A stretch of DNA of 64,000 nucleotides from Methylobacillus sp. MM3. GTDB taxonomy: Bacteria; Pseudomonadota; Gammaproteobacteria; Burkholderiales; Methylophilaceae. Below the pieces are notes generated by a model, which saw nothing but the letters and a program-made list of their open reading frames with translations, searched no databases and was not told the DNA's origin. The stretch's first letter is position 1, and the number at the start of each line of letters is the position of its first letter. Where the stretch lies: the NCBI RefSeq assembly GCF_001645185.1, contig NZ_LXTQ01000040.1, positions 1-64,000 on the forward strand. Reading direction: 5' to 3'. Of this stretch, positions 1 through 64,000 are shown one piece after another. Both the position numbers and the translations under genes were made by a program.

Positions 1-54
1 TCCGCGCCGATGATAGTATGCTCTTCGCATGCGAAAGTAGGTCACCGCCAGGCT
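1..54 (+). rRNA. rrf: 5S ribosomal RNA, 3' end (partial)
   Basis: The window opens inside a 5S rRNA gene. The 3' part is visible: CGCCGATGATAGT, a small hairpin, GAAAGTAGGTCACCGCC, and the terminal GCCAGGC that pairs with the absent 5' end. It is followed at once by a strong terminator, so it is the last gene of an rRNA operon lying to the left. Confidence 0.9.
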
Positions 55-63
55 CCTTATCCT

Positions 64-97
64 CACAAAAGCCCTCCTCGCGAGGGCTTTTGTGTTT
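64..97 (+). terminator. rRNA operon terminator
   Basis: A perfect 13-bp inverted repeat (CACAAAAGCCCTC / GAGGGCTTTTGTG) with a 5-nt loop follows the 5S rRNA end. The stem itself carries the U-rich tract, as in intrinsic terminators that can work in both directions. Confidence 0.9.
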
Positions 98-176
98 ATG
101 CCCGTGCGTGTCCGTGCCTTGAAAATGACGGCGGAGCTGACTAATTCAGTTCTGCCGGAGCTTTTTGGGGCTAGAT

Positions 177-204
177 ACCAATTCATTGAATTGGTTGATA
201 TAAT
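177..204 (+). promoter_or_regulatory. rimP-nusA operon promoter: extended -10 behind a 19-bp palindrome
   Basis: TGATATAAT (196-204) is a consensus extended -10 element. No good -35 hexamer sits 16-18 bp upstream. That position is instead taken by the palindrome ACCAATTCATTGAATTGGT (177-195), with 9-bp arms around one base. The predicted start of transcription is near 211. The palindrome could be an operator controlling the nusA-infB operon. Confidence 0.6.
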
Positions 205-220
205 ATCGGTCTTATTGTAG

Positions 221-242
221 ATGGGCTTTCAGCCCATTTTTT
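221..242 (+). terminator. Leader terminator/attenuator of the rimP-nusA-infB operon
   Basis: ATGGGC (221-226), a 5-nt loop and GCCCAT (232-237) are followed by a run of six T (237-242), which is an intrinsic terminator shape. It lies after the predicted promoter and before the rimP start codon, so it would terminate the operon's own transcripts within about 35 nt unless read through. Attenuation is an inference. Confidence 0.6.
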
Positions 243-260
243 GTTTGTGGAACCGGAACA

Positions 261-695
261 ATGCTGGATTTGCATACATTGCTGGAGAAATCGCTGGAGC
301 AGATTGGCTATGAATTGGTCGATCTGGAGATATCCGGCAGAGGAAAGCTTATTCGACTTTTCATCGATAAGCCGGGCGGCGTGAATATTGACGATTGCGC
401 GCTTGTGAGCGAGCAAGTTTCAAATTTACTGGCGGTGGAACATGACGTGGACTATGACCGTCTTGAGGTTTCCTCTCCAGGGCTGGATCGCATCTTGAAA
501 AAGGAAAGCGATTTCACGCGTTTCGCAGGTAATAGAGTGCAATTAAAAGTGCGTGTGCCGGTTGATGGCAGGAAGAATTTCACAGGAATTTTGCGCGGCG
601 TTGATAAGGATATGGTGCAACTCGAAACCGAAGCAGGGCTGCAGGGTTTCGCAATGAGCAATATCGATAAGGCCCGGTTGAGTCCTGAATTTTAG
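261..695 (+). CDS. rimP: Ribosome maturation factor RimP
   Basis: This 144-residue protein is a RimP (YhbC/DUF150) family member that helps mature the 30S ribosomal subunit in the cytoplasm. The N-terminal domain carries the family pattern [21 protein letters not shown], followed by [12 protein letters not shown] and the [12 protein letters not shown] motif around residues 70-82. An SH3-like C-terminal domain follows. Length is slightly under the usual 150 residues. It is the first gene of the classical operon, and nusA begins 13 bases after its stop, which supports the call independently. Confidence 0.96.
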
Positions 696-708
696 GTGGA
701 GGTGGAAG

Positions 709-2175
709 ATGAGTCGCGAAGTATTATTGCTGGTCGATGCGCTGGCGCATGAAAAGAATGTCGAGAAGGAAGTAATTTTTACTGCCCTTGAGTTGGCGCT
801 GGCTTCCGCATCCAAGAAACGCTTTCTGGAAGATGCCGACGTGCGTGTCGCTATCGACCGCAATACTGGCGAGTACGAGTCTTTCCGGCGCTGGCAGGTG
901 GTAGCTGATGACGCAATTGAGAATCCGGCTGCACAAATAAGTGCAACTGACGAGCGTGCTCAAGGGTTGAGCGAAGGCGATTACATCGAAGAGTCGCTCG
1001 AATCGATAGAATTCGGCCGCATTGGCGCGCAAGCAGCCAAGCAGGTCATTCTGCAAAAGGTGCGAGAAGCCGAGCGTGAGCAGATTCTGAACGATTTTCT
1101 GGCACGCAAAGAGCATCTTGTGACCGGCATGATCAAGCGCATGGAAAAAGGCAATGCGATTATTGAAGTGGGTCGCATTGAAGCCTTGCTGCCGCGCGAG
1201 CAGATGATTCCCAAGGAAAACCTGCGTGTCGGCGACCGTGTCCGCGCGTATTTGATGCGGATTGAGCGTGGTGGCCGTGGCCCTCAGCTGATTTTGTCCC
1301 GCATTGTGCCTGAGTTCCTGATCAAACTGTTTGAGCTGGAAGTGCCTGAGATCGAAGAAGGACTGCTTGAAATAAGATCCGCGGCACGCGACCCTGGCTT
1401 GCGCTCCAAGATTGCAGTGAAGTCCAACGATCAGCGCCTGGATCCGGTAGGTACCTGTGTCGGCATGCGCGGTTCTCGCGTGCAAGCAGTTACGGGTGAG
1501 TTGGCTGGAGAGCGTGTGGACATCGTGCTGTGGTCCATGGAGCCAGCACAGTTCGTCATCAATGCGATGGCCCCGGCCGAAGTATCGAGCATCGTGGTGG
1601 ATGAAGATGCACACAGCATGGATGTAGTGGTGGATGAAGACCAGCTGGCGCAGGCCATCGGCAAGAGCGGCCAGAACGTGCGCTTGGCCTCCGAACTGAC
1701 CGGCTGGACGCTGAATATCATGACGGAAGAGGAAGCCGCGCAGAAGAATGAAGCGGAATATTCCAAAACGCGCCAGCTGTTCATGGAAAAACTGGATGTC
1801 GATGAAGAAGTGGCCGATATTCTCGTGCAGGAAGGCTTCAGCTCGCTCGAAGAAATCGCCTATGTGCCATTGTCTGAAATGACCGAGATCGAAGCATTCG
1901 ACGAAGATACCGTCAACGAATTGCGCAAGCGTGCCCGCGATGCAATCCTGACCGAAGCGATCGCCAAGGAAGAAAAAGTCGAAGAGGCCTCGGAAGGGCT
2001 GCTCACGATGGAAGGCATGGACGCGGACACGGCACACATGCTGGCCGCCAAGGGCATTTCGACGGTAGAAGATCTTGCCGATCTCGCCGTGGATGATCTG
2101 GTCGAACTGACCTCGATGGACGCCGAGCGCGCCAAACAATTAATCATGACGGCGCGCGCGCCCTGGTTTGCCTGA
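709..2175 (+). CDS. nusA: Transcription termination/antitermination protein NusA
   Basis: This 488-residue protein is NusA, the RNA polymerase-associated factor for pausing, termination and rRNA antitermination. In order are the N-terminal polymerase-binding domain (about 1-125), an S1 domain (about 135-200, with [16 protein letters not shown]), two KH domains ([17 protein letters not shown] and [17 protein letters not shown]) and two C-terminal acidic repeats (about 365-485). The double repeat is the proteobacterial long form. A GAGGTGG Shine-Dalgarno lies just before the ATG. It sits between rimP and infB, as in many bacteria. Confidence 0.98.
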
Positions 2176-2208
2176 TAGGGCGACCGCAAAAGTAGACTGG
2201 AGAGCAGT

Positions 2209-4872
2209 ATGGGACAATCGAGCGTTGCACAATTTGCCAGTGAACTGGGTCTGCAGGCCGAGTTGCTGCTTGAGCAGCTGAAGGCGGCCGGGGTGGATAA
2301 AGCCAATACCGACGATAAATTGACCGAGCAGGATAAAACCGCGCTTCTGGAATATTTGCGCAAGGGCCACGGTGCCGAGGCCCCTAAAAACAAGATTACG
2401 CTTACACGCAAGCAAGTCACAGAAATCCGCAAGTCGGACAGCAGCGGCAAGGCCCGGACCATCCAGGTTGAAGTGCGCAAGAAGCGCGTTCTGGTGCGTC
2501 GCGATGCCGAGCCGGAGCAGGCGATGGAAGCTGAGCCGGTTGAGTTGGCACTTCAGGAGCAACAGCCAGAGCCGATTCCGCCGCTACCAATGCCGGAACC
2601 GGAGCCGCAGCCTGAGATTCAACCCGAGCCTGAGGTGGAACAAGCGCCCGCAGCGCCTGAAGTTGTTGAGGAAAAGCCTGCTGCTCCAGTGATGCCAGCT
2701 GTCCGCCCGCGCATCCTGGATGCAGAACAGATTGCCAAGCGTGAAGAAGAAGCTCGCCGCCAGGCAGAGCTGATTGCGCTCCAGAGCGAAGAAGTGCGCA
2801 AGAAGCAAGAATTGCAGCAACGGCGTGCAGAAGAAGCGCGCAAGGCGAGCGAGGCCGCTGCAGCCGCACCGGCGGCGCCTGCAAGTTTGAGCGAGGGTAC
2901 GCTGCACAAGCCGGCTACCAAGGAAAAAGCAAAAACCGAAGAGAAGCCGGCGAAAAAGGGCAAGGGCGCAAGCGACTGGGACAGTGCAGCGAAAAAACGC
3001 GGCATCAAGACGCGCGGCGACGTCGGCGTCGGCCAAGGCTGGCGTGACCATAAGGGCAAGTCCAAATCGCACAAGGATAATGGCGACCAGCAGCATGCAT
3101 TCTCGGCCCCGACGGAGCCGCTGGTGCGTGAAGTGCTGATTCCTGAAACCATTTCGGTCGCTGATCTGGCCCACAAGATGTCGGTCAAGGCCGCGGAAGT
3201 GATCAAGACGCTGATGAAGATGGGCATGATGGTGACCATCAATCAGGTGCTGGATCAGGAAACCGCGATTATCGTCGTGGAAGAAATGGGTCATACCGCC
3301 AAGGCGGCGGAAGCCAACGATCCTGAAGCCTTCCTCGAGACGGAACATGTCGAAGCTGTCAATGAAACCCGTCCTCCGGTCGTGACGGTGATGGGCCACG
3401 TCGACCACGGCAAGACCTCGTTGCTCGACCATATCCGTCGTACGCGCGTTGCTTCCGGAGAAGCGGGCGGTATTACCCAGCATATCGGCGCTTACCATGT
3501 GGAAACCCCGCGCGGACAGGTGACATTTCTGGATACCCCGGGCCACGAGGCATTTACGGCCATGCGCGCGCGCGGCGCCAAGGCGACCGACGTGGTCATT
3601 CTGGTTGTGGCCGCGGATGACGGCGTTATGCCTCAAACCATAGAAGCCGTTCACCACGCCAAGGCAGCAAAAGTACCGCTGGTCGTGGCGATCAACAAGA
3701 TAGACAAGCCGGATGCCAATCCGGAGCGAGTCAAGCAGGAATTGGTTGCTCAGGAAGTCGTTCCCGAAGATTGGGGCGGCGAGACCATGTTCGTCGAGGT
3801 TTCGGCCAAGACCGGCCAGGGTATCGAAGATCTGCTGGAAGCCGTTTTGCTCCAGGCGGAAGTGCTGGAGCTTACGGCACCGAAGAATACACCGGCCAAG
3901 GGGCTGGTCATCGAAGGCCGTCTGGATAAGGGGCGTGGCCCCGTGGCAACCATTCTGGTGCAGTCCGGTACGTTGAAGCGCGGCGATATGCTGCTCGCGG
4001 GCAGTTCTTACGGCCGTGTTCGCGCCATGCTGGATGAGGCAGGACGCGAGGTCAAAGAAGCTGGCCCGTCGATTCCGGTGGAAATTCTCGGTTTGTCGGA
4101 AGTCCCGAACGCCGGCGAAGAAACCATCGTGCTGAACGATGAGCGCAAGGCGCGTGAAATCGCATTGTTCCGTCAGGGCAAGTTCCGCGACGTCAAGCTG
4201 GCCCGGCAACAGGCTGCCAAGTTGGAAAACATGTTCGAGCAGATGGGCGAGGGCGAAGTCAAATCGTTGCCGCTTATCATCAAGTCCGATGTGCAAGGTT
4301 CTTATGAAGCATTGGCGACATCGTTGCAGAAGCTGTCCACCGACGAGGTAAAGGTCAATATTCTTCATACCGGCGTAGGCGCGATTACCGAGTCGGACAT
4401 CAATCTGGCGGCTGCTTCCAAGGCGGTCGTCATCGGCTTCAACGTACGTGCCGATGCGGGCGCGCGCAAGCTGATGGATTCTGCCGGCGTTGACGTGCGT
4501 TACTACAACATCATTTACGAAGCCGTGGATGAAGTTAAGGCGGCTCTGGGTGGCATGTTGTCTCCGGAAGAGAAGGAAAACATCATCGGCCTGGTGGAAA
4601 TCCGCGAAGTGTTCCGCATTTCCAAGGTCGGCTCCGTGGCGGGTTGTTACGTGCTGGACGGCATGGTCAAGCGCGGTTCGAAGGTGCGCGTGCTTCGTTC
4701 CAACGTGGTCATTCACACCGGAGAACTGGAAGCGCTGAAGCGCTTCAAGGACGATGTGCGCGAAGTGAAGGCCGGTTTCGAGTGCGGTATTTCTCTCAAG
4801 AACTTCAACGACATCGAAGTGGGCGATCAACTCGAGGTGTTCGAAGTCGTGGAAGTGGCAAGAACGTTGTAA
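2209..4872 (+). CDS. infB: Translation initiation factor IF-2
   Basis: This 887-residue GTPase delivers initiator fMet-tRNA to the 30S subunit. The N-terminus has an IF2_N domain, then a long low-complexity Pro/Glu/Ala and Lys/Arg/Glu-rich linker (about 90-290). The second IF2_N region (about 305-355) precedes the G domain with GHVDHGKT (from residue 396), DTPGHEAF and NKIDKPDAN. Domains II-IV, including the tRNA-binding C2 domain, follow. The stop codon overlaps the rbfA start by one base (TAATG), which indicates translational coupling. Confidence 0.98.
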
Positions 4873-5240
4873 TGGCTAAAGAATTCGCCAGAAGCCAGCG
4901 CGTCGCCGAGCAAATTCAGCGCGAGCTGGCTGATTTGCTGCAATTCGAGGTCAAGGATCCGCGCGTCTCCATGGTGACCATCACCGAGGTAGAGGTGACT
5001 GGTGATCTTGCGCACGCCAAGGTCTACTACAGCTCGACCGAAAACTCGCCGGAATTGCAAAAAGGCCTGGAAAAGGCAGCCGGTTTCCTGCGCAGCCAGC
5101 TGTCGCAGCGCATGCTGATGCGTACCGTGCCGCAATTGCACTTCGTCTACGATGCGTCCATCGAGCGCGGCATGCGTCTGTCACGCCTGATTGACGATGC
5201 CGTTGCGGAAGACAACAAGTCCGACTCCGAAGAAAACTGA
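4872..5240 (+). CDS. rbfA: Ribosome-binding factor A
   Basis: This 122-residue KH-fold protein is RbfA, needed for late 16S rRNA maturation and cold adaptation. The family pattern is clear: RVAEQIQRELADLLQFEVKDPR near the start, the VEVTGDLAHAKVYYS strand, and HFVYDASIERGMRLSRLIDD at the end. I chose the ATG that overlaps the infB stop codon. It gives the normal family length, and the longer upstream reading frame lies inside infB. Confidence 0.96.
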   Translation: MAKEFARSQRVAEQIQRELADLLQFEVKDPRVSMVTITEVEVTGDLAHAKVYYSSTENSPELQKGLEKAAGFLRSQLSQRMLMRTVPQLHFVYDASIERGMRLSRLIDDAVAEDNKSDSEEN

Positions 5241-5246
5241 TTTCAC

Positions 5247-6158
5247 GTGCAGTTCAAGCGTATCAAGCGGCCGGTAGATGGCGTTTTGCTGTTAGACAAG
5301 CCTGTTGGACTTTCTTCCAACCAAGCCTTGCAGCAAGCGAAACGCCTTTATATGGCAGCCAAAGCGGGCCATACCGGCAGTCTTGATCCCTTCGCGACGG
5401 GCCTGTTGCCGATATGCTTCGGCGAAGCTACCAAGTTCTCCCATTATTTGCTCGATGCGGATAAAACCTACTCCGCAACTTTGTGTCTGGGTGCCACAAG
5501 CACGACAGGCGACACCGAGGGCGAGATTGTTGCGACGGGTGAAGTCAACGTCACTCGCGAGCAATTCGAATGGGCACTGCAGGCTTTTGTCGGTGAAATC
5601 GACCAGGTTCCACCAATGTATTCTGCGCTCAAGCATCAAGGCAAGGCTTTATACGAATATGCGCGTGCCGGTGTGGACATCGAGCGGCCGGCCAGAACGA
5701 TAACAATACATCGGGTCAGGCTTTTGGAGCTTGCCGTGCCATATGCCAGGATTGAGGTTTCATGCAGCAAAGGTACCTATATCCGGACCTTGGCCGAGGA
5801 TATTGGCAAGGCGTTGGGTTGTGGCGCTTATTTGACTCAATTGCGGCGACTTGCAACGGGTAGTTTCGATTTGTCGAAAGCGGTGACACTCGAGCAACTG
5901 GAAGCGATGTCGCTCGATGCGCGTGATGCGAGCCTTCTCGCGGCGGATTGTTTGGTCGCGGATTTACCGCAGGTGGCGCTGGATGACGACAGCGCATTTT
6001 ATCTTTGCCGAGGCCAGTCGGTCTGGCAGCCAGGAAAGCGGCCGCTGGGCGATGTACGTTTATACGGCAGAGATCAGCGCTTTCTTGGCTTGGGCGAAGT
6101 CATGCCGGATGGAAAGATCGCACCGCGGCGATTGCTCCAGACACAAGAAAAGCAGTAA
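5247..6158 (+). CDS. truB: tRNA pseudouridine(55) synthase TruB
   Basis: This 303-residue enzyme converts U55 of the tRNA T-loop to pseudouridine. It shows GVLLLDKPVGLSSNQAL, the catalytic motif HTGSLDPFATGLLPICFGEAT with the conserved Asp (about residue 48), the motif VPPMYSALKHQGKALYEYAR, and CSKGTYIRTLAEDIG. A C-terminal PUA-like segment follows. The start is GTG, six bases after the rbfA stop. It is the last gene of the rimP operon here, and rpsO has its own promoter. Confidence 0.97.
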   Translation: MQFKRIKRPVDGVLLLDKPVGLSSNQALQQAKRLYMAAKAGHTGSLDPFATGLLPICFGEATKFSHYLLDADKTYSATLCLGATSTTGDTEGEIVATGEVNVTREQFEWALQAFVGEIDQVPPMYSALKHQGKALYEYARAGVDIERPARTITIHRVRLLELAVPYARIEVSCSKGTYIRTLAEDIGKALGCGAYLTQLRRLATGSFDLSKAVTLEQLEAMSLDARDASLLAADCLVADLPQVALDDDSAFYLCRGQSVWQPGKRPLGDVRLYGRDQRFLGLGEVMPDGKIAPRRLLQTQEKQ

Positions 6159-6172
6159 AAACGATTAACACC

Positions 6173-6202
6173 TTGTTAATATATTCAATTTAGAGTTAGA
6201 AT
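6173..6202 (+). promoter_or_regulatory. Candidate rpsO promoter
   Basis: TTGTTA (6173-6178) and TAGAAT (6197-6202) are separated by 18 bp. They lie between the truB stop codon and rpsO, and an AGGAGAAAAG-type ribosome site follows before the ATG. This fits the usual separate promoter of rpsO-pnp. Confidence 0.55.
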
Positions 6203-6228
6203 GCGCGGTTCAAGATTAGGAGAAAAGT

Positions 6229-6498
6229 ATGTCCATTACGACTGCTGAAACAGCCAGGCTTATTGGCGAATTTAAACAAGGTGAAAATGACACCGGTTCC
6301 CCGGAAGTGCAAGTGGCTCTTCTGACCAGCCGTATCAGCACCTTGACCGAACACTTCAAGGCGCATGCCAAGGATCATCACTCCCGTCGCGGTTTGCTGG
6401 CCATGGTTAGCCAACGTCGCAAGCTGCTCGATTACCTCAAGCGCAAGAATGCCGATCGCTATCGCAGCCTGATCGCACGCCTCGGTCTGCGCAAGTAA
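6229..6498 (+). CDS. rpsO: 30S ribosomal protein S15
   Basis: This 89-residue protein is S15, a primary 16S rRNA-binding protein of the small-subunit platform. It has the full family length and the conserved segments [40 protein letters not shown] and [15 protein letters not shown] clear AGGAGAA ribosome-binding site precedes the ATG. It lies directly upstream of pnp, separated by a large hairpin, as in enterobacteria. Confidence 0.98.
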
Positions 6499-6514
6499 TC
6501 TCTGGAGTATTCAC

Positions 6515-6563
6515 AAAAATAAGCCGAAAGCATGCGGAAACGCAGCGCTTGTCGGCTTATTTT
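6515..6563 (+). terminator. rpsO-pnp intergenic hairpin (attenuator or RNase III-type site)
   Basis: AAAAATAAGCCGA pairs with TCGGCTTATTTT across a loop that itself contains complementary GCATGCG-type segments, so the RNA could form a long branched stem. In E. coli the rpsO-pnp spacer holds both a partial terminator and an RNase III-processed stem used for pnp autocontrol. The same role here is inferred. Confidence 0.6.
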
Positions 6564-6585
6564 CATTTAAAAAGGACGTAACGTC

Positions 6586-8709
6586 GTGAAAGCAATCAAA
6601 AAAACAATCCCTTACGGCCGTCATCAGCTGACACTGGAAACAGGCGAAATCGCCCGTCAAGCGGATGGCGCCGTACTGGTGAGCCTTGATGATACCGTGG
6701 TTCTGGTGACCGTGGTCGGCAAGACCGAAGTGAAGCCGGGCCAGGATTTCTTCCCGCTGACCGTGGATTACCAAGAGCGTACCTATGCCGCCGGCAAGAT
6801 TCCAGGTGGCTTTTTCAAGCGCGAAGGCCGTCCTTCCGAAAAGGAAACGCTGACCTCCCGCCTGATTGACCGCCCGCTGCGCCCGCTGTTCCCGGAAGCC
6901 TTTTATAACGAAGTGCAAATCGTCGCTACCGTGATGTCATCCGACAGCGAAATCGATTCCGACATTCCGGCCATCATCGGCGCTTCCGCTGCGCTGGCAA
7001 TTTCCGGTATTCCTTTCTACGGCCCCATCGGCGCCGCTCGCGTTGGTTATATCAATGGCGAATACGTGCTGAACCCGACCAAGTCCGAGCTGGAAGAAAC
7101 CCAACTCGATCTGGTGGTTGCCGCTACTGACAGCGCAGTGCTGATGGTGGAGTCCGAAGCCAAGCAGCTGTCGGAAGATATAATGCTGGGTTCCGTGGTG
7201 TACGGGCACCAGCAGATGCAGGCTGTGATCAACATGATCAACGAACTCGCCGCGGAAGTCGGCAAGGAGCCGTGGAACTGGGTTCCGCCGGAAACCGATG
7301 CTGTCATGGTTGAGAAGCTCACAGCTTTGGCTGCCAACGACATTAACGCCGCCTATCAGATCAAGTCCAAGCAGGCGCGCTCCAGCAAGCTGGATGAGAT
7401 TAAGTCGCGCGTGCTGGGTGAGATGATCACCGCCGACACCGACACCAACGCGGCCAACCAGATCAAGGACGCGCTGTTCAAGCTGGAAGCCGATGTGGTG
7501 CGCAGCCAGATCCTGAACGGCGAGCCGCGTATCGACGGTCGCGACACACGCACCGTGCGTCCGATCAGCATCCGTACTGGCGTTCTGCCGCGCACTCACG
7601 GCTCCGCGCTGTTCACCCGTGGTGAAACACAGGCGCTGGTCGTCGCCACACTGGGCACCGGCCGTGACGAACAAATTATCGATGCGCTGCAAGGCGAATA
7701 TCACGACCGCTTCATGCTGCACTACAACATGCCTCCGTATGCCACTGGCGAAACCGGCCGTGTCGGTACGCCGAAGCGCCGCGAAATCGGTCACGGCCGT
7801 TTGGCAAAGCGCGCGCTGTTGGCCGCTCTGCCGAGCCAGGAAGAATTCGGTTACACCATTCGCGTGGTGTCCGAGATCACCGAGTCCAACGGCTCCAGCT
7901 CGATGGCTTCCGTCTGTGGTGGCTGTCTGGCGCTGATGGACGCCGGCGTTCCGGTCAAGGCGCACGTTGCGGGTATCGCGATGGGCCTGATCAAGGAAGG
8001 TAACCGTTTTGCAGTCCTGACCGACATTCTGGGTGACGAAGATCACCTGGGCGATATGGACTTCAAGGTGGCCGGCACGGACGAGGGTATTACTGCGCTG
8101 CAAATGGACATCAAGATCACCGGTATTACCGCCGAGATCATGAAGGTTGCGCTGGCTCAAGCCAAGGAAGGTCGCATGCACATCCTCGGCCTGATGAAGC
8201 AGTCGATGGATCATTCACGCGAAGAGCTTTCCGCTTTCGCTCCGCGCATCATCACCATGAAGATCAATCCGGAGAAAATCCGCGACGTGATCGGCAAGGG
8301 TGGCGCCGTGATTCGCGCGCTGACCGAAGAAACCGGCACAACCATCGATATCGACGATGATGGCACCATCAAGATCGGTTGCGTCAATGCCGAAGCCGGT
8401 GAAGAGGCCAAGAAGCGCATCGAACTGATCACTGCCGAAGTTGAAGTGGGCCAGGTCTACGAAGGTACCGTGCTGAAACTGCTGGATATCGGCGCTATCG
8501 TGTCGCTGTTGCCGGGCAAGGACGGTCTGGTTCACATTTCCCAGATTGCCCATCAGCGCGTAAACAACGTGGCCGACTTCCTGAAGGAAGGTCAGCAGGT
8601 TAAGGTCAAGGTGCTGGAAGTGGATGATCGCGGTCGTGTGCGTCTTTCCATGAAAGCACTGCTTGAGGCACCTGCTGCGGAACCGAAGGCACCCGTAGAG
8701 CACGAGTAA
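6586..8709 (+). CDS. pnp: Polyribonucleotide nucleotidyltransferase (PNPase)
   Basis: This 707-residue phosphorolytic 3'-5' exoribonuclease acts in mRNA decay. Two RNase PH domains are visible: the first with [29 protein letters not shown], the second with [16 protein letters not shown] and [18 protein letters not shown]. Then come a KH domain ([20 protein letters not shown]) and a C-terminal S1 domain ([31 protein letters not shown]). It starts with GTG behind a weak AAGGAC site. Length and order are standard. Confidence 0.98.
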
Positions 8710-8734
8710 TTACTTACAGCGTGCTTGCTATCAA

Positions 8735-8765
8735 GCCGGATAACTCAGGTTATCCGGCTTTTTTA
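8735..8765 (+). terminator. Terminator downstream of pnp
   Basis: AGCCGGATAAC and GTTATCCGGCT form a long perfect stem followed by TTTTTT, a canonical intrinsic terminator on the plus strand. Confidence 0.92.
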
Positions 8766-8823
8766 TGCCGGATTTCCAGCGAAATATAATTACAGGCGGT
8801 AGCGAAGACGGATGTTGGGGAAT

Positions 8824-8855
8824 GAAAAAGGCCGCTTCAAGCGGCCTTTTTCATT
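8824..8855. terminator. Bidirectional terminator, mainly for dksA
   Basis: AAAAAGGCCGCTT and AAGCGGCCTTTTT form a stem with A and T runs on both sides, so it can work on either strand. It lies 22 bases past the dksA stop codon on the minus strand and backs up the pnp terminator on the plus strand. Confidence 0.9.
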
Positions 8856-8877
8856 ATGGGTGCGAATGCAAAGTGCC

Positions 8878-9297
8878 TTACTTGGCGACTTGTTTCTCGC
8901 GAATTTCGTCGAGCGTCTTGCAATCGATGCAGAGTGTCGCGGTCGGCCGTGCTTCAAGGCGCTTCAGGCCGATTTCGACACCGCAGCTTTCGCAGTAGCC
9001 ATAGTCTTGCTCGTTGATTTTGTTCAGCGTTTCGTCGATTTTTTTAATCAGCTTGCGTTCGCGGTCGCGATTGCGCAATTCCAGGGCCATATCGGACTCC
9101 TGGCTGGCGCGATCGTTCGGATCGGCAAACATGGTGACTTCGTCCTGCATTGTATGCACGGTACGGTCGATATCCAGGCTCAGCTCGGCCTTCCACGCAT
9201 TCAGAATCTTGCGGAAATGATCCAGTTGCGTGGCGTTCATGTACTCTTCGTCGGCCTTGGCCTCGTACGGAGTAAAGTGCTTGATTACTTCTGTCAT
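8878..9297 (-). CDS. dksA: RNA polymerase-binding transcription factor DksA
   Basis: This 139-residue protein is DksA, which binds in the RNA polymerase secondary channel and works with ppGpp in the stringent response. A long coiled coil (about 25-110) carries the acidic tip motif DPNDRASQE, matching the functional Asp pair of the E. coli protein. The C-terminus holds the four-cysteine zinc finger CESCG...CIDC and the helix TLDEIREKQ. It is transcribed convergently to pnp. Confidence 0.96.
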
Positions 9298-9390
9298 GTG
9301 AACTCGTAGATGTTAGCCATCTTTTCGATAGCAGAAAGTTGGAGCAGGCGCAAGTTTACTACGATTGAAAAATATGTCTAGCAGATAAAA

Positions 9391-10257
9391 TCATGCCTGC
9401 TGCAATTTTTCGCGAGCCTCCAGGGCATCAAATGTGTTTTCCATCAGGGTGGCTACGGTCATCGGGCCGACTCCGCCGGGGACGGGTGTGATCCAGGCGG
9501 CGCGTTCACTTGCGCTGTCGAACTGGATATCGCCGCAGATCTTGCCGGACTCGAGGCGGTTGATGCCGACATCGATCACAATTGCACCCGGCTTGATCCA
9601 TTCGCCGGGGATAAAGCCCGGTTTTCCAACGGCAACGACCAGCAGGTCGGCGTTGGCAACTATATCCGACAGGTTGCGCGTAAAGCGGTGACAGGTCGTG
9701 ACGGTGCAGCCGGCAAGCAGCAGTTCGAGCGACATCGGCCGGCCTACAATATTGGAGGCGCCGACAATGACGGCATTGAGCCCTTTGAGATCGATGTCCA
9801 GGCTTTGCAGCATGGTCATGATGCCGCGCGGCGTACATGGCCGCAGCAATGGCATGCGCAGAGCCAGTCGGCCGACGTTGTAGGGATGGAAGCCGTCCAC
9901 ATCCTTGAGCGGATCGATGCGCTCGATCACGCGTTCCGCATTGATTTGCGGCGGAAGTGGCAGTTGCACAAGAATGCCGTCTACCGATGCGTCGGCATTG
10001 AGTTCGTCGACGAGGCTCAGGAGTTTGGTTTCGCTGGTATCGCCGGCGAGATTATATGAAAGCGAGCGCATGCCGGCTTGCTCGCAGGAGCGGCGCTTAT
10101 TGGCGACATAGATGGTAGAGGCTGGACTGTCACCGACGAGGATCACCGCCAGGCAGGGCGCGCGTCGACCATTGGCGACGCGTTGCTCGATGCGCTGCTT
10201 GAGGTTGCCCAGCAATTTTTCAGAGAGTAGCTTGCCGTTGAGAATTTCTGCTGCCAT
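9391..10257 (-). CDS. folD: Bifunctional methylenetetrahydrofolate dehydrogenase/cyclohydrolase FolD
   Basis: This 288-residue cytosolic enzyme interconverts 5,10-methylene- and 10-formyl-tetrahydrofolate using NADP. Motifs include [14 protein letters not shown] with the catalytic Lys (about 54), [27 protein letters not shown], the nucleotide-binding [15 protein letters not shown], and [18 protein letters not shown] near the end. It has its own gap upstream. One-carbon metabolism is a housekeeping role, so its neighbours say little about it. Confidence 0.97.
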
Positions 10258-10301
10258 ATGAATTCTAGTTTTCCGGAATGTGCCTATTTTATCAGATTAA
10301 A

Positions 10302-10330
10302 TTGACCGGACGATTCGGATTGCGTATAGT
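10302..10330 (+). promoter_or_regulatory. Promoter of tRNA-Pro
   Basis: TTGACC (10302-10307) and TATAGT (10325-10330) are separated by exactly 17 bp. The predicted start is just before the first base of the tRNA. Confidence 0.75.
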
Positions 10331-10340
10331 TGCTTCCCCT

Positions 10341-10417
10341 CGGGGTGTAGCGTAGCCTGGTAGCGCGCCTGCTTTGGGAGCAGGATGTCGGGAGTTCGAA
10401 TCTCTCCACCCCGACCA
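10341..10417 (+). tRNA. tRNA-Pro (anticodon TGG)
   Basis: This 77-nt cloverleaf has acceptor stem CGGGGTG/CACCCCG, anticodon stem CCTGC/GCAGG around loop TTTGGGA, T-loop GGTTCGAAT-like GAGTTCGAATCTC, and an encoded CCA end. The anticodon reads TGG. Confidence 0.97.
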
Positions 10418-10500
10418 CTTTCTCAGTCTGATTCAATAGTGGTCGTAATCAGTAATTCATTAGCAAGAAGCTGGCATGCACATGCCTCCATTCGCCCGAT

Positions 10501-10574
10501 GCGGCATTAGCTCAGCTGGATAGAGCAACGGCCTTCTAAGCCGTAGGTCACACGTTCGAGTCGTGTATGCCGCA
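10501..10574 (+). tRNA. tRNA-Arg (anticodon TCT), CCA not encoded
   Basis: The acceptor stem is GCGGCAT/ATGCCGC, the D-arm is AGCTCAGCTGGATAGAGC, the anticodon stem is ACGGC/GCCGT with loop CTTCTAA (anticodon TCT), and the T-arm is ACACGTTCGAGTCGTGT. After the discriminator A the sequence continues CTTTT, so the CCA end must be added by the nucleotidyltransferase. The flanking tRNAs do encode CCA. Confidence 0.96.
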
Positions 10575-10622
10575 CTTTTCAGCCGACATTCACACGAATT
10601 GAATCGAAGATAATCCAGAGGG

Positions 10623-10696
10623 TGGAGCGGGTGACGGGAATCGAACCCGCGTATTTTGCTTGGGAAGCAAATGTTCTACCATTGAACTACACCCGC
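10623..10696 (-). tRNA. tRNA-Gly (anticodon CCC)
   Basis: On the minus strand a 74-nt cloverleaf has acceptor GCGGGTG/CACCCGC, D-arm GTTCAATGGTAGAAC, anticodon stem TTTGC/GCAAA with loop TTCCCAA, T-arm GCGGGTTCGATTCCCGT and an encoded CCA. It resembles E. coli glyU. It lies opposite in orientation to the neighbouring tRNA-Pro and tRNA-Arg. Confidence 0.97.
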
Positions 10697-10856
10697 CTGA
10701 AACGATGCGGTGCGCTGCAAAGCGTTCGCGGCAATGAACCCGATACCGAAAATACCATCCAACCCGCTATAATATTCAACCTGAACTACATTCATCAGGC
10801 GGCGCACTGGAATTGCAGCGCCATCGATTTTACTAGATTTGATTGCAACCACACAA

Positions 10857-11063
10857 TTGATCAATCTCACGATTAACGGCAATACCCGGACTTTTGAAGA
10901 AACGCACTTTACTGTTGCCCAGCTGGTCAGCCGCATGGGGCTGGAAGGCAAGCGGATTGCCATCGAGCGCAATGGAGAGATCGTGTCGCGCACCGCATTT
11001 GCGGGAACAGACCTTGTCTCGGGCGACAGGCTGGAAATTGTCGGTGCGGTAGGCGGGGGCTGA
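10857..11063 (+). CDS. thiS: Sulfur carrier protein ThiS
   Basis: This small ubiquitin-fold protein carries sulfur as a C-terminal thiocarboxylate for thiazole synthesis. It ends in the required Gly-Gly (VGAVGGG) and shows [26 protein letters not shown] and [14 protein letters not shown]. No ATG is available. The TTG chosen gives MINLTING... and 68 residues, the usual size. An in-frame TTG at 10839 would add six residues, and neither has an obvious Shine-Dalgarno. A TATAAT at 10768-10773 is a possible -10. thiG starts eight bases after the stop. Confidence 0.88.
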
Positions 11064-11071
11064 AGGACAAC

Positions 11072-11851
11072 ATGGACACATTGAATATCGCCGGCAAGTC
11101 GTACGATTCGCGACTGCTTGTCGGGACCGGCAAATACAAGGATTTCGAACAAACACGCGCAGCTATCGATGCCAGTGGCGCGCGCATTGTCACCGTGGCG
11201 ATCCGGCGTACCAACATTGGCCAGAATGCCGGCGAACCGTCCTTGCTGGATTTCGTACCGCCCGAGCAGTTTACCTATTTGCCGAATACCGCTGGTTGCT
11301 ACAGTGCCGAAGATGCGGTGCGTACCCTGCGGCTCGCACGCGAACTGCTGGACGGACACAAGCTGGTCAAGCTGGAAGTGCTGGGCGACCCGCACACGTT
11401 GTATCCCAATGTCGTCGAAACGATTGCTGCTGCCACAATTCTGGTCAAAGAGGGTTTCGATGTGATGGTTTATACCTCCGACGATCCCATTATTGCCAGG
11501 CAACTGGAAGAAATCGGCTGCTGTGCCGTGATGCCGCTTGCATCGCTGATCGGTTCGGGCATGGGTATTCTCAATCCGTGGAATCTCCAGATCATCATCG
11601 AGAATGCCAAGGTTCCCGTACTGGTGGATGCGGGGGTGGGTACGGCCTCCGATGCGGCGATTGCAATGGAACTGGGTTGCGATGGTATCCTGATGAACAC
11701 CGCCATTGCGGCGGCCAAAGATCCGGTGCTGATGGCATCGGCCATGAAAAAAGCGGTCGAGGCCGGACGCGAGGCATATCTCGCCGGACGCATGCCGAAA
11801 AAGCTCTATTCGGCATCGCCAAGCTCACCGACAACCGGTTTGATCTCCTGA
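11072..11851 (+). CDS. thiG: Thiazole synthase ThiG
   Basis: This 259-residue TIM-barrel enzyme makes the thiazole phosphate part of thiamine from deoxyxylulose phosphate, dehydroglycine and ThiS thiocarboxylate. Visible motifs are [45 protein letters not shown], the Schiff-base lysine in [10 protein letters not shown], and the phosphate-binding [19 protein letters not shown] and [10 protein letters not shown]. It is coupled to thiS. I see no TPP riboswitch upstream, so the control of this pair is unknown. Confidence 0.97.
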
Positions 11852-11865
11852 AAGGTTCGTGATCG

Positions 11866-12249
11866 ATGTCCACGCATAAACAGTATCAATTTTCGGTCTC
11901 GGTCGAAACAGCGTTTGTGCCGGATCAGTCCGATGAAGACCAGGGGCGTTATGTATTTTCCTACACCATAACCATTACCAATACCGGCAGCGTAGCTGCA
12001 CAGCTGATCAGCCGGCATTGGGTCATTACCGACGCCAATGAGCATGTGCAGGAGGTACGCGGATTGGGCGTGGTAGGGGTGCAGCCCTTGCTTCAACCGG
12101 GTGAGCATTTTCAATATACCAGCGGGACAGTATTGCCGACGCCCGTTGGCATGATGCATGGGAGTTACCAGATGACGGCAGAAGACGGTACCCAGTTCGA
12201 AACGCCGATCCCACCCTTTGCCCTTTCCATGCCGCGCGTGCTGCATTAA
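11866..12249 (+). CDS. apaG: ApaG (CorD) family protein
   Basis: This 127-residue all-beta protein of the ApaG/CorD family has an FNIII-like fold. Family features are VSVETAFVPDQS, YVFSYTITITNTGSVAAQLISRHWVITD, VRGLGVVGVQPLLQPGEHFQYTSG and GSYQMTAEDG. Its cellular role is unsettled; mutants in enterobacteria affect cation transport and diadenosine tetraphosphate. In this class it is often near mltA, as here, where mltA starts four bases after its stop. Confidence 0.95.
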   Translation: MSTHKQYQFSVSVETAFVPDQSDEDQGRYVFSYTITITNTGSVAAQLISRHWVITDANEHVQEVRGLGVVGVQPLLQPGEHFQYTSGTVLPTPVGMMHGSYQMTAEDGTQFETPIPPFALSMPRVLH

Positions 12250-12253
12250 CGCG

Positions 12254-13525
12254 ATGGTGTTCCGATTTCTCGTTCTACTGCCGCTTGTCCTCCTGGGTTG
12301 TGCGGCGCCAGCCAGCAAACCTGTTGTCGAACAGCCCCCGCTTCCCGGCGTAGCCACTGCGAAACCATGCAAATGCGAGCCGCAGGAAACCCTGCCTCCG
12401 CTGCAGGTTCCAGATGCGGAGCGCTATGTACCGCCATCGGCCATCGTCAAGCCGGTCGAGCCACCCAAGGCGCCGGAATATGGCTTGTTGCGCCCCGCAG
12501 AATGGTCGGCTCTCAACGGTTTCGACGAGGATGATCTGGTCGCTGCCTGGCCAGCGCTATTGCGTAGCTGCGGAGCTCTCAAGAATCGTGATGCCTGGCA
12601 GAATGCCTGCTCGGCGGCTTTCCAGCTGGGAACGCCGGATAATCGGACAATCCGTAAATTCCTGATCGAGTATTTCAAGCCATATCAGGCAAGCAATTCC
12701 GACAACACCGACACCGGACTGATCACGGGCTATTACCAACCGGAACTGAAAGGCAGTCGAACGCGCACTGAACGCTATCGCTATCCTCTTTATTCCAGGC
12801 CGGATGACCTGGTCAGCGTCGAACTGGGCAGTGTATATCCCGAGCTTGCCGGGCGCAGGCTGCGCGGCAAGATTGGCGGCAGCAAGCTCATGCCCTATTA
12901 CAGCCGCGGCGAGATCGACATTATCGAGTCGCCATTGATAGGCAAGGAATTGCTTTGGGTGGACGATGTGGTCGATCTGTTTTTCTTGCAAATCCAAGGA
13001 TCCGGCATTATCGATCTGGAGAATGGCGAAAGGCTGCCGGTGGGTTACGCGGATCAGAACGGCCACCCATACCAGTCAATCGGGCGGGTTCTGATCGACC
13101 GGGGCGAGTTGACACCCGACAAGGCCTCGATGCAAGGCATCAAGGATTGGGGCCGCCGCAACCCGGACAAGTTGCGCGAATTGCTCAATACCAATCCCAG
13201 CTATGTTTTTTTCCGGGAATTGCCTGGAGGTTTGCCTGGGCCCCTCGGTGCCTTGGGCGTGCCCATTGCCGCGGAGCGCAGCATCGCGATCGACCCCAGA
13301 TATATCCCGTTGGGAGCGCCGGTATTCCTGAGTACGACCTATCCTAATAGTAGTCAGCCCATGCGCAGGCTGGTCGTGGCTCAGGATACCGGCGGCGCCA
13401 TCAAGGGGGCCGTGCGCGCGGACTTTTTCTGGGGCGCGGGGTTCGACGCGGGAAGGCAGGCCGGCGGCATGAAACAGCAGGGTAGGCTATGGGTTTTGTT
13501 GCCCAAGGAGTGGCAGGGAAAATAG
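12254..13525 (+). CDS. mltA: Membrane-bound lytic murein transglycosylase A
   Basis: This 423-residue lipoprotein cleaves peptidoglycan glycan strands to 1,6-anhydromuropeptides at the outer membrane. I chose the ATG that gives a lipoprotein signal with lipobox VLLGC (Cys about residue 16); the longer upstream frame overlaps apaG. The MltA domain (about 110-330) includes GLITGYYQPELKGS, and the C-terminal 3D domain has VVAQDTGGAIKGAVRADFFWG with the catalytic and conserved Asp residues. Gene order apaG-mltA supports the call. Confidence 0.95.
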   Translation: MVFRFLVLLPLVLLGCAAPASKPVVEQPPLPGVATAKPCKCEPQETLPPLQVPDAERYVPPSAIVKPVEPPKAPEYGLLRPAEWSALNGFDEDDLVAAWPALLRSCGALKNRDAWQNACSAAFQLGTPDNRTIRKFLIEYFKPYQASNSDNTDTGLITGYYQPELKGSRTRTERYRYPLYSRPDDLVSVELGSVYPELAGRRLRGKIGGSKLMPYYSRGEIDIIESPLIGKELLWVDDVVDLFFLQIQGSGIIDLENGERLPVGYADQNGHPYQSIGRVLIDRGELTPDKASMQGIKDWGRRNPDKLRELLNTNPSYVFFRELPGGLPGPLGALGVPIAAERSIAIDPRYIPLGAPVFLSTTYPNSSQPMRRLVVAQDTGGAIKGAVRADFFWGAGFDAGRQAGGMKQQGRLWVLLPKEWQGK

Positions 13526-13573
13526 TCATCTTTATACATCGCTATTCACTTGATCCCCTGCAGTCAGGCAGGA

Positions 13574-13594
13574 TTAATCAACCAGGTTGATTAA
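13574..13594. promoter_or_regulatory. 21-bp perfect palindrome upstream of the TonB-dependent receptor
   Basis: TTAATCAACC and GGTTGATTAA are perfect 10-bp arms around a single A. It lies 180 bp before the receptor start codon and 48 bp after mltA. Size and symmetry suit a dimeric regulator site. A second, weaker hairpin (CCGGC at 13602, GCCGG at 13620) follows without a T run. The rest of this 248-bp gap shows nothing clear. Confidence 0.5.
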
Positions 13595-13773
13595 GGTAAT
13601 TCCGGCATTTAGAATAAACGCCGGATATGCAACATCGCTCCAAAAATGACTTGTGCAATGCATAGGTCGATGATTGATAGATCTTACCGATACACACAAT
13701 AAAACGGGTACTGATCATTCCGAAGGTTAGGTACAACTTCATGAGGTCATGAACCATTGAAAGCGTGGTTAGC

Positions 13774-15777
13774 ATGACCCAGATATCGATTGCCGCACAA
13801 AAAGCAAAATCTCGCGTATGCGAGAGCTTCGCCATTTGTGTGTTATTGGTATCCTTCCCAGCAGCGCAGGCCGCAGAGTCGCCCGCGCTCACAGCCGAGC
13901 AGCTGATTGATATTCCATTCGAGCAATTGGTCACCCTTGAGGTGTCGAGCGCATCCCGTTATCCGCAAAAAATAAGCGAAGCGCCATCCGCGGCAGTGGT
14001 GGTCGACTCCGACGAAATCCGTACTTACGGATATCGAACGCTGGCGGATGTGTTGCGCAGCATGCCGGGACTTTATATCAGCGACGATCATAGCTGGAGC
14101 TATATCGGCGTACGCGGTTTTTCTCGCCCCGGCGATTACAACACCCGTGTTCTGCTTTTGGTGGACGGCTATCGCGTAAACGACAACATTTTCAACCAGG
14201 CTTACATCGGCAACGAGTTTCTGGTTGATATCGACATGGTCGAGCGCGTGGAATTCATTCCCGGTCCGGGTGCCTCAGCCTATGGTGACAATGCCTTCTT
14301 CGGCGTGATCAATGTCATTACCAAATCGGCGTCCGCCATGTTGGGATCCACGATTACGGCGGAGGCCGGCAGCCATAACAGTTACAAGGGCGGATATCGC
14401 TACGGCAATCGTTTGGATAACGGTGCCGAGGTCGTCATGGGGATCACTCACTACGAGAGCGAGGGGCGGGACTGGTTCTCGCCGGAGCATGGCGCGGTAG
14501 CGCACGATCTTGATACCGAACGCTATACCAAGCTGTTTGCCAAGGTGTCCTATCAGGAATGGGCTTTTGAAGGCGGTTATATGAAGCGTCCCAAAAGCAA
14601 CCCTTCCGCTCCCTATAGTACTGTTTTCGGCGATGAACGTTTTGAAACCGTCGATACCCATGCTTTTGCCAATGCCAGTTATAACAGCGCGCTTTCAGAC
14701 AAACTGCACCTGTCCGGTAATCTGTATTACGGTGCATACGATTACGATGGCATCTATCCGTATGCAACCACATTGAATATCGACCGCAGCAAAGGCCGGC
14801 GAGCAGGTGGAGAGCTACGCTTGTTGAGCACGGCTTTTGCAGGTCACAAACTGCTGGGTGGCATCGAGTATCAAAAAGATTTGCGCCAGATGCAGCGGAA
14901 TTACGATCTGACGCCGCGTACGGAATATTTCAAAAGCGACCAGGCACCCCATAAGCACGGGATTTTCGTTCAGGACGAATACACCATCCGGGATGACCTC
15001 CTGCTTAACGCAGGCCTGCGCTACGATCATTACAGCGCCTTCGGCGGCACTACCAACCCTCGCGTCGCGCTGATCTACCATCCTTCGCCCGGCAACGGAC
15101 TGAAGCTGATCTACGGTTCGGCTTACCGAGCGCCGAATGCCTATGAAATGTTCTATGGCGATGCGGACACGCCGGATTACAAAGGCAATCCGGAATTGGA
15201 TCCGGAAAGAATCAAGACATACGAGCTTGTACTGGAGAAAAGCTTCGGCGCTTCCTGGCACGGTACGCTTTCCGTCTTCCACTATGACGTGAAAAACCTG
15301 ATCACCCAGATTGTCGATACGGATGACAGGCTATTGTTCGTCAATGGCGAGAAAGCACACACCTCCGGCATCGAGCTCAGCGCCGAGAAATATTGGCAAG
15401 GCGGCGCAAAGCTCAAAGGCAATATCAGCTACCAGGACGCTCGGGATAAAGCCGATAACCGGTGGCTGACCAATTCGCCGCGCATCTTGGGCAAGCTCGC
15501 ACTGGCCTTGCCTATCGCGCATTTCTGGCAGGCCGGGGCAGAGCTGCAATACACCGGCAAGCGACGTACAAATGCCGGTGAAGTCGGCGGTTATGCATTG
15601 GCCAACCTGACACTGAACCGCAGAAGTCTGTTGAAAGGCCTCGATGCATCGCTGAGCGCGTATAACCTGTTCGACAAAGAGTATGAGGATCCCGCCGATA
15701 CCGGCGCATTTGAGTTGCAGGATGTTTTGAAGCAGGATGGCCGGACGCTTCGGATCAAGCTGGATTACAGATTTTGA
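13774..15777 (+). CDS. TonB-dependent outer membrane receptor
   Basis: This 667-residue protein has a signal peptide (about 1-35, ending AAQAAES) and a TonB-box-like start. The plug domain (about 60-165) contains SEAPSAAVVVDSDEI, TLADVLRSMPGLYIS and VERVEFIPGPGASAYGDNAFFGVINVITK. A beta-barrel follows, ending in the aromatic residue F (LRIKLDYRF) typical of outer membrane proteins. The substrate cannot be read from sequence. It heads a three-gene unit with a YfiR-like protein and a c-di-GMP enzyme, so it may act as a ligand sensor or transporter linked to signalling. The upstream in-frame GTG at 13765 is a less likely start. Confidence 0.9.
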   Translation: MTQISIAAQKAKSRVCESFAICVLLVSFPAAQAAESPALTAEQLIDIPFEQLVTLEVSSASRYPQKISEAPSAAVVVDSDEIRTYGYRTLADVLRSMPGLYISDDHSWSYIGVRGFSRPGDYNTRVLLLVDGYRVNDNIFNQAYIGNEFLVDIDMVERVEFIPGPGASAYGDNAFFGVINVITKSASAMLGSTITAEAGSHNSYKGGYRYGNRLDNGAEVVMGITHYESEGRDWFSPEHGAVAHDLDTERYTKLFAKVSYQEWAFEGGYMKRPKSNPSAPYSTVFGDERFETVDTHAFANASYNSALSDKLHLSGNLYYGAYDYDGIYPYATTLNIDRSKGRRAGGELRLLSTAFAGHKLLGGIEYQKDLRQMQRNYDLTPRTEYFKSDQAPHKHGIFVQDEYTIRDDLLLNAGLRYDHYSAFGGTTNPRVALIYHPSPGNGLKLIYGSAYRAPNAYEMFYGDADTPDYKGNPELDPERIKTYELVLEKSFGASWHGTLSVFHYDVKNLITQIVDTDDRLLFVNGEKAHTSGIELSAEKYWQGGAKLKGNISYQDARDKADNRWLTNSPRILGKLALALPIAHFWQAGAELQYTGKRRTNAGEVGGYALANLTLNRRSLLKGLDASLSAYNLFDKEYEDPADTGAFELQDVLKQDGRTLRIKLDYRF

Positions 15778-15782
15778 AGCGC

Positions 15783-16328
15783 ATGAAGGCCGGCTTTTAT
15801 TTGAAGCGCGTTATCTTGCTGGCTCTCGGTTGCGTAATGGGATTCGAGGCGTGGGCCATGTCCCCTGCAGCCGTCTCCGAGTATGAGTTGAAAGCGGCTT
15901 ACTTGTACAATTTTGCGCTGTTCACTACCTGGCCGCAGGACAGAATGGAGGAGAAGGATGCTCCGCTGGTTTTCTGCGTCTTTGCCCAGGATGAGCAAGC
16001 GGCCTCGATTGCCGGCCTGCAGACCCGAAAAATACGCGACCGGGGCATTCTGGTCAGGCAGATCGAGATGCCAGAAGATGGGCGGGGATGCCATGTGTTA
16101 TTTTTTGGAGCAAAGAGTACTGAGGCAATTCCGGGCATATTGGAAATCGTGCGCGATACCGGAACGCTGACGGTGACGGATGTGCCGGATCCGATTCGCA
16201 AGGAGGCAGTCATTAGCATGGCGATCGAAAACGGCAGGCTCGCGTTCGACGTCAATTTACTCAATGCGCGTCGCGCACGGCTGATACTGAGCTCAAAGCT
16301 GCTCAAGCTGGCCAGAATAGCCAATTGA
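15783..16328 (+). CDS. YfiR/DUF4154 family periplasmic protein
   Basis: This 181-residue protein has a signal peptide ending AWAMS and the DUF4154 pattern: EYELKAAYLYNFALFTTWP near the mature start, then APLVFCVFAQDE, CHVLFFGAKS, TLTVTDVPDP and FDVNLLNARRARLILSSKLLKLARI at the end. In Pseudomonas, YfiR is a periplasmic repressor of the membrane diguanylate cyclase YfiN. The next gene encodes such an enzyme, so the same pairing is likely. Start chosen is the ATG six bases after the receptor stop; an overlapping TTG is the alternative. Confidence 0.88.
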   Translation: MKAGFYLKRVILLALGCVMGFEAWAMSPAAVSEYELKAAYLYNFALFTTWPQDRMEEKDAPLVFCVFAQDEQAASIAGLQTRKIRDRGILVRQIEMPEDGRGCHVLFFGAKSTEAIPGILEIVRDTGTLTVTDVPDPIRKEAVISMAIENGRLAFDVNLLNARRARLILSSKLLKLARIAN

Positions 16329-16341
16329 ACGGGAACGCCAA

Positions 16342-18240
16342 TTGAAAATACACGCCGGGCTGCTGTGGCTGACACCGAAAGCGGGATCATCCAGTTTGTG
16401 GAGAATCGATATCGTTGTTACCGCTGCAGCATTATTGCTGGCGGGTATCGTATTGATTGCCGCCGAGTTTGTCATCCTGCGCTCTTCCTTGCTCGGTGAG
16501 CTCGATGTGCAAATGCGCATCATCGGCGATAACAGCGGTGCGGCGTTGATGTTCAAGGATAGAGCGGCTGCCGATGAAATTCTTGGCACCCTTCAAGCTT
16601 CCCCCAGCGTGGACGTTGCAATCCTTTATACCCCGGAAGGCGAGATGTTCGCCCAATACCGCCGCCATGACATCGATCCTTCGCTCGCCTCTCTCCGGCC
16701 GACGCAGCCTCAGCGTGCCACCCTGACCTATGTCGAATACCTGCGTAATGTCGACGTGGCAGGAAACCCGGTTGGTGCGCTTTATATCCGTGCCAACATG
16801 CGACAGCTTTATATCCAGCTGCTGTGGTACGTCGGTACGACGGTACTGGTGGTATTGACCATCACTGTGGCTGCTGCCCTGTTGCTGCGGCGCATGCGGC
16901 GCGCCGTGCGGCATGCAGAGGAGCGGGTGGGATATCTGGCTTATTACGATACCGTGACGCATTTGCCGAATCGGCATGCGTTCAATGAGTGCTTTGAGGC
17001 GAGGTTGGGCGAGTCGCGGGAGCAAGATCAGAAATTGACCTTGCTATTCCTCGACCTGGACGACTTCAAGGTAGTGAACGATACGCTGGGACACCATGTC
17101 GGCGACGTGCTGCTTAAAGTCGTGGCAGAAAAGCTCTCCACTTGCATTCGCCAGGGCGACACCGTATATCGTGTGGGTGGCGATGAGTTTGCGATGATCC
17201 TGCCGAATATTGATCGAGAAAATGCGGTCATCGTGGCCGAGAAGTTTATCCGCACCTTGAGTCAGCCACTCAATATTGAAGGCCATACGCTTTACGTCAG
17301 CACGAGTATCGGCATCAGCATGTTCCCGCACGATGGCGCGGATACGGCCACGCTATTGCGCAACGCGGACGCGGCGATGTACTCCGCAAAAGAGCGGGGG
17401 AAAAACACTTTCCAGTACTTCTCCGAAGAAATGCATGAAAAAAGCTCGCTGCGCCTGGCGCTGGAGGGCGATCTGCGCCTGGCGCTCGAGCGCCGTGAAT
17501 TCGAAGTGCATTACCAGCCTATCGTCGCGCTCGAAACGGGAGAAGTGGTCGCCGTTGAGGCACTGCTGCGCTGGCAACATCCGGCAAAAGGCATGATCGG
17601 TCCGAATATCTTCATTCCTTTGGCTGAAACTACGGGATTGATCGTGCCGATCGGGGAGTGGGTGTTGCGTCAGGCTTGTACCGATGCGCACGCATGGCAT
17701 GCCCAAGGACACAATGTGCAGGTCAGCGTGAATCTGTCAGGGCGGCAATTCCGCGAAGAGCCGTTGATCGACACGATTTTGTCTATTCTTCTGGACACCG
17801 GCCTCGATCCCTCGATGCTGATGCTGGAAATTACCGAAAGCGTGCTGATGGAGCACGCCGAAGCGACCGTGGCGCGACTGTACCGGCTGAAGGACAAGGG
17901 TATTTATCTATCCATAGACGATTTCGGTACCGGTTATTCTTCGATGACCTATCTCAAACGCTTTCCCGTGGCCAAGCTCAAGATCGACCAGAGCTTTATC
18001 CGCGATATTCCGGAAGACAGCGAAGATGTTGCAATTACCACGGCCACCATCCAGATGGCGCATGGCCTGAAGCTGAGAGTTGTCGCCGAGGGGATAGAAA
18101 CCAAAGCACAGGCCGATTTCCTGCGCCAGCGGGGGTGCGATATGGGGCAGGGATATCTGTTCAGCCGGCCGGTGAGCTTTGATGCGCTGATGGAGTATCT
18201 GGAGGCGAATACAACGCGAATCAGCGAAATCCGTAAATGA
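16342..18240 (+). CDS. Membrane GGDEF-EAL protein with periplasmic sensor domain
   Basis: This 632-residue protein has two membrane helices (about 22-46 and 162-183) flanking a periplasmic segment that fits a CHASE8-type sensor. GGDEF (residues 279-283) is intact and preceded by an RxxD inhibitory site (R270-D273) at the standard spacing. The EAL domain has EALLRWQHP, ESVLMEHAE, DDFGTGYSSMTYL and KIDQSFI, so both cyclase and phosphodiesterase residues look present. Domain order matches YfiN-like partners of YfiR, with an added EAL domain. The start is TTG, 13 bases after the yfiR-like stop. Confidence 0.9.
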   Translation: MKIHAGLLWLTPKAGSSSLWRIDIVVTAAALLLAGIVLIAAEFVILRSSLLGELDVQMRIIGDNSGAALMFKDRAAADEILGTLQASPSVDVAILYTPEGEMFAQYRRHDIDPSLASLRPTQPQRATLTYVEYLRNVDVAGNPVGALYIRANMRQLYIQLLWYVGTTVLVVLTITVAAALLLRRMRRAVRHAEERVGYLAYYDTVTHLPNRHAFNECFEARLGESREQDQKLTLLFLDLDDFKVVNDTLGHHVGDVLLKVVAEKLSTCIRQGDTVYRVGGDEFAMILPNIDRENAVIVAEKFIRTLSQPLNIEGHTLYVSTSIGISMFPHDGADTATLLRNADAAMYSAKERGKNTFQYFSEEMHEKSSLRLALEGDLRLALERREFEVHYQPIVALETGEVVAVEALLRWQHPAKGMIGPNIFIPLAETTGLIVPIGEWVLRQACTDAHAWHAQGHNVQVSVNLSGRQFREEPLIDTILSILLDTGLDPSMLMLEITESVLMEHAEATVARLYRLKDKGIYLSIDDFGTGYSSMTYLKRFPVAKLKIDQSFIRDIPEDSEDVAITTATIQMAHGLKLRVVAEGIETKAQADFLRQRGCDMGQGYLFSRPVSFDALMEYLEANTTRISEIRK

Positions 18241-18266
18241 AAACGGGGGCCGAGGCCCCCGTTTTC
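18240..18266 (+). terminator. Terminator of the receptor-YfiR-GGDEF/EAL unit
   Basis: AAAACGGGGGCC and GGCCCCCGTTTT form a 12-bp stem with a 3-base loop, starting at the last base of the stop codon. The T tract lies in the stem end, and it could also serve pqqA on the opposite strand. Confidence 0.88.
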
Positions 18267-18281
18267 ATTTATTGCTGCGAA

Positions 18282-18353
18282 TTAGCGATTGCAAACGTAC
18301 ATCGTCACTTCAAAGCCAAAACGCATTTCAGTTGCTTGAGGTTTGGTCCACAT
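18282..18353 (-). CDS. pqqA: PqqA, coenzyme PQQ precursor peptide (stand-alone)
   Basis: This 23-residue peptide matches PqqA: it starts MWTKP and ends with the conserved core GFEVTMY, giving Glu15 and Tyr19 in the required E-x3-Y spacing, whose side chains become the PQQ skeleton. A strong AGGAGG site lies eight bases before the ATG. The tail VCNR contains a cysteine. None of pqqB, C, D or E is adjacent, since the next gene downstream is convergent. Either the biosynthetic genes lie elsewhere or this is an extra copy, as seen in some methylotrophs. Confidence 0.9.
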   Translation of the reverse strand: MWTKPQATEMRFGFEVTMYVCNR

Positions 18354-18554
18354 GATGAAGTCCTCCTAAAATATTCCTACTGGGCTGTTTCCACTATAGA
18401 GCGCTTCATGGAGTAAGCGGTCTGTAAGTTGGAGTTCATTGTGCGCCCGGCATTCAATGGAAACCCTGCCTAAAGTCATGAAATCACGCTCATGATTTCC
18501 ATGAATCATTCGGTGCAGGCGAGACCATGCGTATGGAACGGATAGGATACGAAC

Positions 18555-18947
18555 ATGAATTATTGGAAAGATATGCGCATGTACGAAAGATACAAAAGCC
18601 TTGTTGCCGTGCTTGCCCTGTTGCTGGCTATGCCGGCCTTCGCGGAGCTGACGCCCGACGAATTGCAAGCGGGTTTCAACCGCAAGTATCAGCAATACCT
18701 TGGCGCCGACAGCCAGATGCTATTGCCGTTTGCGTTGATTGAAGCGCATGAATGGAAACATATCCAGGAAAGCCGACCGTTGCTAAAGATATACAGCGAG
18801 CCGGGCAAGTACTACAACCAGAAGGTTTATGCCTTTACCCTGTATCGAGCGGGTGACAGCGGAGAGTATTACCTGAATGCCAAGGGCGGCTTCTGGGGAA
18901 TGGACGAATTGACTTACGGGCCGCTTACGGAAAAAACATTTGAGTAA
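18555..18947 (+). CDS. Small exported protein of unknown function
   Basis: I do not recognise this family. The 130-residue protein has a signal peptide with core SLVAVLALLLAMPAFA, so the mature form of about 100 residues should be periplasmic or secreted. It is rich in Tyr and acidic residues and has no cysteines. An alternative ATG eight codons downstream (MYERYK) also leaves an intact signal. It is divergent from pqqA with about 200 bp between them and is followed by a perfect hairpin, so it looks like a one-gene unit. Confidence 0.6.
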   Translation: MNYWKDMRMYERYKSLVAVLALLLAMPAFAELTPDELQAGFNRKYQQYLGADSQMLLPFALIEAHEWKHIQESRPLLKIYSEPGKYYNQKVYAFTLYRAGDSGEYYLNAKGGFWGMDELTYGPLTEKTFE

Positions 18948-18973
18948 GCGGACGGTCGTATTACCGTCCGCTT
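18946..18973. terminator. Perfect hairpin between convergent small genes
   Basis: AAGCGGACGGT and ACCGTCCGCTT form an 11-bp stem with a 6-base loop, overlapping the stop codon of the exported-protein gene and lying 16 bases past the stop of the minus-strand 57-residue gene. The following T run is poor, so termination is likely but not certain. Confidence 0.6.
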
Positions 18974-18988
18974 ATCGCCGCGCAAGCG

Positions 18989-19162
18989 TTAAACGCAATC
19001 GCAGTAATCGTCGATATGGCTAACGAAATACTGGCGCTGCGATGCCGATTCAACCTTGGGGTTTTCCTGATTTTGCGGTTCGGTCCAAGGGCGAAGGTGG
19101 CTGCTTGCAAAGAGCTTGGCAAAAGACTGGTACAACGACTGTAGAACGGTTGCTGCTTTCAT
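18989..19162 (-). CDS. Hypothetical 57-residue protein with C-terminal cysteines
   Basis: This open frame begins with ATG nine bases after an AAGGA site and is uninterrupted for 58 codons. The N-terminal half could form an amphipathic helix (VLQSLYQSFAKLFASS). The tail QRQYFVSHIDDYCDCV shows the order Y-F-V-S-x-x-D, vaguely like small DUF3563 proteins, but it stops where those continue with an Arg/Glu-rich helix. The DYCDCV end might bind metal or be modified. It stands alone, convergent with the exported-protein gene. Confidence 0.45.
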   Translation of the reverse strand: MKAATVLQSLYQSFAKLFASSHLRPWTEPQNQENPKVESASQRQYFVSHIDDYCDCV

Positions 19163-19293
19163 GATTCATTTTCCTTTTGGGAAGTTTTCAACTGGCCGGG
19201 ATTGTGTCCTGGCTGTACTTTGGAGCGCGTTCTGCGCAAATGATTCCGCGCAAAACGGAGCCATCATAGTAGAAAAACTATCAGGAGTGTTGT

Positions 19294-19314
19294 TTTTACA
19301 AGAAAAATGTAAAA
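19294..19314. repeat. Inverted repeat in an AT-rich gap
   Basis: TTTTACA and TGTAAAA are separated by seven bases and followed by TTTTTT. It lies within the 293-bp gap before the TPR gene. It could be part of that gene's control region or a weak terminator; nothing else in the gap is clear. Confidence 0.3.
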
Positions 19315-19455
19315 TTTTTTCCATGCCGGCGCCTGCTAGGCAATGCGCGGATAAATCGTTAAAGTACATGAGATGTGGATTGGCCAACCGTCATTCTACG
19401 GATCAGTTTTTTGTTGTTTTATCCGGAAGTACAGTGGCGTATCAAGGAATAGCAA

Positions 19456-21162
19456 ATGAAAAATCGGTTTCAACAAGCGCGCGAGCCCAGCCAGGGTGAA
19501 ATCCAGGGCCTGCTCAATCTCTACAATGCCGGGCAGTTGCCACAGGCGGAGATCACCGCCAAGTCGCTGATCAAATCCTATCCCGGCGCATTGATCGCCT
19601 ATAACGTGTTGGGCGTTGCGCTCGAAGGGCAACGCAAGTTCGAAGAGGCGGCCGTCTGGTATCGCAAGGCCTTATCCCTGAACCCCGGTCTTGCCGAACT
19701 GCATTTCAATCTGGGCGTCGTGCTGAGCAATCTCGGCAAGCTGGACGATGCCATTACCAGCTACAAGCGTGCTGCCGCGCTTAAGCCGAATCTCGCTGTC
19801 GTGCACTTCAATCTCGGCACCGCGTTGCAGGAGCGCGGCAGGCTGGAGGAAGCGGCAGCCAGTTTCGGCAAGGCTTTGGCGGTCGAGCCCAATTTTTTCG
19901 AGGCACACGGCAATCTCGGCACGGTGCTGCAAAAGCAGGGCAAGCTGGAAGAGGCCGTGGCGAGTTACCGTCGCGCCCTGGCGATCCATGCCGATGCGCG
20001 CGGGCATTTCAATCTGGGTACCGCGCTGCGCGACCAGGGCAAGCTGGACGAGGCGATTGCCAGTTACCGGCAGGCGCTGGCGCTCAAGCCGGATTACGTC
20101 GAAGCCCATAACAACATGGGCGAAGCGTTGCGCGACCAAGGGCGGATGGAAGAGGCCGTGGCCTGCTTCCGTACGGCGCTGACGATCAATCCCGAAAACG
20201 GGCTTGCCAACTTCAACTGGGCGCAATTCCTGTTCGATGCCGGCAAACTGGATGAAGCGATTCCGTTTTTCGAGAAGTCACAGTTGCATGACTGGCGCGA
20301 ACGTACGCTGTATTGCCTGTACAAGACCGAAAAGTTCGATGCATTCCGCGATCAGCTGCAGCACATGCTGAAAGGCAAGAATAACTCGCCTTTCCTCGCC
20401 ACGCTTTCCACACATTACGCCACTAATTTCGGCATATCCGACCCGTACAACTTTTGCCCCGACGGCATGGAGTTTGTCTACCAGAACAGCATTCCGGAAT
20501 TGGCCCAGGAAAACAGTGCGCTGTTGCAGGAGATTCTGAATGACATCAATCATGCCGAGATTGCCGAACGCAAGCAGGGACGTCTGCATAACGGCATCCA
20601 GTCGGCGGGAAACCTGTTCAAGCGGCCGGAAGAGTCATTCCGCAAGCTGGCGCAACTGGTCAGAAACGAGGCTGCCAAGTACCGGCAGAAGTTCAACGGC
20701 TCGCAATGCGAACTCATCAAGTCGTTCCCCCAGGACGTGCAATTCAGCAGCTCGTGGTATGTGAAGATGCGCCAGGGCGGTCATCTGACTTCGCATATCC
20801 ATGAAGAAGGCTGGATTAGCGGCGCGGTTTACCTGCAAATGCCCAAGGAGACCGACGGCGTCGCGGGAAGCTTCGCGTTCGGCACCGACGGCGATGCGTA
20901 TCCGCGCAAGCACGATAACTTTCCCGAACGCTCCATCCTGCCCAAGGTGGGCGATATTGTGATGTTCCCATCCTCGCTGTTTCATCGCACGATTCCATTC
21001 AAGTCGGATGATGAGCGCATCTGCGTCGCATTCGACATCAAGCCCAAGGAAGATTCGCCGAAGATGCATCTGGGGCTCAAGCTACTGATTCTGGGGTGGC
21101 TGGAAATCGCCTGCCTGGAATTGGCCGAAATGGCCCTGGTGCCGATGACGCTAATGGCCTAG
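19456..21162 (+). CDS. TPR-repeat protein with C-terminal 2OG-Fe(II) oxygenase domain
   Basis: This 568-residue protein starts with about seven tandem tetratricopeptide repeats (about 20-290), with consensus turns such as AHNNMGEALRDQGRMEEAV. The C-terminus (about 420-540) fits the putative 2OG-Fe(II) oxygenase family: LTSHIHEEGWISGAVYLQMP, then GDIVMFPSSLFHRTIPF and ERICVAFDI, supplying His ligands and the Arg that binds oxoglutarate. Such TPR fusions are thought to hydroxylate proteins or glycans, but the target is unknown. The final 25 residues are unusually hydrophobic. The stop overlaps that of the convergent helicase gene by four bases. Confidence 0.85.
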   Translation: MKNRFQQAREPSQGEIQGLLNLYNAGQLPQAEITAKSLIKSYPGALIAYNVLGVALEGQRKFEEAAVWYRKALSLNPGLAELHFNLGVVLSNLGKLDDAITSYKRAAALKPNLAVVHFNLGTALQERGRLEEAAASFGKALAVEPNFFEAHGNLGTVLQKQGKLEEAVASYRRALAIHADARGHFNLGTALRDQGKLDEAIASYRQALALKPDYVEAHNNMGEALRDQGRMEEAVACFRTALTINPENGLANFNWAQFLFDAGKLDEAIPFFEKSQLHDWRERTLYCLYKTEKFDAFRDQLQHMLKGKNNSPFLATLSTHYATNFGISDPYNFCPDGMEFVYQNSIPELAQENSALLQEILNDINHAEIAERKQGRLHNGIQSAGNLFKRPEESFRKLAQLVRNEAAKYRQKFNGSQCELIKSFPQDVQFSSSWYVKMRQGGHLTSHIHEEGWISGAVYLQMPKETDGVAGSFAFGTDGDAYPRKHDNFPERSILPKVGDIVMFPSSLFHRTIPFKSDDERICVAFDIKPKEDSPKMHLGLKLLILGWLEIACLELAEMALVPMTLMA

Positions 21163-22724
21163 CGATAGCCGTACAACAATTCTTTCGACGTATCTCCGAA
21201 TCCCGCCTGGGTCAGCAGCGCCTGCTCGATATAGCGGCTGATCCGGGCACGCAGCATCGGTACCGTGTCGCCTTCAACAAATATCTCGGGAAACTTGAAA
21301 GAGAGCCAGGCGTACAGGCTCAAATCCTTGCTCAGGTTTTCCGCATCTTCCAGATGTTTGGGGCTCGTCGAATCCAGCCAGTCCGGCATGGCCGGCAACG
21401 CCCTCGGCTTTTGGTTCGCCACGCTGTTCAGGCAGGCGAGGAAGTAATCGCGCTCATGCGCCTTGTCGAGTGAAACCGGAGCGCATGAAAAAATGTATTT
21501 CTGTGCCAACGGGAGGCTCGGGGCATGCATGTCGATCAGATGCCCTTGTTCGACATGCACGCTCAACGCCGCCGTTTCGAAAACGGGGCTGTCGATGCCG
21601 ACGCGCTCGGTAAAGTATGCCAGCAATTCGCCTATGCGGCCGCAATGCCGCACTTCGGAAAGTACTTGCATGTGAAAGAGATTCGGCGTGATCGGCAGCC
21701 GGTCTATTTCCGCGGTGTCTGAAGTCGTGAGCATGTGCTCCAGATGCCGCAGTTCATCGTTTTCGAACGCGTTCACATAGCCGGTGGGGTAGATGCCGTA
21801 ACGTCCGGCGCGCCCGGCGATTTGCCGGACTTCGGTGGCGTTGAGATCGCGTGTCGCGACGCCGTCGAATTTATGCGTGGTGGAAAACACCACGCGCCGG
21901 ATCGGCAGGTTGAGCCCCATGCCGACAGCGTCGGTCGCGACCAGGATATCCGCTTCGCCACTATTGAAGCGCCGCGCTTCCGTGCGGCGTACTTCGGGCG
22001 ACAGCGCGCCGTAAATGCTCGCGACGCCGAATCCCCATTGGCGAAATCGCGCGCTGAGCGTGAGTACATCCTTGCGCGTGAAGGCGATGACCGCATCGCC
22101 TTTTTGCAGGTGTTTCTTCAATTTCCAGCGGCTGTAGCGGTTGCCGCTCAAGGCCTCGGTTTCCAGAATGAGTGGCGTCAGGCGCTGCAGGCGCACGATT
22201 TCATAAGGTTCGTGCATCGCTTCGACGGCCCGGACACAGGGTTGGGTGACGGCTTCCGAGCCGCACACATAGACATCCCTCGCGGGCACGCCGACCAGCG
22301 CCGCCGTCCAGGCATAGCCGCGCGATTCGTCTTGCAGCATCTGGATTTCGTCGATGACTGCTACCGCGACTTCGCGCGTGGGATGCATCATTTCCACGGT
22401 GCTGGCGGTATGCCGCGCGCCGGGAACCAGCACCCGCTCTTCGCCGGTTACCAGATTGCACGGAATGCCGGCATCCGTCAGCCGGTCGCGGATTTCCATC
22501 GCGAGCAAGCGCAGCGGCGCCAGGTAAATCCCGGACTCGGCATTCTGCAACGCGATCAAGGCATCGTGCGTCTTGCCGGAATTGGTCGGGCCCAGCCGAA
22601 AATGGATGCGCCGCCGAAGCGCGCGGGCTACGGGAAACGTGGCGGGGTAGTCGTGCAGGTTGAGCGTCTCCGTCAGGGCGGATGGACGCTTGGCAGCGGA
22701 TGATGAGGCTGGAAGTCTACGCAT
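21159..22724 (-). CDS. Suv3-like ATP-dependent RNA helicase
   Basis: This 521-residue protein has a superfamily 2 helicase core like mitochondrial Suv3: Walker A GPTNSGKT (about 45-52), IYLAPLRLLAMEI, Walker B-type DEIQ, then FTRKDVLTLS, ATDAVGMGLNLPIRRVVF and motif VI QIAGRAGRYG. A helical C-terminal region follows, with SLYAWLSFKFPEIF resembling the SUV3_C segment. Eukaryotic Suv3 unwinds RNA for degradation, together with PNPase in animals. A bacterial role in RNA decay is an inference. Confidence 0.85.
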   Translation of the reverse strand: MRRLPASSSAAKRPSALTETLNLHDYPATFPVARALRRRIHFRLGPTNSGKTHDALIALQNAESGIYLAPLRLLAMEIRDRLTDAGIPCNLVTGEERVLVPGARHTASTVEMMHPTREVAVAVIDEIQMLQDESRGYAWTAALVGVPARDVYVCGSEAVTQPCVRAVEAMHEPYEIVRLQRLTPLILETEALSGNRYSRWKLKKHLQKGDAVIAFTRKDVLTLSARFRQWGFGVASIYGALSPEVRRTEARRFNSGEADILVATDAVGMGLNLPIRRVVFSTTHKFDGVATRDLNATEVRQIAGRAGRYGIYPTGYVNAFENDELRHLEHMLTTSDTAEIDRLPITPNLFHMQVLSEVRHCGRIGELLAYFTERVGIDSPVFETAALSVHVEQGHLIDMHAPSLPLAQKYIFSCAPVSLDKAHERDYFLACLNSVANQKPRALPAMPDWLDSTSPKHLEDAENLSKDLSLYAWLSFKFPEIFVEGDTVPMLRARISRYIEQALLTQAGFGDTSKELLYGYR

Positions 22725-22798
22725 TGGGCCGGATGTATAGGTGTTAGTGCGCCTAATCTATATCGGCAGAGTCACACTAGGTCAATGACGGCTCATCG

Positions 22799-22814
22799 GC
22801 CCGGCATGCCGGGC
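22799..22814. repeat. 16-bp GC-rich palindrome in a divergent promoter region
   Basis: GCCCGGCATGCCGGGC is perfectly palindromic. It lies about 75 bp upstream of the helicase gene and 140 bp upstream of the kefB-like gene on the other strand. It could be an operator or a hairpin in an RNA leader. Confidence 0.4.
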
Positions 22815-22952
22815 TTACTGCCTTATTCGCTGCACTAACCCCGCCATTCTACAGGGCATTGACGGGGATTGCCGGATACCGGAATCGACATCGCTACCGC
22901 TGCGAGCGGGCAATCAGGCAGAATGGCTCCAATTCTAAAGATGGGAGCAACC

Positions 22953-24734
22953 ATGAATCCATCCGGTTTTCTGGTGGAAGCCGCAATTTATCTTTCTGCC
23001 GCTGTGCTTGCCGTGCCCTTGTTCAAACGCCTCGGCCTCGGCTCCGTGCTGGGATATCTGCTGGCGGGCGTCCTGATCGGGCCGTATGCGTTCAAGTTGA
23101 TCGGCGATGCAGAACAGGTACTGCATTTCGCCGAGTTTGGCGTGGTGCTGCTGCTTTTCCTGGTTGGGCTGGAACTGGAGCCGGATAAGGTATGGGAACT
23201 GCGCAAGCGCTTGTTCGGGCTGGGCGGCTTGCAGGTTGGCGGCACTATTGCGCTGGTCGCCGGCATCGCGCTGATGACTGGCTTGTCGTGGCCGGTGGCG
23301 CTGGTGGCGGGCATCGGGATTGCGATGTCCTCCACAGCGATCGGTTTGGCTTCGCTTGAAGAAAGAAAGCTGCTGCGCACGTCCGGCGGTCAAGCTTCGT
23401 TTGCGGTGCTGCTCTTTCAGGATTTGTCGGTCGTCCCCTTGTTCATGCTGCTGGCCTTGTTGGCTCCGGGCGGTGCGGGCGCTGTCGATCCGTGGGCCGT
23501 GGTCAAGGCGCTTGCTGTGGTCGTCGCGATAATCCTGGCCAGCCGCACTGTCTTGCGGCCGGTGATGCGCGTGATCGCCGAAACGGGCATGCGCGAGATC
23601 TTCGTCGCCTTTTCGCTGCTGCTGGTGATTGGCGTATCGATTGCGGTGCAATCGGTCGGGCTTTCCATGGCACTGGGGACTTTTCTCGCGGGCGTGCTGC
23701 TGGCCGATTCCGAATACCGTTATGAGCTGCGCCTCGACATCGAACCGGTCAAAGGCCTGTTGCTTGGGCTGTTTTTCATCGCGGTGGGCATGTCGGTGGA
23801 TATGTCACTCATCGTCAAAGCACCCGTGCTGATCCTCGGTCTTGCCTTGCTGCTGGTGCTGGTGAAGGCCGCCATCCTGTATGGGCTGGGCCGCCTGTTT
23901 CACCTGGCGTCGCGCGATGCGCTGCTGTTCGCGGTCGGGTTGTCGCAGGTGGGTGAATTCGCGTTTGTCATTTTTGGTATCGGCCTGTCGCAAGGGTCGC
24001 TGGATCGCGAGACCTACAATGTGCTGAATGCCGTCGTCGCGGTTTCCATGCTCACCACACCGCTGTTGCTGGTGCTGTACGACCGTTTTGCCGGGCTGCA
24101 AGCCGCGCCGCCCGACGATGATGCGATTGAAGAAGAAAATCCGGTGATCGTCGCTGGTTTCGGCCGTTTCGGCCAGATCGTCGGCCGTGTGCTGCTGGCC
24201 CATGGGATTCCGGCGACGCTGATCGACAAGGATCCCAATCAGGTCGAGCTGATGCGCAGCTTTGGCTGGCGCTGTTATTACGGCGATGCGTCGCGGCTGG
24301 ATTTGCTGCAGCAAGCCGGAATCGCCAAGGCGAGCCTGTTCGTCATTGCGCTGGATGATCCGCATGCGGCCCTGGAAACGGCCAGGCTGGTGAAGGAGCG
24401 TTGGCCTGAGGTGCCCATTGTCGCCCGCGCCCGCAGCCGGACCGATGCTTTCGACTTTCATGAACTGGGGATCGAGCCGATACGCGAGACTTTCCATTCG
24501 GCATTGGAAGCTGCGCGCCAGGCGCTGGTGGCGTTAAAGGTATCTGCCAGCGGCGCGGCCAGAATCGTTCGCCAATTCGATCGGCACGATCAGGAGTTGA
24601 TGGAACGCGCGCTCAAGGTGAGGCACGACCGCGAAGCCTTGATCGATCTGACCGAACAGGGGAGACAGGATCTAAAAGTTCTCCTGGCCGCCGAAAGCGG
24701 CGACCTGGAAGAGGACGAACTCATTATCCGCTAG
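22953..24734 (+). CDS. KefB/KefC-type monovalent cation:proton antiporter with RCK domain
   Basis: This 593-residue inner-membrane protein belongs to the CPA2 family. About 12 hydrophobic segments span residues 5-385, with RLGLGSVLGYLLAGVLIGPY, the ion-path motif LLFQDLSVVPLF and VGLSQVGEFAFVIF. A cytoplasmic RCK_N domain follows (about 395-520) with nucleotide-binding GFGRFGQIVGRVLL and the acidic end of the strand LIDKDPNQVE. It probably exports potassium under electrophile or stress control. ATG chosen has a GGGAG site; upstream in-frame starts lack one. No KefF/KefG partner is adjacent. Confidence 0.92.
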   Translation: MNPSGFLVEAAIYLSAAVLAVPLFKRLGLGSVLGYLLAGVLIGPYAFKLIGDAEQVLHFAEFGVVLLLFLVGLELEPDKVWELRKRLFGLGGLQVGGTIALVAGIALMTGLSWPVALVAGIGIAMSSTAIGLASLEERKLLRTSGGQASFAVLLFQDLSVVPLFMLLALLAPGGAGAVDPWAVVKALAVVVAIILASRTVLRPVMRVIAETGMREIFVAFSLLLVIGVSIAVQSVGLSMALGTFLAGVLLADSEYRYELRLDIEPVKGLLLGLFFIAVGMSVDMSLIVKAPVLILGLALLLVLVKAAILYGLGRLFHLASRDALLFAVGLSQVGEFAFVIFGIGLSQGSLDRETYNVLNAVVAVSMLTTPLLLVLYDRFAGLQAAPPDDDAIEEENPVIVAGFGRFGQIVGRVLLAHGIPATLIDKDPNQVELMRSFGWRCYYGDASRLDLLQQAGIAKASLFVIALDDPHAALETARLVKERWPEVPIVARARSRTDAFDFHELGIEPIRETFHSALEAARQALVALKVSASGAARIVRQFDRHDQELMERALKVRHDREALIDLTEQGRQDLKVLLAAESGDLEEDELIIR

Positions 24735-24737
24735 GGT

Positions 24738-25205
24738 TCAGCGAACTGCCTGGACATGCGGCGGTTTCTTGTCCATTGCAACCACCTTATCCTGGCCGGA
24801 CTTACCCGGATCGGAAGGCGGGGGTTCGGTGGTGTGCTCCAGCAGGGTTTCGATATCCGGATAACGGGCGCAGACGATGCCCTTGGTTTTCAAGCTTTCC
24901 AGAATTGCATCGAAGCCCGGGTCATTGGAAAGAATGGAAAATTTCGAATCCGGATGCTGGATCGCGAGTTCGCCCAACTGGAAAGCGATGTTGAAATCGA
25001 TGGCATTGCGCCGGCTGCTTTCGAGCTGGATATATTCGGCGCGCTCGCCGAGGCCGTGCATTGCACGAGCCAGAGAGAGCGGAATCATGTTCTGATGGCG
25101 GCCCAGGTAAATCTTGATCTGAATGTTCTGCTGACGTTCGCTGATCAGGCCAATGTTACCGGGCTGGGTATTTTCGTAGTCGACAAAAACATAATGCGTG
25201 TGCAT
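24738..25205 (-). CDS. PIN/NYN-like domain protein
   Basis: This 155-residue protein starts HTHYVFVDYENTQ, with the Asp-rich first strand of NYN/PIN-like ribonuclease folds. It continues with SRRNAIDFNIAFQLGELA (second conserved Asp) and SILSNDPGFDAILESLK (third acidic cluster). The C-terminal 30 residues are polar and probably disordered. Catalytic activity on RNA is an inference. The chosen ATG has AGGAGG six bases upstream. The gene is convergent with the kefB-like gene, four bases apart. Confidence 0.75.
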   Translation of the reverse strand: MHTHYVFVDYENTQPGNIGLISERQQNIQIKIYLGRHQNMIPLSLARAMHGLGERAEYIQLESSRRNAIDFNIAFQLGELAIQHPDSKFSILSNDPGFDAILESLKTKGIVCARYPDIETLLEHTTEPPPSDPGKSGQDKVVAMDKKPPHVQAVR

Positions 25206-25415
25206 GGTCTGCCTCCTGTCTCTCGCCATTGCTCTTGCTTATAAGCCTTTTCTCTCCATCAAGATATTCCAAGCATACGGTATTTTGCAATATGCACTAC
25301 ATAATTGTTATTGATTTGAAAACCGGAAAACGGTTCCAAAATTTTCCTGCAATGCCGGTGCGGCGGGGCAAGCGGCCCTGTCCCCGGTAAAGCAGGAGGG
25401 GCGGGCCGAAGGAGC

Positions 25416-25742
25416 TCAGAACGGCAGCATGGCGCGCAGTCGGCGGCCGATTTGCGCCAGCTTGGAGCCATCCAGCTGGTAATGCTTGTGCAACGGCTGT
25501 TTCACTTCCCATGTGCATTTCATGCCGGCGGGAAACGTGACCAGATCGCCCTTGCCGAATGTCACCGGCGCGCCGTCGGTGGGGGTGATGACGCATTCGC
25601 CCTCAAGAATGTAAGCAATTTCCTGTTCGAGGAAATGCCATTGGAATACCGAAACCTCCTTCGACCACGTCGGCCACTTCGAAACGCCCAGCGTTTCGAG
25701 GCGGGAAGCTTGCGGATTACGTTCGACGACGATGTTATTCAT
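25416..25742 (-). CDS. Cupin-domain protein (DUF861-like)
   Basis: This 108-residue protein is a single small cupin. It shows WPTWSKEVSVFQWHFLEQEIAYILEGECVITPTDG and GKGDLVTFPAGMKCTWEVKQPLHKHY, the two cupin motifs typical of the cupin_3/DUF861 group, in which the first has Glu and the second few metal ligands. No substrate can be named. It lies 210 bp upstream of the NYN-like gene on the same strand and is probably a separate unit. Confidence 0.82.
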   Translation of the reverse strand: MNNIVVERNPQASRLETLGVSKWPTWSKEVSVFQWHFLEQEIAYILEGECVITPTDGAPVTFGKGDLVTFPAGMKCTWEVKQPLHKHYQLDGSKLAQIGRRLRAMLPF

Positions 25743-25974
25743 GACTGCCCTTCGTGCTAGCGAAAAGGCGGCATGGTATCAGCAATGATGCGATCCCGGA
25801 TACCGGGAATTCAATCGGCCATTCCTACACGGTAATCAGTCGAGTCTTATATTGCCGAAGCTCCTTGAGCGCTAATCTGTAAATACTCTTCTGCATCCTG
25901 TGTGGCGGAGTTAGCCCATTGGTTTCACCAAAGGGCTTTGCTTTTTATCTGTCTTAAGAAAAGAGGAGAAAGAT

Positions 25975-26235
25975 ATGGCTCAAACTCAAGGTAGCAGCAA
26001 CCGCGGTTTTGCCGCAATGGACGAAGACAAGCAACGCGAAATTGCCAGCAAGGGCGGCAGGGCGGCCCACGAAAAAGGTACGGCACACGAATTTACGCCC
26101 CAGCAAGCTGCCGAAGCGGGAAGCAAGGGCGGAAAGGCGGCGCATGCTCGTGGCACCGCTCACGAATTCACATCCAGAGAGGCTGCAGAAGCTGGCCGTA
26201 AAGGCGGGATGAGCAGCCATAGCGGCAGAAGCTAA
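25975..26235 (+). CDS. KGG-repeat stress-induced protein
   Basis: This 86-residue, very hydrophilic protein has three repeated units of the KGG type: REIASKGGRAAHEKGTAHEFT, then a near copy with SKGGKAAHARGTAHEFT and a shorter GRKGGMSSHSG. It resembles general stress proteins of the con-10/GsiB type, which are disordered and thought to protect cells during drying or starvation. A strong AGAGGAGAAAG site precedes the ATG and a strong terminator follows, so it is a well-expressed single gene. Confidence 0.88.
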   Translation: MAQTQGSSNRGFAAMDEDKQREIASKGGRAAHEKGTAHEFTPQQAAEAGSKGGKAAHARGTAHEFTSREAAEAGRKGGMSSHSGRS

Positions 26236-26248
26236 ACTGTCGCACCTG

Positions 26249-26280
26249 AAAAAAGCGGGGGATATTTCCCCCGCTTTTTT
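26249..26280. terminator. Bidirectional terminator between the KGG gene and ung
   Basis: AAAAAAGCGGGGGA and TCCCCCGCTTTTTT form a long stem around a short loop, with A and T runs at both ends. It serves the KGG gene on the plus strand and ung on the minus strand. Confidence 0.93.
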
Positions 26281-26293
26281 ATTGGCCAGGTGC

Positions 26294-26968
26294 TTACCAG
26301 TTCACTGTCGGTTTGTTCAGCCGGCTCAATGCCGCATTGGCGTGGCTGAAAGGTTTGCTGCCGAAGAATCCCTGATGCGCCGACAGCGGCGACGGATGTG
26401 CCGACGCAATGACGATATGATGCGGTGCGATGTCTTTTTTGTGTTTGTGCGCGTGATTGCCCCACAAGATAAACACCAGCGGATCGGGGCGGCGGCCGAG
26501 ATAATCGATCAGCGTCTGGGTGAAGCGATGCCATTGTTTTGCATGCACGCCGGCTTTTCCACCGCGCGTTGTCAGCGATGCATTCAGAAGCAGCACGCCT
26601 TGCTCGGCCCATGAGGTGAGGTTGCCGCCGGAAACGCTGGAAGGCCGGCCCAGGTCGCTTTGCATTTCCTTGAGGATATTGCGCAAGGAGGGCGGCGGCC
26701 GCACGCCGTCGGGAACGGAAAATGCCAGCCCGTGTGCCTGCTGAATGCCGCGGTCTTCGCCATGGTAAGGATCCTGGCCGAGGATCACGACACGAACCTG
26801 GTCGGGCGGCACCTTGCGCAAGGCTTCATACCACAAGCCGCGGCGAGGCCTGACATCGGCCTCGTCCTGGAGGGTTTCCACCATCTTGCGATGCTGGTCG
26901 GCAAGCCCGGGGACGGCTTTGGCCCAGGCGGGCGGGATACTTTCTTCGGTTGGGTTGCTCATTATCAA
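26294..26968 (-). CDS. ung: Uracil-DNA glycosylase
   Basis: This 224-residue family 1 enzyme removes uracil from DNA to start base excision repair. It has the water-activating motif VVILGQDPYHG (Asp about 65), VPDGVRPPPSLRNILKEM, LLLNASLTTRGGKAGVH and the DNA-intercalating loop HPSPLSAHQGFFG near residue 190. An internal Met at codon 3 is an alternative start. It is divergent from a LexA-family gene about 150 bp away, so it may share SOS-type control. Confidence 0.96.
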   Translation of the reverse strand: MIMSNPTEESIPPAWAKAVPGLADQHRKMVETLQDEADVRPRRGLWYEALRKVPPDQVRVVILGQDPYHGEDRGIQQAHGLAFSVPDGVRPPPSLRNILKEMQSDLGRPSSVSGGNLTSWAEQGVLLLNASLTTRGGKAGVHAKQWHRFTQTLIDYLGRRPDPLVFILWGNHAHKHKKDIAPHHIVIASAHPSPLSAHQGFFGSKPFSHANAALSRLNKPTVNW

Positions 26969-27078
26969 AAGATGTCTGGATCAATTTTCAGTGAAAAGGC
27001 TGGCCAAACCTGCTGATACAAAGCGGGTTGGATGTTCCATTCAGGAACCATACCAGCACTTTGCCATCGGCGGCAATG

Positions 27079-27107
27079 TTGACGATTGTACGAACGTACA
27101 GTATCTT
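27079..27107 (+). promoter_or_regulatory. lexA-family promoter with an internal GTAC-N4-GTAC operator
   Basis: TTGACG (27079-27084) and TATCTT (27102-27107) have a 17-bp spacer. The spacer holds TGTACGAACGTACA (27087-27100), a palindrome of the form GTAC-N4-GTAC. The predicted transcription start is at or within one or two bases of the ATG, and no Shine-Dalgarno is present, which suggests a leaderless mRNA. The operator placement fits autorepression. Confidence 0.7.
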
Positions 27108-27114
27108 GACGCGT

Positions 27115-27693
27115 ATGGGAAACGATCACGATTATCTCGCTGCGTTGCAGGACTACTACGCCGAACACAAGACCTTGCCGTCGTTTGCGATGATTGCGAC
27201 ATTGCTTGGATTCAAGTCCAAGAATGCCGTGACCGCGCTGGTGGCTCGGCTCAAGCTGCAGAACTATCTGGAATCTGCGCCAGACAAGCGGCTCAAACCC
27301 GGGGCACGCTTCTTCGAGCGCATTCTCGCGGAGAGCGTGGTGCAAGCCGGCATGCCTTCGGCAGCCACCGGCGATCGGCACGATACGCTTTCCATCGATG
27401 ATTATCTGGTCGAACGCCCATCGCAAACCGTGTTGATCACCGTGCGCGGCGATTCCATGATCGATGCCGGCATCATGCCGGACGATGTGGTGGTGGTCGA
27501 AAAGCGCCAGATGGCAAATGTCGGCGACATGGTGGTTGCCATCGTTGATAACGAATTCACCCTCAAAACGCTGGGGCGCGAAAAAAACGCGTTTGTTCTT
27601 TATCCCGCAAACAAGGCCTATCCCACGATACGCCCGCAGGGCCGGCTCGAAATTTTCGGTGTGGTGGTCGGGCAATTCCGCAAGTACAAATAA
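27115..27693 (+). CDS. lexA: LexA-family repressor (S24 peptidase)
   Basis: This 192-residue protein has an N-terminal winged helix (LPSFAMIATLLGFKSKNAVTALVARL, about 20-50) and a C-terminal S24 self-cleavage domain with the serine in VRGDSMIDAGI (about 120) and the lysine in VVAIVDNEFTLKTL (about 155). It should repress SOS genes until RecA triggers cleavage. The cleavage site, usually Ala-Gly or Cys-Gly, is probably QAGMPSA (about 83). Longer in-frame starts exist, but they run through the promoter and operator. It may be a second LexA of the LexA2 kind. Confidence 0.88.
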   Translation: MGNDHDYLAALQDYYAEHKTLPSFAMIATLLGFKSKNAVTALVARLKLQNYLESAPDKRLKPGARFFERILAESVVQAGMPSAATGDRHDTLSIDDYLVERPSQTVLITVRGDSMIDAGIMPDDVVVVEKRQMANVGDMVVAIVDNEFTLKTLGREKNAFVLYPANKAYPTIRPQGRLEIFGVVVGQFRKYK

Positions 27694-28134
27694 ATTTTTT
27701 CGCTTGAGGTTTTTGTTTCCGACTGACGGCCCGGGCCCAAGCGCAGAGCCGAGTTTCAGCAAAAAATCATTGCAAGACATCCTCGGTTATGCACACCTCT
27801 TCATGTAGTTCCTTAAGAATTCCCCTAACTCCATAATAAATAATGGAAAGAAAATAAGTTATTGATTTTAAATGGGATGCTAAAAAGTTCAATTTTTAAT
27901 CGAAGGAAAAAAGTCTTTATGCAGGCGTAAGTTACGCTTTTAAGTCACAGATGTTCACAGAGTTATCCACAGATTTTGTGGATTGCGCGGATGAGATTAA
28001 GAACTAGGGGCTGGACACTCGAATAGCGTCCTGAAACTGCCCGATATCGCTACTAAAACATCCGGGCTGGGCAGCAAAACATCCGGAGTGAATATCGCGG
28101 CAATGGGAATGGTGCGTGACGCTGCAATTCGATT
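27694..28134. other. 441-bp AT-rich gene-free stretch with DnaA boxes
   Basis: No gene is supported here. Two perfect DnaA boxes are present: TTATGCACA (27787-27795) and TTATCCACA (27963-27971). The second forms an inverted pair, ATCCACA...TGTGGAT (27965-27983). Between them is a markedly AT-rich tract (about 27820-27920) and a 13-bp palindrome GCGTAAGTTACGC (27925-27937). The layout resembles a DnaA-binding or unwinding region, but no dnaA, dnaN, gyrB or parAB gene is near. Confidence 0.5.
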
Positions 28135-28260
28135 TTAGGATTTGGACTTGGGGAGGGTTGTTTTCGGCATGGGGATAAAGGTTCCTATGGGCGCGGTGGT
28201 CTGCTTGTCCTTTTTGGGTTTCTTTACTTCCTTGTTGCTGCGTTGTTGACCCTTGGCCAT
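28135..28260 (-). CDS. Small basic protein of unknown function
   Basis: This 41-residue protein begins MAKGQQRSNKEVKKPKKDK and ends in PKTTLPKSKS, so it is strongly basic and probably disordered. Short proteins with the same MAKGQQRSNKE-KKPK beginning are common hypothetical proteins in proteobacteria, and nucleic acid binding is a guess. The ATG has an AAGGAG site nine bases upstream, which decides the start against a longer frame. Confidence 0.7.
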   Translation of the reverse strand: MAKGQQRSNKEVKKPKKDKQTTAPIGTFIPMPKTTLPKSKS

Positions 28261-28423
28261 GATGTTTCTCCTTAGCGATGCCCCGTGCAGAGAGCCCGGG
28301 CGGCAGTGATTGAGTGGCAGGTGCTTGCCTGCACCAAGCCAGGCAACATACATTCATCATAGGCCCGTGGGACAGGATGTGTGGATTATTTGCACCAGCC
28401 CGGCGTCATGAAGCGGCTTCCTG

Positions 28424-28461
28424 AACAAAAACGACCAGTTCGATTGCTGGCCGTTTTTGTT
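28424..28461. terminator. Bidirectional terminator downstream of the UPF0114 gene
   Basis: AACAAAAACGACCAG and CTGGCCGTTTTTGTT form a 15-base stem with one mismatch. It lies 20 bases past the stop codon of the minus-strand UPF0114 gene. Confidence 0.85.
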
Positions 28462-28480
28462 GCAATTCGCTTTCGCGTCG

Positions 28481-29014
28481 TCAGTGTTTGCTTATTGCCG
28501 GTATTGAGTGCGACATCAGCCGGTCGATGGCCGCGATGCCTACCGCCGAAAGCACAAAGGACATGTGGATCACGACTTGCCACAACAATGTTTTTTCATC
28601 GAGATTCGGCGCGTTGATGAAGGTTTTCAGCAGATGGATCGAAGAAATCCCGATGATCGCAGTGGCCAGTTTCACCTTCAGCACATTCGCATTTACATGC
28701 GATAGCCAATCCGGTTCGTCCGGGTGGCCTGCGAGGCCGAGCCGGGAAACGAAAGTTTCATAGCCGCCGACGATGACCATGATCAACAGGTTTGAGATCA
28801 TCACGACATCAATCAGCCCCAGCACGATCAACATGATTTTTTCTTCGGTGAGATGCGGGGTTTCTTGTACCAGATGAGTGAGTTCTACCCAGAACAGATA
28901 GACATACACTGCCTGGGCAACGATCAGCCCAAGATAAAGCGGCATTTGCAGCCAGCGGCTGCCGAACAGAATGGCGGATAAGGGCTTGAGTTTGAGCGGA
29001 GTTTCTTCGCGCAT
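28481..29014 (-). CDS. UPF0114 (YqhA-like) membrane protein
   Basis: This 177-residue inner-membrane protein belongs to the UPF0114/TIGR00645 family of unknown function. It has four hydrophobic segments (about 24-46, 62-85, 113-132, 143-165) and the family pattern SRWLQMPLYLGLIVAQ, VMISNLLIMVIVGGYETFVS, VNANVLKVKLATAIIGISSIHLLK. It lies alone between a terminator and tRNA-Asp. Confidence 0.9.
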   Translation of the reverse strand: MREETPLKLKPLSAILFGSRWLQMPLYLGLIVAQAVYVYLFWVELTHLVQETPHLTEEKIMLIVLGLIDVVMISNLLIMVIVGGYETFVSRLGLAGHPDEPDWLSHVNANVLKVKLATAIIGISSIHLLKTFINAPNLDEKTLLWQVVIHMSFVLSAVGIAAIDRLMSHSIPAISKH

Positions 29015-29124
29015 GCAGGGAACCTCGGATATGTTGCGATAGTAAAGTCGGCAGATTATAACGGCGGATGCGCTATTGGGAATGACGATGTTGCCGGGAA
29101 ATATTGCCGATAAGGCTGGGGAGT

Positions 29125-29201
29125 TGGCGGAGTGGACGGGACTCGAACCCGCGACCCCCGGCGTGACAGGCCGGTATTCTAACCAACTGAACTACCACTC
29201 C
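29125..29201 (-). tRNA. tRNA-Asp (anticodon GTC)
   Basis: On the minus strand a 77-nt cloverleaf has acceptor GGAGTGG/CCACTCC, D-arm GTTCAGTTGGTTAGAAT, anticodon stem CCGGC/GCCGG with loop CTGTCAC, variable GGGTC, T-arm GCGGGTTCGAGTCCCGT and an encoded CCA end. It is very close to E. coli tRNA-Asp. Confidence 0.97.
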
Positions 29202-29436
29202 GCTCTTTCGTTCGCACAAGTGCTGACGAAGGCCGGCATCATACATTAAATCCGATCAATGTTTCCAGTGGCTGATAAAAAAATTGCGCCAGGAACGAGC
29301 AATCATGCCGCAGACGGCGTTGTGCCGGCCTTTTGCTCGATGTCTGGATTTCCTTGCTCAAGGGGGCGGCTGCAATGCCGGCCACGAATGCGGTATAAAA
29401 TTCTCACCATAAAAACCAACCGCAAAGGTATAACGG

Positions 29437-29739
29437 ATGCCCATGAAACGAACTATCGCGCTCCTGCTGGGCCTGCTTGCCGTTCAGGCGGTCATGGCGA
29501 AAGACGCCGCGACGGAGCAATACAACGTTTCCGTCGCTCGCGAGCAGTACAACGATGCGCGATCCGAGTACGAATCCGTCACGGATCTGGCCGAGGCGCA
29601 AGCCGGGCGTGTCGCGCAGGAACAGGCGCGACTCGATGAACTCAGAAAGCGGCAGAAGGCCGCCAGGGCGAGCCTGGATATCGCAAAAGGGAAACTGAAG
29701 CAGCGGGAACAGGCGCTGGATAAGGCTTGGGGAAATTGA
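29437..29739 (+). CDS. Small exported coiled-coil protein
   Basis: This 100-residue protein has a signal peptide (TIALLLGLLAVQAVMA, cleavage about residue 21). The mature part is almost wholly helical and charged, with heptad-like spacing (AQAGRVAQEQARLDELRKRQKAARASLDIAKGKLKQREQ broken here into its two halves: 55-72 and 73-90), so it should form a periplasmic coiled coil. No family is recognised. A second Met at codon 3 is an alternative start. It may be cotranscribed with the DUF455 gene ten bases downstream. Confidence 0.65.
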   Translation: MPMKRTIALLLGLLAVQAVMAKDAATEQYNVSVAREQYNDARSEYESVTDLAEAQAGRVAQEQARLDELRKRQKAARASLDIAKGKLKQREQALDKAWGN

Positions 29740-29749
29740 TTCCATTACC

Positions 29750-30592
29750 ATGCATGAACATGCAATGTCTGGCGAACTGAGGCGGGCCGCGCTCCACTGG
29801 CTGGCCGAGCCTGTTCCGGTCGGCAAGGCAGCGGGCGTGTCCGAAATGGCTCGCCGCTGGGCGGCAGGAAGCATGACGCTGGATACCGAAGCTGTTCTTT
29901 CGGCCGAAAATGCGGTTCCCGGCCGTCCGGCAAGGCCGGAACTGGTGCCGCCTGCATCCCTCAATAAACGCAGCATGGCGACGGTGGAAGGGCGGGCCGT
30001 GATGATACATGCGTTGGCGCATATCGAATTCAACGCCATAAACCTGGCGCTGGATGCAGTCTGGCGTTTTCCGGACATGCCAACGCAGTTTTACACCGAC
30101 TGGTTGCAGGTGGCCGCGGAAGAGGCGTACCACTACACCTTGCTGGTCGGCCATTTGCAGTCGCTCGGATATGCGTATGGCGATTTCCCGGCGCATAACG
30201 GCTTGTGGGAAATCGCGGATCGCACCAGGGGCGATGTGCTTGCCCGTATTGCACTGATCCCGCGCACGATGGAAGCGCGCGGCCTGGATGTTTCGCCCGG
30301 TTTGCGCGACAAGCTGGCGCAGGCGGGGGATCGCGCCGCCGCAGCCATTCTGGAGATCATCCTGCGCGACGAGATCGGGCACGTACGCATCGGCAACCAT
30401 TGGTATGGCTGGCTATGCGAACAGCGGAACCTGAATCCGCTGGATACCTACGAGCAATTGGCGCTTGCCTATAAAGCTCCGGCCCTGCGCGGGCCGTTCA
30501 ACATCGAAGCCAGACTGGCCGCCGGGTTTACCGAGGCGGAACTGGATGCGCTGACGCTCAATCCGCCTCGTGCAACCGGGTATGATCAATGA
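29750..30592 (+). CDS. Ferritin-like DUF455 protein
   Basis: This 280-residue protein belongs to DUF455, a ferritin-like four-helix group. Carboxylate and His pairs suited to a di-iron site are visible: ALAHIEFNAINLALD, WLQVAAEEAYHYTLL and IILRDEIGHVRIGNHW. The role is unknown; members are often linked to tRNA or redox modification. There is a start-proximal second ATG (MSGELRR, codon 6). The stop codon overlaps a stem-loop. Confidence 0.85.
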   Translation: MHEHAMSGELRRAALHWLAEPVPVGKAAGVSEMARRWAAGSMTLDTEAVLSAENAVPGRPARPELVPPASLNKRSMATVEGRAVMIHALAHIEFNAINLALDAVWRFPDMPTQFYTDWLQVAAEEAYHYTLLVGHLQSLGYAYGDFPAHNGLWEIADRTRGDVLARIALIPRTMEARGLDVSPGLRDKLAQAGDRAAAAILEIILRDEIGHVRIGNHWYGWLCEQRNLNPLDTYEQLALAYKAPALRGPFNIEARLAAGFTEAELDALTLNPPRATGYDQ

Positions 30593-30615
30593 CTATGGCG
30601 ATTCTTTCGCCATAG
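30593..30615 (+). terminator. Stem-loop after the DUF455 gene
   Basis: CTATGGCGA and TCGCCATAG form a 9-bp stem with a 5-base loop immediately after the stop codon. There is no T run, so it may be an RNA-stabilising or Rho-related structure and not an intrinsic terminator. Confidence 0.5.
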
Positions 30616-30790
30616 AGTCGCACTATTTTCACGTTATACGCCTCGTGCCGGCCGGGCTTTTGCATCCCGCCGTTGCAACCAGAAGGCGCGCCCCACGTAA
30701 GAGTCATCTCACACACGATTCAGCTTCCGCTTCTTACCGTCGAACCTGCTATTTCCCTAGTATCGGAATCAATGTGTGAAGGAAGAAGAA

Positions 30791-30874
30791 ATGAAAATCT
30801 TATTGTGGATAGTCGGCATTATTTTTCTGGTCGGATTGCTGGTAGTCACCGGCGTTATCAAACTGATTTTTTGA
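30791..30874 (+). CDS. 27-residue single-pass membrane microprotein
   Basis: An ATG preceded by GGAAGAAGAA opens a 27-codon frame. The product starts MKILLWIVGIIFLVGLL and ends VIKLIF, that is, one hydrophobic helix with a Lys at each end. It resembles small membrane proteins that tune larger complexes. Nothing identifies a partner, although a cytochrome b561 gene lies just downstream on the other strand. It is followed by a likely terminator. Confidence 0.55.
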   Translation: MKILLWIVGIIFLVGLLVVTGVIKLIF

Positions 30875-30888
30875 ACGGATCCTTGAAG

Positions 30889-30913
30889 AAGCCTGCCTGG
30901 CGGCGGGCTTTAT
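30889..30913 (+). terminator. Likely terminator of the microprotein gene
   Basis: AAGCCTGCC and GGCGGGCTT pair (one G-U) around a 4-base loop, then TTTATTC. It starts 15 bases past the microprotein stop codon. Confidence 0.6.
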
Positions 30914-30996
30914 TCAAGGTAGGCTGCTTCTGCCGCGGACGCCGGAGGATACCGATAATGAATCCAGTTTGCGCATCATCGCGGTTATCCCTTCCG

Positions 30997-31545
30997 CTAT
31001 TTCAGTAAAGGCAGCATGCGCCGCAAGGTGTTGTCGCGTACCAGATAATGATGAAACAGCGCGGCGGCGGTATGCAGGCCGATCAGGTAATAGCCGATAG
31101 TCCCGCCGGTCTCGTGGATTTCCTTGATGGTTTTGGCCAGTTCCTTGTTTTCGCCGATGAGTGGCGGCAATTCGAGACCGAAAAAGGGAATCGGTTTTCC
31201 GGCTGCGCTCAGGATTAGCCATCCTGCCAGCGGCAACCCCAGCAGCAACAGATAAAGCAGGCCATGTACTGCGCCGGCGCTGATTTTCTGCCAGACAGGA
31301 GGGGTAGGAACAATGGCCGGCCTGGTAGCGCGAATATTCACGAAAAGGCGCAGCCACGCGAGAATGAATATTGACAAGCCCAGCATGAAGTGCCAGGTTT
31401 TCATCGCTTCGCGCGGGTCGCTGCCCTTGGGGTAGAGTTCGCGCAATTCGATCAGGAGATAAACGGCAACAATCAGGATGGCAATCAGCCAATGCAGGCC
31501 GATGGTCAGGTTTCCATAGCGGGAGGAAGTGGCGGCAGAAGTCAT
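30997..31545 (-). CDS. Cytochrome b561 family protein
   Basis: This 182-residue inner-membrane cytochrome b has four helices. Heme-ligand histidines are visible in LTIGLHWLIAILIV (helix 1), KTWHFMLGLSIFIL (helix 2), AGAVHGLLYLLLLGLPLAGW (helix 3) and YYLIGLHTAAALFHHYLVRD (helix 4). It resembles E. coli CybB, which passes electrons between quinol and superoxide or oxygen. It is divergent from the glucan synthase gene. Confidence 0.92.
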   Translation of the reverse strand: MTSAATSSRYGNLTIGLHWLIAILIVAVYLLIELRELYPKGSDPREAMKTWHFMLGLSIFILAWLRLFVNIRATRPAIVPTPPVWQKISAGAVHGLLYLLLLGLPLAGWLILSAAGKPIPFFGLELPPLIGENKELAKTIKEIHETGGTIGYYLIGLHTAAALFHHYLVRDNTLRRMLPLLK

Positions 31546-31636
31546 GGTACAAATCCTTGATCACGGTATGATTATTATTGTAGACGCTTGCGCTTAACGG
31601 AAGCTTAATTGAATGGCGAGATTCCGGTGAGCGCCC

Positions 31637-31660
31637 AAGCCCGCAAATGCGGGCTTTTTT
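31637..31660 (+). terminator. Intrinsic terminator in the leader of the glucan synthase gene
   Basis: AAGCCCGC and GCGGGCTT pair around a 4-base loop and are followed by TTTT. On the plus strand it lies between the divergent cytochrome b561 gene and the glucan synthase ATG 97 bases downstream. No plus-strand gene ends nearby, so it either stops read-through from upstream or attenuates the synthase gene. Confidence 0.75.
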
Positions 31661-31756
31661 CGTATGGTGTTTCCGTTTCGATGCATTCTTCCGATCAAGA
31701 TCAATTACAATCACGTCCCCATCACCGTCAGGTAAATCGGCAACAGAATCAGCATC

Positions 31757-34369
31757 ATGCCCATTAAACGTTACGCAAGATTTTTCATGCGGCTCGCCGT
31801 CGCGCTGAGCATTGCGACTTTTGTTGCGCTTGCCCAATATGCCGTCTGGGCATGGGTCAATCGCGGCGTGGAAATGACCGATGCGGAACAGCGCATCGCA
31901 GGCTTTGCCTACAGCGGCTACGGACGCGACCAGAGCCCGTTGACGCGGGAATACCCCAAGGAAACCGAACTGGCGCGCGACATCGACCTGCTCGCCAAAT
32001 TCACCAAGCGCGTTCGCACCTATAGCTCAATCGACAACGCCGCCGTGGTGCCCCTCACCGCGAAAAAGGGACTCAAGCTGACCAACGGCATCTGGCTCGA
32101 CCAGAGCGTGGAGCATAACCAGCGCGAGATCGAAGAGGGCATCCGGCTCGCCAACAAGTACAAGCATATCGACCGGCTGATCGTCGGCAACGAAGCGGTA
32201 CTGCGCGAAGACATGACGCCGGACACGCTGATTTTCTACCTGAAGACCGTCAAGGCCGGAACCCGGAAGCCGGTTTCCACCGCCGAGCCGTGGCATATCT
32301 GGCTCAAGTATCCCGAACTCGCGGACAGCGTCGATTTCATCACCGCGCACCTGCTTCCCTACCATGAAGGCGTGCCCGCCGAGGCGGCCGTCGCATATGC
32401 GATGCAGCGCTACGATGAGCTGGCCAAGGCTTACCCGAAGAAAAAGATCGTGATCGGCGAAATCGGCTGGCCGAGTCGCGGCCCTGCGGTCGAGGCGGCA
32501 ATCCCTTCGCGCGCCAACGAAGCCCTGTTCCTGCGCACCTTCCTGTCGCAGGAGCGCACCCGCGCTCTGGATTATTACGTGATGGAAGCTTTCGACCAGC
32601 CCTGGAAAGTGGCGCTTGAAGGCTGGGCGGGCGCCTATTGGGGGGTATTCAGTGCCGACCGTGAACCGAAGTTCGCGCTGACCGGCGACGTGCCGCGCGA
32701 TATCCGTTGGCAAAGCAAAGCGTATGAAGCTGCGGCTTACGCCTTCATTCCCATGGTGCTGATCGCCTACCTGCTGGCCGGCTGGAGCCTGTGGGGCCGG
32801 GTATGGCTGACAATGCTGGTGCAGGCGTCGGTGGCGACGTTGATCGTCGGCATCAACGTGCCGGCGGATTATTACCTGACGCCGAAAGACCTCGCGGGCC
32901 TCTCCGTGCTGATCGCCGCCACGCTGATCACCATCTCGGTACTGCTGACCCACGGTTACGAGTTCGGCGAGGTGCTGTTCAAGCGCATCTGGAAGCGCCG
33001 TTTTGCGCCTTTGCCCGCGCTGCCGCCGGAAGAGGAGCCTTTCGTTTCCATCCATCTTGCGTGCTACAACGAGCCGCCGGAAATGGTTATCGAGACCATC
33101 GACAGCCTGGCGCGGATGAATTATCGCAATTTCGAAGTGCTGGTGATCGACAACAATACGGCGTATGAAGCGCTGTGGAAGCCGGTCGAGGCACACATGG
33201 CGAAACTGGGGCCGAATTTCCGTTTCTTCCACCTGCGCCCGTGGCCGGGTTTCAAGGCCGGCGCGCTCAATTTCGCGCTCAAGGAAACCGATCCCCGCGC
33301 GCAGGTCATCGGTGTGGTCGATGCCGATTACGTGGTCGATCCGGACTGGATCGCCACGCTGGTGCCGCATTTTGTCGATGCGCCCGACGTGGCCGTGGTA
33401 CAGGCGCCGCAAGCCCATCGCAACTGGGAAACACAGCCCTTCCGTCGTATGTGCAACTGGGAATTCGACGGCTTCTTCCGCATCGGCATGCACCACCGCA
33501 ACGAACGCAACGCGCTGATCCAGCACGGCACGATGACGCTGGTACGGCGCAAATTTCTGGACGAAGTCGGCGCCTGGTCGGAGTGGTGTATCTGCGAAGA
33601 CTCCGAACTCGGGCTCCGTCTGTTGCGCAAAGGCTACGACACCCGCTACGTGGATCGCGTGCTGGGCAAGGGCCTGACCCCGGCCAACTTCTCTGCGATC
33701 AAGAGCCAGCGCTTCCGCTGGGCGTTCGGCGCGATGCAGATTCTGAAGGCGCACCTGCCGGCGCTGCTCGGTCGCAGCCGGCTTAATCTGGCGCAGCGCT
33801 ATCACTTCCTTACCGGCTGGTTCACCTGGTTCGGCGATGCGCTGCAACTGGTGTTTACCTTCGCCGCGCTGCTGTGGAGCATCCTGATGATCGTTGCGCC
33901 GGAATCTTTCGGTCTGCCGATGACGGTGCTGGTCGCGCCGATGCTAGGGTTCATGGCGTTCAAGACCGCGATGGGCCCCATCCTCTACCGGCGCACGATG
34001 AATTGCCCGTGGGTGGATATCGCCGGCGCCTCGCTGCTTTCGGCGGGCATTTCGCACGCCGTGGCGCGCGGCATTTTCGCCGGCATCTTCAAGAAAAAGG
34101 GCGAGTTCGTTGTCACCCCCAAGGGCTGGAAGGCCAAGCGTGCACTGGCGTTCTTCGGGCCGATACGTGAGGAGCTAGGGCTCTTGCTGGCGCTGCTGGT
34201 AAGCGTAGTCAGCATATCGCTCACCCTGGGAGTGCAGGACCCCGCGGCCAAGGCGTGGGTTGCCGTGCTGCTGTTCGCCACGATTCCATACTGGGCGGCG
34301 CTGGGTTGCCAGATTGCCTCGTACTGGCCGGAAAAAGCCCCGCAAGACAATCCCGCAAGTGCTTCATGA
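31757..34369 (+). CDS. ndvB: GH17-GT2 fusion, probable cyclic beta-1,3/1,6-glucan synthase (NdvB-like)
   Basis: This 870-residue membrane protein begins with a membrane anchor (about 10-35). A GH17 glucanase-type domain follows (about 45-320), with the acid in IVGNEAVLRE and the nucleophile in VIGEIGWPS. After three hydrophobic segments comes a family 2 glycosyltransferase domain (about 425-670) with IHLACYNEP, the DxD in VVDADYVVDP, CEDSELGLRL and the processive motif QRFRW. More membrane helices end the protein. Bradyrhizobium NdvB and Pseudomonas NdvB share this architecture. The gene symbol rests on family likeness only. Confidence 0.85.
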   Translation: MPIKRYARFFMRLAVALSIATFVALAQYAVWAWVNRGVEMTDAEQRIAGFAYSGYGRDQSPLTREYPKETELARDIDLLAKFTKRVRTYSSIDNAAVVPLTAKKGLKLTNGIWLDQSVEHNQREIEEGIRLANKYKHIDRLIVGNEAVLREDMTPDTLIFYLKTVKAGTRKPVSTAEPWHIWLKYPELADSVDFITAHLLPYHEGVPAEAAVAYAMQRYDELAKAYPKKKIVIGEIGWPSRGPAVEAAIPSRANEALFLRTFLSQERTRALDYYVMEAFDQPWKVALEGWAGAYWGVFSADREPKFALTGDVPRDIRWQSKAYEAAAYAFIPMVLIAYLLAGWSLWGRVWLTMLVQASVATLIVGINVPADYYLTPKDLAGLSVLIAATLITISVLLTHGYEFGEVLFKRIWKRRFAPLPALPPEEEPFVSIHLACYNEPPEMVIETIDSLARMNYRNFEVLVIDNNTAYEALWKPVEAHMAKLGPNFRFFHLRPWPGFKAGALNFALKETDPRAQVIGVVDADYVVDPDWIATLVPHFVDAPDVAVVQAPQAHRNWETQPFRRMCNWEFDGFFRIGMHHRNERNALIQHGTMTLVRRKFLDEVGAWSEWCICEDSELGLRLLRKGYDTRYVDRVLGKGLTPANFSAIKSQRFRWAFGAMQILKAHLPALLGRSRLNLAQRYHFLTGWFTWFGDALQLVFTFAALLWSILMIVAPESFGLPMTVLVAPMLGFMAFKTAMGPILYRRTMNCPWVDIAGASLLSAGISHAVARGIFAGIFKKKGEFVVTPKGWKAKRALAFFGPIREELGLLLALLVSVVSISLTLGVQDPAAKAWVAVLLFATIPYWAALGCQIASYWPEKAPQDNPASAS

Positions 34370-34376
34370 GGTCAGG

Positions 34377-34760
34377 ATGAGCCGCATGCGTGCACAGGTT
34401 TTGAAACTGTTGTTGAGCGGATTGGCTGCGCTAGGCATGGCGCTGTGGGTGCGCTACGCGCTGGTGGAGCAAGAGGGAATGGCCTTGCTCTGCACGCAGG
34501 TGGCCGACATGGGCTGCGCGGTGCGCGAAACCGCCATCGTCATCTTCACCCAGCAGCGGCTCGGTTACTTCAGCCTGGCGGCCGCTTTGCTCGCGCTGAT
34601 CCCGCGATTGCGGCTGCTCGCCTGGGCAGGCTGGATCGCCGGCATCGCCGGGCTGGTGCTTTATTGCTACGAACCGTCGGCGCCGGCAGTCGTACTGGCC
34701 TTGCTGGTGCTGGCGAGGCAGGCCGCGGCCAGCAACAAACAAAGCGCCAGCCATGCCTGA
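34377..34760 (+). CDS. Small membrane protein of the glucan locus
   Basis: This 127-residue protein has a GAGGTCAGG site overlapping the synthase stop, and its ATG comes seven bases later, so the two genes are translationally linked. Three or four hydrophobic segments are present (about 8-26, 62-76, 80-97, 101-113), with Cys residues between (LLCTQVADMGCAV). No family is recognised. Its last 94 bases overlap the 3' end of the convergent GH17 gene. Confidence 0.7.
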   Translation: MSRMRAQVLKLLLSGLAALGMALWVRYALVEQEGMALLCTQVADMGCAVRETAIVIFTQQRLGYFSLAAALLALIPRLRLLAWAGWIAGIAGLVLYCYEPSAPAVVLALLVLARQAAASNKQSASHA

Positions 34761-36268
34761 GCCTGCGGGTTCATCGGTTCCATCGCCCAGCGCGCAATGC
34801 CGCCCAGCGCGATAATGCCGGCACAGAGTTTCTCCTCCCGCCCTGTGCGCGACAATCGGTTCAGCGTCAGCAGGCTGAGCGAGGGAATGGCGTACAGCCA
34901 TATCGGAAAATCCCGATAGCGCGGGTCGGCCAGCAACAGCAGGGCCGCCGTTGCCGCCGCGAACAGGACGGCCATGCGCAAGGCCGGAAGCCAGCGGTTT
35001 TGCCGTTGCTGCATGGCCTCGATGAATCCCGGCAGCATGTTTTGATTACGACGTCCCGCAATGCCAAGCACCAGCCCAATGCCTGCGAGCGCGATCATGC
35101 CCAGCACCGCCCATTCCCATGCGTTGCGGTAGGCCACTTGCCCATGCTCCCATGCCAGCCACATTACGCCGCCCGTCCACGCGCCCGCAGCAATGTGTGT
35201 GAGCAAGCGCCAACTACGCGCGCGGCCGGGCAGGCAGGCCAATCCCAGGCAAAGCATGCTGCCTGCCAGTGCCGCAAGCAGATAGGGCTGCACGGAAGTA
35301 CGCGCCCGTACCGGCCCCGCCAAAGGGAATTTGGGCTGCAAATCCTGATCCAGAATTCCCCAGTATCCGCCTACCGTGCCTTCGAGTTGGCGTTTCCACG
35401 GCTGGTCGATGGCTTCGATGACGTTGTAATCCCAGCCTTTGTCGTGCGCCTCGCGGATGAAGCTGCGCACATATAGCGCCTGCTCCACCAAGCCCGGCCG
35501 CGCGCCTTCGCGCTGCCTGCCAGCGCTGGGCCAGCCGGTTTCGCCGATCAGCACCGGCTTTTTGTAATGCTCCTGCATGCGCTGACGCACTTGCGCCACA
35601 TGCTCCAGCGCATGGTCCACCGCCACCGGCTCGTCTTCCCAATACGGCAAAATATGTATCGTCAGGAAATCCACGCCTTCCGCCAGAGTGGGATGGCGCA
35701 GCCAGAACTCCCATACATCGGCATAGGTGACGGGTACGCTCACCCGCCCGCGTACTTCGTCCAGCATCGCGCGCATTGCTGCCTCGGGTTGCTCTTGCCG
35801 CAGCAGAACTTCGTTACCGACGATCACGGCGCGCACCGCGTCCGGGTATAGGTTGGTGAGCCGGATGGCGGTTTCCAGCTGCGAGCGATTCGCCACCGGA
35901 TCGCGCCCTATCCAGGCGCCGAGCAGGACTTTCAAGCCGAGTTTCTGCGCCAGTTCGGGCACGTATTCCAGGCCTTGATCGACGGCATAAATCCGCACGC
36001 AATGGGTGATAGGCGCCAAGGCTGCCAGATCCGCCGCGATCTGTTCCTTGGGGATACGCATCGCCGGATTGAGCGGCGTCTGCCCCGGCAAATGGTAAGG
36101 CGCATAAGACACGCAATCCAGCCGCTCGCCCTCTGCCAGATGCAGATCGGGAAGCGCAACTGGGCGCGTCTGCGCGGCAACCCAGAAGGTGAGGAGCAGA
36201 AAGGCAATGAAATGCAGGAAAAAGTGCTTACGCCAGAAGGCGGAGGAAGAAATATGGCCGGAGGTCAT
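34667..36268 (-). CDS. Membrane GH17 family beta-glucan-modifying enzyme
   Basis: This 533-residue protein has an N-terminal anchor (about 14-32) and a GH17 domain (about 50-320) with both glutamates: VIVGNEVLLRQ (acid) and VLIGETGWPSAG (nucleophile), plus VIEAIDQPWKRQLEG. Eight or so hydrophobic segments follow to the C-terminus, but no glycosyltransferase. It resembles the GH17 half of the neighbouring synthase and NdvC-like proteins. It likely branches, cuts or transglycosylates the glucan outside the membrane. The gene converges with and overlaps the small membrane protein gene. Confidence 0.82.
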   Translation of the reverse strand: MTSGHISSSAFWRKHFFLHFIAFLLLTFWVAAQTRPVALPDLHLAEGERLDCVSYAPYHLPGQTPLNPAMRIPKEQIAADLAALAPITHCVRIYAVDQGLEYVPELAQKLGLKVLLGAWIGRDPVANRSQLETAIRLTNLYPDAVRAVIVGNEVLLRQEQPEAAMRAMLDEVRGRVSVPVTYADVWEFWLRHPTLAEGVDFLTIHILPYWEDEPVAVDHALEHVAQVRQRMQEHYKKPVLIGETGWPSAGRQREGARPGLVEQALYVRSFIREAHDKGWDYNVIEAIDQPWKRQLEGTVGGYWGILDQDLQPKFPLAGPVRARTSVQPYLLAALAGSMLCLGLACLPGRARSWRLLTHIAAGAWTGGVMWLAWEHGQVAYRNAWEWAVLGMIALAGIGLVLGIAGRRNQNMLPGFIEAMQQRQNRWLPALRMAVLFAAATAALLLLADPRYRDFPIWLYAIPSLSLLTLNRLSRTGREEKLCAGIIALGGIARWAMEPMNPQAQAWLALCLLLAAACLASTSKASTTAGADGS

Positions 36269-36695
36269 GGAGTTGCACGATTACAGAATTGGATAGGCGC
36301 ATATTGTATGCGCTGTTACCGCTTCTTCTGCCGGCGACCGGTTTTTTCTGTCATTGGCCGATGCCGGAGCTTGGTCTGCCAAGACCTGGAACTCAATTTC
36401 TCAATGCACAAGCCGGGCCGAAACCGAACACGGCCAGGGCTTTATGTTTTGACAGGTAAGGCTCGAATTTTTGTACCAGGCAATCTGCTTGCGGGCTGCC
36501 TTTCTGCACTTCCCATGTCAGTACTCATTCACGCAAGGCTAGCCTTGCGCAACGGTATCGAGCGTTTAAAACAATATCATTAAAAACAAACGGTTATTGA
36601 TTTGTCCGGCCAGACGTCCGCATCCGGGGCGGCGCCGCTGGATGCGCAGCGCATTCGAAATGACTCACGCAAAATATTCGTGCAAATTTTGCGTA
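36269..36695. other. 427-bp gene-free region upstream of the GH17 gene
   Basis: No gene is supported. It holds an 18-bp perfect palindrome CGCAAGGCTAGCCTTGCG (36532-36549), a 13-bp palindrome ATGCGCAGCGCAT (36642-36654) and a hairpin next to the cpxA stop. The GH17 promoter should lie at its left end, but no consensus hexamers stand out. Confidence 0.5.
36667..36694 (-). terminator. Hairpin after cpxA
   Basis: ACGCAAAAT and ATTTTGCGT are perfect 9-bp arms separated by 10 bases, starting two bases after the cpxA stop codon on the minus strand. The T run after the stem is short, so this is a weak or processing-type terminator. Confidence 0.5.
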
Positions 36696-38036
36696 TCAAA
36701 ACACCTTTGCGTGATTGAATTGAATCCTGACCAGCAGGCCGCCACCGGTGGCATTGCTTAGTTCCAGCGTGCCGGCGTGCTTGTGCAGCGCGCGTTGAGC
36801 GATGGCGAGGCCCAAGCCATAGCCCGATGCCTGGGTTTTATCCTTTTCGGGCGGCAAACGATAGAAGGGTTGAAAGACCTTGGTCAACTCTTCCTCCGGA
36901 ATGCCGGGGCCGTGGTCGCGGATCAGCACGGTGGGCTTATGCGATTCGTCGGTGAGGCGGATTTCCACGGCGCTGGCGTCGGCCGTGTACTTGATGGCGT
37001 TGCGAATGACGTTCTCGAAGGCGCGCCGCAGCAGTTCGCGCTGGCCTTCGACCTCGGCCTTGATGTCGGCGCGATATTCGATCGTGCGCCCGTTGGCCTG
37101 AGCTTCGAAGCTGACATCCTGAATGATTTCCTCCAGCAGTTCGTCAATGCTGACTTTTTCCTTTCCGTCGTTGCCGAGGTTGGATTCGAGCCGCGCCAAG
37201 GTGAGTATCTGGCCGAGCAGTTCGTCCAGGCGCTCGGCTTCGCGTTCGATACGGCCGAGCGCCATCGCCACCTTGTCGGGCTGCTGCTGGGCGATGCCCA
37301 CAGCCAGGCGCATGCGCGCGACCGGCGAGCGCAACTCGTGCGAAACGTCGTGCAGCAGCTGCCGTTGCGAATTCAGCAAGGTTTGCAGGTGCGTCGCCAT
37401 GAAGTCGAAATCCTTGCCGAGATCGGAGAGCTCGTCGTTGCGGCTGCCGATCAACGGACTGACGCGGGCGTTGAGGTCGCCTTCGGCGAGGCGGTTGCTG
37501 ACTTTGCGCAGATGGCGGATCGGGCGACTGAGATAGGTCGCGAATATCGCGCTGAATAGCAGGCTGGCGAACAGGGCGATGACAATCTGGATGCCCGGCG
37601 GCGGCATGCGCGGCGGGCCGGCATCCGCGCTGGCGGCGGGCAGGAAAAGTACATATTCTTCGCCGCTGGGCGCACTGACGCGCTTCACGCTGTGTTTCAG
37701 CCTGCCGTGCTGCAATGCCGCCCGTGCTTTTTTCAGCGCGGCAGGCGGCACGGTGCGTCCCAGCGCATCGCGGCCTTCTACATCGACGATCAGTACGCGC
37801 GGCGACCTGTTCTTGCCCGGCCATTCATCGAGCAGCGCCCGCGCACCGGCCACTCCGGAATATTGCACCGCATTCGCGACGACGCCGACGACGAATTCGG
37901 CGCGCCGGTCGCGCGAGATGCCTTCTTCGTTCTGCAAGCGCTGATCGTGCAGATAGACCGCCCCGCCGATGCCGGCGCCGATCAGCACCAGCGTGACGGA
38001 CAGGCCGAAGAACAGTTTCCAGAACAGGCGTCCCAT
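36696..38036 (-). CDS. cpxA: Sensor histidine kinase, CpxA-like
   Basis: This 446-residue inner-membrane kinase has a signal anchor (about 7-28), a periplasmic part (about 29-165), a second helix (about 166-186) and HAMP (LSRPIRHLRKVSNRLAEGDLNARV). The phosphoacceptor is in LLHDVSHELRSPVARMRLA, followed by ENVIRNAIKYT (N box), IRDHGPGIPEEEL (G1) and SGYGLGLAIAQRALHKHAG (G2). H-box and catalytic sequence closely follow CpxA. I chose the ATG ten bases after the cpxR stop; a longer frame overlaps cpxR. cpxR and cpxP nearby support the name. Confidence 0.88.
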   Translation of the reverse strand: MGRLFWKLFFGLSVTLVLIGAGIGGAVYLHDQRLQNEEGISRDRRAEFVVGVVANAVQYSGVAGARALLDEWPGKNRSPRVLIVDVEGRDALGRTVPPAALKKARAALQHGRLKHSVKRVSAPSGEEYVLFLPAASADAGPPRMPPPGIQIVIALFASLLFSAIFATYLSRPIRHLRKVSNRLAEGDLNARVSPLIGSRNDELSDLGKDFDFMATHLQTLLNSQRQLLHDVSHELRSPVARMRLAVGIAQQQPDKVAMALGRIEREAERLDELLGQILTLARLESNLGNDGKEKVSIDELLEEIIQDVSFEAQANGRTIEYRADIKAEVEGQRELLRRAFENVIRNAIKYTADASAVEIRLTDESHKPTVLIRDHGPGIPEEELTKVFQPFYRLPPEKDKTQASGYGLGLAIAQRALHKHAGTLELSNATGGGLLVRIQFNHAKVF

Positions 38037-38046
38037 CTTTCTTTCC

Positions 38047-38736
38047 TTAACCCGGAATGAACTGGTAGCCGACGTTGCGCACCGTCTGGATGGGGGAGCG
38101 CCCATCGTCCAGCGTGCCCAGCTTTTGCCGCAGGTTGCTGACGTGCACATCGATGCTGCGGTCGTATTTGGTTTCCGGCCGGCCCAGCGCCTGCACAAAC
38201 AGGTCGGCCTTGGTGACGACGTGGCCGGCGTGCTTGATCAGCACTTCCAGCAGCGCATATTCGCTGGTGGTGAGCGATAGCGGCTGCCCGTTCCATTCAA
38301 TGATGCGTTCGGCGGCATGCAGCGCGGCCCGGCCCACGCGCAGCACGCCGTCGCGCTGTGTTGCGGCATCACGCACCACCACCCGGCGTTGGATGGCGTG
38401 CAGGCGGGCGACCAGCTCGCGCGGATTGAAAGGCTTGGTGAGGTAATCGTCGGCACCGAGTTCGAGCCCGACGATGCGGTCGATGTCGTCGCCCTTGGCG
38501 GTGAGCATGATGACGGGAATCTGGCTGGTGTTGCGGATCAGGCGCAGCGTATCGAAGCCGTTCATGCCCGGCATCATCACATCCAGCACCACGAGGTCGT
38601 ATTTGCCGGACAGCGCCATGCGCGCGCCCTCCTGCCCGTCATGGGCGAATTCCAGCGCGAAATCCTCGGCTTCCAGATATTCTTCCATCATCTGGCAAAG
38701 CTCGATGTCGTCGTCGATCAGCAGGACTTGCAGCAC
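38047..38736 (-). CDS. cpxR: Response regulator, CpxR-like
   Basis: This 229-residue OmpR-family regulator has a receiver domain (VLLIDDDIELCQMMEEYL, phosphoacceptor in VVLDVMMPGMNGFDTLR, switch residues in IMLTAKGDD and YLTKPFNPREL). A winged-helix DNA-binding domain follows (LTTSEYALLEVLIKHAGHVVTKADLF, DVHVSNLRQKLG, TVRNVGYQFIP). It should be phosphorylated by the downstream kinase and act on envelope stress genes. The upstream region holds GTAAA-type half-sites facing cpxP. Confidence 0.9.
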   Translation of the reverse strand: MLQVLLIDDDIELCQMMEEYLEAEDFALEFAHDGQEGARMALSGKYDLVVLDVMMPGMNGFDTLRLIRNTSQIPVIMLTAKGDDIDRIVGLELGADDYLTKPFNPRELVARLHAIQRRVVVRDAATQRDGVLRVGRAALHAAERIIEWNGQPLSLTTSEYALLEVLIKHAGHVVTKADLFVQALGRPETKYDRSIDVHVSNLRQKLGTLDDGRSPIQTVRNVGYQFIPG

Positions 38737-38805
38737 GCGTTATCGTTTCCGAATTAAGAGGTTGGATGTGATTCTGCCAAAGTTTGGCGGGCGGATGGTG
38801 CGCTC

Positions 38806-38830
38806 CTTACATACTTTTACGTAGTATTAC
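38806..38830 (-). promoter_or_regulatory. Three tandem CpxR-type half-sites
   Basis: Read on the minus strand the sequence is GTAAT-N5-GTAAA-N5-GTAAG, i.e. three GTAAN repeats at an exact 10-bp period. The known CpxR box is GTAAA-N5-GTAAA. The site lies in the 173-bp gap between divergent cpxR and cpxP. Confidence 0.75.
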
Positions 38831-38909
38831 GCGCCCTGAACGCAAGCCTACACGCAAATCCGGAAAATGATCGTCACATTCATTGTTCACAGACCATCGG
38901 AGGTCCATC

Positions 38910-39380
38910 ATGGGTAAGTCTCATAAATATCTGGTTTCCGCCGCGCTGATCACCGCATCGCTGTTTGCTGCCGGTACGGCCATGTCCGGCGAGGGCGAGC
39001 GCTGCGACAGCAGGCATCACGGCAAGATAGGGGCGCATGGCGACATGCATCACGGTTTCCATCAGAAGCTGAAGGAACTCAACCTGACCAGCGAGCAGCA
39101 GGCGCGGGTGAAAGAGATCATGGACAAGCAGAAGCCCCAGCGCGAAGCCCACATGAAGGCCATGCAGGAGTCGCGCCAGGCATTGCGCGAAGCGACGCGC
39201 AGCGATGCCTACGATAGTGCCAAGGTGCGCGAAATCGCCAACAAGCAGGCCGCGCTGCACGCCGACATGACCGTGCTGCGCACCGAGACCATGCATCAGA
39301 TTTACAGCCTGCTGACTCCCGAGCAGAAGCAGAAGTGGGATGCGAAACGCGCGCGTCACGATGACGTCGAAAAGAGCTGA
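38910..39380 (+). CDS. cpxP: Periplasmic CpxP/Spy-family protein
   Basis: This 156-residue protein has a signal peptide (about 1-26, ending AMSGE) and is helical and charged, with a His-rich start to the mature part (HHGKIGAHGDMHHGFH). Two LTxxQ motifs, LTSEQQARV and LTPEQKQKW, are diagnostic of CpxP/Spy, which inhibit CpxA and act as chaperones. The ATG chosen has GGAGG seven bases upstream; a longer frame lacks a site. It is divergent from cpxRA and followed by a terminator. Confidence 0.9.
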   Translation: MGKSHKYLVSAALITASLFAAGTAMSGEGERCDSRHHGKIGAHGDMHHGFHQKLKELNLTSEQQARVKEIMDKQKPQREAHMKAMQESRQALREATRSDAYDSAKVREIANKQAALHADMTVLRTETMHQIYSLLTPEQKQKWDAKRARHDDVEKS

Positions 39381-39413
39381 TAATCTCTCCCTTTTGAATT
39401 GATTTACTCCCTT

Positions 39414-39449
39414 CTCCGGGTAACGCGAAAGCGCGGCCCGGAGTTTTTT
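39414..39449 (+). terminator. Terminator of cpxP
   Basis: CTCCGGG (39414-39420) pairs with CCCGGAG (39437-39443), with an internal GCGAAAGCGC stem between them, and TTTTTT follows. It separates cpxP from the efflux operon, which therefore needs its own promoter in a very short space or depends on read-through. Confidence 0.88.
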
Positions 39450-39466
39450 AGTTTTTCCGTGATGCC

Positions 39467-40645
39467 ATGAAAATCAACTACACACCATCTCTGCTGACTT
39501 TGCTTCCCGTGCTCCTGCTGTTGACGGCCTGCAATCCCTCGTCGGGCGAAAACAAGGCGCCTCCGCCCAAAACGGCCGAGGTCGGCGTGGTAGAAATTGC
39601 GTCCAGCGCCCAGCCCATCGTGACCGAACTGCCGGGCCGCACCAACGCGCGCATGATCGCCGAGATCCGCCCGCAGATCGGCGGCATCATCCAGGAACGC
39701 ACATTCGTCGAAGGCGCGATGGTCAGGGCCGGACAGACGCTGTACCGCATTGACCCCGCGATGTACGAAGCTGCCTACGCCAGCGCCCAGGCCGCGCTGC
39801 AGAAAGCCGAAGCCACGTATAAATCCAGCAAGGTGAAGGCCGAGCGCTATACCGAGCTGGTCGCGATCAATGCCGTCAGCAAGCAGGATTACGACGACAT
39901 GCAGGCAACGCTGAAGCAATCCGAAGCGGATGTTGCCTTGGCCAAGGCGGCACTGGAAACCGCGCGCATCAACCTTGCCTATACCCGCATTACCGCGCCG
40001 ATTTCCGGCCGCGTCGAAACTTCGGTGGTTACGCCCGGCGCGCTGGTGACGGCCAACCAGGCGGCCGCGCTTACCACGGTGCAGCAGCTCGATCCCATTT
40101 ATGTCGATGTGACGCAATCCAGCAGCGATCTGCTGCGGCTCAAGCGCGAGCTTGCCAAGGGCAACCTCAAGCGCATCAGCGCCGACGAGGCGCGCATCAA
40201 GGTGCTACTGGAAGACGGCAGCGTGTATCCGCACGCCGGCCGTCTGAGTTTCAGCGGCGTCACCGTCAATCCGACCTCCGGTGCGGTCACGTTGCGCGCC
40301 ATCGTGCCCAATCCGGAAGGCCTGCTGATGCCCGGCATGTACGTGCGCGCCCAACTGGAAGAAGCCGTGGACGAGGCGGCCATCCTGGTGCCGCAGCAAA
40401 GCGTCACGCGCACCGCCAAGGGCGACGCGCTGGTGCTGGTGGTCAATGCCGAAAACAAGGTGGAACAGCGGCGGGTGGAAGTCGGGCGCGCCATTGGCAC
40501 CCAGTGGCTGGTCAACGCCGGGCTCGCTGCCGGCGATCGCGTGATCGTCGAAGGTGTGCAGCAGATACGTGTCGGCGATGCGGTGAAAGCCCGTGTCATG
40601 TCTGCCGAAGCGGTCGACAAATCCGCCGAAGCCAGCGGAAAGTAA
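39467..40645 (+). CDS. RND efflux periplasmic adaptor lipoprotein
   Basis: This 392-residue protein is an AcrA/MexA-type membrane fusion protein. It has a lipoprotein signal with lipobox LLTAC (Cys about 23). The lipoyl and hairpin domains (about 65-190) include GRTNARMIAEIRPQIGGII, YRIDPAMYEAAYASAQAALQKAE and NLAYTRITAPISGRVETSVVTPGALV. Beta-barrel and membrane-proximal domains follow, ending in a variable tail. It links the inner-membrane pump to the outer-membrane channel. The pump gene starts ten bases after the stop. Confidence 0.95.
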   Translation: MKINYTPSLLTLLPVLLLLTACNPSSGENKAPPPKTAEVGVVEIASSAQPIVTELPGRTNARMIAEIRPQIGGIIQERTFVEGAMVRAGQTLYRIDPAMYEAAYASAQAALQKAEATYKSSKVKAERYTELVAINAVSKQDYDDMQATLKQSEADVALAKAALETARINLAYTRITAPISGRVETSVVTPGALVTANQAAALTTVQQLDPIYVDVTQSSSDLLRLKRELAKGNLKRISADEARIKVLLEDGSVYPHAGRLSFSGVTVNPTSGAVTLRAIVPNPEGLLMPGMYVRAQLEEAVDEAAILVPQQSVTRTAKGDALVLVVNAENKVEQRRVEVGRAIGTQWLVNAGLAAGDRVIVEGVQQIRVGDAVKARVMSAEAVDKSAEASGK

Positions 40646-40654
40646 GGCACGATC

Positions 40655-43600
40655 ATGGCCCGTTTCTTCATCGACCGTCCCATTTTTGCCTGGGTCATCG
40701 CCATCGTCATCATGCTGGCCGGCCTGGCCTCCATTTTTGCGCTGCCGCTGGAGCAATATCCCGACATCGCGCCGCCGCGCGTCAATATCAGCGCCACTTA
40801 TACCGGCGCTTCGGCCAAGACCATCGAAGACTCGGTGACGCAGGTGATCGAGCAGGCGATGAAGGGCATCGACAATCTCACCTACATGACCTCGTCGAGC
40901 AACTCCTCCGGCAGCGCCAGCGTTGCGCTGACTTTCACCGCCGGCACTGACCCGGACGTGGCGCAGATGCAGGTGCAGAACAAGCTGCAGCAGGCCATGC
41001 CGCGCCTGCCGCAAGTGGTGCAAAACCAGGGTGTGCGGGTCAACAAGTCCGGCATCGACTTCCTGATGGTGGTCTCGCTGATTTCCGATGACCCCAATGT
41101 TTCGCCCATCGATATCGGCGACTATATCAACAGCACGCTGCTTGACCAGGTCAGCCGCATCGACGGCGTGGGCGAAGCGCAGGCCATCGGCGGCGGCTAC
41201 GCGATGCGCATCTGGATGGATCCGGCCAGGCTGGTGAAATACAACCTGATGCCGTCCGACATCAGCGCCGCGATCCAGGCGCAGAACACCGAAGTCTCCG
41301 CCGGCCAGCTGGGCGGGCTGCCCGCCGCATCCGGCCAGCAGCTCAACGCCACCATCAGCGCGCGCAGCAAGCTGCAAAGCGTGGAGGAATTCCGCAACAT
41401 CGTGCTGAAATCCACCACCGACGGCGCCAGCGTGCGTCTCGGCGACGTGGCGCGGCTGGAACTCGGCGCCGACAGCTACACGCCGCGCACCGAATTCAAT
41501 GGCAAGATTTCCGCGGCGATGATCGTCCGCCTCGCGGCCGGCGCGAATGCGCTGGACACGGCCGAAGCCGTGAAGGCCAAGATGAAGGAGTTGGAGCCAT
41601 ATTTCCCGCCCGAACTCAAGCTGCGCACCGAGATCGGCTACGACACCACGCCTTTCGTGAAGATTTCCATCGAGGAGGTGGTCAAGTCGCTGGCCGAGGC
41701 CATCTTGCTGGTGGTGCTGATCATGTACCTCTTCTTGCAGAACTGGCGCGCCACGTTGATTCCGGCGATTGCGGTGCCGGTCGTGTTGTTGGGCACCTTC
41801 GGCGTGCTGGCGGCGTTCGGCTTCACGATCAATACTCTCACCATGTTCGCTCTGGTGCTCGCCATCGGTTTGCTGGTGGACGATGCCATCGTCGTCGTCG
41901 AAAACGTCGAGCGCGTGATGAGCGAGGAAGGCCTGCCGCCCAAGGAGGCCACGCGCAAATCTATGAGCGAGATCACCGGGGCACTGGTTGGCATCGCGCT
42001 GGTGCTGTCGGCGGTATTCGTGCCCATGGCCTTCTTCGGCGGTTCCACCGGCGTGATCTATCGCCAGTTCTCTATCACCATCGTGTCGGCGATGCTGTTG
42101 TCGGTGCTGGTGGCGCTGGTGCTGACGCCGGCGCTGTGCGCCACGCTGCTGAAGCCGGTCGACCGCGCGCATCCGCATCGCGAACGCGGCTTCTTCGGCT
42201 GGTTCAACCGCAATTTCGACCGTTCCTCGCGCAAGTACCAATCCACGGTGCAGGGTGTGTTGCGCCACAAGTTCATCGCGCTTTTGGTGTACGGCGGCAT
42301 CGCCGCCTTGCTGGCGGTGCTGTTCCTGCGCCTGCCGACTTCCTTCCTGCCCGACGAAGACCAGGGCATCCTGATGGCGCAGGTGCAGCTACCGGTGGGC
42401 GCGACGGACTATCGCACGCTGAAGGTGATGGACGAGATCGAGCAGTACTTCGTCAAGAAGACCGATGTCATCGACTCCATCGTCACCATTACCGGCATGG
42501 GGCAGGGCGGAGGCGGCAGCCAGAATTCGGGGCGCGCCTTCATCAAGCTGCGCGACTGGTCCGAACGCACCGAGCAATCGCAAAGCGCCGCCGCGATTGC
42601 GCAGCAGGCGACCCGCGATCTATCGAAAATCCGCGACGCAAAGATCTTCGTCATGCAGCCTCCCAGCGTGCGCGGCCTCGGCCAGAGCTCTGGCTTCACC
42701 ATGCAATTGCGCGATCTCGCGGGCAAGGGGCACGAGGCGCTGGTCGCAGCGCGCGACCGGCTGCTGGAGCTTGCCGAGAAGGAACCGCGCCTTAACCGGG
42801 TGCGCAGTACCGGCTTAGACGATACGCCGGAATTCCGCGTCGATATCGACGACGAAAAGGCCGGTGCCTTCGATATTTCCACCTCGGCGATCAACAGCAC
42901 GCTGTCGACGGCGATGGGCGGCGACTACGTCAACGACTTCATCCACAACGGCCGTGTGAAGAAGGTGTACGTGCAGGCCGATGCGCCGTACCGCATGCAG
43001 CCGGAAAACATCGGCGAGTGGTATGTGCGCAACAACAACGGCGAAATGGTGCCGTTCTCCGCATTCTCCAGCAGCCGCTGGACGTACGGTTCGCCGTTGC
43101 TGGAGCGCTACAACGGCATTTCCTCGCTGGAAGTCGTCGGCGAGGCGGCTCACGAAGTCAGCTCGGGCGATGCGATGCTCATCGTCGAAGACCTGGTGCG
43201 GCAACTGCCCGAAGGCTTCGGCCTGGACTGGACCGGCGCGTCCTACCAGGAGCGCTTGTCCGGCTCGCAGGCGCCGCTGCTGTATGCGATTTCCATCCTG
43301 TTTGTTTTCCTGTGCCTCGCGGCGCTGTACGAAAGCTGGGCGGTGCCGTTCTCGGTGATCCTGATCGTGCCTATCGGCATCGTCGGCGCGGTGCTCGCCA
43401 CTACGCTGCGCGGCATGTCGGGCGACGTGTATTTCCAGGTCGGCCTGCTGACCACTGTCGGCCTCGCAGCGAAAAACGCGATCCTGATCGTCGAATTCGC
43501 CAAGCAATTGCAGGAGCAGGGCAAGTCGCTGGTCGACGCCACCATGCAGGCGGTGAAGCAGCGGCTGCGCCCTATCCTGATGACCTCGCTGGCCTTTATC

Positions 43601-43798
43601 TTCGGCGTGCTGCCGCTGGCGCTGAGTACCGGTGCCGGTGCGGCCAGCCGCCAGGCCATCGGCACCGGCGTGCTGGGCGGCATGCTGACGGCGACCTTGC
43701 TGGGCATTTTCTTCGTGCCGCTGTTCTATGTGCTGATCCGCACGGTGTTTCCTTATCGGCCGGTGGAAACGTATGCCCCGGCGGCTGCAACGAGTTGA
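40655..43798 (+). CDS. RND multidrug efflux pump, AcrB/MexB type (HAE-1)
   Basis: This 1047-residue inner-membrane pump has the full HAE-1 length. It starts [22 protein letters not shown]. Proton-relay residues are present: the Asp pair in [16 protein letters not shown] (TM4) and the Lys in [15 protein letters not shown] (TM10). Also visible are [10 protein letters not shown] and the TM11-12 end [13 protein letters not shown]. It exports hydrophobic compounds using the proton gradient. Its stop overlaps the next start by one base (TGATG). Confidence 0.97.
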
Positions 43799-45255
43799 TG
43801 AATATGGATATGAACAAAACGCTGATTTCCCTGACGATGGCCGCGCTGTTGACCGGCTGTGCCTCGATGGCGCCCGAGTATCAGCGGCCCGAAGCGCCCG
43901 TGGCAGCGGAATGGGGCAGCGCAGCCGGCAAGGGCGATGTGCGCGTATCGGACATCGGCTGGCGCGAGTTTTTCGTCGATGAAAAACTGCGCCGGCTGAT
44001 CGACATCGCGCTCGCCAACAATCGCGACCTGCGCGTGGCCGCTCTCAACATCGAAAGGGCACGGGCGGAATACCGCATCGAGCGCGCGGATCTGTTCCCG
44101 ACCATCGATGGCGGCGCCAGCGCGACTATCCAGCACAACGGTTCCGCCAATTCCGGTTCAGGGACAACGAATTCAGGCAGCTCGGATACCTCGCGCAGCT
44201 ACCGCGCCACCGTCGGCTTCAGCAGTTACGAGCTGGATTTCTTCGGACGCATCCGCAGCCTGAACGACCAGGCCTTGCAGTCCTATCTGGCCACGGAAGA
44301 AGCGCGGCGCGCCACGCAGATTTCGCTGGTGGCGGAAGTCGCCAACGCCTGGCTCACGCTGGCGGCGGATCGGGAGCGCCTGCAACTCGCGCAGGACACT
44401 TTCGCCAGCCAGAAGGAATCGTACAACCTCACCAGGCGCCGCTTCGAACTCGGCGTGGCGTCGGAACTCGACCTGCGCCAGGCGCAGACGACGATGGACA
44501 CGGCGCAGGTTGATGTAGCCCGCTACACCGCGCTGGTGCGGCAGGACGAAAACGCGCTGACGCTGCTGCTGGGCGCGCCATTGCCCGCCGATGCTCGGCC
44601 CGAAGGAGGCATGGTCGAAGTTACCGCGCTCTCGGAAATCCCTGCCGGCGTCCCTTCCGATGTCCTGCAGCGCCGCCCGGATGTGCTGCAGGCCGAGCAT
44701 CAGTTGCAGGCTGCCAACGCCAACATCGGCGCGGCCCGCGCGGCGTTCTTCCCGACCATTTCGCTGACGGCTTCGGTGGGTACGGCGAGCAGCCAGCTCT
44801 CGGGCCTGTTCGGCGCCGGTTCGGGCTTCTGGACCTTCATTCCGCAGATTACCGTGCCGATCTTCAATGCCGGCCGCAACCGGGCCAGTCTGGACGTGGC
44901 CGAGGTGCAGAAGGACATCAATATCGCGCAATACGAAAAAGCCATCCAGATCGCTTTCCGCGAAGTTGCCGACGCGCTCGCGGTCAAGGCCACGCTGGAC
45001 GAGCAACTCGCCGCGCAGAAATCGCTAGTGGACGCCACCGACGTCAGTTATCGCCTGTCCGAGGCCCGCTTCAAGAGCGGCATCGACAGCTATCTGAGCG
45101 TGCTCGATTCGCAACGCGCGATGTACGCCTCGCAGCAGAACCTGATCACGCTCAGGCTGACGATGCTGAGCAACCAGGTAACGCTCTACAAGGTGCTGGG
45201 CGGCGGGTGGCATGCCGATACGCAGGATGCGGCGGATAAGCAGGCATTGCGTTGA
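43798..45255 (+). CDS. Outer membrane efflux channel lipoprotein, OprM/NodT family
   Basis: This 485-residue protein has a lipoprotein signal (lipobox LLTGC) and two OEP repeats (about 65-255 and 280-465): NRDLRVAALNIERARAEYRIERADLFPTI, YELDFFGRIRSLNDQ, RRFELGVASELDLRQAQTTM and FFPTISLTASVGTAS, ending with KALGGGW-like KVLGGGWHAD. It is the third member of the efflux complex. The start is the ATG overlapping the pump stop; a longer frame runs inside the pump gene. Confidence 0.95.
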   Translation: MNMDMNKTLISLTMAALLTGCASMAPEYQRPEAPVAAEWGSAAGKGDVRVSDIGWREFFVDEKLRRLIDIALANNRDLRVAALNIERARAEYRIERADLFPTIDGGASATIQHNGSANSGSGTTNSGSSDTSRSYRATVGFSSYELDFFGRIRSLNDQALQSYLATEEARRATQISLVAEVANAWLTLAADRERLQLAQDTFASQKESYNLTRRRFELGVASELDLRQAQTTMDTAQVDVARYTALVRQDENALTLLLGAPLPADARPEGGMVEVTALSEIPAGVPSDVLQRRPDVLQAEHQLQAANANIGAARAAFFPTISLTASVGTASSQLSGLFGAGSGFWTFIPQITVPIFNAGRNRASLDVAEVQKDINIAQYEKAIQIAFREVADALAVKATLDEQLAAQKSLVDATDVSYRLSEARFKSGIDSYLSVLDSQRAMYASQQNLITLRLTMLSNQVTLYKVLGGGWHADTQDAADKQALR

Positions 45256-45354
45256 GTCCGACCCGGCATCGGTTCGGCATGACGCGTTCAGTCTGAATTA
45301 AGGAAGCTGCGTTAGACTGCGCCTTATCGCATGTCCTGCCCGGGAGGAGTCGTA

Positions 45355-45678
45355 ATGTCGCGACAAACGCTGATCCATCTGGCCGCGGCGATGGCGCTGC
45401 TGGCCGTTATCGCCGCAGCCCATCCATCTGTTGCCGTGGCCGATGAAGGCCCGGTGGCCGCGCGCAAGCTGAGCGATGCAGGCGTTATCCTGCCGCTGGA
45501 AAAAATCGTGGCCGCCGCCAAGGCGGTCAAGCCCGGCGAAATCCTCGAAACCGAACTCGAGCGCAAGCACGGCCGCTATGTATACGAGGTCGAAATCCTC
45601 GACGCGCGCGGGCAGGTGTGGGAAGTGAAGCTCGATGCCAGGTCCGGCAAGCTCATCGCCGTGGAAAGCGAGGATTGA
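45355..45678 (+). CDS. PepSY-domain periplasmic protein
   Basis: This 107-residue protein has a signal peptide (AAMALLAVIAAAHPSVAVADE) and one PepSY domain (about 50-105): LEKIVAAAKAVKPGEILETELERKHGRYVYEVEI in two strands-and-helix halves, then VWEVKLDARSGKLI. PepSY proteins are thought to inhibit proteases or sense ligands in the periplasm. A GGGAGGAG site supports the chosen ATG. The response regulator starts one base after its stop, so all three genes are one operon. Confidence 0.88.
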   Translation: MSRQTLIHLAAAMALLAVIAAAHPSVAVADEGPVAARKLSDAGVILPLEKIVAAAKAVKPGEILETELERKHGRYVYEVEILDARGQVWEVKLDARSGKLIAVESED

Positions 45679-45679
45679 G

Positions 45680-46348
45680 ATGCGTCTGCTGCTGGTGGAA
45701 GACGATCCGCAACTCGGTCCGCAACTGAAAACCGCATTGCAGCAGGCGGGCTATGCGGTCGATCTGGCGACGGATGGCATCGATGCGGAAGCGCTGGGCG
45801 ACATCGAGCCGTATGACCTGGCGGTGCTCGATCTCGGCCTGCCCGGTCGGTCGGGCCTGGCCGTGCTGGAGCATTGGCGCGCCGGAGGCAATCGCCTGCC
45901 GGTGGTCATCCTGACGGCGCGCGGCAGCTGGCAGGAAAAGGTCGAGGGTTTCAAGGTCGGGGCCGACGATTACATCGGCAAACCCTTTCATACCGAAGAA
46001 CTGCTGGTCCGCATCAGTGCGGTGCTGAAGCGCAGCCAGGGCGCGGCACTCGGCAAGCTGCAGGTGGGCGGCATTACGCTGGACGAGGGACGCCAGTGCG
46101 TCATTCTCCCCGACGGCAGCGAGTCTGGCCTGACCGGCACCGAGTTTCGCCTGTTGCGCTACTTCATGCTGCATCCCGGACAGGTATTGTCCAAATCCCG
46201 ATTGACCGAGCACGTCTATGAATACGATGAAGACCGGGACAGCAACGTGCTCGAGGTGTACATCAATCGCCTGCGGCAGAAAATCGGCTTGGGCAGGATA
46301 GAAACGCGGCGCGGCCAAGGATACGTGTTCATGGACGCCGCGGCATGA
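45680..46348 (+). CDS. Response regulator, PhoP/QseB-like
   Basis: This 222-residue OmpR-family regulator has a receiver domain with RLLLVEDDPQLGPQLKTAL, phosphoacceptor Asp in LAVLDLGLPGRSGLAVL, TARGSWQEKVEGFKVGADDY and GKPFHTEEL. The DNA-binding domain shows LTGTEFRLLRYFMLHPGQVLSKSRL, EVYINRLRQKIG and ETRRGQGYVF. It overlaps the kinase gene by four bases (ATGA). Signals and targets are unknown, but the PepSY protein in front may be part of the sensing circuit. Confidence 0.93.
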   Translation: MRLLLVEDDPQLGPQLKTALQQAGYAVDLATDGIDAEALGDIEPYDLAVLDLGLPGRSGLAVLEHWRAGGNRLPVVILTARGSWQEKVEGFKVGADDYIGKPFHTEELLVRISAVLKRSQGAALGKLQVGGITLDEGRQCVILPDGSESGLTGTEFRLLRYFMLHPGQVLSKSRLTEHVYEYDEDRDSNVLEVYINRLRQKIGLGRIETRRGQGYVFMDAAA

Positions 46349-47682
46349 CGTCGCTGCGCGGCCGTCTTACCTGGGGGCTGATGCTGAGCCTGGTGCTGCT
46401 GCTCGGCTTGCAATGGCTGGTGGTGACCTATGCCATTCAGCGATTGACCGAAGATCAGCTTGCGACGCGCCTCCAGCTCGAAAGCGAAAGCCTGCTGGCC
46501 GGTATCCGGTTCGATGCGCAAGGCGCTATCCAACTGGACGAGAGGCACGTCAGCGCGATCTTCCAGCGTCCATTCTCGGGGCACTATTACGCCATCGTGA
46601 CGCCGCGGCAGCGACTGCTGTCGCGCTCGCTGTGGGATGCCGATCTGGCCTTCCAGGCCGTCGGCCCCGGCGAGCAGCGCATGCTGCGCCTGGCCGGACC
46701 GGAGCGGCAGCCCTTGCTGGCCATCGTTCACGGTTATGCGAAGCGGAATCTGCCGATCACGATTCTCGTGGCTTCGGATCTGACGGCAATGCAGGCCGGC
46801 CTGATGCGTTTCCAGATGATGTACGCGGCTGTCTCCGTCGTTGGTCTGGTGCTGCTGCTCCTGCTGCAGCGCATGATCGTACTGAACGCGCTTAGCCCCT
46901 TGCAGAAGCTGCGCCAGAACCTGATCCGGCTCGGGCGCGGCGAAGCCGACCATATCGAAGCGCACGGCCCAAGCGAGATCATGCCGCTGATTGACGAGCT
47001 CAACCGCCTGCTCGGCGGCATGGTGCGCCGGACACGGCGGTCGCGCGAAGCGCTCGGCAATCTCGCGCATGCGCTCAAAACCCGGCTCACGCTGCTCAAT
47101 CAGGCGGCCGAGCGTCCCGAAATCGACGCGGCGCCGGAAGTGCGAAACCAGATTCATGCCTCCACGGCCGCTATCGGCCAGATCGTGGAACGCGAACTCA
47201 AGCGCGCCCGGTTATTGGGCAACAGCAGCCCGGGCCGCCGTATCGATCTCGAGCTCGAGATTGCCCAGCTGATGAAAACGATGCGGCTGCTGTATGCGGA
47301 AAAGGCCGTGGAGTTCGACTGGTCCATCGCCCCCGGAGCCAGTTTCATCGGCGATCGTGAAGACCTGTTGGAGCTTCTGGGCAACCTGCTCGACAACGCG
47401 GGAAAATGGTGCGCGCGCCGTGTGGCCCTGACCGTGAGCGGCAATGGGGCGGTGCGGTTCACCGTCGAGGACGATGGGCCTGGATATCAGGGCGACCATA
47501 TGGAAGCCCTGGTCCAGCGCGGTTTCCGCGCCGACGAATCCAAGCCCGGTAGCGGACTCGGCTTGGCGATCGTGCAGGATATCGTGGAGAGCTACGGCGG
47601 AACCCTGGAGCTCGGAAAATCCGCAAGCCTGGGTGGATTGCGTGTCGAGGTGCGTTTTACTTCCAATCTGCCGCAAGCCTGA
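46345..47682 (+). CDS. Sensor histidine kinase, PhoQ-like
   Basis: This 445-residue kinase has two membrane helices (about 12-31 and 155-178) around a periplasmic sensor and a HAMP-like linker. The H box REALGNLAHALKTRLTLL is of the PhoQ type (NLAHxLKTPL), but the usual Pro after KT is Arg. The ATPase domain shows LLGNLLDNAGKWC, FTVEDDGPGY and GSGLGLAIVQDIVESYGG. The periplasmic part lacks the long acidic patch of enteric PhoQ, so magnesium sensing should not be assumed. Confidence 0.92.
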   Translation: MTSLRGRLTWGLMLSLVLLLGLQWLVVTYAIQRLTEDQLATRLQLESESLLAGIRFDAQGAIQLDERHVSAIFQRPFSGHYYAIVTPRQRLLSRSLWDADLAFQAVGPGEQRMLRLAGPERQPLLAIVHGYAKRNLPITILVASDLTAMQAGLMRFQMMYAAVSVVGLVLLLLLQRMIVLNALSPLQKLRQNLIRLGRGEADHIEAHGPSEIMPLIDELNRLLGGMVRRTRRSREALGNLAHALKTRLTLLNQAAERPEIDAAPEVRNQIHASTAAIGQIVERELKRARLLGNSSPGRRIDLELEIAQLMKTMRLLYAEKAVEFDWSIAPGASFIGDREDLLELLGNLLDNAGKWCARRVALTVSGNGAVRFTVEDDGPGYQGDHMEALVQRGFRADESKPGSGLGLAIVQDIVESYGGTLELGKSASLGGLRVEVRFTSNLPQA

Positions 47683-47718
47683 CGGGCCGCCATCGATTCC
47701 GATGTGCGGCTCGTCAGG
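47678..47718. terminator. Long stem-loop between convergent kinase and PepSY genes
   Basis: CCTGACGGGCCGC and GCGGCTCGTCAGG form a 13-base stem with one G-U or A-C position around a 15-base loop, starting in the kinase stop region. There is no T run on either side; a bidirectional Rho-type or processing structure is likely. Confidence 0.5.
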
Positions 47719-47733
47719 CAGCGAGTTAAACGC

Positions 47734-48054
47734 TTAAAACCATTCCCGGCTGACCTTGCGTACTTTGCCAGTCTTGGCGTCGACATACACTTCCCATTCG
47801 TGACCGTCGGCATCCGCGATCTCGAACTCGTAATCCCAACCTTTGCCGAAATCGCGGTCATCCAGATCGGCATCGGTAATCACGCCGGGTTTTGCCGCCA
47901 ATGCCTTGGTACTGGCTTGTTCCAGGGTGATGAAGCCGAACTGCTTCACCAGGGCTTCCATTTCGCGGGCATCGTCGTCGGCATGCGCCGGAAGCGCGAA
48001 TACGGCGCCGGCGGTGAGCCCGGCCAGCAGGAAAGAGATAGCAATATGTTTCAT
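47734..48054 (-). CDS. Second PepSY-domain periplasmic protein
   Basis: This 106-residue protein has a signal peptide (ISFLLAGLTAGAVFALPAHA) and one PepSY domain: ITLEQASTKALAAKPGVITDADLDDRDF, then WDYEFEIADADGHEWEVYVDAKTGKVRKV. It is convergent with the PepSY-regulator-kinase operon. Its core YEFEI-x-DA-G-x-WEV is like the first PepSY protein, so the two may be functionally related, and it could be a target of the regulator. Confidence 0.88.
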   Translation of the reverse strand: MKHIAISFLLAGLTAGAVFALPAHADDDAREMEALVKQFGFITLEQASTKALAAKPGVITDADLDDRDFGKGWDYEFEIADADGHEWEVYVDAKTGKVRKVSREWF

Positions 48055-48267
48055 GACAAGACTCCTTTTATCGGTTCAGGGAGTCTTTACTCTATAGAGC
48101 CAAGCTGAATACAAGCTGAACAAGGAGAAGAAACAATAAAGTCGAGTCAAGATTTTGAACGACAAATGACTCCGGCCTCATGTATCTAATAAGGATAAAT
48201 CCAGGCATCACCGCAGTTGTTTCATGGCTGTGATGCCTGCGTCCGGGACTAGTATTGGGTCTGAAAA

Positions 48268-48426
48268 TCAGCGGCGATAGTGATGATAGCCTCGCCCATC
48301 ATGGTGATACTGATAATAACCGCCCGGATAACCATAATAATAAGGGTCATGATGATGGTAAGGCACAACGACACAGCCCGACATGAGACATACCATGGCT
48401 GCCAATAGCACACTCAAATGTTTCAT
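48268..48426 (-). CDS. Small His/Tyr/Gly-rich lipoprotein
   Basis: This 52-residue frame has a lipoprotein signal (LSVLLAAMVCLMSGC, Cys about 18). The mature part of 35 residues is almost entirely His, Tyr, Gly and Pro (PYHHHDPYYYGYPGGYY, then QYHHDGRGYHHYRR). It is probably an outer-membrane lipopeptide with metal-binding potential. Similar short repetitive lipoproteins occur in proteobacteria without known function. The ATG is near a CCAGATG context, without a strong ribosome site. Confidence 0.65.
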   Translation of the reverse strand: MKHLSVLLAAMVCLMSGCVVVPYHHHDPYYYGYPGGYYQYHHDGRGYHHYRR

Positions 48427-48573
48427 CTGGACCTTGAACTACTATCTGGTGTTTTGACGGAAGATATGGCTCACCAGCAATAACACTCCATATCAGCACT
48501 GCTATTTCCTATAACGGACAGGGTGGGGTATGGGATGACTTGGCGGCGGGTGGAATTGTCCGACCGTGCAAAT

Positions 48574-48600
48574 AAAAAAGCCGGCTTGCGCCGGCTTTTT
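48574..48600. terminator. Bidirectional terminator next to the Tim44-like gene
   Basis: AAAAAGCCGG and CCGGCTTTTT form a 10-bp stem with a 6-base loop and A and T runs on both sides, 16 bases past the Tim44-like stop codon. Confidence 0.9.
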
Positions 48601-48615
48601 CATGTTTTGCCTGTA

Positions 48616-49485
48616 TCAGGAAACTTGCTGGATTCCCGCCAGCAGCCACGAAGACTTCGCGTCGCGGAGATCCTTCTGCACATGCCAGACTTCATCGAAA
48701 CGTTCCGCCTGGCCGTCGTTTTCGCGGATCTGGCCGGTGAAGCGCACGCTCGCAATCGAGTAGTCGCCTTCATTGGCGACTTCCAGCAGTTCGGCATCGA
48801 TGAAATCCACATCGGTCTTCTGCGCCGCATCGCCGCGCTCATGCAATTGCATGGAAATTTCAGCGAACATTTCCGGTGTGGTGTACTCGCGGATATCGTT
48901 CAGGTCCTTGCGGTCGTTGGCCGCTTGCAGGCGGATGAACGAGCGCTTGCCGTTGCGCAGGAATTCTTCGACCGGGAAATCGGCGGGGATCATCGCCGAT
49001 GTAGCGGGGGCCATCGCAGGAGCAGCACCGCCGCCGATGAGCGGTTCGCGTACCGGCGCGGGCTCATGATACGGCGCACCTTGTCCTGCGTACTGCATGG
49101 CCGGGCTCCGCGCCTTGACGAAACGCGAGACGAGGAAAAGCACCAGGCCGCCAGCCAGCAAGGCCATCAGGATGCCGCCCATCGCGCCGCCCAGGCCCAT
49201 ATTGGCCAGCAGCGCGCCGAGACCGGCGCCGATGGCGAGACCTGCCAGCGGGCCCAGCCATTTGCTGGCACCGGAAGGCTGTTGGGCTTGCTGGGTTGGC
49301 TGTTGTTGCGCTTGCTTCTGTTGTGTCGTGGTCTGGTCGGCGGATTTCTGCGGCGCCTGCTGTACCGTGCGCTGTTTACCGAAGCTGCTGCCACCACCGA
49401 AGCGTTTGCCAGCCTCAGCCGCCGGGGGCGCGAACAAGGCGATGCAGGTGAAAGCCACCATCAGGGTCGAAAAAAAGCGTTTCAT
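48616..49485 (-). CDS. Tim44-like domain membrane protein
   Basis: This 289-residue protein has a signal sequence, then a Gln/Ala/Pro-rich linker (about 35-75), a Gly/Ala/Leu-rich hydrophobic hairpin of two helices (about 78-122) and a C-terminal Tim44-like domain (about 165-285) with FLRNGKRSFIRLQAANDRKDLNDIREYTTPEMFAE, shown in part. Mitochondrial Tim44 shares this fold. The bacterial protein is thought to be membrane-anchored with unknown function. It is a single-gene unit. Confidence 0.9.
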   Translation of the reverse strand: MKRFFSTLMVAFTCIALFAPPAAEAGKRFGGGSSFGKQRTVQQAPQKSADQTTTQQKQAQQQPTQQAQQPSGASKWLGPLAGLAIGAGLGALLANMGLGGAMGGILMALLAGGLVLFLVSRFVKARSPAMQYAGQGAPYHEPAPVREPLIGGGAAPAMAPATSAMIPADFPVEEFLRNGKRSFIRLQAANDRKDLNDIREYTTPEMFAEISMQLHERGDAAQKTDVDFIDAELLEVANEGDYSIASVRFTGQIRENDGQAERFDEVWHVQKDLRDAKSSWLLAGIQQVS

Positions 49486-49767
49486 GGTTTTCCTCTAAAT
49501 AAATATTCGGGAGCCGTTCCGGCGAACTTCGAGAATACCAGCATAAGCGTCGTTGCAAGTTCGATAAAAACTTACTATTTGTTCGTTTCTATCGATACGC
49601 CGACGAGCCAGGCGCCGATACTGTGAGGTGGCCGACGAGGAGTAAGGAAGTACTGGCATTTGTAGCGGCCGGAAAGCCAAGCGGGAAGCATACAGAAATA
49701 CTTTTTCGGAACCCGGAGCGCTTTTCGCCATCACAATGCAATATCCCTGCTATTACAGGAGCGCACG

Positions 49768-50997
49768 ATGAAAAAAAAAGACACCCCTCCACGCTTCCGC
49801 AAGCTGTTGTTCTTCCCTATCCTGCTGTTTGGGTCGATTGCCGGAGCTTATGCCGAGACCGATTGCAAGCCCTTGAAAACCGGCGAGAAAGAAGCTCCCT
49901 TCTTCAAGCCGGCTTTCCAGGGCCAGACGCGCACGTGCGGCGTTTCAACCAAAGCAAGTATCGACGTGGCTGTTGTGGCCAAGGGTTTACGTAAGCCCTG
50001 GGCGATAGAGCCGCTTCCAGACGGCCGATGGCTGGTTAACGAAAAGCGCGGCCAGATGCGGCTGGTGTCGGCCGACGGCAAGGTCGGCCCTGCCATCAAG
50101 GGCGTCCCCGAAGTGGATGACGGCGGGCAGGGCGGCTTGCTGGATCTTGTGCTGAGTCCCGATTTCAAGAACGACCGCACGGTCTACTGGAGCTTCACCG
50201 AGCCCCGCGACAACGGCAACGGCACCAGCGTTGCGCGCGGCGTGCTGTCGTCGGACGGCACGCAGCTCGACCAGGTGAAAGTCATCCTGCATACGCGCCC
50301 CACCTACGACAACAACATGCACTTCGGATCGCGCCTCGCATTCGGTCCGGACGGCATGCTCTATGTCACCATGGGCGAACGTTCCGACCTCGAAACGCGC
50401 CCGCAAGCCCAGTACCTCAACAGTCATTTTGGCAAGGTGCTGCGCATCAAGCCCGACGGTACGCCGCCGCCGGACAATCCTTTCGTCAAGCAAGCCGATG
50501 CCCTGCCGGAAATCTTTACCTACGGTCACCGCAACGTGCAGGCCTCCGCATTCGACGGTCAGGGCCGCTTATGGCTCGTGGAGCACGGGCCGCGCGGCGG
50601 CGATGAGGTCAACCTGCTGGAGGCCGGCAAAAACTACGGCTGGCCGATGCAGGTTTACGGCATCGAATATTCCGGTGACAGGATCAAGACCGCCGCCGGC
50701 CAGCGCCCGAACATGCAACAGCCCGTTTATTACTGGGATCCGGTCATCGCGCCATCCGGCGCTCAGTTCTACAGCGGCGATGCCGTGCCGGAGTGGAAGG
50801 GCAACCTGTTCGTCGGCGCCCTGCGCCAGGCGCGACTGGTCAGGCTGGTAATCGACAACAATCGCGTCACCGGCGAAGAACACCTGCTGGTCGACCGGGG
50901 ACAGCGCATCCGCGATGTTCGCCAAGGCAATGACGGAGCCATTTATGTGGTGAACGACGATGGCGAATTGTTGCGCGTCGGGCCGAAGAAGCGCTGA
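49768..50997 (+). CDS. PQQ-dependent aldose sugar dehydrogenase (Asd/YliI-like)
   Basis: This 409-residue protein has a signal peptide (about 1-30, ending GAYAET) and a six-bladed propeller of the soluble glucose/sorbosone dehydrogenase family. Blade features include VAKGLRKPWAIEPLPDGRWLVNEKRG, GGQGGLLDLVLSPDFKNDR, MHFGSRLAFGPDGMLYVTMGER, GHRNVQASAFDGQGRLWLVEHGPRGGDEVN and YWDPVIAPSGAQFYSGD. It would oxidise aldose sugars in the periplasm with PQQ as cofactor. AGGAGCG precedes the ATG. The stand-alone pqqA in this window gives a plausible cofactor link. Confidence 0.92.
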   Translation: MKKKDTPPRFRKLLFFPILLFGSIAGAYAETDCKPLKTGEKEAPFFKPAFQGQTRTCGVSTKASIDVAVVAKGLRKPWAIEPLPDGRWLVNEKRGQMRLVSADGKVGPAIKGVPEVDDGGQGGLLDLVLSPDFKNDRTVYWSFTEPRDNGNGTSVARGVLSSDGTQLDQVKVILHTRPTYDNNMHFGSRLAFGPDGMLYVTMGERSDLETRPQAQYLNSHFGKVLRIKPDGTPPPDNPFVKQADALPEIFTYGHRNVQASAFDGQGRLWLVEHGPRGGDEVNLLEAGKNYGWPMQVYGIEYSGDRIKTAAGQRPNMQQPVYYWDPVIAPSGAQFYSGDAVPEWKGNLFVGALRQARLVRLVIDNNRVTGEEHLLVDRGQRIRDVRQGNDGAIYVVNDDGELLRVGPKKR

Positions 50998-51002
50998 GTC
51001 AA

Positions 51003-52406
51003 TCAGATCATGGAGTAATAGCTCAGGCTGAATGACCTGGATGCTTGGGGGTGCCCCTGCTGCATCAGTATCAGCTTGAATTTCTCCGTGGCCCGCGCGG
51101 TTTTCTCCGGCAAAACGACGTTGAACGTCTGGGTGTAGGTTTTGCCCGCCGGGATCGCAAGCCGGGTTGACCCGCTGAGCGACTCTGCCGGCAAGCCCTC
51201 CACGCGCAGGATGTATTGCGCCCTGGCCGTGGTTTTGTTGGTAATGCGCACGATGTATCGGTTCTTGAGGTCGCCGTTCGACAGGCGCGTGACCAGCGGT
51301 TGCGCATGGTGCTGCACGGTCGCATCGAAGGGCGTCAGGGTGCTGGCCGTGTAAATCACGAATCCCAGCATGCCTGCCAGGATGGCCGAGTAGCCCGCAG
51401 TTTTGGCATTGAAGCGACGGCGGCTGCCTGCTGCGGTTTGTCCCCGATCGAAACGGATGAGGCCGCGCGGCATGTTCACGCTGTCCATGATCGTATCGCA
51501 GGCGTCCACGCACAAACCGCAGGCAATGCAATCGATCTGGAAGCCCTTGCGGATATCCACTCCGGTCGGGCAGACATTCACGCAGTAATTGCAATCAATG
51601 CAATCGCCGACTCCCTTTTCCGCCCGAACGGCGGCCTGTTTCAGTTCTGCGCGCGGCGCGGCGCGGCCAAGGGTGCGCTCACCGCGCGGCTGGTCGTACA
51701 TCACGGTCAGCGTTCCTGCATCCTGCATGGCGGTCTGGAACTTGCCGTAAGGGCAGGCTACCAGGCAGATTTGCTCGCGCGCCAGCCCGGCGGCGACATA
51801 GGTGGTCGCCGTCAGGGTGACGACGGCAATATAGGCTGCGGCCGGCGCTGTGCCGTTGAAAATCTTTGCGAACAGCACCGGCGCTTCGAGAAAATAGAGC
51901 GCAAAGGTCAGCGCAGTCGCAAACGAAAGCAGCAGCCACAGCGCATGGGTAATGCCCAGTTTCGCGACCTTTTCCGCCGTCCATGGCTGCTTGCGCAAAC
52001 GAAGCCGGGCTTGCGCCTCGCCCTGCACCATGCGTTCGATAAAGCGGAACGCATCGGTCCATAGCGTCTGAAAGCAGAAGAACCCGCAGAACATGCGCCC
52101 GTAAAGCGACGCGGCCATGAACAGCAGCACGACGCCCAGGATCAGCATGCCGACCAGCAGAATGAGATCGTGCGGAAAAATCACCAGGTCGAAGAAATTG
52201 ACCCGCAGCGTGGCGAGGTCGATCAGCAGCGGCTGCCCGGTGCGCTGGTCGCCATGCCAGGTGAGCCACGGCAGCGAGAAATACACAGCATAGGCGACGA
52301 CCAGGATCAGGCTTTTGATGTTGCGGTAACGCCCTTTTACGTTGTAAGGCGTGATCGGGATGACCTTCTTCGCGAACAAAGGCTGTTTTGCTTCGGCGGC
52401 TTGCAT
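51003..52406 (-). CDS. ccoG: Cytochrome c oxidase accessory protein CcoG (RdxA/FixG)
   Basis: This 467-residue membrane protein helps insert copper into cbb3-type cytochrome oxidase. Five or so helices come first (FCGFFCFQTLWTD in the third). Two ferredoxin clusters follow, CIDCNYCVNVCPTGVDIRKG and CIACGLCVDACDTIM, then a last helix and an Ig-like C-terminal domain (about 365-467). The ATG is preferred over an upstream TTG because a GGAG lies seven bases before it. No ccoNOP or ccoS gene is adjacent. Confidence 0.92.
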   Translation of the reverse strand: MQAAEAKQPLFAKKVIPITPYNVKGRYRNIKSLILVVAYAVYFSLPWLTWHGDQRTGQPLLIDLATLRVNFFDLVIFPHDLILLVGMLILGVVLLFMAASLYGRMFCGFFCFQTLWTDAFRFIERMVQGEAQARLRLRKQPWTAEKVAKLGITHALWLLLSFATALTFALYFLEAPVLFAKIFNGTAPAAAYIAVVTLTATTYVAAGLAREQICLVACPYGKFQTAMQDAGTLTVMYDQPRGERTLGRAAPRAELKQAAVRAEKGVGDCIDCNYCVNVCPTGVDIRKGFQIDCIACGLCVDACDTIMDSVNMPRGLIRFDRGQTAAGSRRRFNAKTAGYSAILAGMLGFVIYTASTLTPFDATVQHHAQPLVTRLSNGDLKNRYIVRITNKTTARAQYILRVEGLPAESLSGSTRLAIPAGKTYTQTFNVVLPEKTARATEKFKLILMQQGHPQASRSFSLSYYSMI

Positions 52407-52488
52407 GTAAGGCTCCAAACGGAACAACGAGAGCCTGCATAGTAGGAATTTGGCGAAAAGGATTACAGATTCAGTTTCAACTAAAAAA

Positions 52489-52500
52489 ACCGTATCAGAT
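52489..52500 (+). promoter_or_regulatory. 12-bp motif ACCGTATCAGAT upstream of the MocR gene
   Basis: ACCGTATCAGAT occurs 30 bp before the regulator's start codon and again in reverse orientation just after the gene. Such GTATC-containing sites are typical of MocR operators. Autocontrol is an inference. Confidence 0.55.
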
Positions 52501-52530
52501 GGTGCCGAACGGTTTCATAATAGTGTTGAA

Positions 52531-53943
52531 ATGAAACGCTACGAAGAACTGGCCGACACGATTGCGCAGTCCATACGCGAAGGCGTGCTGCGCCCCGGCG
52601 ACCGCCTGCCTTCCGTGCGCCAGACCAGCTCCAGCCGCGGCGTCAGCCCTTCCACGGTGTTCGAGGCGTATTACCTGCTGGAAGCGCGCGGCATGATTAC
52701 GGCCAGGGCGCGCTCCGGCTATTTCGTTTCGTCCGGCTCCTTGCGTTTGCAGCCGCTGCCGGAACCCGCATCAGGCATGACGGATATCCCCGCCGAGCTG
52801 GATGTGAGCGAGCTGGTGTTCGAGGTGCTCGAAGCGACGCGGGCGCGCAAGGGCGTGCCGCTCGGCTCGGCTTTTCCCAGCCCGCTGCTGTTCCCGATGG
52901 CGCGGCTGGGGCGCAGCATGGCGAGCACCGTGCAGAAGATGGACCCCTGGCGCACGGTGGAAGACCTCGGGCCGGGCGATATCGAATTGCGGCGGCAGAT
53001 CGCCTTGCGCTACATGATCGACGGCGTGCAGGTGCCGATTGAAGGCATCGTGATTACCACCGGTGCGCTGGAAGCGCTCAACCTCTGCCTCGCCGCTGTC
53101 ACCCGGCCCGGCGATACGGTGCTGATCGAGTGTCCGACTTTCTACGCGGCGCTGCAATCCATCGAGCGCAATGGCCTCAAGGCGGTGGAGGTGCCCAGCC
53201 ACCCGGTCACCGGCATCGATCTGGACGCGATGGAACGGGCGATGCAGGCGTATCGTCCCACAGCCGTATGGCTGATGACCAATTTCCAGAACCCTCAAGG
53301 CAGCCTGATGCCGGATGCGCACAAGAAACGGCTGGTCGAACTGGTCACGCGCTACCGGATTCCGCTGATCGAGGACGACGTTTACGGCGAGCTCTACTTC
53401 GGCGAAAAGCGGCCCACGCCGGCCAAGGCCTTCGATACCGAAGGCTGGGTGATGCATTGCGCGTCGTTCTCCAAATGCCTGGCGCCAGGCTATCGTGTCG
53501 GCTGGGCGGCGCCAGGGCGCTATGCGAAACAGATCGAACGGCTCAAGTTGACCACTTCGCTGGCGACTTCCATCCCTGCGCAGCAAGCCGTCGCCGCTTA
53601 TCTCGCCAAGGGTGGCTACGACCGCCACCTGCGCCAGCTGCGTCACACCCTGATGCTGCAGCAGATTCAGTATCTCGAAGCCATCGAGCGGCATTTCCCC
53701 GAAGGCACGCGCGTCAGCCGTCCGCAGGGCGGCTATTTTTTCTGGGTGCAACTGCCGGAAGGCGCCAATGCGCTGGAACTGCACCGCGCGGCGCTGGGCA
53801 ACGGCATCAGCCTCGCGCCGGGGCCGATCTTCTCGGCGCAGCGCAGCTATAACGATTACATCCGCCTCAATTACGGTCATCCCTGGGATGACCGGGTCGC
53901 GTCCGCGATGATGACATTGGGGCGATTGATCACACAGCGATAG
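52531..53943 (+). CDS. MocR-family regulator (GntR helix-turn-helix plus aminotransferase domain)
   Basis: This 470-residue protein has an N-terminal GntR winged helix (YEELADTIAQSIREGVLRPGDRLPSVRQ, SPSTVFEAYYLLEARGMI, about 1-75). A class I aminotransferase-like domain follows (about 100-465), with YLAARGV-like positions, MTNFQNPQGSLMP, IEDDVYGELYFG and the PLP lysine in HCASFSKCLAPGYRVGW. It should bind PLP and sense an amine or vitamin B6 form. A longer frame upstream overlaps the operator motif, so the ATG here is preferred. The gene precedes the sulfite/nitrite reductase operon. Confidence 0.9.
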   Translation: MKRYEELADTIAQSIREGVLRPGDRLPSVRQTSSSRGVSPSTVFEAYYLLEARGMITARARSGYFVSSGSLRLQPLPEPASGMTDIPAELDVSELVFEVLEATRARKGVPLGSAFPSPLLFPMARLGRSMASTVQKMDPWRTVEDLGPGDIELRRQIALRYMIDGVQVPIEGIVITTGALEALNLCLAAVTRPGDTVLIECPTFYAALQSIERNGLKAVEVPSHPVTGIDLDAMERAMQAYRPTAVWLMTNFQNPQGSLMPDAHKKRLVELVTRYRIPLIEDDVYGELYFGEKRPTPAKAFDTEGWVMHCASFSKCLAPGYRVGWAAPGRYAKQIERLKLTTSLATSIPAQQAVAAYLAKGGYDRHLRQLRHTLMLQQIQYLEAIERHFPEGTRVSRPQGGYFFWVQLPEGANALELHRAALGNGISLAPGPIFSAQRSYNDYIRLNYGHPWDDRVASAMMTLGRLITQR

Positions 53944-53948
53944 CGCGT

Positions 53949-53960
53949 ATCTGATACGGT
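53949..53960 (-). promoter_or_regulatory. Inverted copy of the MocR-gene motif, upstream of the reductase operon
   Basis: ATCTGATACGGT is the exact reverse complement of the 12-bp motif before the MocR gene. It starts five bases after the MocR stop codon and lies about 80 bp before the siroheme reductase ATG, a position suited to control of that operon. Its core GTATCTGATAC is itself palindromic. Confidence 0.55.
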
Positions 53961-54037
53961 ATTTATTCACAAAACTGAGCCTGTTATTCCCTTTGCATCG
54001 GATTTAAGCTCCGCCCATTGAATAAAGGTGGAGTGCC

Positions 54038-55765
54038 ATGTATCACTACGACGAACTCGATCAGGGTCTGATCGAGCAGCGCGTTGCCCAGTTTCGCGGT
54101 CAGACGCGACGCTTTCTCGACGGCAGGCTGAGCGAAGACGATTTCCGCACCCTGCGTCTGCAGAACGGCCTTTATATCCAGCGGCATTCACCTATGCTGC
54201 GTGTCGCCATCCCCTACGGCATGCTGGCGTCGTATCAGTTGCGCAAGCTGGCGGAAATTTCACGGCGCTGGGATAAGGGGTATGGGCATTTCACCACCCG
54301 TCAGAATATCCAGTTCAACTGGCCGAAACTGGAGGATGTGCCGGATATTCTGGCGGAACTTGCCACCGTGCAGATGCACGCCATCCAGACCAGCGGCAAT
54401 TGCATCCGCAACACGACGACCGATCATCTGGCTGGCGTCGCGGCCGACGAAGTCATCAACCCGCTGATCTGGTGCGAAATCATCCGGCAATGGTCGGTGC
54501 TGCATCCCGAATTCGCTTTTTTGCCGCGAAAATTCAAGATCGCGGTGAGCGGTGCGGCAACAGACCGTGCCGCCGTCGGCGTCCACGATATCGGCCTGCA
54601 GGCCATGGAGCAGGAGGGCGAGGTTGGATTTCGCGTCTGGGTCGGCGGCGGTCTGGGCCGCACGCCACTGGTGGGGCATTCCATCAAGCCCTTCGTGCGC
54701 TGGCAGGATCTGCTTACGTATTTGCAGGCCGTTCTGCGCATCTACAACCTGCATGGCCGCCGCGACAACAAGTACAAGGCGCGCATCAAGATCCTGGTGA
54801 AGGATCTTACGCCGGCGGTTTTCGCACAGGAAGTCGAGACACTCTGGCAACGCATCAAGGACGGTCCGGATACGATCACCCAAGCGCAACTACAACGCAT
54901 CGCGCATCTTTTTACATGGCCGGAGTACGAGGCGCTGGAAGATGAGCACGCCGGAGTTCCTGCAACAAGCAACCGCGCGTTTGCCCGCTGGCTGCGCAGC
55001 AACGTGCACAAGCACAAGCAGCCGGGCTATGCCGCGGTCAGCGTGTCGCTCAAGGCCACTGGTCCGGCGCCGGGCGATATTACGGCGGAACAGATGGAAT
55101 GCGTGGCGGAGCTTGCCGACCGCTACAGCTTTGGCGAGCTGCGCGTTTCGCATGAGCAGAATCTGGTGCTGGCCGATGTGCGCCAGCGGGATTTGTTCGC
55201 GTTATGGCAAGCATTGGATGGGTCAGGGCTCGCGACTCCCAACATCGGCCTGCTGACCAATATCGTCTCGTGCCCCGGTGGCGATTACTGCAGCCTGGCG
55301 AATGCGGCTTCCATTCCGGTAGCACGGGCTATTCAGCAGCAGTTCGACGATCTCGATTACCTGCATGACATCGGCCCGCTCGACCTCAATATCTCCGGTT
55401 GCATGAACGCGTGCAGTCATCATCATATCGGCCATATCGGCATTCTCGGCGTCGATAAAAACGGCCAGGAGTGGTATCAGGTGACACTGGGCGGCCGGCA
55501 GAACGGCGCGAATCAAGGCCGGGTAGGGCGCGTTGGCGCGGGCGGGGCCCTGCTGGGACGGGTCATCGGCCCGGCATTCGCGCGAGCGCAAATCCCGGAA
55601 GTGGTTCAAAAACTCGTTACGACCTACCTGCAATTGCGGGACAGCGAAAATGAGCATTTCATCGACGTGGTTGAGCGCCTGGGCATCGAGTCCTTCAAGC
55701 AGGCTGTCTATGCGAAACACGCCGAGCCCGATGACCAAAAAGCGAAGGAAATGGCCCATGCCTGA
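54038..55765 (+). CDS. Siroheme [4Fe-4S] nitrite/sulfite reductase
   Basis: This 575-residue enzyme is of the CysI/NirA group and makes a six-electron reduction of sulfite or nitrite in the cytoplasm. It has the two half-domains: GHFTTRQNIQFNWPKLEDVPDIL with TSGNCIRNTTTDHLAG in the first, and the cluster/siroheme ligands TNIVSCPGGDYCSLANA (C-x5-C) and LDLNISGCMNACSHHHIGHIGI (C-x3-C) in the second. Sequence alone does not settle sulfite versus nitrite; the DUF934 neighbour favours assimilatory sulfite reduction. It overlaps the next gene by eight bases. Confidence 0.92.
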   Translation: MYHYDELDQGLIEQRVAQFRGQTRRFLDGRLSEDDFRTLRLQNGLYIQRHSPMLRVAIPYGMLASYQLRKLAEISRRWDKGYGHFTTRQNIQFNWPKLEDVPDILAELATVQMHAIQTSGNCIRNTTTDHLAGVAADEVINPLIWCEIIRQWSVLHPEFAFLPRKFKIAVSGAATDRAAVGVHDIGLQAMEQEGEVGFRVWVGGGLGRTPLVGHSIKPFVRWQDLLTYLQAVLRIYNLHGRRDNKYKARIKILVKDLTPAVFAQEVETLWQRIKDGPDTITQAQLQRIAHLFTWPEYEALEDEHAGVPATSNRAFARWLRSNVHKHKQPGYAAVSVSLKATGPAPGDITAEQMECVAELADRYSFGELRVSHEQNLVLADVRQRDLFALWQALDGSGLATPNIGLLTNIVSCPGGDYCSLANAASIPVARAIQQQFDDLDYLHDIGPLDLNISGCMNACSHHHIGHIGILGVDKNGQEWYQVTLGGRQNGANQGRVGRVGAGGALLGRVIGPAFARAQIPEVVQKLVTTYLQLRDSENEHFIDVVERLGIESFKQAVYAKHAEPDDQKAKEMAHA

Positions 55766-56276
55766 GTCTGCTGCCAGCAAGCTCATTCGCAACGGACAGC
55801 TGGAAGATAACCCATGGCGACTTTACCAGCCTGATCCGGCCGCAGGATGCGCTCTTCCCCCCGACACCCCCGGATGGATGATCGAGCTGTCGTCATGGAA
55901 AGAGTTGCTCCATGCCCAACCCGGGAGAAAGTGCCCGGTCGGCATCGTGATGCCTTCCGATGGCGATTGCAGCGATCTCATGCTGGATGCCGAAGCATTG
56001 CATGCTCGCAAGGATGTGGCGTTCATCGCCATTCAATTTTTGCAGTATGGCGATGGCCGCGGTTACTCGCTGGCATGGATGCTGCGCCAGGAATACGGGT
56101 GGAGCGGCGAGTTGAGAGCCGTTGGAGATGTGCTCATCGATACCGTGCACTATCTCGCCCGCTGCGGATTCACCAGTTTCGTTATGAAACCGGGCCATGA
56201 TCCGGCGCTTGCCCTTGAATCGTTGCGCGCGTTTTCGGGCCATTACCAGCCGGGATATGCCAATTCGGTTGCGTGA
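55758..56276 (+). CDS. DUF934 protein, sulfite reductase-associated
   Basis: This 172-residue protein belongs to DUF934, found next to CysI-type reductases in beta- and gammaproteobacteria. Family features are GIVMPSDGDCSDLMLDAEAL, GYSLAWMLRQEYGWSGELRAVGDVLIDTVHYLARCGF and an end SGHYQPGYA. Its function is not established; partner or electron-transfer roles are proposed. The ATG lies inside the last codons of the reductase gene, showing translational coupling. A longer upstream frame is inside the reductase gene. Confidence 0.9.
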   Translation: MPESAASKLIRNGQLEDNPWRLYQPDPAAGCALPPDTPGWMIELSSWKELLHAQPGRKCPVGIVMPSDGDCSDLMLDAEALHARKDVAFIAIQFLQYGDGRGYSLAWMLRQEYGWSGELRAVGDVLIDTVHYLARCGFTSFVMKPGHDPALALESLRAFSGHYQPGYANSVA

Positions 56277-56331
56277 AATCCCGGTGCATTTTGCAAGGAC
56301 CTGCAAGCGGTAACCTCTGTAAAATGCAGCG

Positions 56332-56562
56332 ATGGATGCAATCAAAAAGCCGGAAAACCGCCCCAGCCTGGAAGGCGTCACGCTTGAAATGATCGTCACG
56401 CACCTGTCTGAAAGCATGGGGTGGGAGGCCATGGCAGCCGCTGTTCCGGTGCGCTGTTTTACGCATGATCCCAGCATCAAATCCAGCTTGAAGTTCTTGC
56501 GCCGGACGCCCTGGGCAAGAGCGAAGGTGGAGCAGTTGTATTTGTGGCAGGTGCGCAAGTGA
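56332..56562 (+). CDS. VF530 family DNA-binding protein
   Basis: This 76-residue protein belongs to the VF530 (DUF2132) family: [14 protein letters not shown]-like [44 protein letters not shown]-like [20 protein letters not shown], then KVEQLYLW. A structure of a family member shows a small helical fold that binds double-stranded DNA. It follows DUF934 with a 55-base gap and precedes a terminator. Confidence 0.9.
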   Translation: [76 protein letters not shown]

Positions 56563-56584
56563 TGGGGGCGCCGTAATCCGACAA

Positions 56585-56618
56585 AACAATGGCCGCAGGA
56601 GCGGCCATTGTTTTTATT
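56585..56618. terminator. Terminator between the VF530 and doxX genes
   Basis: AACAATGGCCGC and GCGGCCATTGTT form a 12-bp stem followed by TTTTATT on the plus strand. It lies between convergent genes. Confidence 0.9.
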
Positions 56619-56646
56619 ACTTTTCAGTGTTGAAGCGCCCGCGGCT

Positions 56647-57045
56647 TTAATTCTTCGCCAGACTCAGCTTGCCACTGCCGTGTACGACCACGAACAGCAA
56701 GCCGCCCATGATGGAAATGTTCTTCATGAACATGATCATCTGGATTTGCGCCTGATCTGCCGGTACGGACCAGAAATTGTGGAACAGCAGCGCGGCTAGC
56801 GCGGTGAACACAAGTAGCGCGACAGCGCCCCAGCGTGCGCGCCAGCCCAGTACCAGCATCAGGCCACCGCCGATTTCCACAATGATCGCGACGATTGCCA
56901 ACAGTTGTGGTGTTGGCAAGCCCTGGCTGGCGATATAGCCAACGGTGCCGTCAAAGCCGGCTATCTTGCTGAAGCCCGAGAGTATGAAGATCAGTGCAAT
57001 CAGAATCCGGCCAGTAAGCGAGCCGTAGCGGTTCAGTACATTCAT
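56647..57045 (-). CDS. DoxX family membrane protein
   Basis: This 132-residue protein has four helices (about 10-24, 45-66, 72-90, 105-124) and the DoxX signature RILIALIFILSGFSKIAGFDGTV, then GLPTPQLLAIVAIIVEIGGGLMLVLGWRARWGAV. DoxX proteins are linked to redox or thiosulfate metabolism. It is the third gene of an azoR-pirin-doxX operon, 44 bases after pirin, with an AAGGGGAAA ribosome site. Confidence 0.92.
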   Translation of the reverse strand: MNVLNRYGSLTGRILIALIFILSGFSKIAGFDGTVGYIASQGLPTPQLLAIVAIIVEIGGGLMLVLGWRARWGAVALLVFTALAALLFHNFWSVPADQAQIQMIMFMKNISIMGGLLFVVVHGSGKLSLAKN

Positions 57046-57089
57046 GTGGTTTCCCCTTTGTTGACGTTAAAAAAGTGTGTTGTTGCGCA

Positions 57090-57977
57090 TCAAGCGGCCA
57101 GGCGGCCTTCGCGAAAATCGTTGATGGCCTGAAAAATCTCGTCCTGCGTGTTCATTACGAACGGGCCGTATTGCACGATAGGTTCGCGCAGCGGGCGTCC
57201 GGCAATCAGCAACACGCGTGACGGCGCGTCGGCATGGATAATCACGCCGTCGCTTTCGGCATCGTTGGCCAGGATAGCCATCTGCTGCTGCGGCGCCTGC
57301 CTGTCGCCAATACGGATTTCGCCGCGATACACATACACGAAGGCATTGAACTCGGGGGCCAGCGATTGCGCGAAGCGGGTGCCGGCTGGCAGATGCAGGT
57401 CGAGGTAGAGCGGTTCCGTGGTTTCGCGCTGCACGGCGCCGTCCACGTCGCAGCTGGCACCGGCAATCACGCGCACCGTCACGCCCTCGGGCGTGAGGAA
57501 CTGCGGGATTTCCGAACGCTGGATGTCGCGGTACCACGGCGCGGTCATCTTGTCCCTGGCCGACAGGTTCAGCCACAACTGAAAGCCTTCCATGCGCCCT
57601 TCCTGTTGCTCCGGCAACTCGGAGTGGATGACTCCACGGCCCGCCGTCATCCATTGCACGCCGCCATTTTCGAGCAGCCCTTCGTTTCCGGCGCTGTCGC
57701 GGTGGCGCATGCGGCCATCGAGCATGTAAGTGACGGTTTCGAAGCCGCGGTGCGGATGGTCGGGAAAGCCGCCGATGTAGTCGTCCGGATTGTCGGCTCC
57801 AAAGGCGTCGAGCATCAGGAAAGGGTCGAGACGGCGTTGCAGCGGCTGCGTCAGTACGCGCGTCAGCTTGACCCCGGCCCCGTCCGAGGTGGGCCGGCCG
57901 ATGACAAGCTGCTCGATGGTGCGGGACCGTGCGACGATGTCCGTCCTGATGTCGGTGGTAATGTCATGGGTGGACAT
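57090..57977 (-). CDS. Pirin family protein
   Basis: This 295-residue bicupin has the pirin signature: GFPDHPHRGFETVTYMLDG (metal-binding His and His) and WMTAGRGVIHSELPE (His and Glu) in the N-terminal cupin, then a C-terminal cupin with AFVYVYRGEIRIGD. Bacterial pirins can oxidise flavonols such as quercetin or act as redox regulators. It lies 14 bases after azoR. The operon context suggests quinone or aromatic stress. Confidence 0.93.
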   Translation of the reverse strand: MSTHDITTDIRTDIVARSRTIEQLVIGRPTSDGAGVKLTRVLTQPLQRRLDPFLMLDAFGADNPDDYIGGFPDHPHRGFETVTYMLDGRMRHRDSAGNEGLLENGGVQWMTAGRGVIHSELPEQQEGRMEGFQLWLNLSARDKMTAPWYRDIQRSEIPQFLTPEGVTVRVIAGASCDVDGAVQRETTEPLYLDLHLPAGTRFAQSLAPEFNAFVYVYRGEIRIGDRQAPQQQMAILANDAESDGVIIHADAPSRVLLIAGRPLREPIVQYGPFVMNTQDEIFQAINDFREGRLAA

Positions 57978-57991
57978 GATGTTCTCCCTTT

Positions 57992-58594
57992 TTAAGCCAA
58001 TACGGCTTGCTCGATCTGGGCATAAGCCTGCTCCAGGCTATCCCTCTCTGCATCGGGGCCCATCGACAAGCCTTCCGCGTATACGAACTGCACGTCGGTT
58101 ATGCCGACAAACCCAAGGAAAGTCTGCAGATACGGCGTCAGTGAATCGGTGGGCGAATTGCGATGTATCCCGCCGCGCGTCTGGACGACGACAGCCTTCT
58201 TGCCCTTGAGCAATCCCTCGGGGCCTTGCTCGGTGTAGCGGAAGGTCACGCCGGCGCGCGAGATGGCGTCGATCCAGTTCTTGAGCTGGGCGGGCACGCT
58301 GAAGTTGTACATCGGCACGCCGAGCACCAGCACGTCCGCCGCCTGGATTTCCGCGATCAGCGCATCGTCCAGCGCAACGCGCGCCTGCTGCTCCGGCGTG
58401 CGCGCTTCGGCGGGGGTGAATAGCGCATTCAATGCCGTTTCGTCCAGCATGGGGTGCGGCGTGCGGCCGAGGTCGCGCACGGTGACAGCGGCAGCCGGTT
58501 GATGGGCGCGCAGTTGTTCGACGGTAGCATCAGCAAGGCGTGTGGAATAGGAATTACCGGCGCGGGCGCTGGAATTGATTTGCAGAATGTTCAT
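57992..58594 (-). CDS. azoR: FMN-dependent NADH azoreductase/quinone reductase AzoR
   Basis: This 200-residue flavodoxin-fold enzyme reduces azo dyes and quinones with NADH. The FMN-binding segments are visible: [20 protein letters not shown] at the start, [20 protein letters not shown] (about 92-112) and [13 protein letters not shown]. Length fits the family. It leads the azoR-pirin-doxX operon and is divergent from a LysR gene, a common arrangement for quinone-responsive control. Confidence 0.95.
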
Positions 58595-58692
58595 GATGGC
58601 TCTCCTTTTGATGGATGAATGACGGTGATGCGATGGGAGACACTTTAACTATTCCACAATCGTTTATTAAGCCGGTATAGTGAACAATACTG

Positions 58693-58706
58693 TTCCATAA
58701 ATGGAA
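58693..58706. promoter_or_regulatory. Palindrome TTCCATAAATGGAA between azoR and its LysR gene
   Basis: TTCCAT and ATGGAA flank a two-base centre, nine bases before the LysR start codon and about 100 bp upstream of azoR. A GTAT...ATAC pair lies just to its left. It is a candidate LysR binding site for both genes. Confidence 0.55.
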
Positions 58707-58714
58707 ATATCATT

Positions 58715-59677
58715 ATGCACATCGATCCCAACGATCTTCTTCTTTTTGCACGCGTCGTGGATGAGGGCAGCTTCAGTCGCGCCGCCGAGCGGCTGGACGT
58801 GCCGAAATCGACGCTGTCGCGCAGGCTGTCGATGCTGGAAGCGCAGTTGGGCGAGCGCTTGCTGCTGCGTACGACGCGCAAGCTCACCGTCACGGATTTC
58901 GGCCAGGCTGTGCTGACACATGCCCATCAAGTCACGGCGGAGGTGGAGTCCGCCATGGCGCTCACCCAGCATCGCCAGGCGCAGCCCAGCGGACGCTTGC
59001 GGATTTCGATGCCCGGTGATCTTGCCGATGATGTGATCGGGACAATGCTGGCCGAGTTTGTGGCCAGATACCCGGCCATTGCGCTCGATGTCGATATTTC
59101 GCCGCGGCGCGTGGATCTGATCGGTGAAAACTTCGACCTGGCGATCCGCATGGGCGACTTGCCGGATGATGCCTCGCTCGCTGCACGCCGCATCGCCACT
59201 TTCACCATCGGTTTGTATGCCTCGCCGGATTACATCAAGCGTCGCGGCATGCCCTCCGAGCCCGAGGCGTTGATGGAGCACGATGCCTTGCACCTGATGG
59301 CGCGTAACGGCGAACCTATCCCGTGGCGGCTCAGCCGGGACAAGATGCAGTGGGATGGCAATCCCCCCGGCCGCGCCGCCGCCAACTCGCCGGGCCTGCT
59401 GTTGCGGCTGGCGCTTTCCGGTACCGGCATCGCCATTCTTTCGGATCACTACGCGGAACCGCACATGAGAGCCAGCAAGCTGGTTCCGGTGCTTGAAGAC
59501 TGGAAACTGCCCAGCGTGACATGCTGGGCAGTTTTTCCAGGCCGCCGCCTGATGCCGGCCCGCACGCGGGTGTTCCTGGATGCGCTGCAGGAAGATTTTG
59601 AGAAACGCTGCCCGGCGGCCAGGGCGCAAATCGAACAAACCAGGCAGGCGCTCAGCAGTAGAGTCGGGAACGAATGA
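58715..59677 (+). CDS. LysR-family regulator of the azoR operon
   Basis: This 320-residue protein has an N-terminal winged helix (LLLFARVVDEGSFSRAAERLDVPKSTLSRRLSMLEAQLGERLL, about 8-50, quoted by ends) and a substrate-binding domain (about 90-300) with GRLRISMPGDLADDVIG and TGIAILSDHYAEP. It is most like AaeR/YhcS-type regulators of aromatic compounds. It is divergent from azoR-pirin-doxX, so it probably controls that operon and itself. Confidence 0.92.
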   Translation: MHIDPNDLLLFARVVDEGSFSRAAERLDVPKSTLSRRLSMLEAQLGERLLLRTTRKLTVTDFGQAVLTHAHQVTAEVESAMALTQHRQAQPSGRLRISMPGDLADDVIGTMLAEFVARYPAIALDVDISPRRVDLIGENFDLAIRMGDLPDDASLAARRIATFTIGLYASPDYIKRRGMPSEPEALMEHDALHLMARNGEPIPWRLSRDKMQWDGNPPGRAAANSPGLLLRLALSGTGIAILSDHYAEPHMRASKLVPVLEDWKLPSVTCWAVFPGRRLMPARTRVFLDALQEDFEKRCPAARAQIEQTRQALSSRVGNE

Positions 59678-59727
59678 ATCAGCATTCAAGTTGTCTATTG
59701 TTATATAGACGACGACAATGACTTGTC

Positions 59728-60210
59728 ATGAGAACGCTATTTGTCATTTTGATGTTGCTGATCCCGCTGCCAGGACTGGCCGATATCTATAAATGCAAAG
59801 ATTCCCGGCAGATGATGGTCTATCAGGACACGCCCTGTGCCACCCGGACGATAGGCACGTTAAAACCTGTGCCCGCTCCATCGGACAAGGATGTCACGGA
59901 AGCGCGGCGCAATCTTGAGCGCACGCTGCAGGAAAATCGCTACTACGAGCAGTTGCGGCGGCAGGAGCTGGCGAAGAAGCAGGAAGAGCAACGCCTCCTC
60001 GAAGCCCAGGAGCTGCGTGAGCGGGAGCTGATGGCCGCTGAGGCGTATCAGGATGAAAATACACGCTACTATCCGCTCTATGCTCCCGGTTTCGGGCATG
60101 AACCGTTTGCCCGAAGACATCGCCATCCCCATGGCAACCTCGATCCGATCAAGCCGATACCAAGAAGGCCTTGCGTAATCGGTTTCGTCGGAGACACAAG
60201 CTGCCGCTAA
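59728..60210 (+). CDS. DUF4124-domain exported protein
   Basis: This 160-residue protein has a signal peptide (LFVILMLLIPLPGLA) followed directly by a DUF4124 motif: DIYKCKDSRQMMVYQDTPC, with the two Cys typical of that domain. A Glu/Arg/Leu-rich helix (about 58-110) follows, then a His/Pro/Arg-rich tail with two more cysteines (RRPCVIGFVGDTSCR). Function is unknown; a periplasmic place is likely. It is a single gene with its own terminator. Confidence 0.8.
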   Translation: MRTLFVILMLLIPLPGLADIYKCKDSRQMMVYQDTPCATRTIGTLKPVPAPSDKDVTEARRNLERTLQENRYYEQLRRQELAKKQEEQRLLEAQELRERELMAAEAYQDENTRYYPLYAPGFGHEPFARRHRHPHGNLDPIKPIPRRPCVIGFVGDTSCR

Positions 60211-60238
60211 TCGGATATTGAAACATTGAAGTAAAAAT

Positions 60239-60259
60239 GCCCGCATTTGCGGGCTTTTT
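60239..60259 (+). terminator. Terminator of the DUF4124 gene
   Basis: GCCCGCA and TGCGGGC form a 7-bp stem with a two-base centre, then TTTTT. Confidence 0.85.
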
Positions 60260-60398
60260 GTTTTTGAAACTGAATGGGCTTTCCGGCCGGCGACGCATGG
60301 CGGCATGAAGATTGCTCAATTTTTCATTGAGCACAATTTCCTTAACACACAGCGCGTAGGCTGGCGTCGTTGATCATCGTGTGAATCAGGAGGTAACC

Positions 60399-61106
60399 AT
60401 GAAAAAACAGATCAAAGTCTGGTCGCCCTGGGTAAGGCTGATGCACTGGGGGCTGGCCGTTTCGTTCAGCATCGCCTATTACACCCGCGATTCGGAACTG
60501 GACCGCGACATCCATATTTATGCCGGTTATGTCGTTGGCAGCATCGTTCTCGCTCGACTGCTTTTCGGCTTTTTTGCGCGCGATCACGCCTCATTTTGGA
60601 ACTTCCCGCCCAATCTTGTGGCGGCATTCGGCTATGTGAAAAGCCTCGTTTACGGAAAAGCCCGGCGCTATGTCGGCCATAATCCGGCGGGAGCGATGGC
60701 GATTTATGCGCTGCTGGCTGTCAGCCTGGCGACTGTCCTTACCGGATACATGAGCCTCAATTCCATCCTGCTGCCTTTTGGCATCGGTGGCGACGAAACG
60801 GCCGGCCAGTGGCATGGCGTGTTGTCCACGCTGCTGGTCATGCTGGTCGGTATGCATCTGACCGGGGTCATCGTCGGCAGCCTGGTTCATCGGGAAAACC
60901 TGATCCGGTCGATGCTCACCGGGCTCAAGCCGGTGCGTACGCAAAGTCATAGCGATTGGGATGTCGGGGATATCCTGGTGAAGGTCGCGATGAGTACTTT
61001 CTTCGTGATCCTGCGGGTTATCGATTTCTTTATACGCATTCTGGGCGGCAAGGGTGTCATTTTCGGTCCACGGCAATCGCACTGGCACTGGCGGCCGCAT
61101 GCGTAG
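60399..61106 (+). CDS. Cytochrome b561-like membrane protein (Ni/Fe-hydrogenase b-subunit type)
   Basis: This 235-residue protein starts KVWSPWVRLMHWGLAVSFSIAYYT, the first heme-binding helix of this cytochrome b group. It continues with DIHIYAGYVVGSIVLARLLFGF, AIYALLAVSLATVLTGYM and TLLVMLVGMHLTGVIVGSLVH, which give His pairs in four helices. The soluble C-terminal part (about 175-235) ends HWHWRPHA. It should move electrons between a periplasmic donor and quinones. AGGAGGT five bases before the ATG fixes the start. Confidence 0.88.
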   Translation: MKKQIKVWSPWVRLMHWGLAVSFSIAYYTRDSELDRDIHIYAGYVVGSIVLARLLFGFFARDHASFWNFPPNLVAAFGYVKSLVYGKARRYVGHNPAGAMAIYALLAVSLATVLTGYMSLNSILLPFGIGGDETAGQWHGVLSTLLVMLVGMHLTGVIVGSLVHRENLIRSMLTGLKPVRTQSHSDWDVGDILVKVAMSTFFVILRVIDFFIRILGGKGVIFGPRQSHWHWRPHA

Positions 61107-61182
61107 CTGGTTCTGCCATGAAAAAATGCGGCCTTCGTCGAAAACCGCGACATTTCCTGACAGAACAGGTGTTTAGCTACCA

Positions 61183-61204
61183 CCTTGGCCTGATACGGCC
61201 AAGG
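61183..61204. terminator. Hairpin between convergent genes
   Basis: CCTTGGCC and GGCCAAGG form a perfect 8-bp stem with a 6-base loop, 12 bases before the quinone oxidoreductase stop. No T run is present, so it may be a weak or factor-dependent stop. Confidence 0.5.
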
Positions 61205-61215
61205 GTAGTGCCCCG

Positions 61216-62229
61216 TCAAAAACCTTCTAGTACGATCTTGCCGCGCGATCTGCCTGATTCCAGCAAGGCGTGAGCGCGCTTCAGGTTCTCTGCATTGATG
61301 GTGCCGAAATGTTCGTCGACAGTGCTACGGATCAAACCTGCATCTACCAGAGCGGCCATTTCGGTCAGGATGTGATGCTGCGCCTGCATGTCTTCGGTAC
61401 TAAACAGAGAGCGGGTGAACATCAGCTCCCAGTGTAGCGACACACTTTTGCGTTTCAGCAGCCGCACGTCGATTTGCTCTGGATCGTCGATCAGGCCGAA
61501 CTTGCCCTGTGGGGCGATGGCCTCGACGATTTGAGGGAAATGCTGGTCAGTATGAGTCAGGCTGACGATGTATTTCGGCTGCGTGACACCGATGCGCTTG
61601 AGTTCGTCGACGATATCCTTGCTGTGATCGATCACATGGTGGGCGCCGAGCTGTTGCACCCACGCCTGCGTTTCTGGACGGGAAGCCGTGCCGATGACCG
61701 TCAGGCTGGTCAAGCGGCGGGCAAGCTGCACCATGATCGATCCAACGCCTCCGGCAGCGCCGATGATCAGCAGCGATTCGCCAACGGCTTTCATGCCGGG
61801 CTGGATTTCCAGGCGGTCGAACAGCATCTCCCAAGCCGTAAGACTGGTCAGCGGCAACGCGGCGGCCGCGGCAAAATCCAGCGAGATCGGTATTTTCCCG
61901 ACGATGCGCTCGTCCACGAGTTGCAATTCGCTATTGCTGCCGGCACGAGCAATCGAGCCGGCATACCAGACGTGATCACCCGGCCTGAACAGCGTCACCT
62001 CTGGGCCGACCGCCCTGACGATTCCGCTGGCATCCCAGCCCAGGACTTTCCACTCGCCCTTTGCCGGGGATGATCCTGCGCGCACTTTGACGTCCGCTGG
62101 ATTGACAGAAACGGCTTTGACTTCCACGAGAAGATCGCGCCCTTCTGCCACGGGATCGGGCAGCAGGATATCGATTAGCGATTCCGGATGGTGAGTTGGA
62201 TGGGGCTTCTGGTAGGCAACGGCTTTCAT
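61216..62229 (-). CDS. Zinc-independent MDR alcohol dehydrogenase/quinone oxidoreductase family protein
   Basis: This 337-residue medium-chain dehydrogenase shows SVNPADVKVRAG, VLGWDASGIVRAVGPEV, GDHVWYAG, PLTSLTAWEMLFDRL and the nucleotide-binding LLIIGAAGGVGSIMVQLARRL. The structural and catalytic zinc Cys residues are absent, as in quinone oxidoreductases of the ZADH-like group. It reduces quinones or enones using NADPH. It is divergent from a LysR gene with a palindrome between them. Confidence 0.9.
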   Translation of the reverse strand: MKAVAYQKPHPTHHPESLIDILLPDPVAEGRDLLVEVKAVSVNPADVKVRAGSSPAKGEWKVLGWDASGIVRAVGPEVTLFRPGDHVWYAGSIARAGSNSELQLVDERIVGKIPISLDFAAAAALPLTSLTAWEMLFDRLEIQPGMKAVGESLLIIGAAGGVGSIMVQLARRLTSLTVIGTASRPETQAWVQQLGAHHVIDHSKDIVDELKRIGVTQPKYIVSLTHTDQHFPQIVEAIAPQGKFGLIDDPEQIDVRLLKRKSVSLHWELMFTRSLFSTEDMQAQHHILTEMAALVDAGLIRSTVDEHFGTINAENLKRAHALLESGRSRGKIVLEGF

Positions 62230-62292
62230 GATGACTCCTTTGGTCTGTTTATGGACCTCATTGTTATTTAATCCATTGCATTGATAAACTAC

Positions 62293-62308
62293 GTAATTAA
62301 ATAATTAC
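62293..62308. promoter_or_regulatory. Palindrome GTAATTAAATAATTAC between a LysR gene and its divergent neighbour
   Basis: GTAATTA and TAATTAC are perfect 7-bp arms around AA, 14 bases before the LysR start codon and about 65 bp upstream of the oxidoreductase gene. It is a candidate LysR binding site. Confidence 0.55.
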
Positions 62309-62321
62309 CTTCAATAATATT

Positions 62322-63239
62322 TTGAAAATAAAGAGTCTTCAGGATCTGGAAGTATTCGTGCGTACCGCCGATTGCGGTAGCCTGTCCGCGGCGGCACGCC
62401 TACTTGGTATCTCGCCCGCAGTTGCGAGTGTTGCCCTCAAGCGATTGGAAAGCGACCTCGACCTCATATTGTTCGTCCGCACTACCCGCAGCATGCGGCT
62501 GACGCCCGAAGGCGAAACTTTGCTTGCGCGCTGCAGGCCTCTTCTGGAGGGATTCCGCGAGGCAGAAGAGGAACTTGGCGCCGGACATGCGTTGATTGGA
62601 AGCCTGCAAATTTCCATGCCTTCCGATCTGGGCCGTAATCTCATTCTCCCTTGGTTGGATGAATTTCAAACCCGATATCCAAGGGTGCATTTGCGCATAC
62701 AGGTCTCGGATCGCCTGGCGGATATCTATCGCCAGCCGGTCGATATTGCCATCCGCTATGGCACACCTCCGAGTTCGGGCCTGGTTGCGCTGCCTTTGGT
62801 GCAGGAGAACCGCCGTGTTTTATGCGCGGCACCAGCTTACCTCAGGCAATATGGCACGCCAGCGTCTCCACATGAGCTTACCGCCCATAACTGCTTGTGC
62901 TTCATGCTCAACGACACCGTGTACGACAGCTGGCGCTTCTGGAAAGGCGATAAAGAGTCGCTCGTAAATGTGCGCGGCAATCGATTGTCCGATGATTCGG
63001 ATGCCGTGCGCCGCTGGGCGGTTGCAGGCTATGGCGTTGTTTACCGCTCGCGCATCGATGTCGTCGGCGATCTCGTAGCGGGACGTTTGCAACTCTTATG
63101 CCCGGACTGGCTGGGAGAATCTGTGCCATTGCATCTGGTATGTGCCGATCGCAGGCAGTTGTCGCCCACGGTACGCCTGCTCAGGGAGTTTCTCGAAATT
63201 CGCTTTAACGGTCTGGTTGGCACTGCCGGCCGCACATGA
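62322..63239 (+). CDS. LysR-family regulator beside the quinone oxidoreductase
   Basis: This 305-residue protein has the winged helix at the N-terminus (LQDLEVFVRTADCGSLSAAARLLGIS, SPAVASVALKRLESDLDLILF) and a substrate-binding domain (about 90-300) with GSLQISMPSDLGRNLILPWL and AVAGYGVVYRSRIDVVGDLVAG. The start appears to be TTG, since no ATG lies at a suitable place and the frame begins with the family's usual few residues before the helix. Target is likely the divergent oxidoreductase gene. Confidence 0.9.
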   Translation: MKIKSLQDLEVFVRTADCGSLSAAARLLGISPAVASVALKRLESDLDLILFVRTTRSMRLTPEGETLLARCRPLLEGFREAEEELGAGHALIGSLQISMPSDLGRNLILPWLDEFQTRYPRVHLRIQVSDRLADIYRQPVDIAIRYGTPPSSGLVALPLVQENRRVLCAAPAYLRQYGTPASPHELTAHNCLCFMLNDTVYDSWRFWKGDKESLVNVRGNRLSDDSDAVRRWAVAGYGVVYRSRIDVVGDLVAGRLQLLCPDWLGESVPLHLVCADRRQLSPTVRLLREFLEIRFNGLVGTAGRT

Positions 63240-63242
63240 TAA

Positions 63243-63281
63243 ATTAAATCGCTTGCAAACTAATTTTGTACGATTTAATAT
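63243..63281 (+). promoter_or_regulatory. ohrR promoter with flanking operator half-sites, probably leaderless
   Basis: TTGCAA (63253-63258) and TAATAT (63276-63281) have a 17-bp spacer. ATTAAATCG (63243-63251) and CGATTTAAT (63271-63279) are inverted copies around it, the second overlapping the -10. The expected transcription start coincides with the A of the ATG, and there is no Shine-Dalgarno. Confidence 0.65.
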
Positions 63282-63287
63282 GCTGCC

Positions 63288-63737
63288 ATGAATACGAAAG
63301 CGGACTCCACTCCTTTGCTCGATGAACAACTTTGCTTTGCGATCTATTCGACTTCGCTCGCAATGTCCAAGGTCTATCGGCCCTTGCTGACCGGGCTGGG
63401 AGTCACCTATCCGCAATATCTGGTGCTGATGGCGCTATGGAATCGGGATCAGGTGACGGTGTCGGAGATCGGTAGCCAGGTATTTCTGGATTCGGCAACC
63501 CTGACGCCGCTGCTGAAGCGCATGGAAACGGCCGGACTGGTTGAACGGGCGCGCTCTGCGCGTGACGAGCGCCAGGTGATCGTCAGCCTGACGCCGGCTG
63601 GCCGGGAAATGCAGAAAGAGGCGGGCAGGATCATGTCTTCCGTCCTCTGCGCGGCACAGTGTTCGGAGGAGGAAGCGCTGGCATTGAAAGACCAATTGGT
63701 CGCGCTGCGTAACAATCTTGAAAAAAGCATTCAATGA
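63288..63737 (+). CDS. ohrR: Organic hydroperoxide-responsive regulator OhrR (MarR family)
   Basis: This 149-residue protein matches OhrR. It has the reactive cysteine in [21 protein letters not shown] (Cys about 16) with the neighbouring tyrosines used in thiol sensing, then [14 protein letters not shown] and the winged helix [43 protein letters not shown]. It should repress peroxide-defence genes until the Cys is oxidised. A classical ohr gene does not follow; a probable peroxidase does. Confidence 0.92.
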
Positions 63738-63780
63738 TCGAGTAATACAATCACTGCTAAAAACAGCATAAACATCGTAC

Positions 63781-63793
63781 ACGATTTAATCGT
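63781..63793. promoter_or_regulatory. Candidate OhrR operator upstream of the probable peroxidase
   Basis: ACGATTTAATCGT is a perfect 13-bp palindrome containing CGATTTAAT, the same 9-mer found at the ohrR promoter. It lies about 60 bp before the ATG of the last gene. Confidence 0.6.
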
Positions 63794-63853
63794 AATAAAT
63801 TTAAGTGGGCGGCAATTCTTAAACGGTGCATTCTTAATCGATAGGAGAGGCAA

Positions 63854-64000
63854 ATGAAACAACAGCAGATCAAAAACATCACCAGACTGATAGCTACGGC
63901 ATTACTGTTAGGCAGCGTCGGAGTCACCGCGGCAGACGAGGCAACCACAGCGAAGCCCGTGACGGAGCAGTTGGTCGATACCATGACCAAACTTGCGAAT
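63854..64000 (+). CDS. Probable catalase-related peroxidase, N-terminal part (cut by window end)
   Basis: An ATG with a TAGGAGAGG site opens a frame that stays open for 49 codons to the window end. It has a signal peptide (LIATALLLGSVGVTAADE) and then PVTEQLVDTMTKLAN, which resembles the mature start of exported catalase-family (SrpA-like) heme peroxidases. The assignment rests on this short stretch and on the OhrR context, so it is tentative. Confidence 0.5.
   Translation, partial: MKQQQIKNITRLIATALLLGSVGVTAADEATTAKPVTEQLVDTMTKLAN

Follow-up and report, generated by a model that had tools for sequence, protein, structure and literature searches.

Three closely spaced genes on the + strand of the window, i.e. 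the whole stretch of 64,000 nucleotides of Methylobacillus sp. MM3 that we analysed, may encode one envelope-spanning relay in which a TonB-dependent receptor (TBDR) replaces YfiB as the outer-membrane partner of YfiR. We put the probability of this reading at slightly below 60%. Earlier work has connected YfiR systems with envelope stress and redox. To our knowledge, how c-di-GMP enzymes sense the cell exterior is mostly unknown. If the TBDR is the input, YfiR systems would read specific surface compounds and adjust lifestyle, gene expression or movement to them. The set also provides three genes, present in named bacteria, on which this can be tested.

The gene run and its products

The three genes form a tight run (13765/13774-18240) with a strong hairpin at its end. 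The following features, all on the + strand, were identified:

13765 (GTG) or 13774 (ATG)..15777, +: TBDR, with plug, barrel and BtuB-like fold
15774 (TTG) or 15783 (ATG)..16328, +: YfiR-like protein (DUF4154), from Pfam, residues and model
16342 (TTG)..18240, +: inner-membrane c-di-GMP enzyme, TM-CHASE8-TM-GGDEF-EAL, from Pfam and alignment
18233..18272, +: terminator-like hairpin, GC stem between A and T runs (-30.6 kcal/mol, z -7.0)
13587-13615, +: sigma-70-like site from a promoter scan, weak evidence
13888..13959, +: conserved N-terminal segment LTAEQLIDIPFEQLVTLEVSSASR of the receptor, residues 39-62 counted from ATG 13774, directly before the plug

With the TTG start at 15774 the YfiR gene overlaps the TBDR stop by 4 bases, and the enzyme gene starts 13 bases past the YfiR stop, so the genes do overlap or lie close together as the original prediction had stated. 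The hairpin (18 bp) spans the 3' end of the enzyme gene plus bases beyond. The promoter scan returned 2 sites compared to 6.2 in shuffles and hence carries little weight; at this below-shuffle level, the sole + strand sigma-70-like site of the scanned region lies 150-160 bases upstream of the receptor. We infer that one transcript covers all three genes. A pqqA-like peptide on the other strand (~18283-18354) was not counted to the unit, because among 359 sequences (L358 being the window's own contig) its pattern recurs solely in L075.

Both domains expected of a TBDR are present in the receptor: the plug (PF07715, E 3.1e-18) and the barrel (PF00593, E 1.5e-48). Its AlphaFold model has a mean pLDDT of 78.5 and the best fold match in the PDB is BtuB (E 2.4e-32). 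No STN domain was found in the receptor with Pfam at E <= 0.01.

The second protein matches DUF4154 ('YfiR/HmsC-like', E 2.5e-37) and has a signal-peptide-like N-terminus. Its model has a mean pLDDT of 91.2 and the best fold matches are to solved YfiR (E 3e-8). Two Cys are kept, and so is the Phe in the core facing YfiN. The YfiB-contact residues R175, H177 and P178, positions that derive from the solved complex as given in the available text of PMC4887326, are absent and replaced by I, S and S, and there is no Cys at 145 or 152, so that the C145-C152 pair is absent as well. In this unit YfiR would act as the repressor.

For the enzyme we obtained Pfam matches to CHASE8 (1.3e-16), GGDEF (2.1e-49) and EAL (1.1e-79). 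The CHASE8 motif reads AALMFKD. RQGD lies five residues N-terminal of GGDEF, and R-x-x-D is found at the same place in 10/12 aligned relatives. The motifs EALLRW, N-x-S, E-x-T-E, DDFGTG, KID, AEGIE and QGYLF are present, with key residues invariant across the 12-row alignment. Pfam and alignment thus bear out the earlier statement that GGDEF and EAL are intact and accompanied by an RxxD site. Pfam gave no HAMP match in the region separating GGDEF from the second TM helix; this domain is missing in two of the 12 rows (the window's enzyme and L047).

The original prediction had further contrasted this enzyme with that of YfiBNR. The contrast itself, GGDEF-EAL instead of GGDEF, stands, but its novelty does not: Malone et al. 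had already described outputs of the GGDEF-EAL, kinase, HPT and MCP kinds behind YfiR in 2012 (accessible part of PMC3375315), and the GGDEF-EAL swap alone is therefore not new. The same genome carries a second set with a chemotaxis-receptor (MCP) output, which passes the NCBIfam cut-offs for receptor (889.8/645) and input domain (195.7/194). In six loci YfiR is fused to a kinase and has no CHASE8 match.

Recurrence of the partners across genomes

The original prediction had named co-occurrence in other genomes as a check, and the trio does recur, strongly. Starting from receptors that were not selected through YfiR, 36/38 rows matching the profile of the window's receptor clade (A3) adjoin YfiR in 150 family genomes. 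Of the two exceptions, one (G005:C25) is a receptor fragment with an EAL fragment next to it and may be a decayed copy. All 32 genomes with a receptor of this clade have YfiR compared to 49/150 overall (Fisher 1.4e-20, uncorrected for kinship). For receptors of the related TOL_0244 type, 24/31 rows adjoin YfiR, and YfiR was present in 24/24 genomes with such a receptor compared to 39/274 overall (Fisher 1.4e-24). The other seven do not adjoin YfiR; one of them, in the window's own genome, adjoins a GGDEF gene. YfiR-linked receptors cluster on the tree (9 changes vs 28.9 in shuffles), and the clade of them that holds the window's receptor has 39 rows.

Starting from YfiR, a TBDR was adjacent on the same strand in 39/59 family loci (the genome's own two included), in 52/100 phylum loci and in 64/80 named loci, the last being a biased sample: of 166 relatives of nine TBDR-linked YfiRs the top 80 were taken. 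A search of named genomes with the window's YfiR alone gave no match; matches were found with an alignment of nine closer YfiRs. Among these, an adjacent TBDR and a GGDEF-EAL output were seen, for instance, in Methylotenera mobilis 13, Novimethylophilus kurashikiensis La2-4, Noviherbaspirillum species, Massilia niastensis and a Duganella strain. In 20/59 family and 39/100 phylum loci the stretch read held no TBDR; a few of these stop at contig ends, and when nine were read more widely a TBDR appeared in one only. As many YfiR loci have none, YfiR-CHASE8 can work without a TBDR. In genomes with several sets the partner trees correlate with r = 0.33 for TBDR-YfiR (32/768 random swaps as high), 0.32 for TBDR-CHASE8 (14 of 768) and 0.68 for YfiR-CHASE8 (2 of 768), which operon inheritance alone would yield too.

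We then compared TBDRs with YfiB-like OmpA genes; OmpA, kinase and N-terminal box calls were all made with our own patterns. Among the 100 phylum YfiR loci 61 had a TBDR, 14 an OmpA-like gene and none both (Fisher 1e-5), and in the family the OmpA-like gene occurred in 4/59 loci, never together with a TBDR. Near the window's YfiR our pattern detected no OmpA-like ORF. The earlier suggestion that a TBDR stands in place of the OmpA-like lipoprotein agrees with these counts. The YfiR residues differ as well: position 178 is Pro in 18/18 OmpA-linked YfiRs and Ser or Ala in 94/100 TBDR-linked ones. C145 occurs in 18/18 vs 1/100, C152 in 18/18 vs 0/100 and R175 in 16/18 vs 12/100, respectively, whereas the YfiN-facing F162 is kept in both groups (18/18 and 85/100). 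The 38 YfiRs with neither partner mostly lack these marks too (P178 in 4, C145 in 3, C152 in 3). The marks therefore distinguish the YfiB class; they have no specificity for linkage to a TBDR. Since three changes suffice for the OmpA label on the YfiR tree, both the exclusion and the residue classes rest on few events.

A candidate contact and the competing explanations

The LTAEQLIDIPFEQLVTLEVSSASR segment probably contains the TonB box, and we propose it as a candidate YfiR contact. Across 17 rows E50 is nearly invariant and L52 and A60 are invariant. Residues 24-72 of the receptor have a pLDDT below 50 in the AlphaFold model. A 24-position profile of this box, trained on family receptors, scored >= 8 bits in 25/52 YfiR-linked phylum receptors vs 3/32 unlinked ones and >= 3 bits in 39/52 vs 4/32; the controls did not include another 12 receptors located at a YfiR gene or next to one. 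One control (L249), with a score of -0.5, has a YfiR gene (L349) ~5 kb upstream. Eight bits were also reached by six of 600 ORFs drawn at random from the loci, all six being receptors in YfiR loci. Because the profile takes in the probable TonB box, no motif specific to YfiR can be singled out with it, and we dropped the box as a general rule. By eye, three outer-membrane-like proteins upstream of YfiR that are not TBDRs (L160, L183, L206) have similar N-termini; given their profile scores (-0.1, 0.4 and 6.6 bits) this is only a lead. The N-termini of the YfiB-like proteins that we inspected bore no convincing resemblance to the segment.

In the proposed relay the TBDR would be the outer-membrane input, in the place that YfiB has in YfiBNR, and secreted YfiR the go-between to the inner membrane. 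CHASE8 would be the YfiR-binding input and set whether GGDEF-EAL makes or breaks c-di-GMP. Receptor occupancy (or TonB engagement) would change the availability of the flexible N-terminal segment, which would capture or free YfiR and so alter the YfiR-CHASE8 complex and c-di-GMP. Such a scheme implies a physical contact between TBDR and YfiR and a signalling role of the segment, both of which we infer.

The TBDR might instead only import a nutrient, with YfiR (or CHASE8) sensing the import and no contact between TBDR and YfiR. The receptor model shows the standard transporter fold, a TonB box is probably present, the genome has four ExbD genes and the missing STN domain fits uptake. It also agrees with this explanation that partner-less YfiRs have the same residues as TBDR-linked ones and that P. 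aeruginosa YfiR can weakly bind VB6 or L-Trp at the YfiB pocket (available text of PMC4887326). Uptake with periplasmic sensing leaves the mutual exclusion of OmpA-like genes and TBDRs at YfiR loci unexplained, however, and we consider it conceivable but unlikely.

The receptor could also be an ordinary nutrient TBDR that is co-expressed for genomic convenience and stands outside the signal path, with YfiR/GGDEF-EAL itself sensing redox or stress. TBDR-less YfiR-CHASE8 pairs are common, and a redox response, too, has been reported for the P. aeruginosa YfiR (PMC4887326, in the part available). Such an arrangement is hard to bring in line with the joint presence of receptor and YfiR in 32/32 and 24/24 genomes, the clustering of YfiR-linked receptors on the tree and the lack of the C145-C152 pair in the window's YfiR; we regard it as improbable. 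That the set is a plain YfiBNR member with YfiB encoded elsewhere in the genome and an incidental TBDR appears very improbable: the YfiR fold and the CHASE8 input are common to both, but the window's YfiR has neither the YfiB-contact residues nor C145/C152 and our pattern found no OmpA-like ORF near it. The relay with the TBDR as partner of YfiR remains our preferred reading.

Comparison with known systems

In surface signalling of the FecA/FecR type a TBDR relays a signal inward. The window's receptor differs in having no STN domain, and no FecR-type gene is among the three genes. We tentatively suggest, with more doubt than confidence, that STN-less TBDRs docking YfiR by their N-terminal segment are a general signalling class beside FecA/FecR with interchangeable outputs. 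Docking of secreted YfiR to the segment, beside the TonB box, would report receptor occupancy; outputs would be c-di-GMP enzymes, histidine kinases and chemotaxis receptors. YfiB would be an alternative outer-membrane partner, as might certain other barrel proteins.

YfiBNR of P. aeruginosa, with homologs in E. coli and HmsCDE of Yersinia, likewise combines a periplasmic YfiR with an inner-membrane CHASE8 c-di-GMP enzyme, and the window's YfiR shares its fold, the YfiN-facing Phe and one Cys pair. It differs in the YfiB-contact residues and C145/C152, and the window has a TBDR instead of the YfiB lipoprotein and GGDEF-EAL instead of GGDEF alone. The window's enzyme also has no HAMP, a domain stated for YfiN in the available text of PMC3375315. 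The same source, as far as available, describes most of the divergent YfiR-YfiN operons without YfiB, and its available main text has 0 occurrences of 'TonB'. Among the matches listed (titles and abstract starts) from openly licensed literature we found no description of the receptor-YfiR pairing. Parts of the set were already known: the swapped outputs from Malone et al. 2012, and the receptor, YfiR and associated kinase as named by NCBIfam.

The same three-part layout is found in the NCBIfam families NF053590 (TOL_0244 receptor), NF053591 (TOL_0243 YfiR-like) and NF053592 ('HK_near_YfiR_like'), with a kinase as output where the window has GGDEF-EAL. Of the YfiRs in alignment A1, 30/33 match NF053591 at E <= 1e-20; the window's YfiR falls just below the cut-off (122.1 bits, cut-off 125). 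Its receptor is below that of NF053590 (171.8 bits, cut-off 645), and the TOL_0244 receptor belongs to another clade. OmpS, encoded by B5T_01485 in Alcanivorax dieselolei (Wang and Shao 2014, as cited in the available part of the secondary source PMC6304351), is a TBDR with 40.3% similarity to TOL_0244 and is reported there as a sensor of alkanes that sets off a chemotactic response.

The gene run in the window and its occurrence in other genomes

The original prediction had described a receptor, a YfiR-like protein and a GGDEF-EAL enzyme in one gene run. All three genes were confirmed in the window, which lies on contig C40 of a 2.96 Mb genome.

12218-13525, MltA type gene, 5' of the receptor, ending 240 bases ahead of it
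13765 or 13774-15777, + strand, TonB-dependent receptor (TBDR)
15774 or 15783-16328, + strand, YfiR (DUF4154)
16342-18240, + strand, CHASE8-GGDEF-EAL enzyme
18233-18272, hairpin at the end of the gene run (-30.6 kcal/mol, z -7.0)

The receptor stop is at 15777, the two possible YfiR starts are 15774 (TTG) and 15783 (ATG), and a 13-base gap separates the YfiR stop from the enzyme start. Directly past the hairpin lies a short pqqA-like gene (23-letter peptide, 18283-18354, minus strand), convergent to the operon. Positions 19456-21162 encode a TPR protein with a C-terminus judged by eye to be oxygenase-like; TPR genes were also seen, perhaps by chance, 5' of receptor-less YfiR loci of one genus (L077, L079, L081, L083, L085, L089).

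We surveyed 150 genomes of the family, our own included, and 398 of the phylum, and found DUF4154 in 49 and 94 of them, respectively. The family sample comprised 59 loci: 58 stretches, the window and L003 (a second stretch of the same genome), minus L090, where the YfiR profile found no YfiR ORF. For the phylum we used 100 loci, from 123 matches outside our own genome; 7 partial matches and 16 same-genus repeats were excluded before inspection. The co-occurrence in other genomes raised by the original prediction was found: a TBDR directly adjoined YfiR on the same strand in 39/59 family and 52/100 phylum loci. Counting TBDRs anywhere in the stretch read, the numbers were 39/59 and 61/100; wider reading of TBDR-less loci revealed one in 1/9 (L139, ~5 kb further on, in L349). 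In the family, 58 of 59 loci had a CHASE8 protein adjoining YfiR. Nine TBDR-linked YfiRs gave 166 relatives, of which the best 80, all named loci, form a further but biased sample. Of these best 80, 64 had an adjacent TBDR, and 37 of those 64 the window-like CHASE8-GGDEF-EAL output. By their titles, the 64 extend to Geobacteraceae, Nitrospirota, Candidatus Eisenbacteria and a deltaproteobacterium (filed under Myxococcota); some of these loci are from metagenome bins.

Receptor-first searches and partner trees

Loci found through YfiR cannot test whether the receptor is accompanied by YfiR, and therefore we used receptors as search queries. The A3 profile of the window's receptor clade (17 rows; E <= 1e-40; up to 8 candidates scored per genome) returned 38 rows from the same 150 family genomes, 36 of which adjoin YfiR (two of the 36 are fragments of one gene). 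The other two, both from genome G005, are a truncated receptor by a truncated EAL gene and a weak partial match. A YfiR row was found beside the receptor in 32/32 A3-receptor genomes, the one in G121 being partial and below the Pfam cut-off. For the related TOL_0244 family, another clade, we searched 274 genomes of the class with the NCBIfam receptor model (E <= 1e-120; up to 4 candidates scored per genome): 24 of 31 rows had a YfiR no more than 1 kb away, and YfiR was present in 24/24 receptor genomes compared to 39/274 overall. The Fisher values were 1e-20 (A3) and 1e-24 (TOL_0244), kinship being ignored. In L348 (8380-10033) a truncated receptor lies beside an EAL gene remnant; this may be a decayed operon copy that lost YfiR.

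Linked receptors clustered on a FastTree built from 132 receptors, with 9 changes between linked (or in-locus) and unlinked receptors versus 28.9 in shuffles, and the window's receptor fell in a 39-row clade in which every row is YfiR-linked. Since YfiR had led us to these rows, more weight goes to the receptor-first test. Across 76 complete sets the TBDR, YfiR and CHASE8 distances correlated (Mantel r 0.63, 0.54, 0.72). Real partners fitted better than swapped ones in the eight multi-set genomes; random swaps scored as high as the true pairing in 32/768 (TBDR-YfiR), 14/768 (TBDR-CHASE8) and 2/768 (YfiR-CHASE8) cases. Whole-set inheritance would give the same match of partner trees. The CHASE8 motif A-x-x-x-F-x-D (own pattern) occurred in 58 of the 76 sets.

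Class marks in YfiR and the receptor N-terminus

Genes with an OmpA signature (own pattern) were found near YfiR in 14/100 phylum and 4/59 family loci; these loci carried a GGDEF-only enzyme every time and never a TBDR. On the YfiR tree we counted 3 label changes for OmpA, 22 for TBDR and 33 for all outputs together: output swaps are frequent and OmpA-partner swaps seldom. Within these samples OmpA-signature genes and TBDRs clearly exclude each other, but through few independent events.

We then aligned 159 YfiRs, of which 100 have a TBDR in their locus and 18 an OmpA gene; 38 have neither partner, and 3 are fused and lack a TBDR. YfiB-contact positions were taken from the solved YfiB-YfiR complex (PMC4887326) and YfiN-facing positions from PMC3375315.

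Residues in YfiR by linked partner
Phe at 162: TBDR 85/100; OmpA 18/18; neither 28/38
Arg at 175: TBDR 12/100; OmpA 16/18
Position 177: TBDR, Ser 76/100; OmpA, His or Asn 15/18
Position 178: TBDR, Ser or Ala 94/100; OmpA, Pro 18/18; neither, Pro 4/38
C145 and C152: TBDR 1 and 0 of 100; OmpA 18/18 each; neither 3/38 each
Each Cys of the other pair: TBDR 81/100

The window's YfiR has F at 162 and I, S and S at 175, 177 and 178; of the two Cys pairs it has just the first. Judged from the alignment, the enzyme-facing side is conserved and the YfiB-binding marks are restricted to the YfiB class, which fits a different YfiR partner in the window and is no proof that this partner is the TBDR.

The receptor model, built on a 17-row alignment (mean pLDDT 78.5), agrees in fold with BtuB and other transporters. 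Residues 24-72 fall under pLDDT 50 and include the conserved E50, L52 and A60; a stretch conserved yet predicted to be disordered suggests a binding segment. Because part of it is probably a TonB box, we put forward its contact with YfiR as a hypothesis. Outer-membrane-like proteins other than TBDRs lie directly 5' of YfiR in L160 (3769-4860), L183 (5546-6604) and L206 (5483-6649), with N-termini that by eye look like the receptor segment (for L160, TPSEMADLSLQEL). A Pfam scan gave no match for the L160 protein and a weak one, below the cut-off, to Phenol_MetA_deg for that of L206.

Outputs, a second set and known systems

The own genome has 2 DUF4154 and 2 CHASE8 matches in one-to-one pairs, the second (C1:565059) likewise behind a TBDR.

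L003 3009-10695, contig C1, TBDR-YfiR pair, CHASE8-MCP, two MCP-type genes

Its output protein combines CHASE8 with a methyl-accepting chemotaxis domain; a CheR-type gene (named by eye) precedes the set, which is apparently an outer-membrane input to chemotaxis. Of the genome's 15 plug-domain receptors, 2 adjoin YfiR. A third, TOL_0244-kind receptor (C40:82793; L345 4791-8172, about 82.8-86.2 kb) adjoins a gene for a membrane GGDEF protein; the 14 kb read there contain no YfiR. It may represent the relay in a form that lacks YfiR or that is served in trans. The genome also has 2 PilZ and 4 ExbD matches.

Outputs at 100 TBDR-linked loci (own patterns) were GGDEF-EAL (33), kinase (27), GGDEF only (8), MCP (1) and unclassified (31). 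Single-chain YfiR-histidine kinase fusions without a CHASE8 match occurred at six loci (L199, L212, L215-L218) and support YfiR as a direct input to the transmembrane protein. Among these, L199 has a TBDR directly upstream, and L215 and L216 one close by on the opposite strand.

The observation behind the original prediction is real and conserved, and broader than first assumed. That the TBDR replaces YfiB as the outer-membrane partner of YfiR is the best explanation, with a probability of about 0.57; the mechanism is one that we infer with good genomic support rather than demonstrate. A general class of STN-less TBDRs that dock YfiR via the N-terminal segment, with interchangeable outputs, is a more doubtful reading. 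Confidence in both was lowered slightly (the former from 0.6, the latter from 0.4) since partner-less YfiRs share the TBDR-linked residues.

Malone et al. 2012 (PMC3375315) described YfiR-YfiN as a modular core whose outputs include GGDEF-EAL, HPT, kinase and MCP types; 'TonB' has 0 occurrences in the main text. The TOL_0244 receptor, the TOL_0243 YfiR-like protein and a 'YfiR-like protein-associated' kinase each have an NCBIfam model, so the curators have evidently noticed the kinase version. The window's receptor does not necessarily bind an alkane. In Thalassolituus oleivorans TOL_0244 was up sevenfold on a long-chain alkane, and OmpS, which it resembles, reportedly senses alkanes and sets off a chemotaxis response (PMC6304351); these data are the nearest experimental hint of signalling by such receptors.
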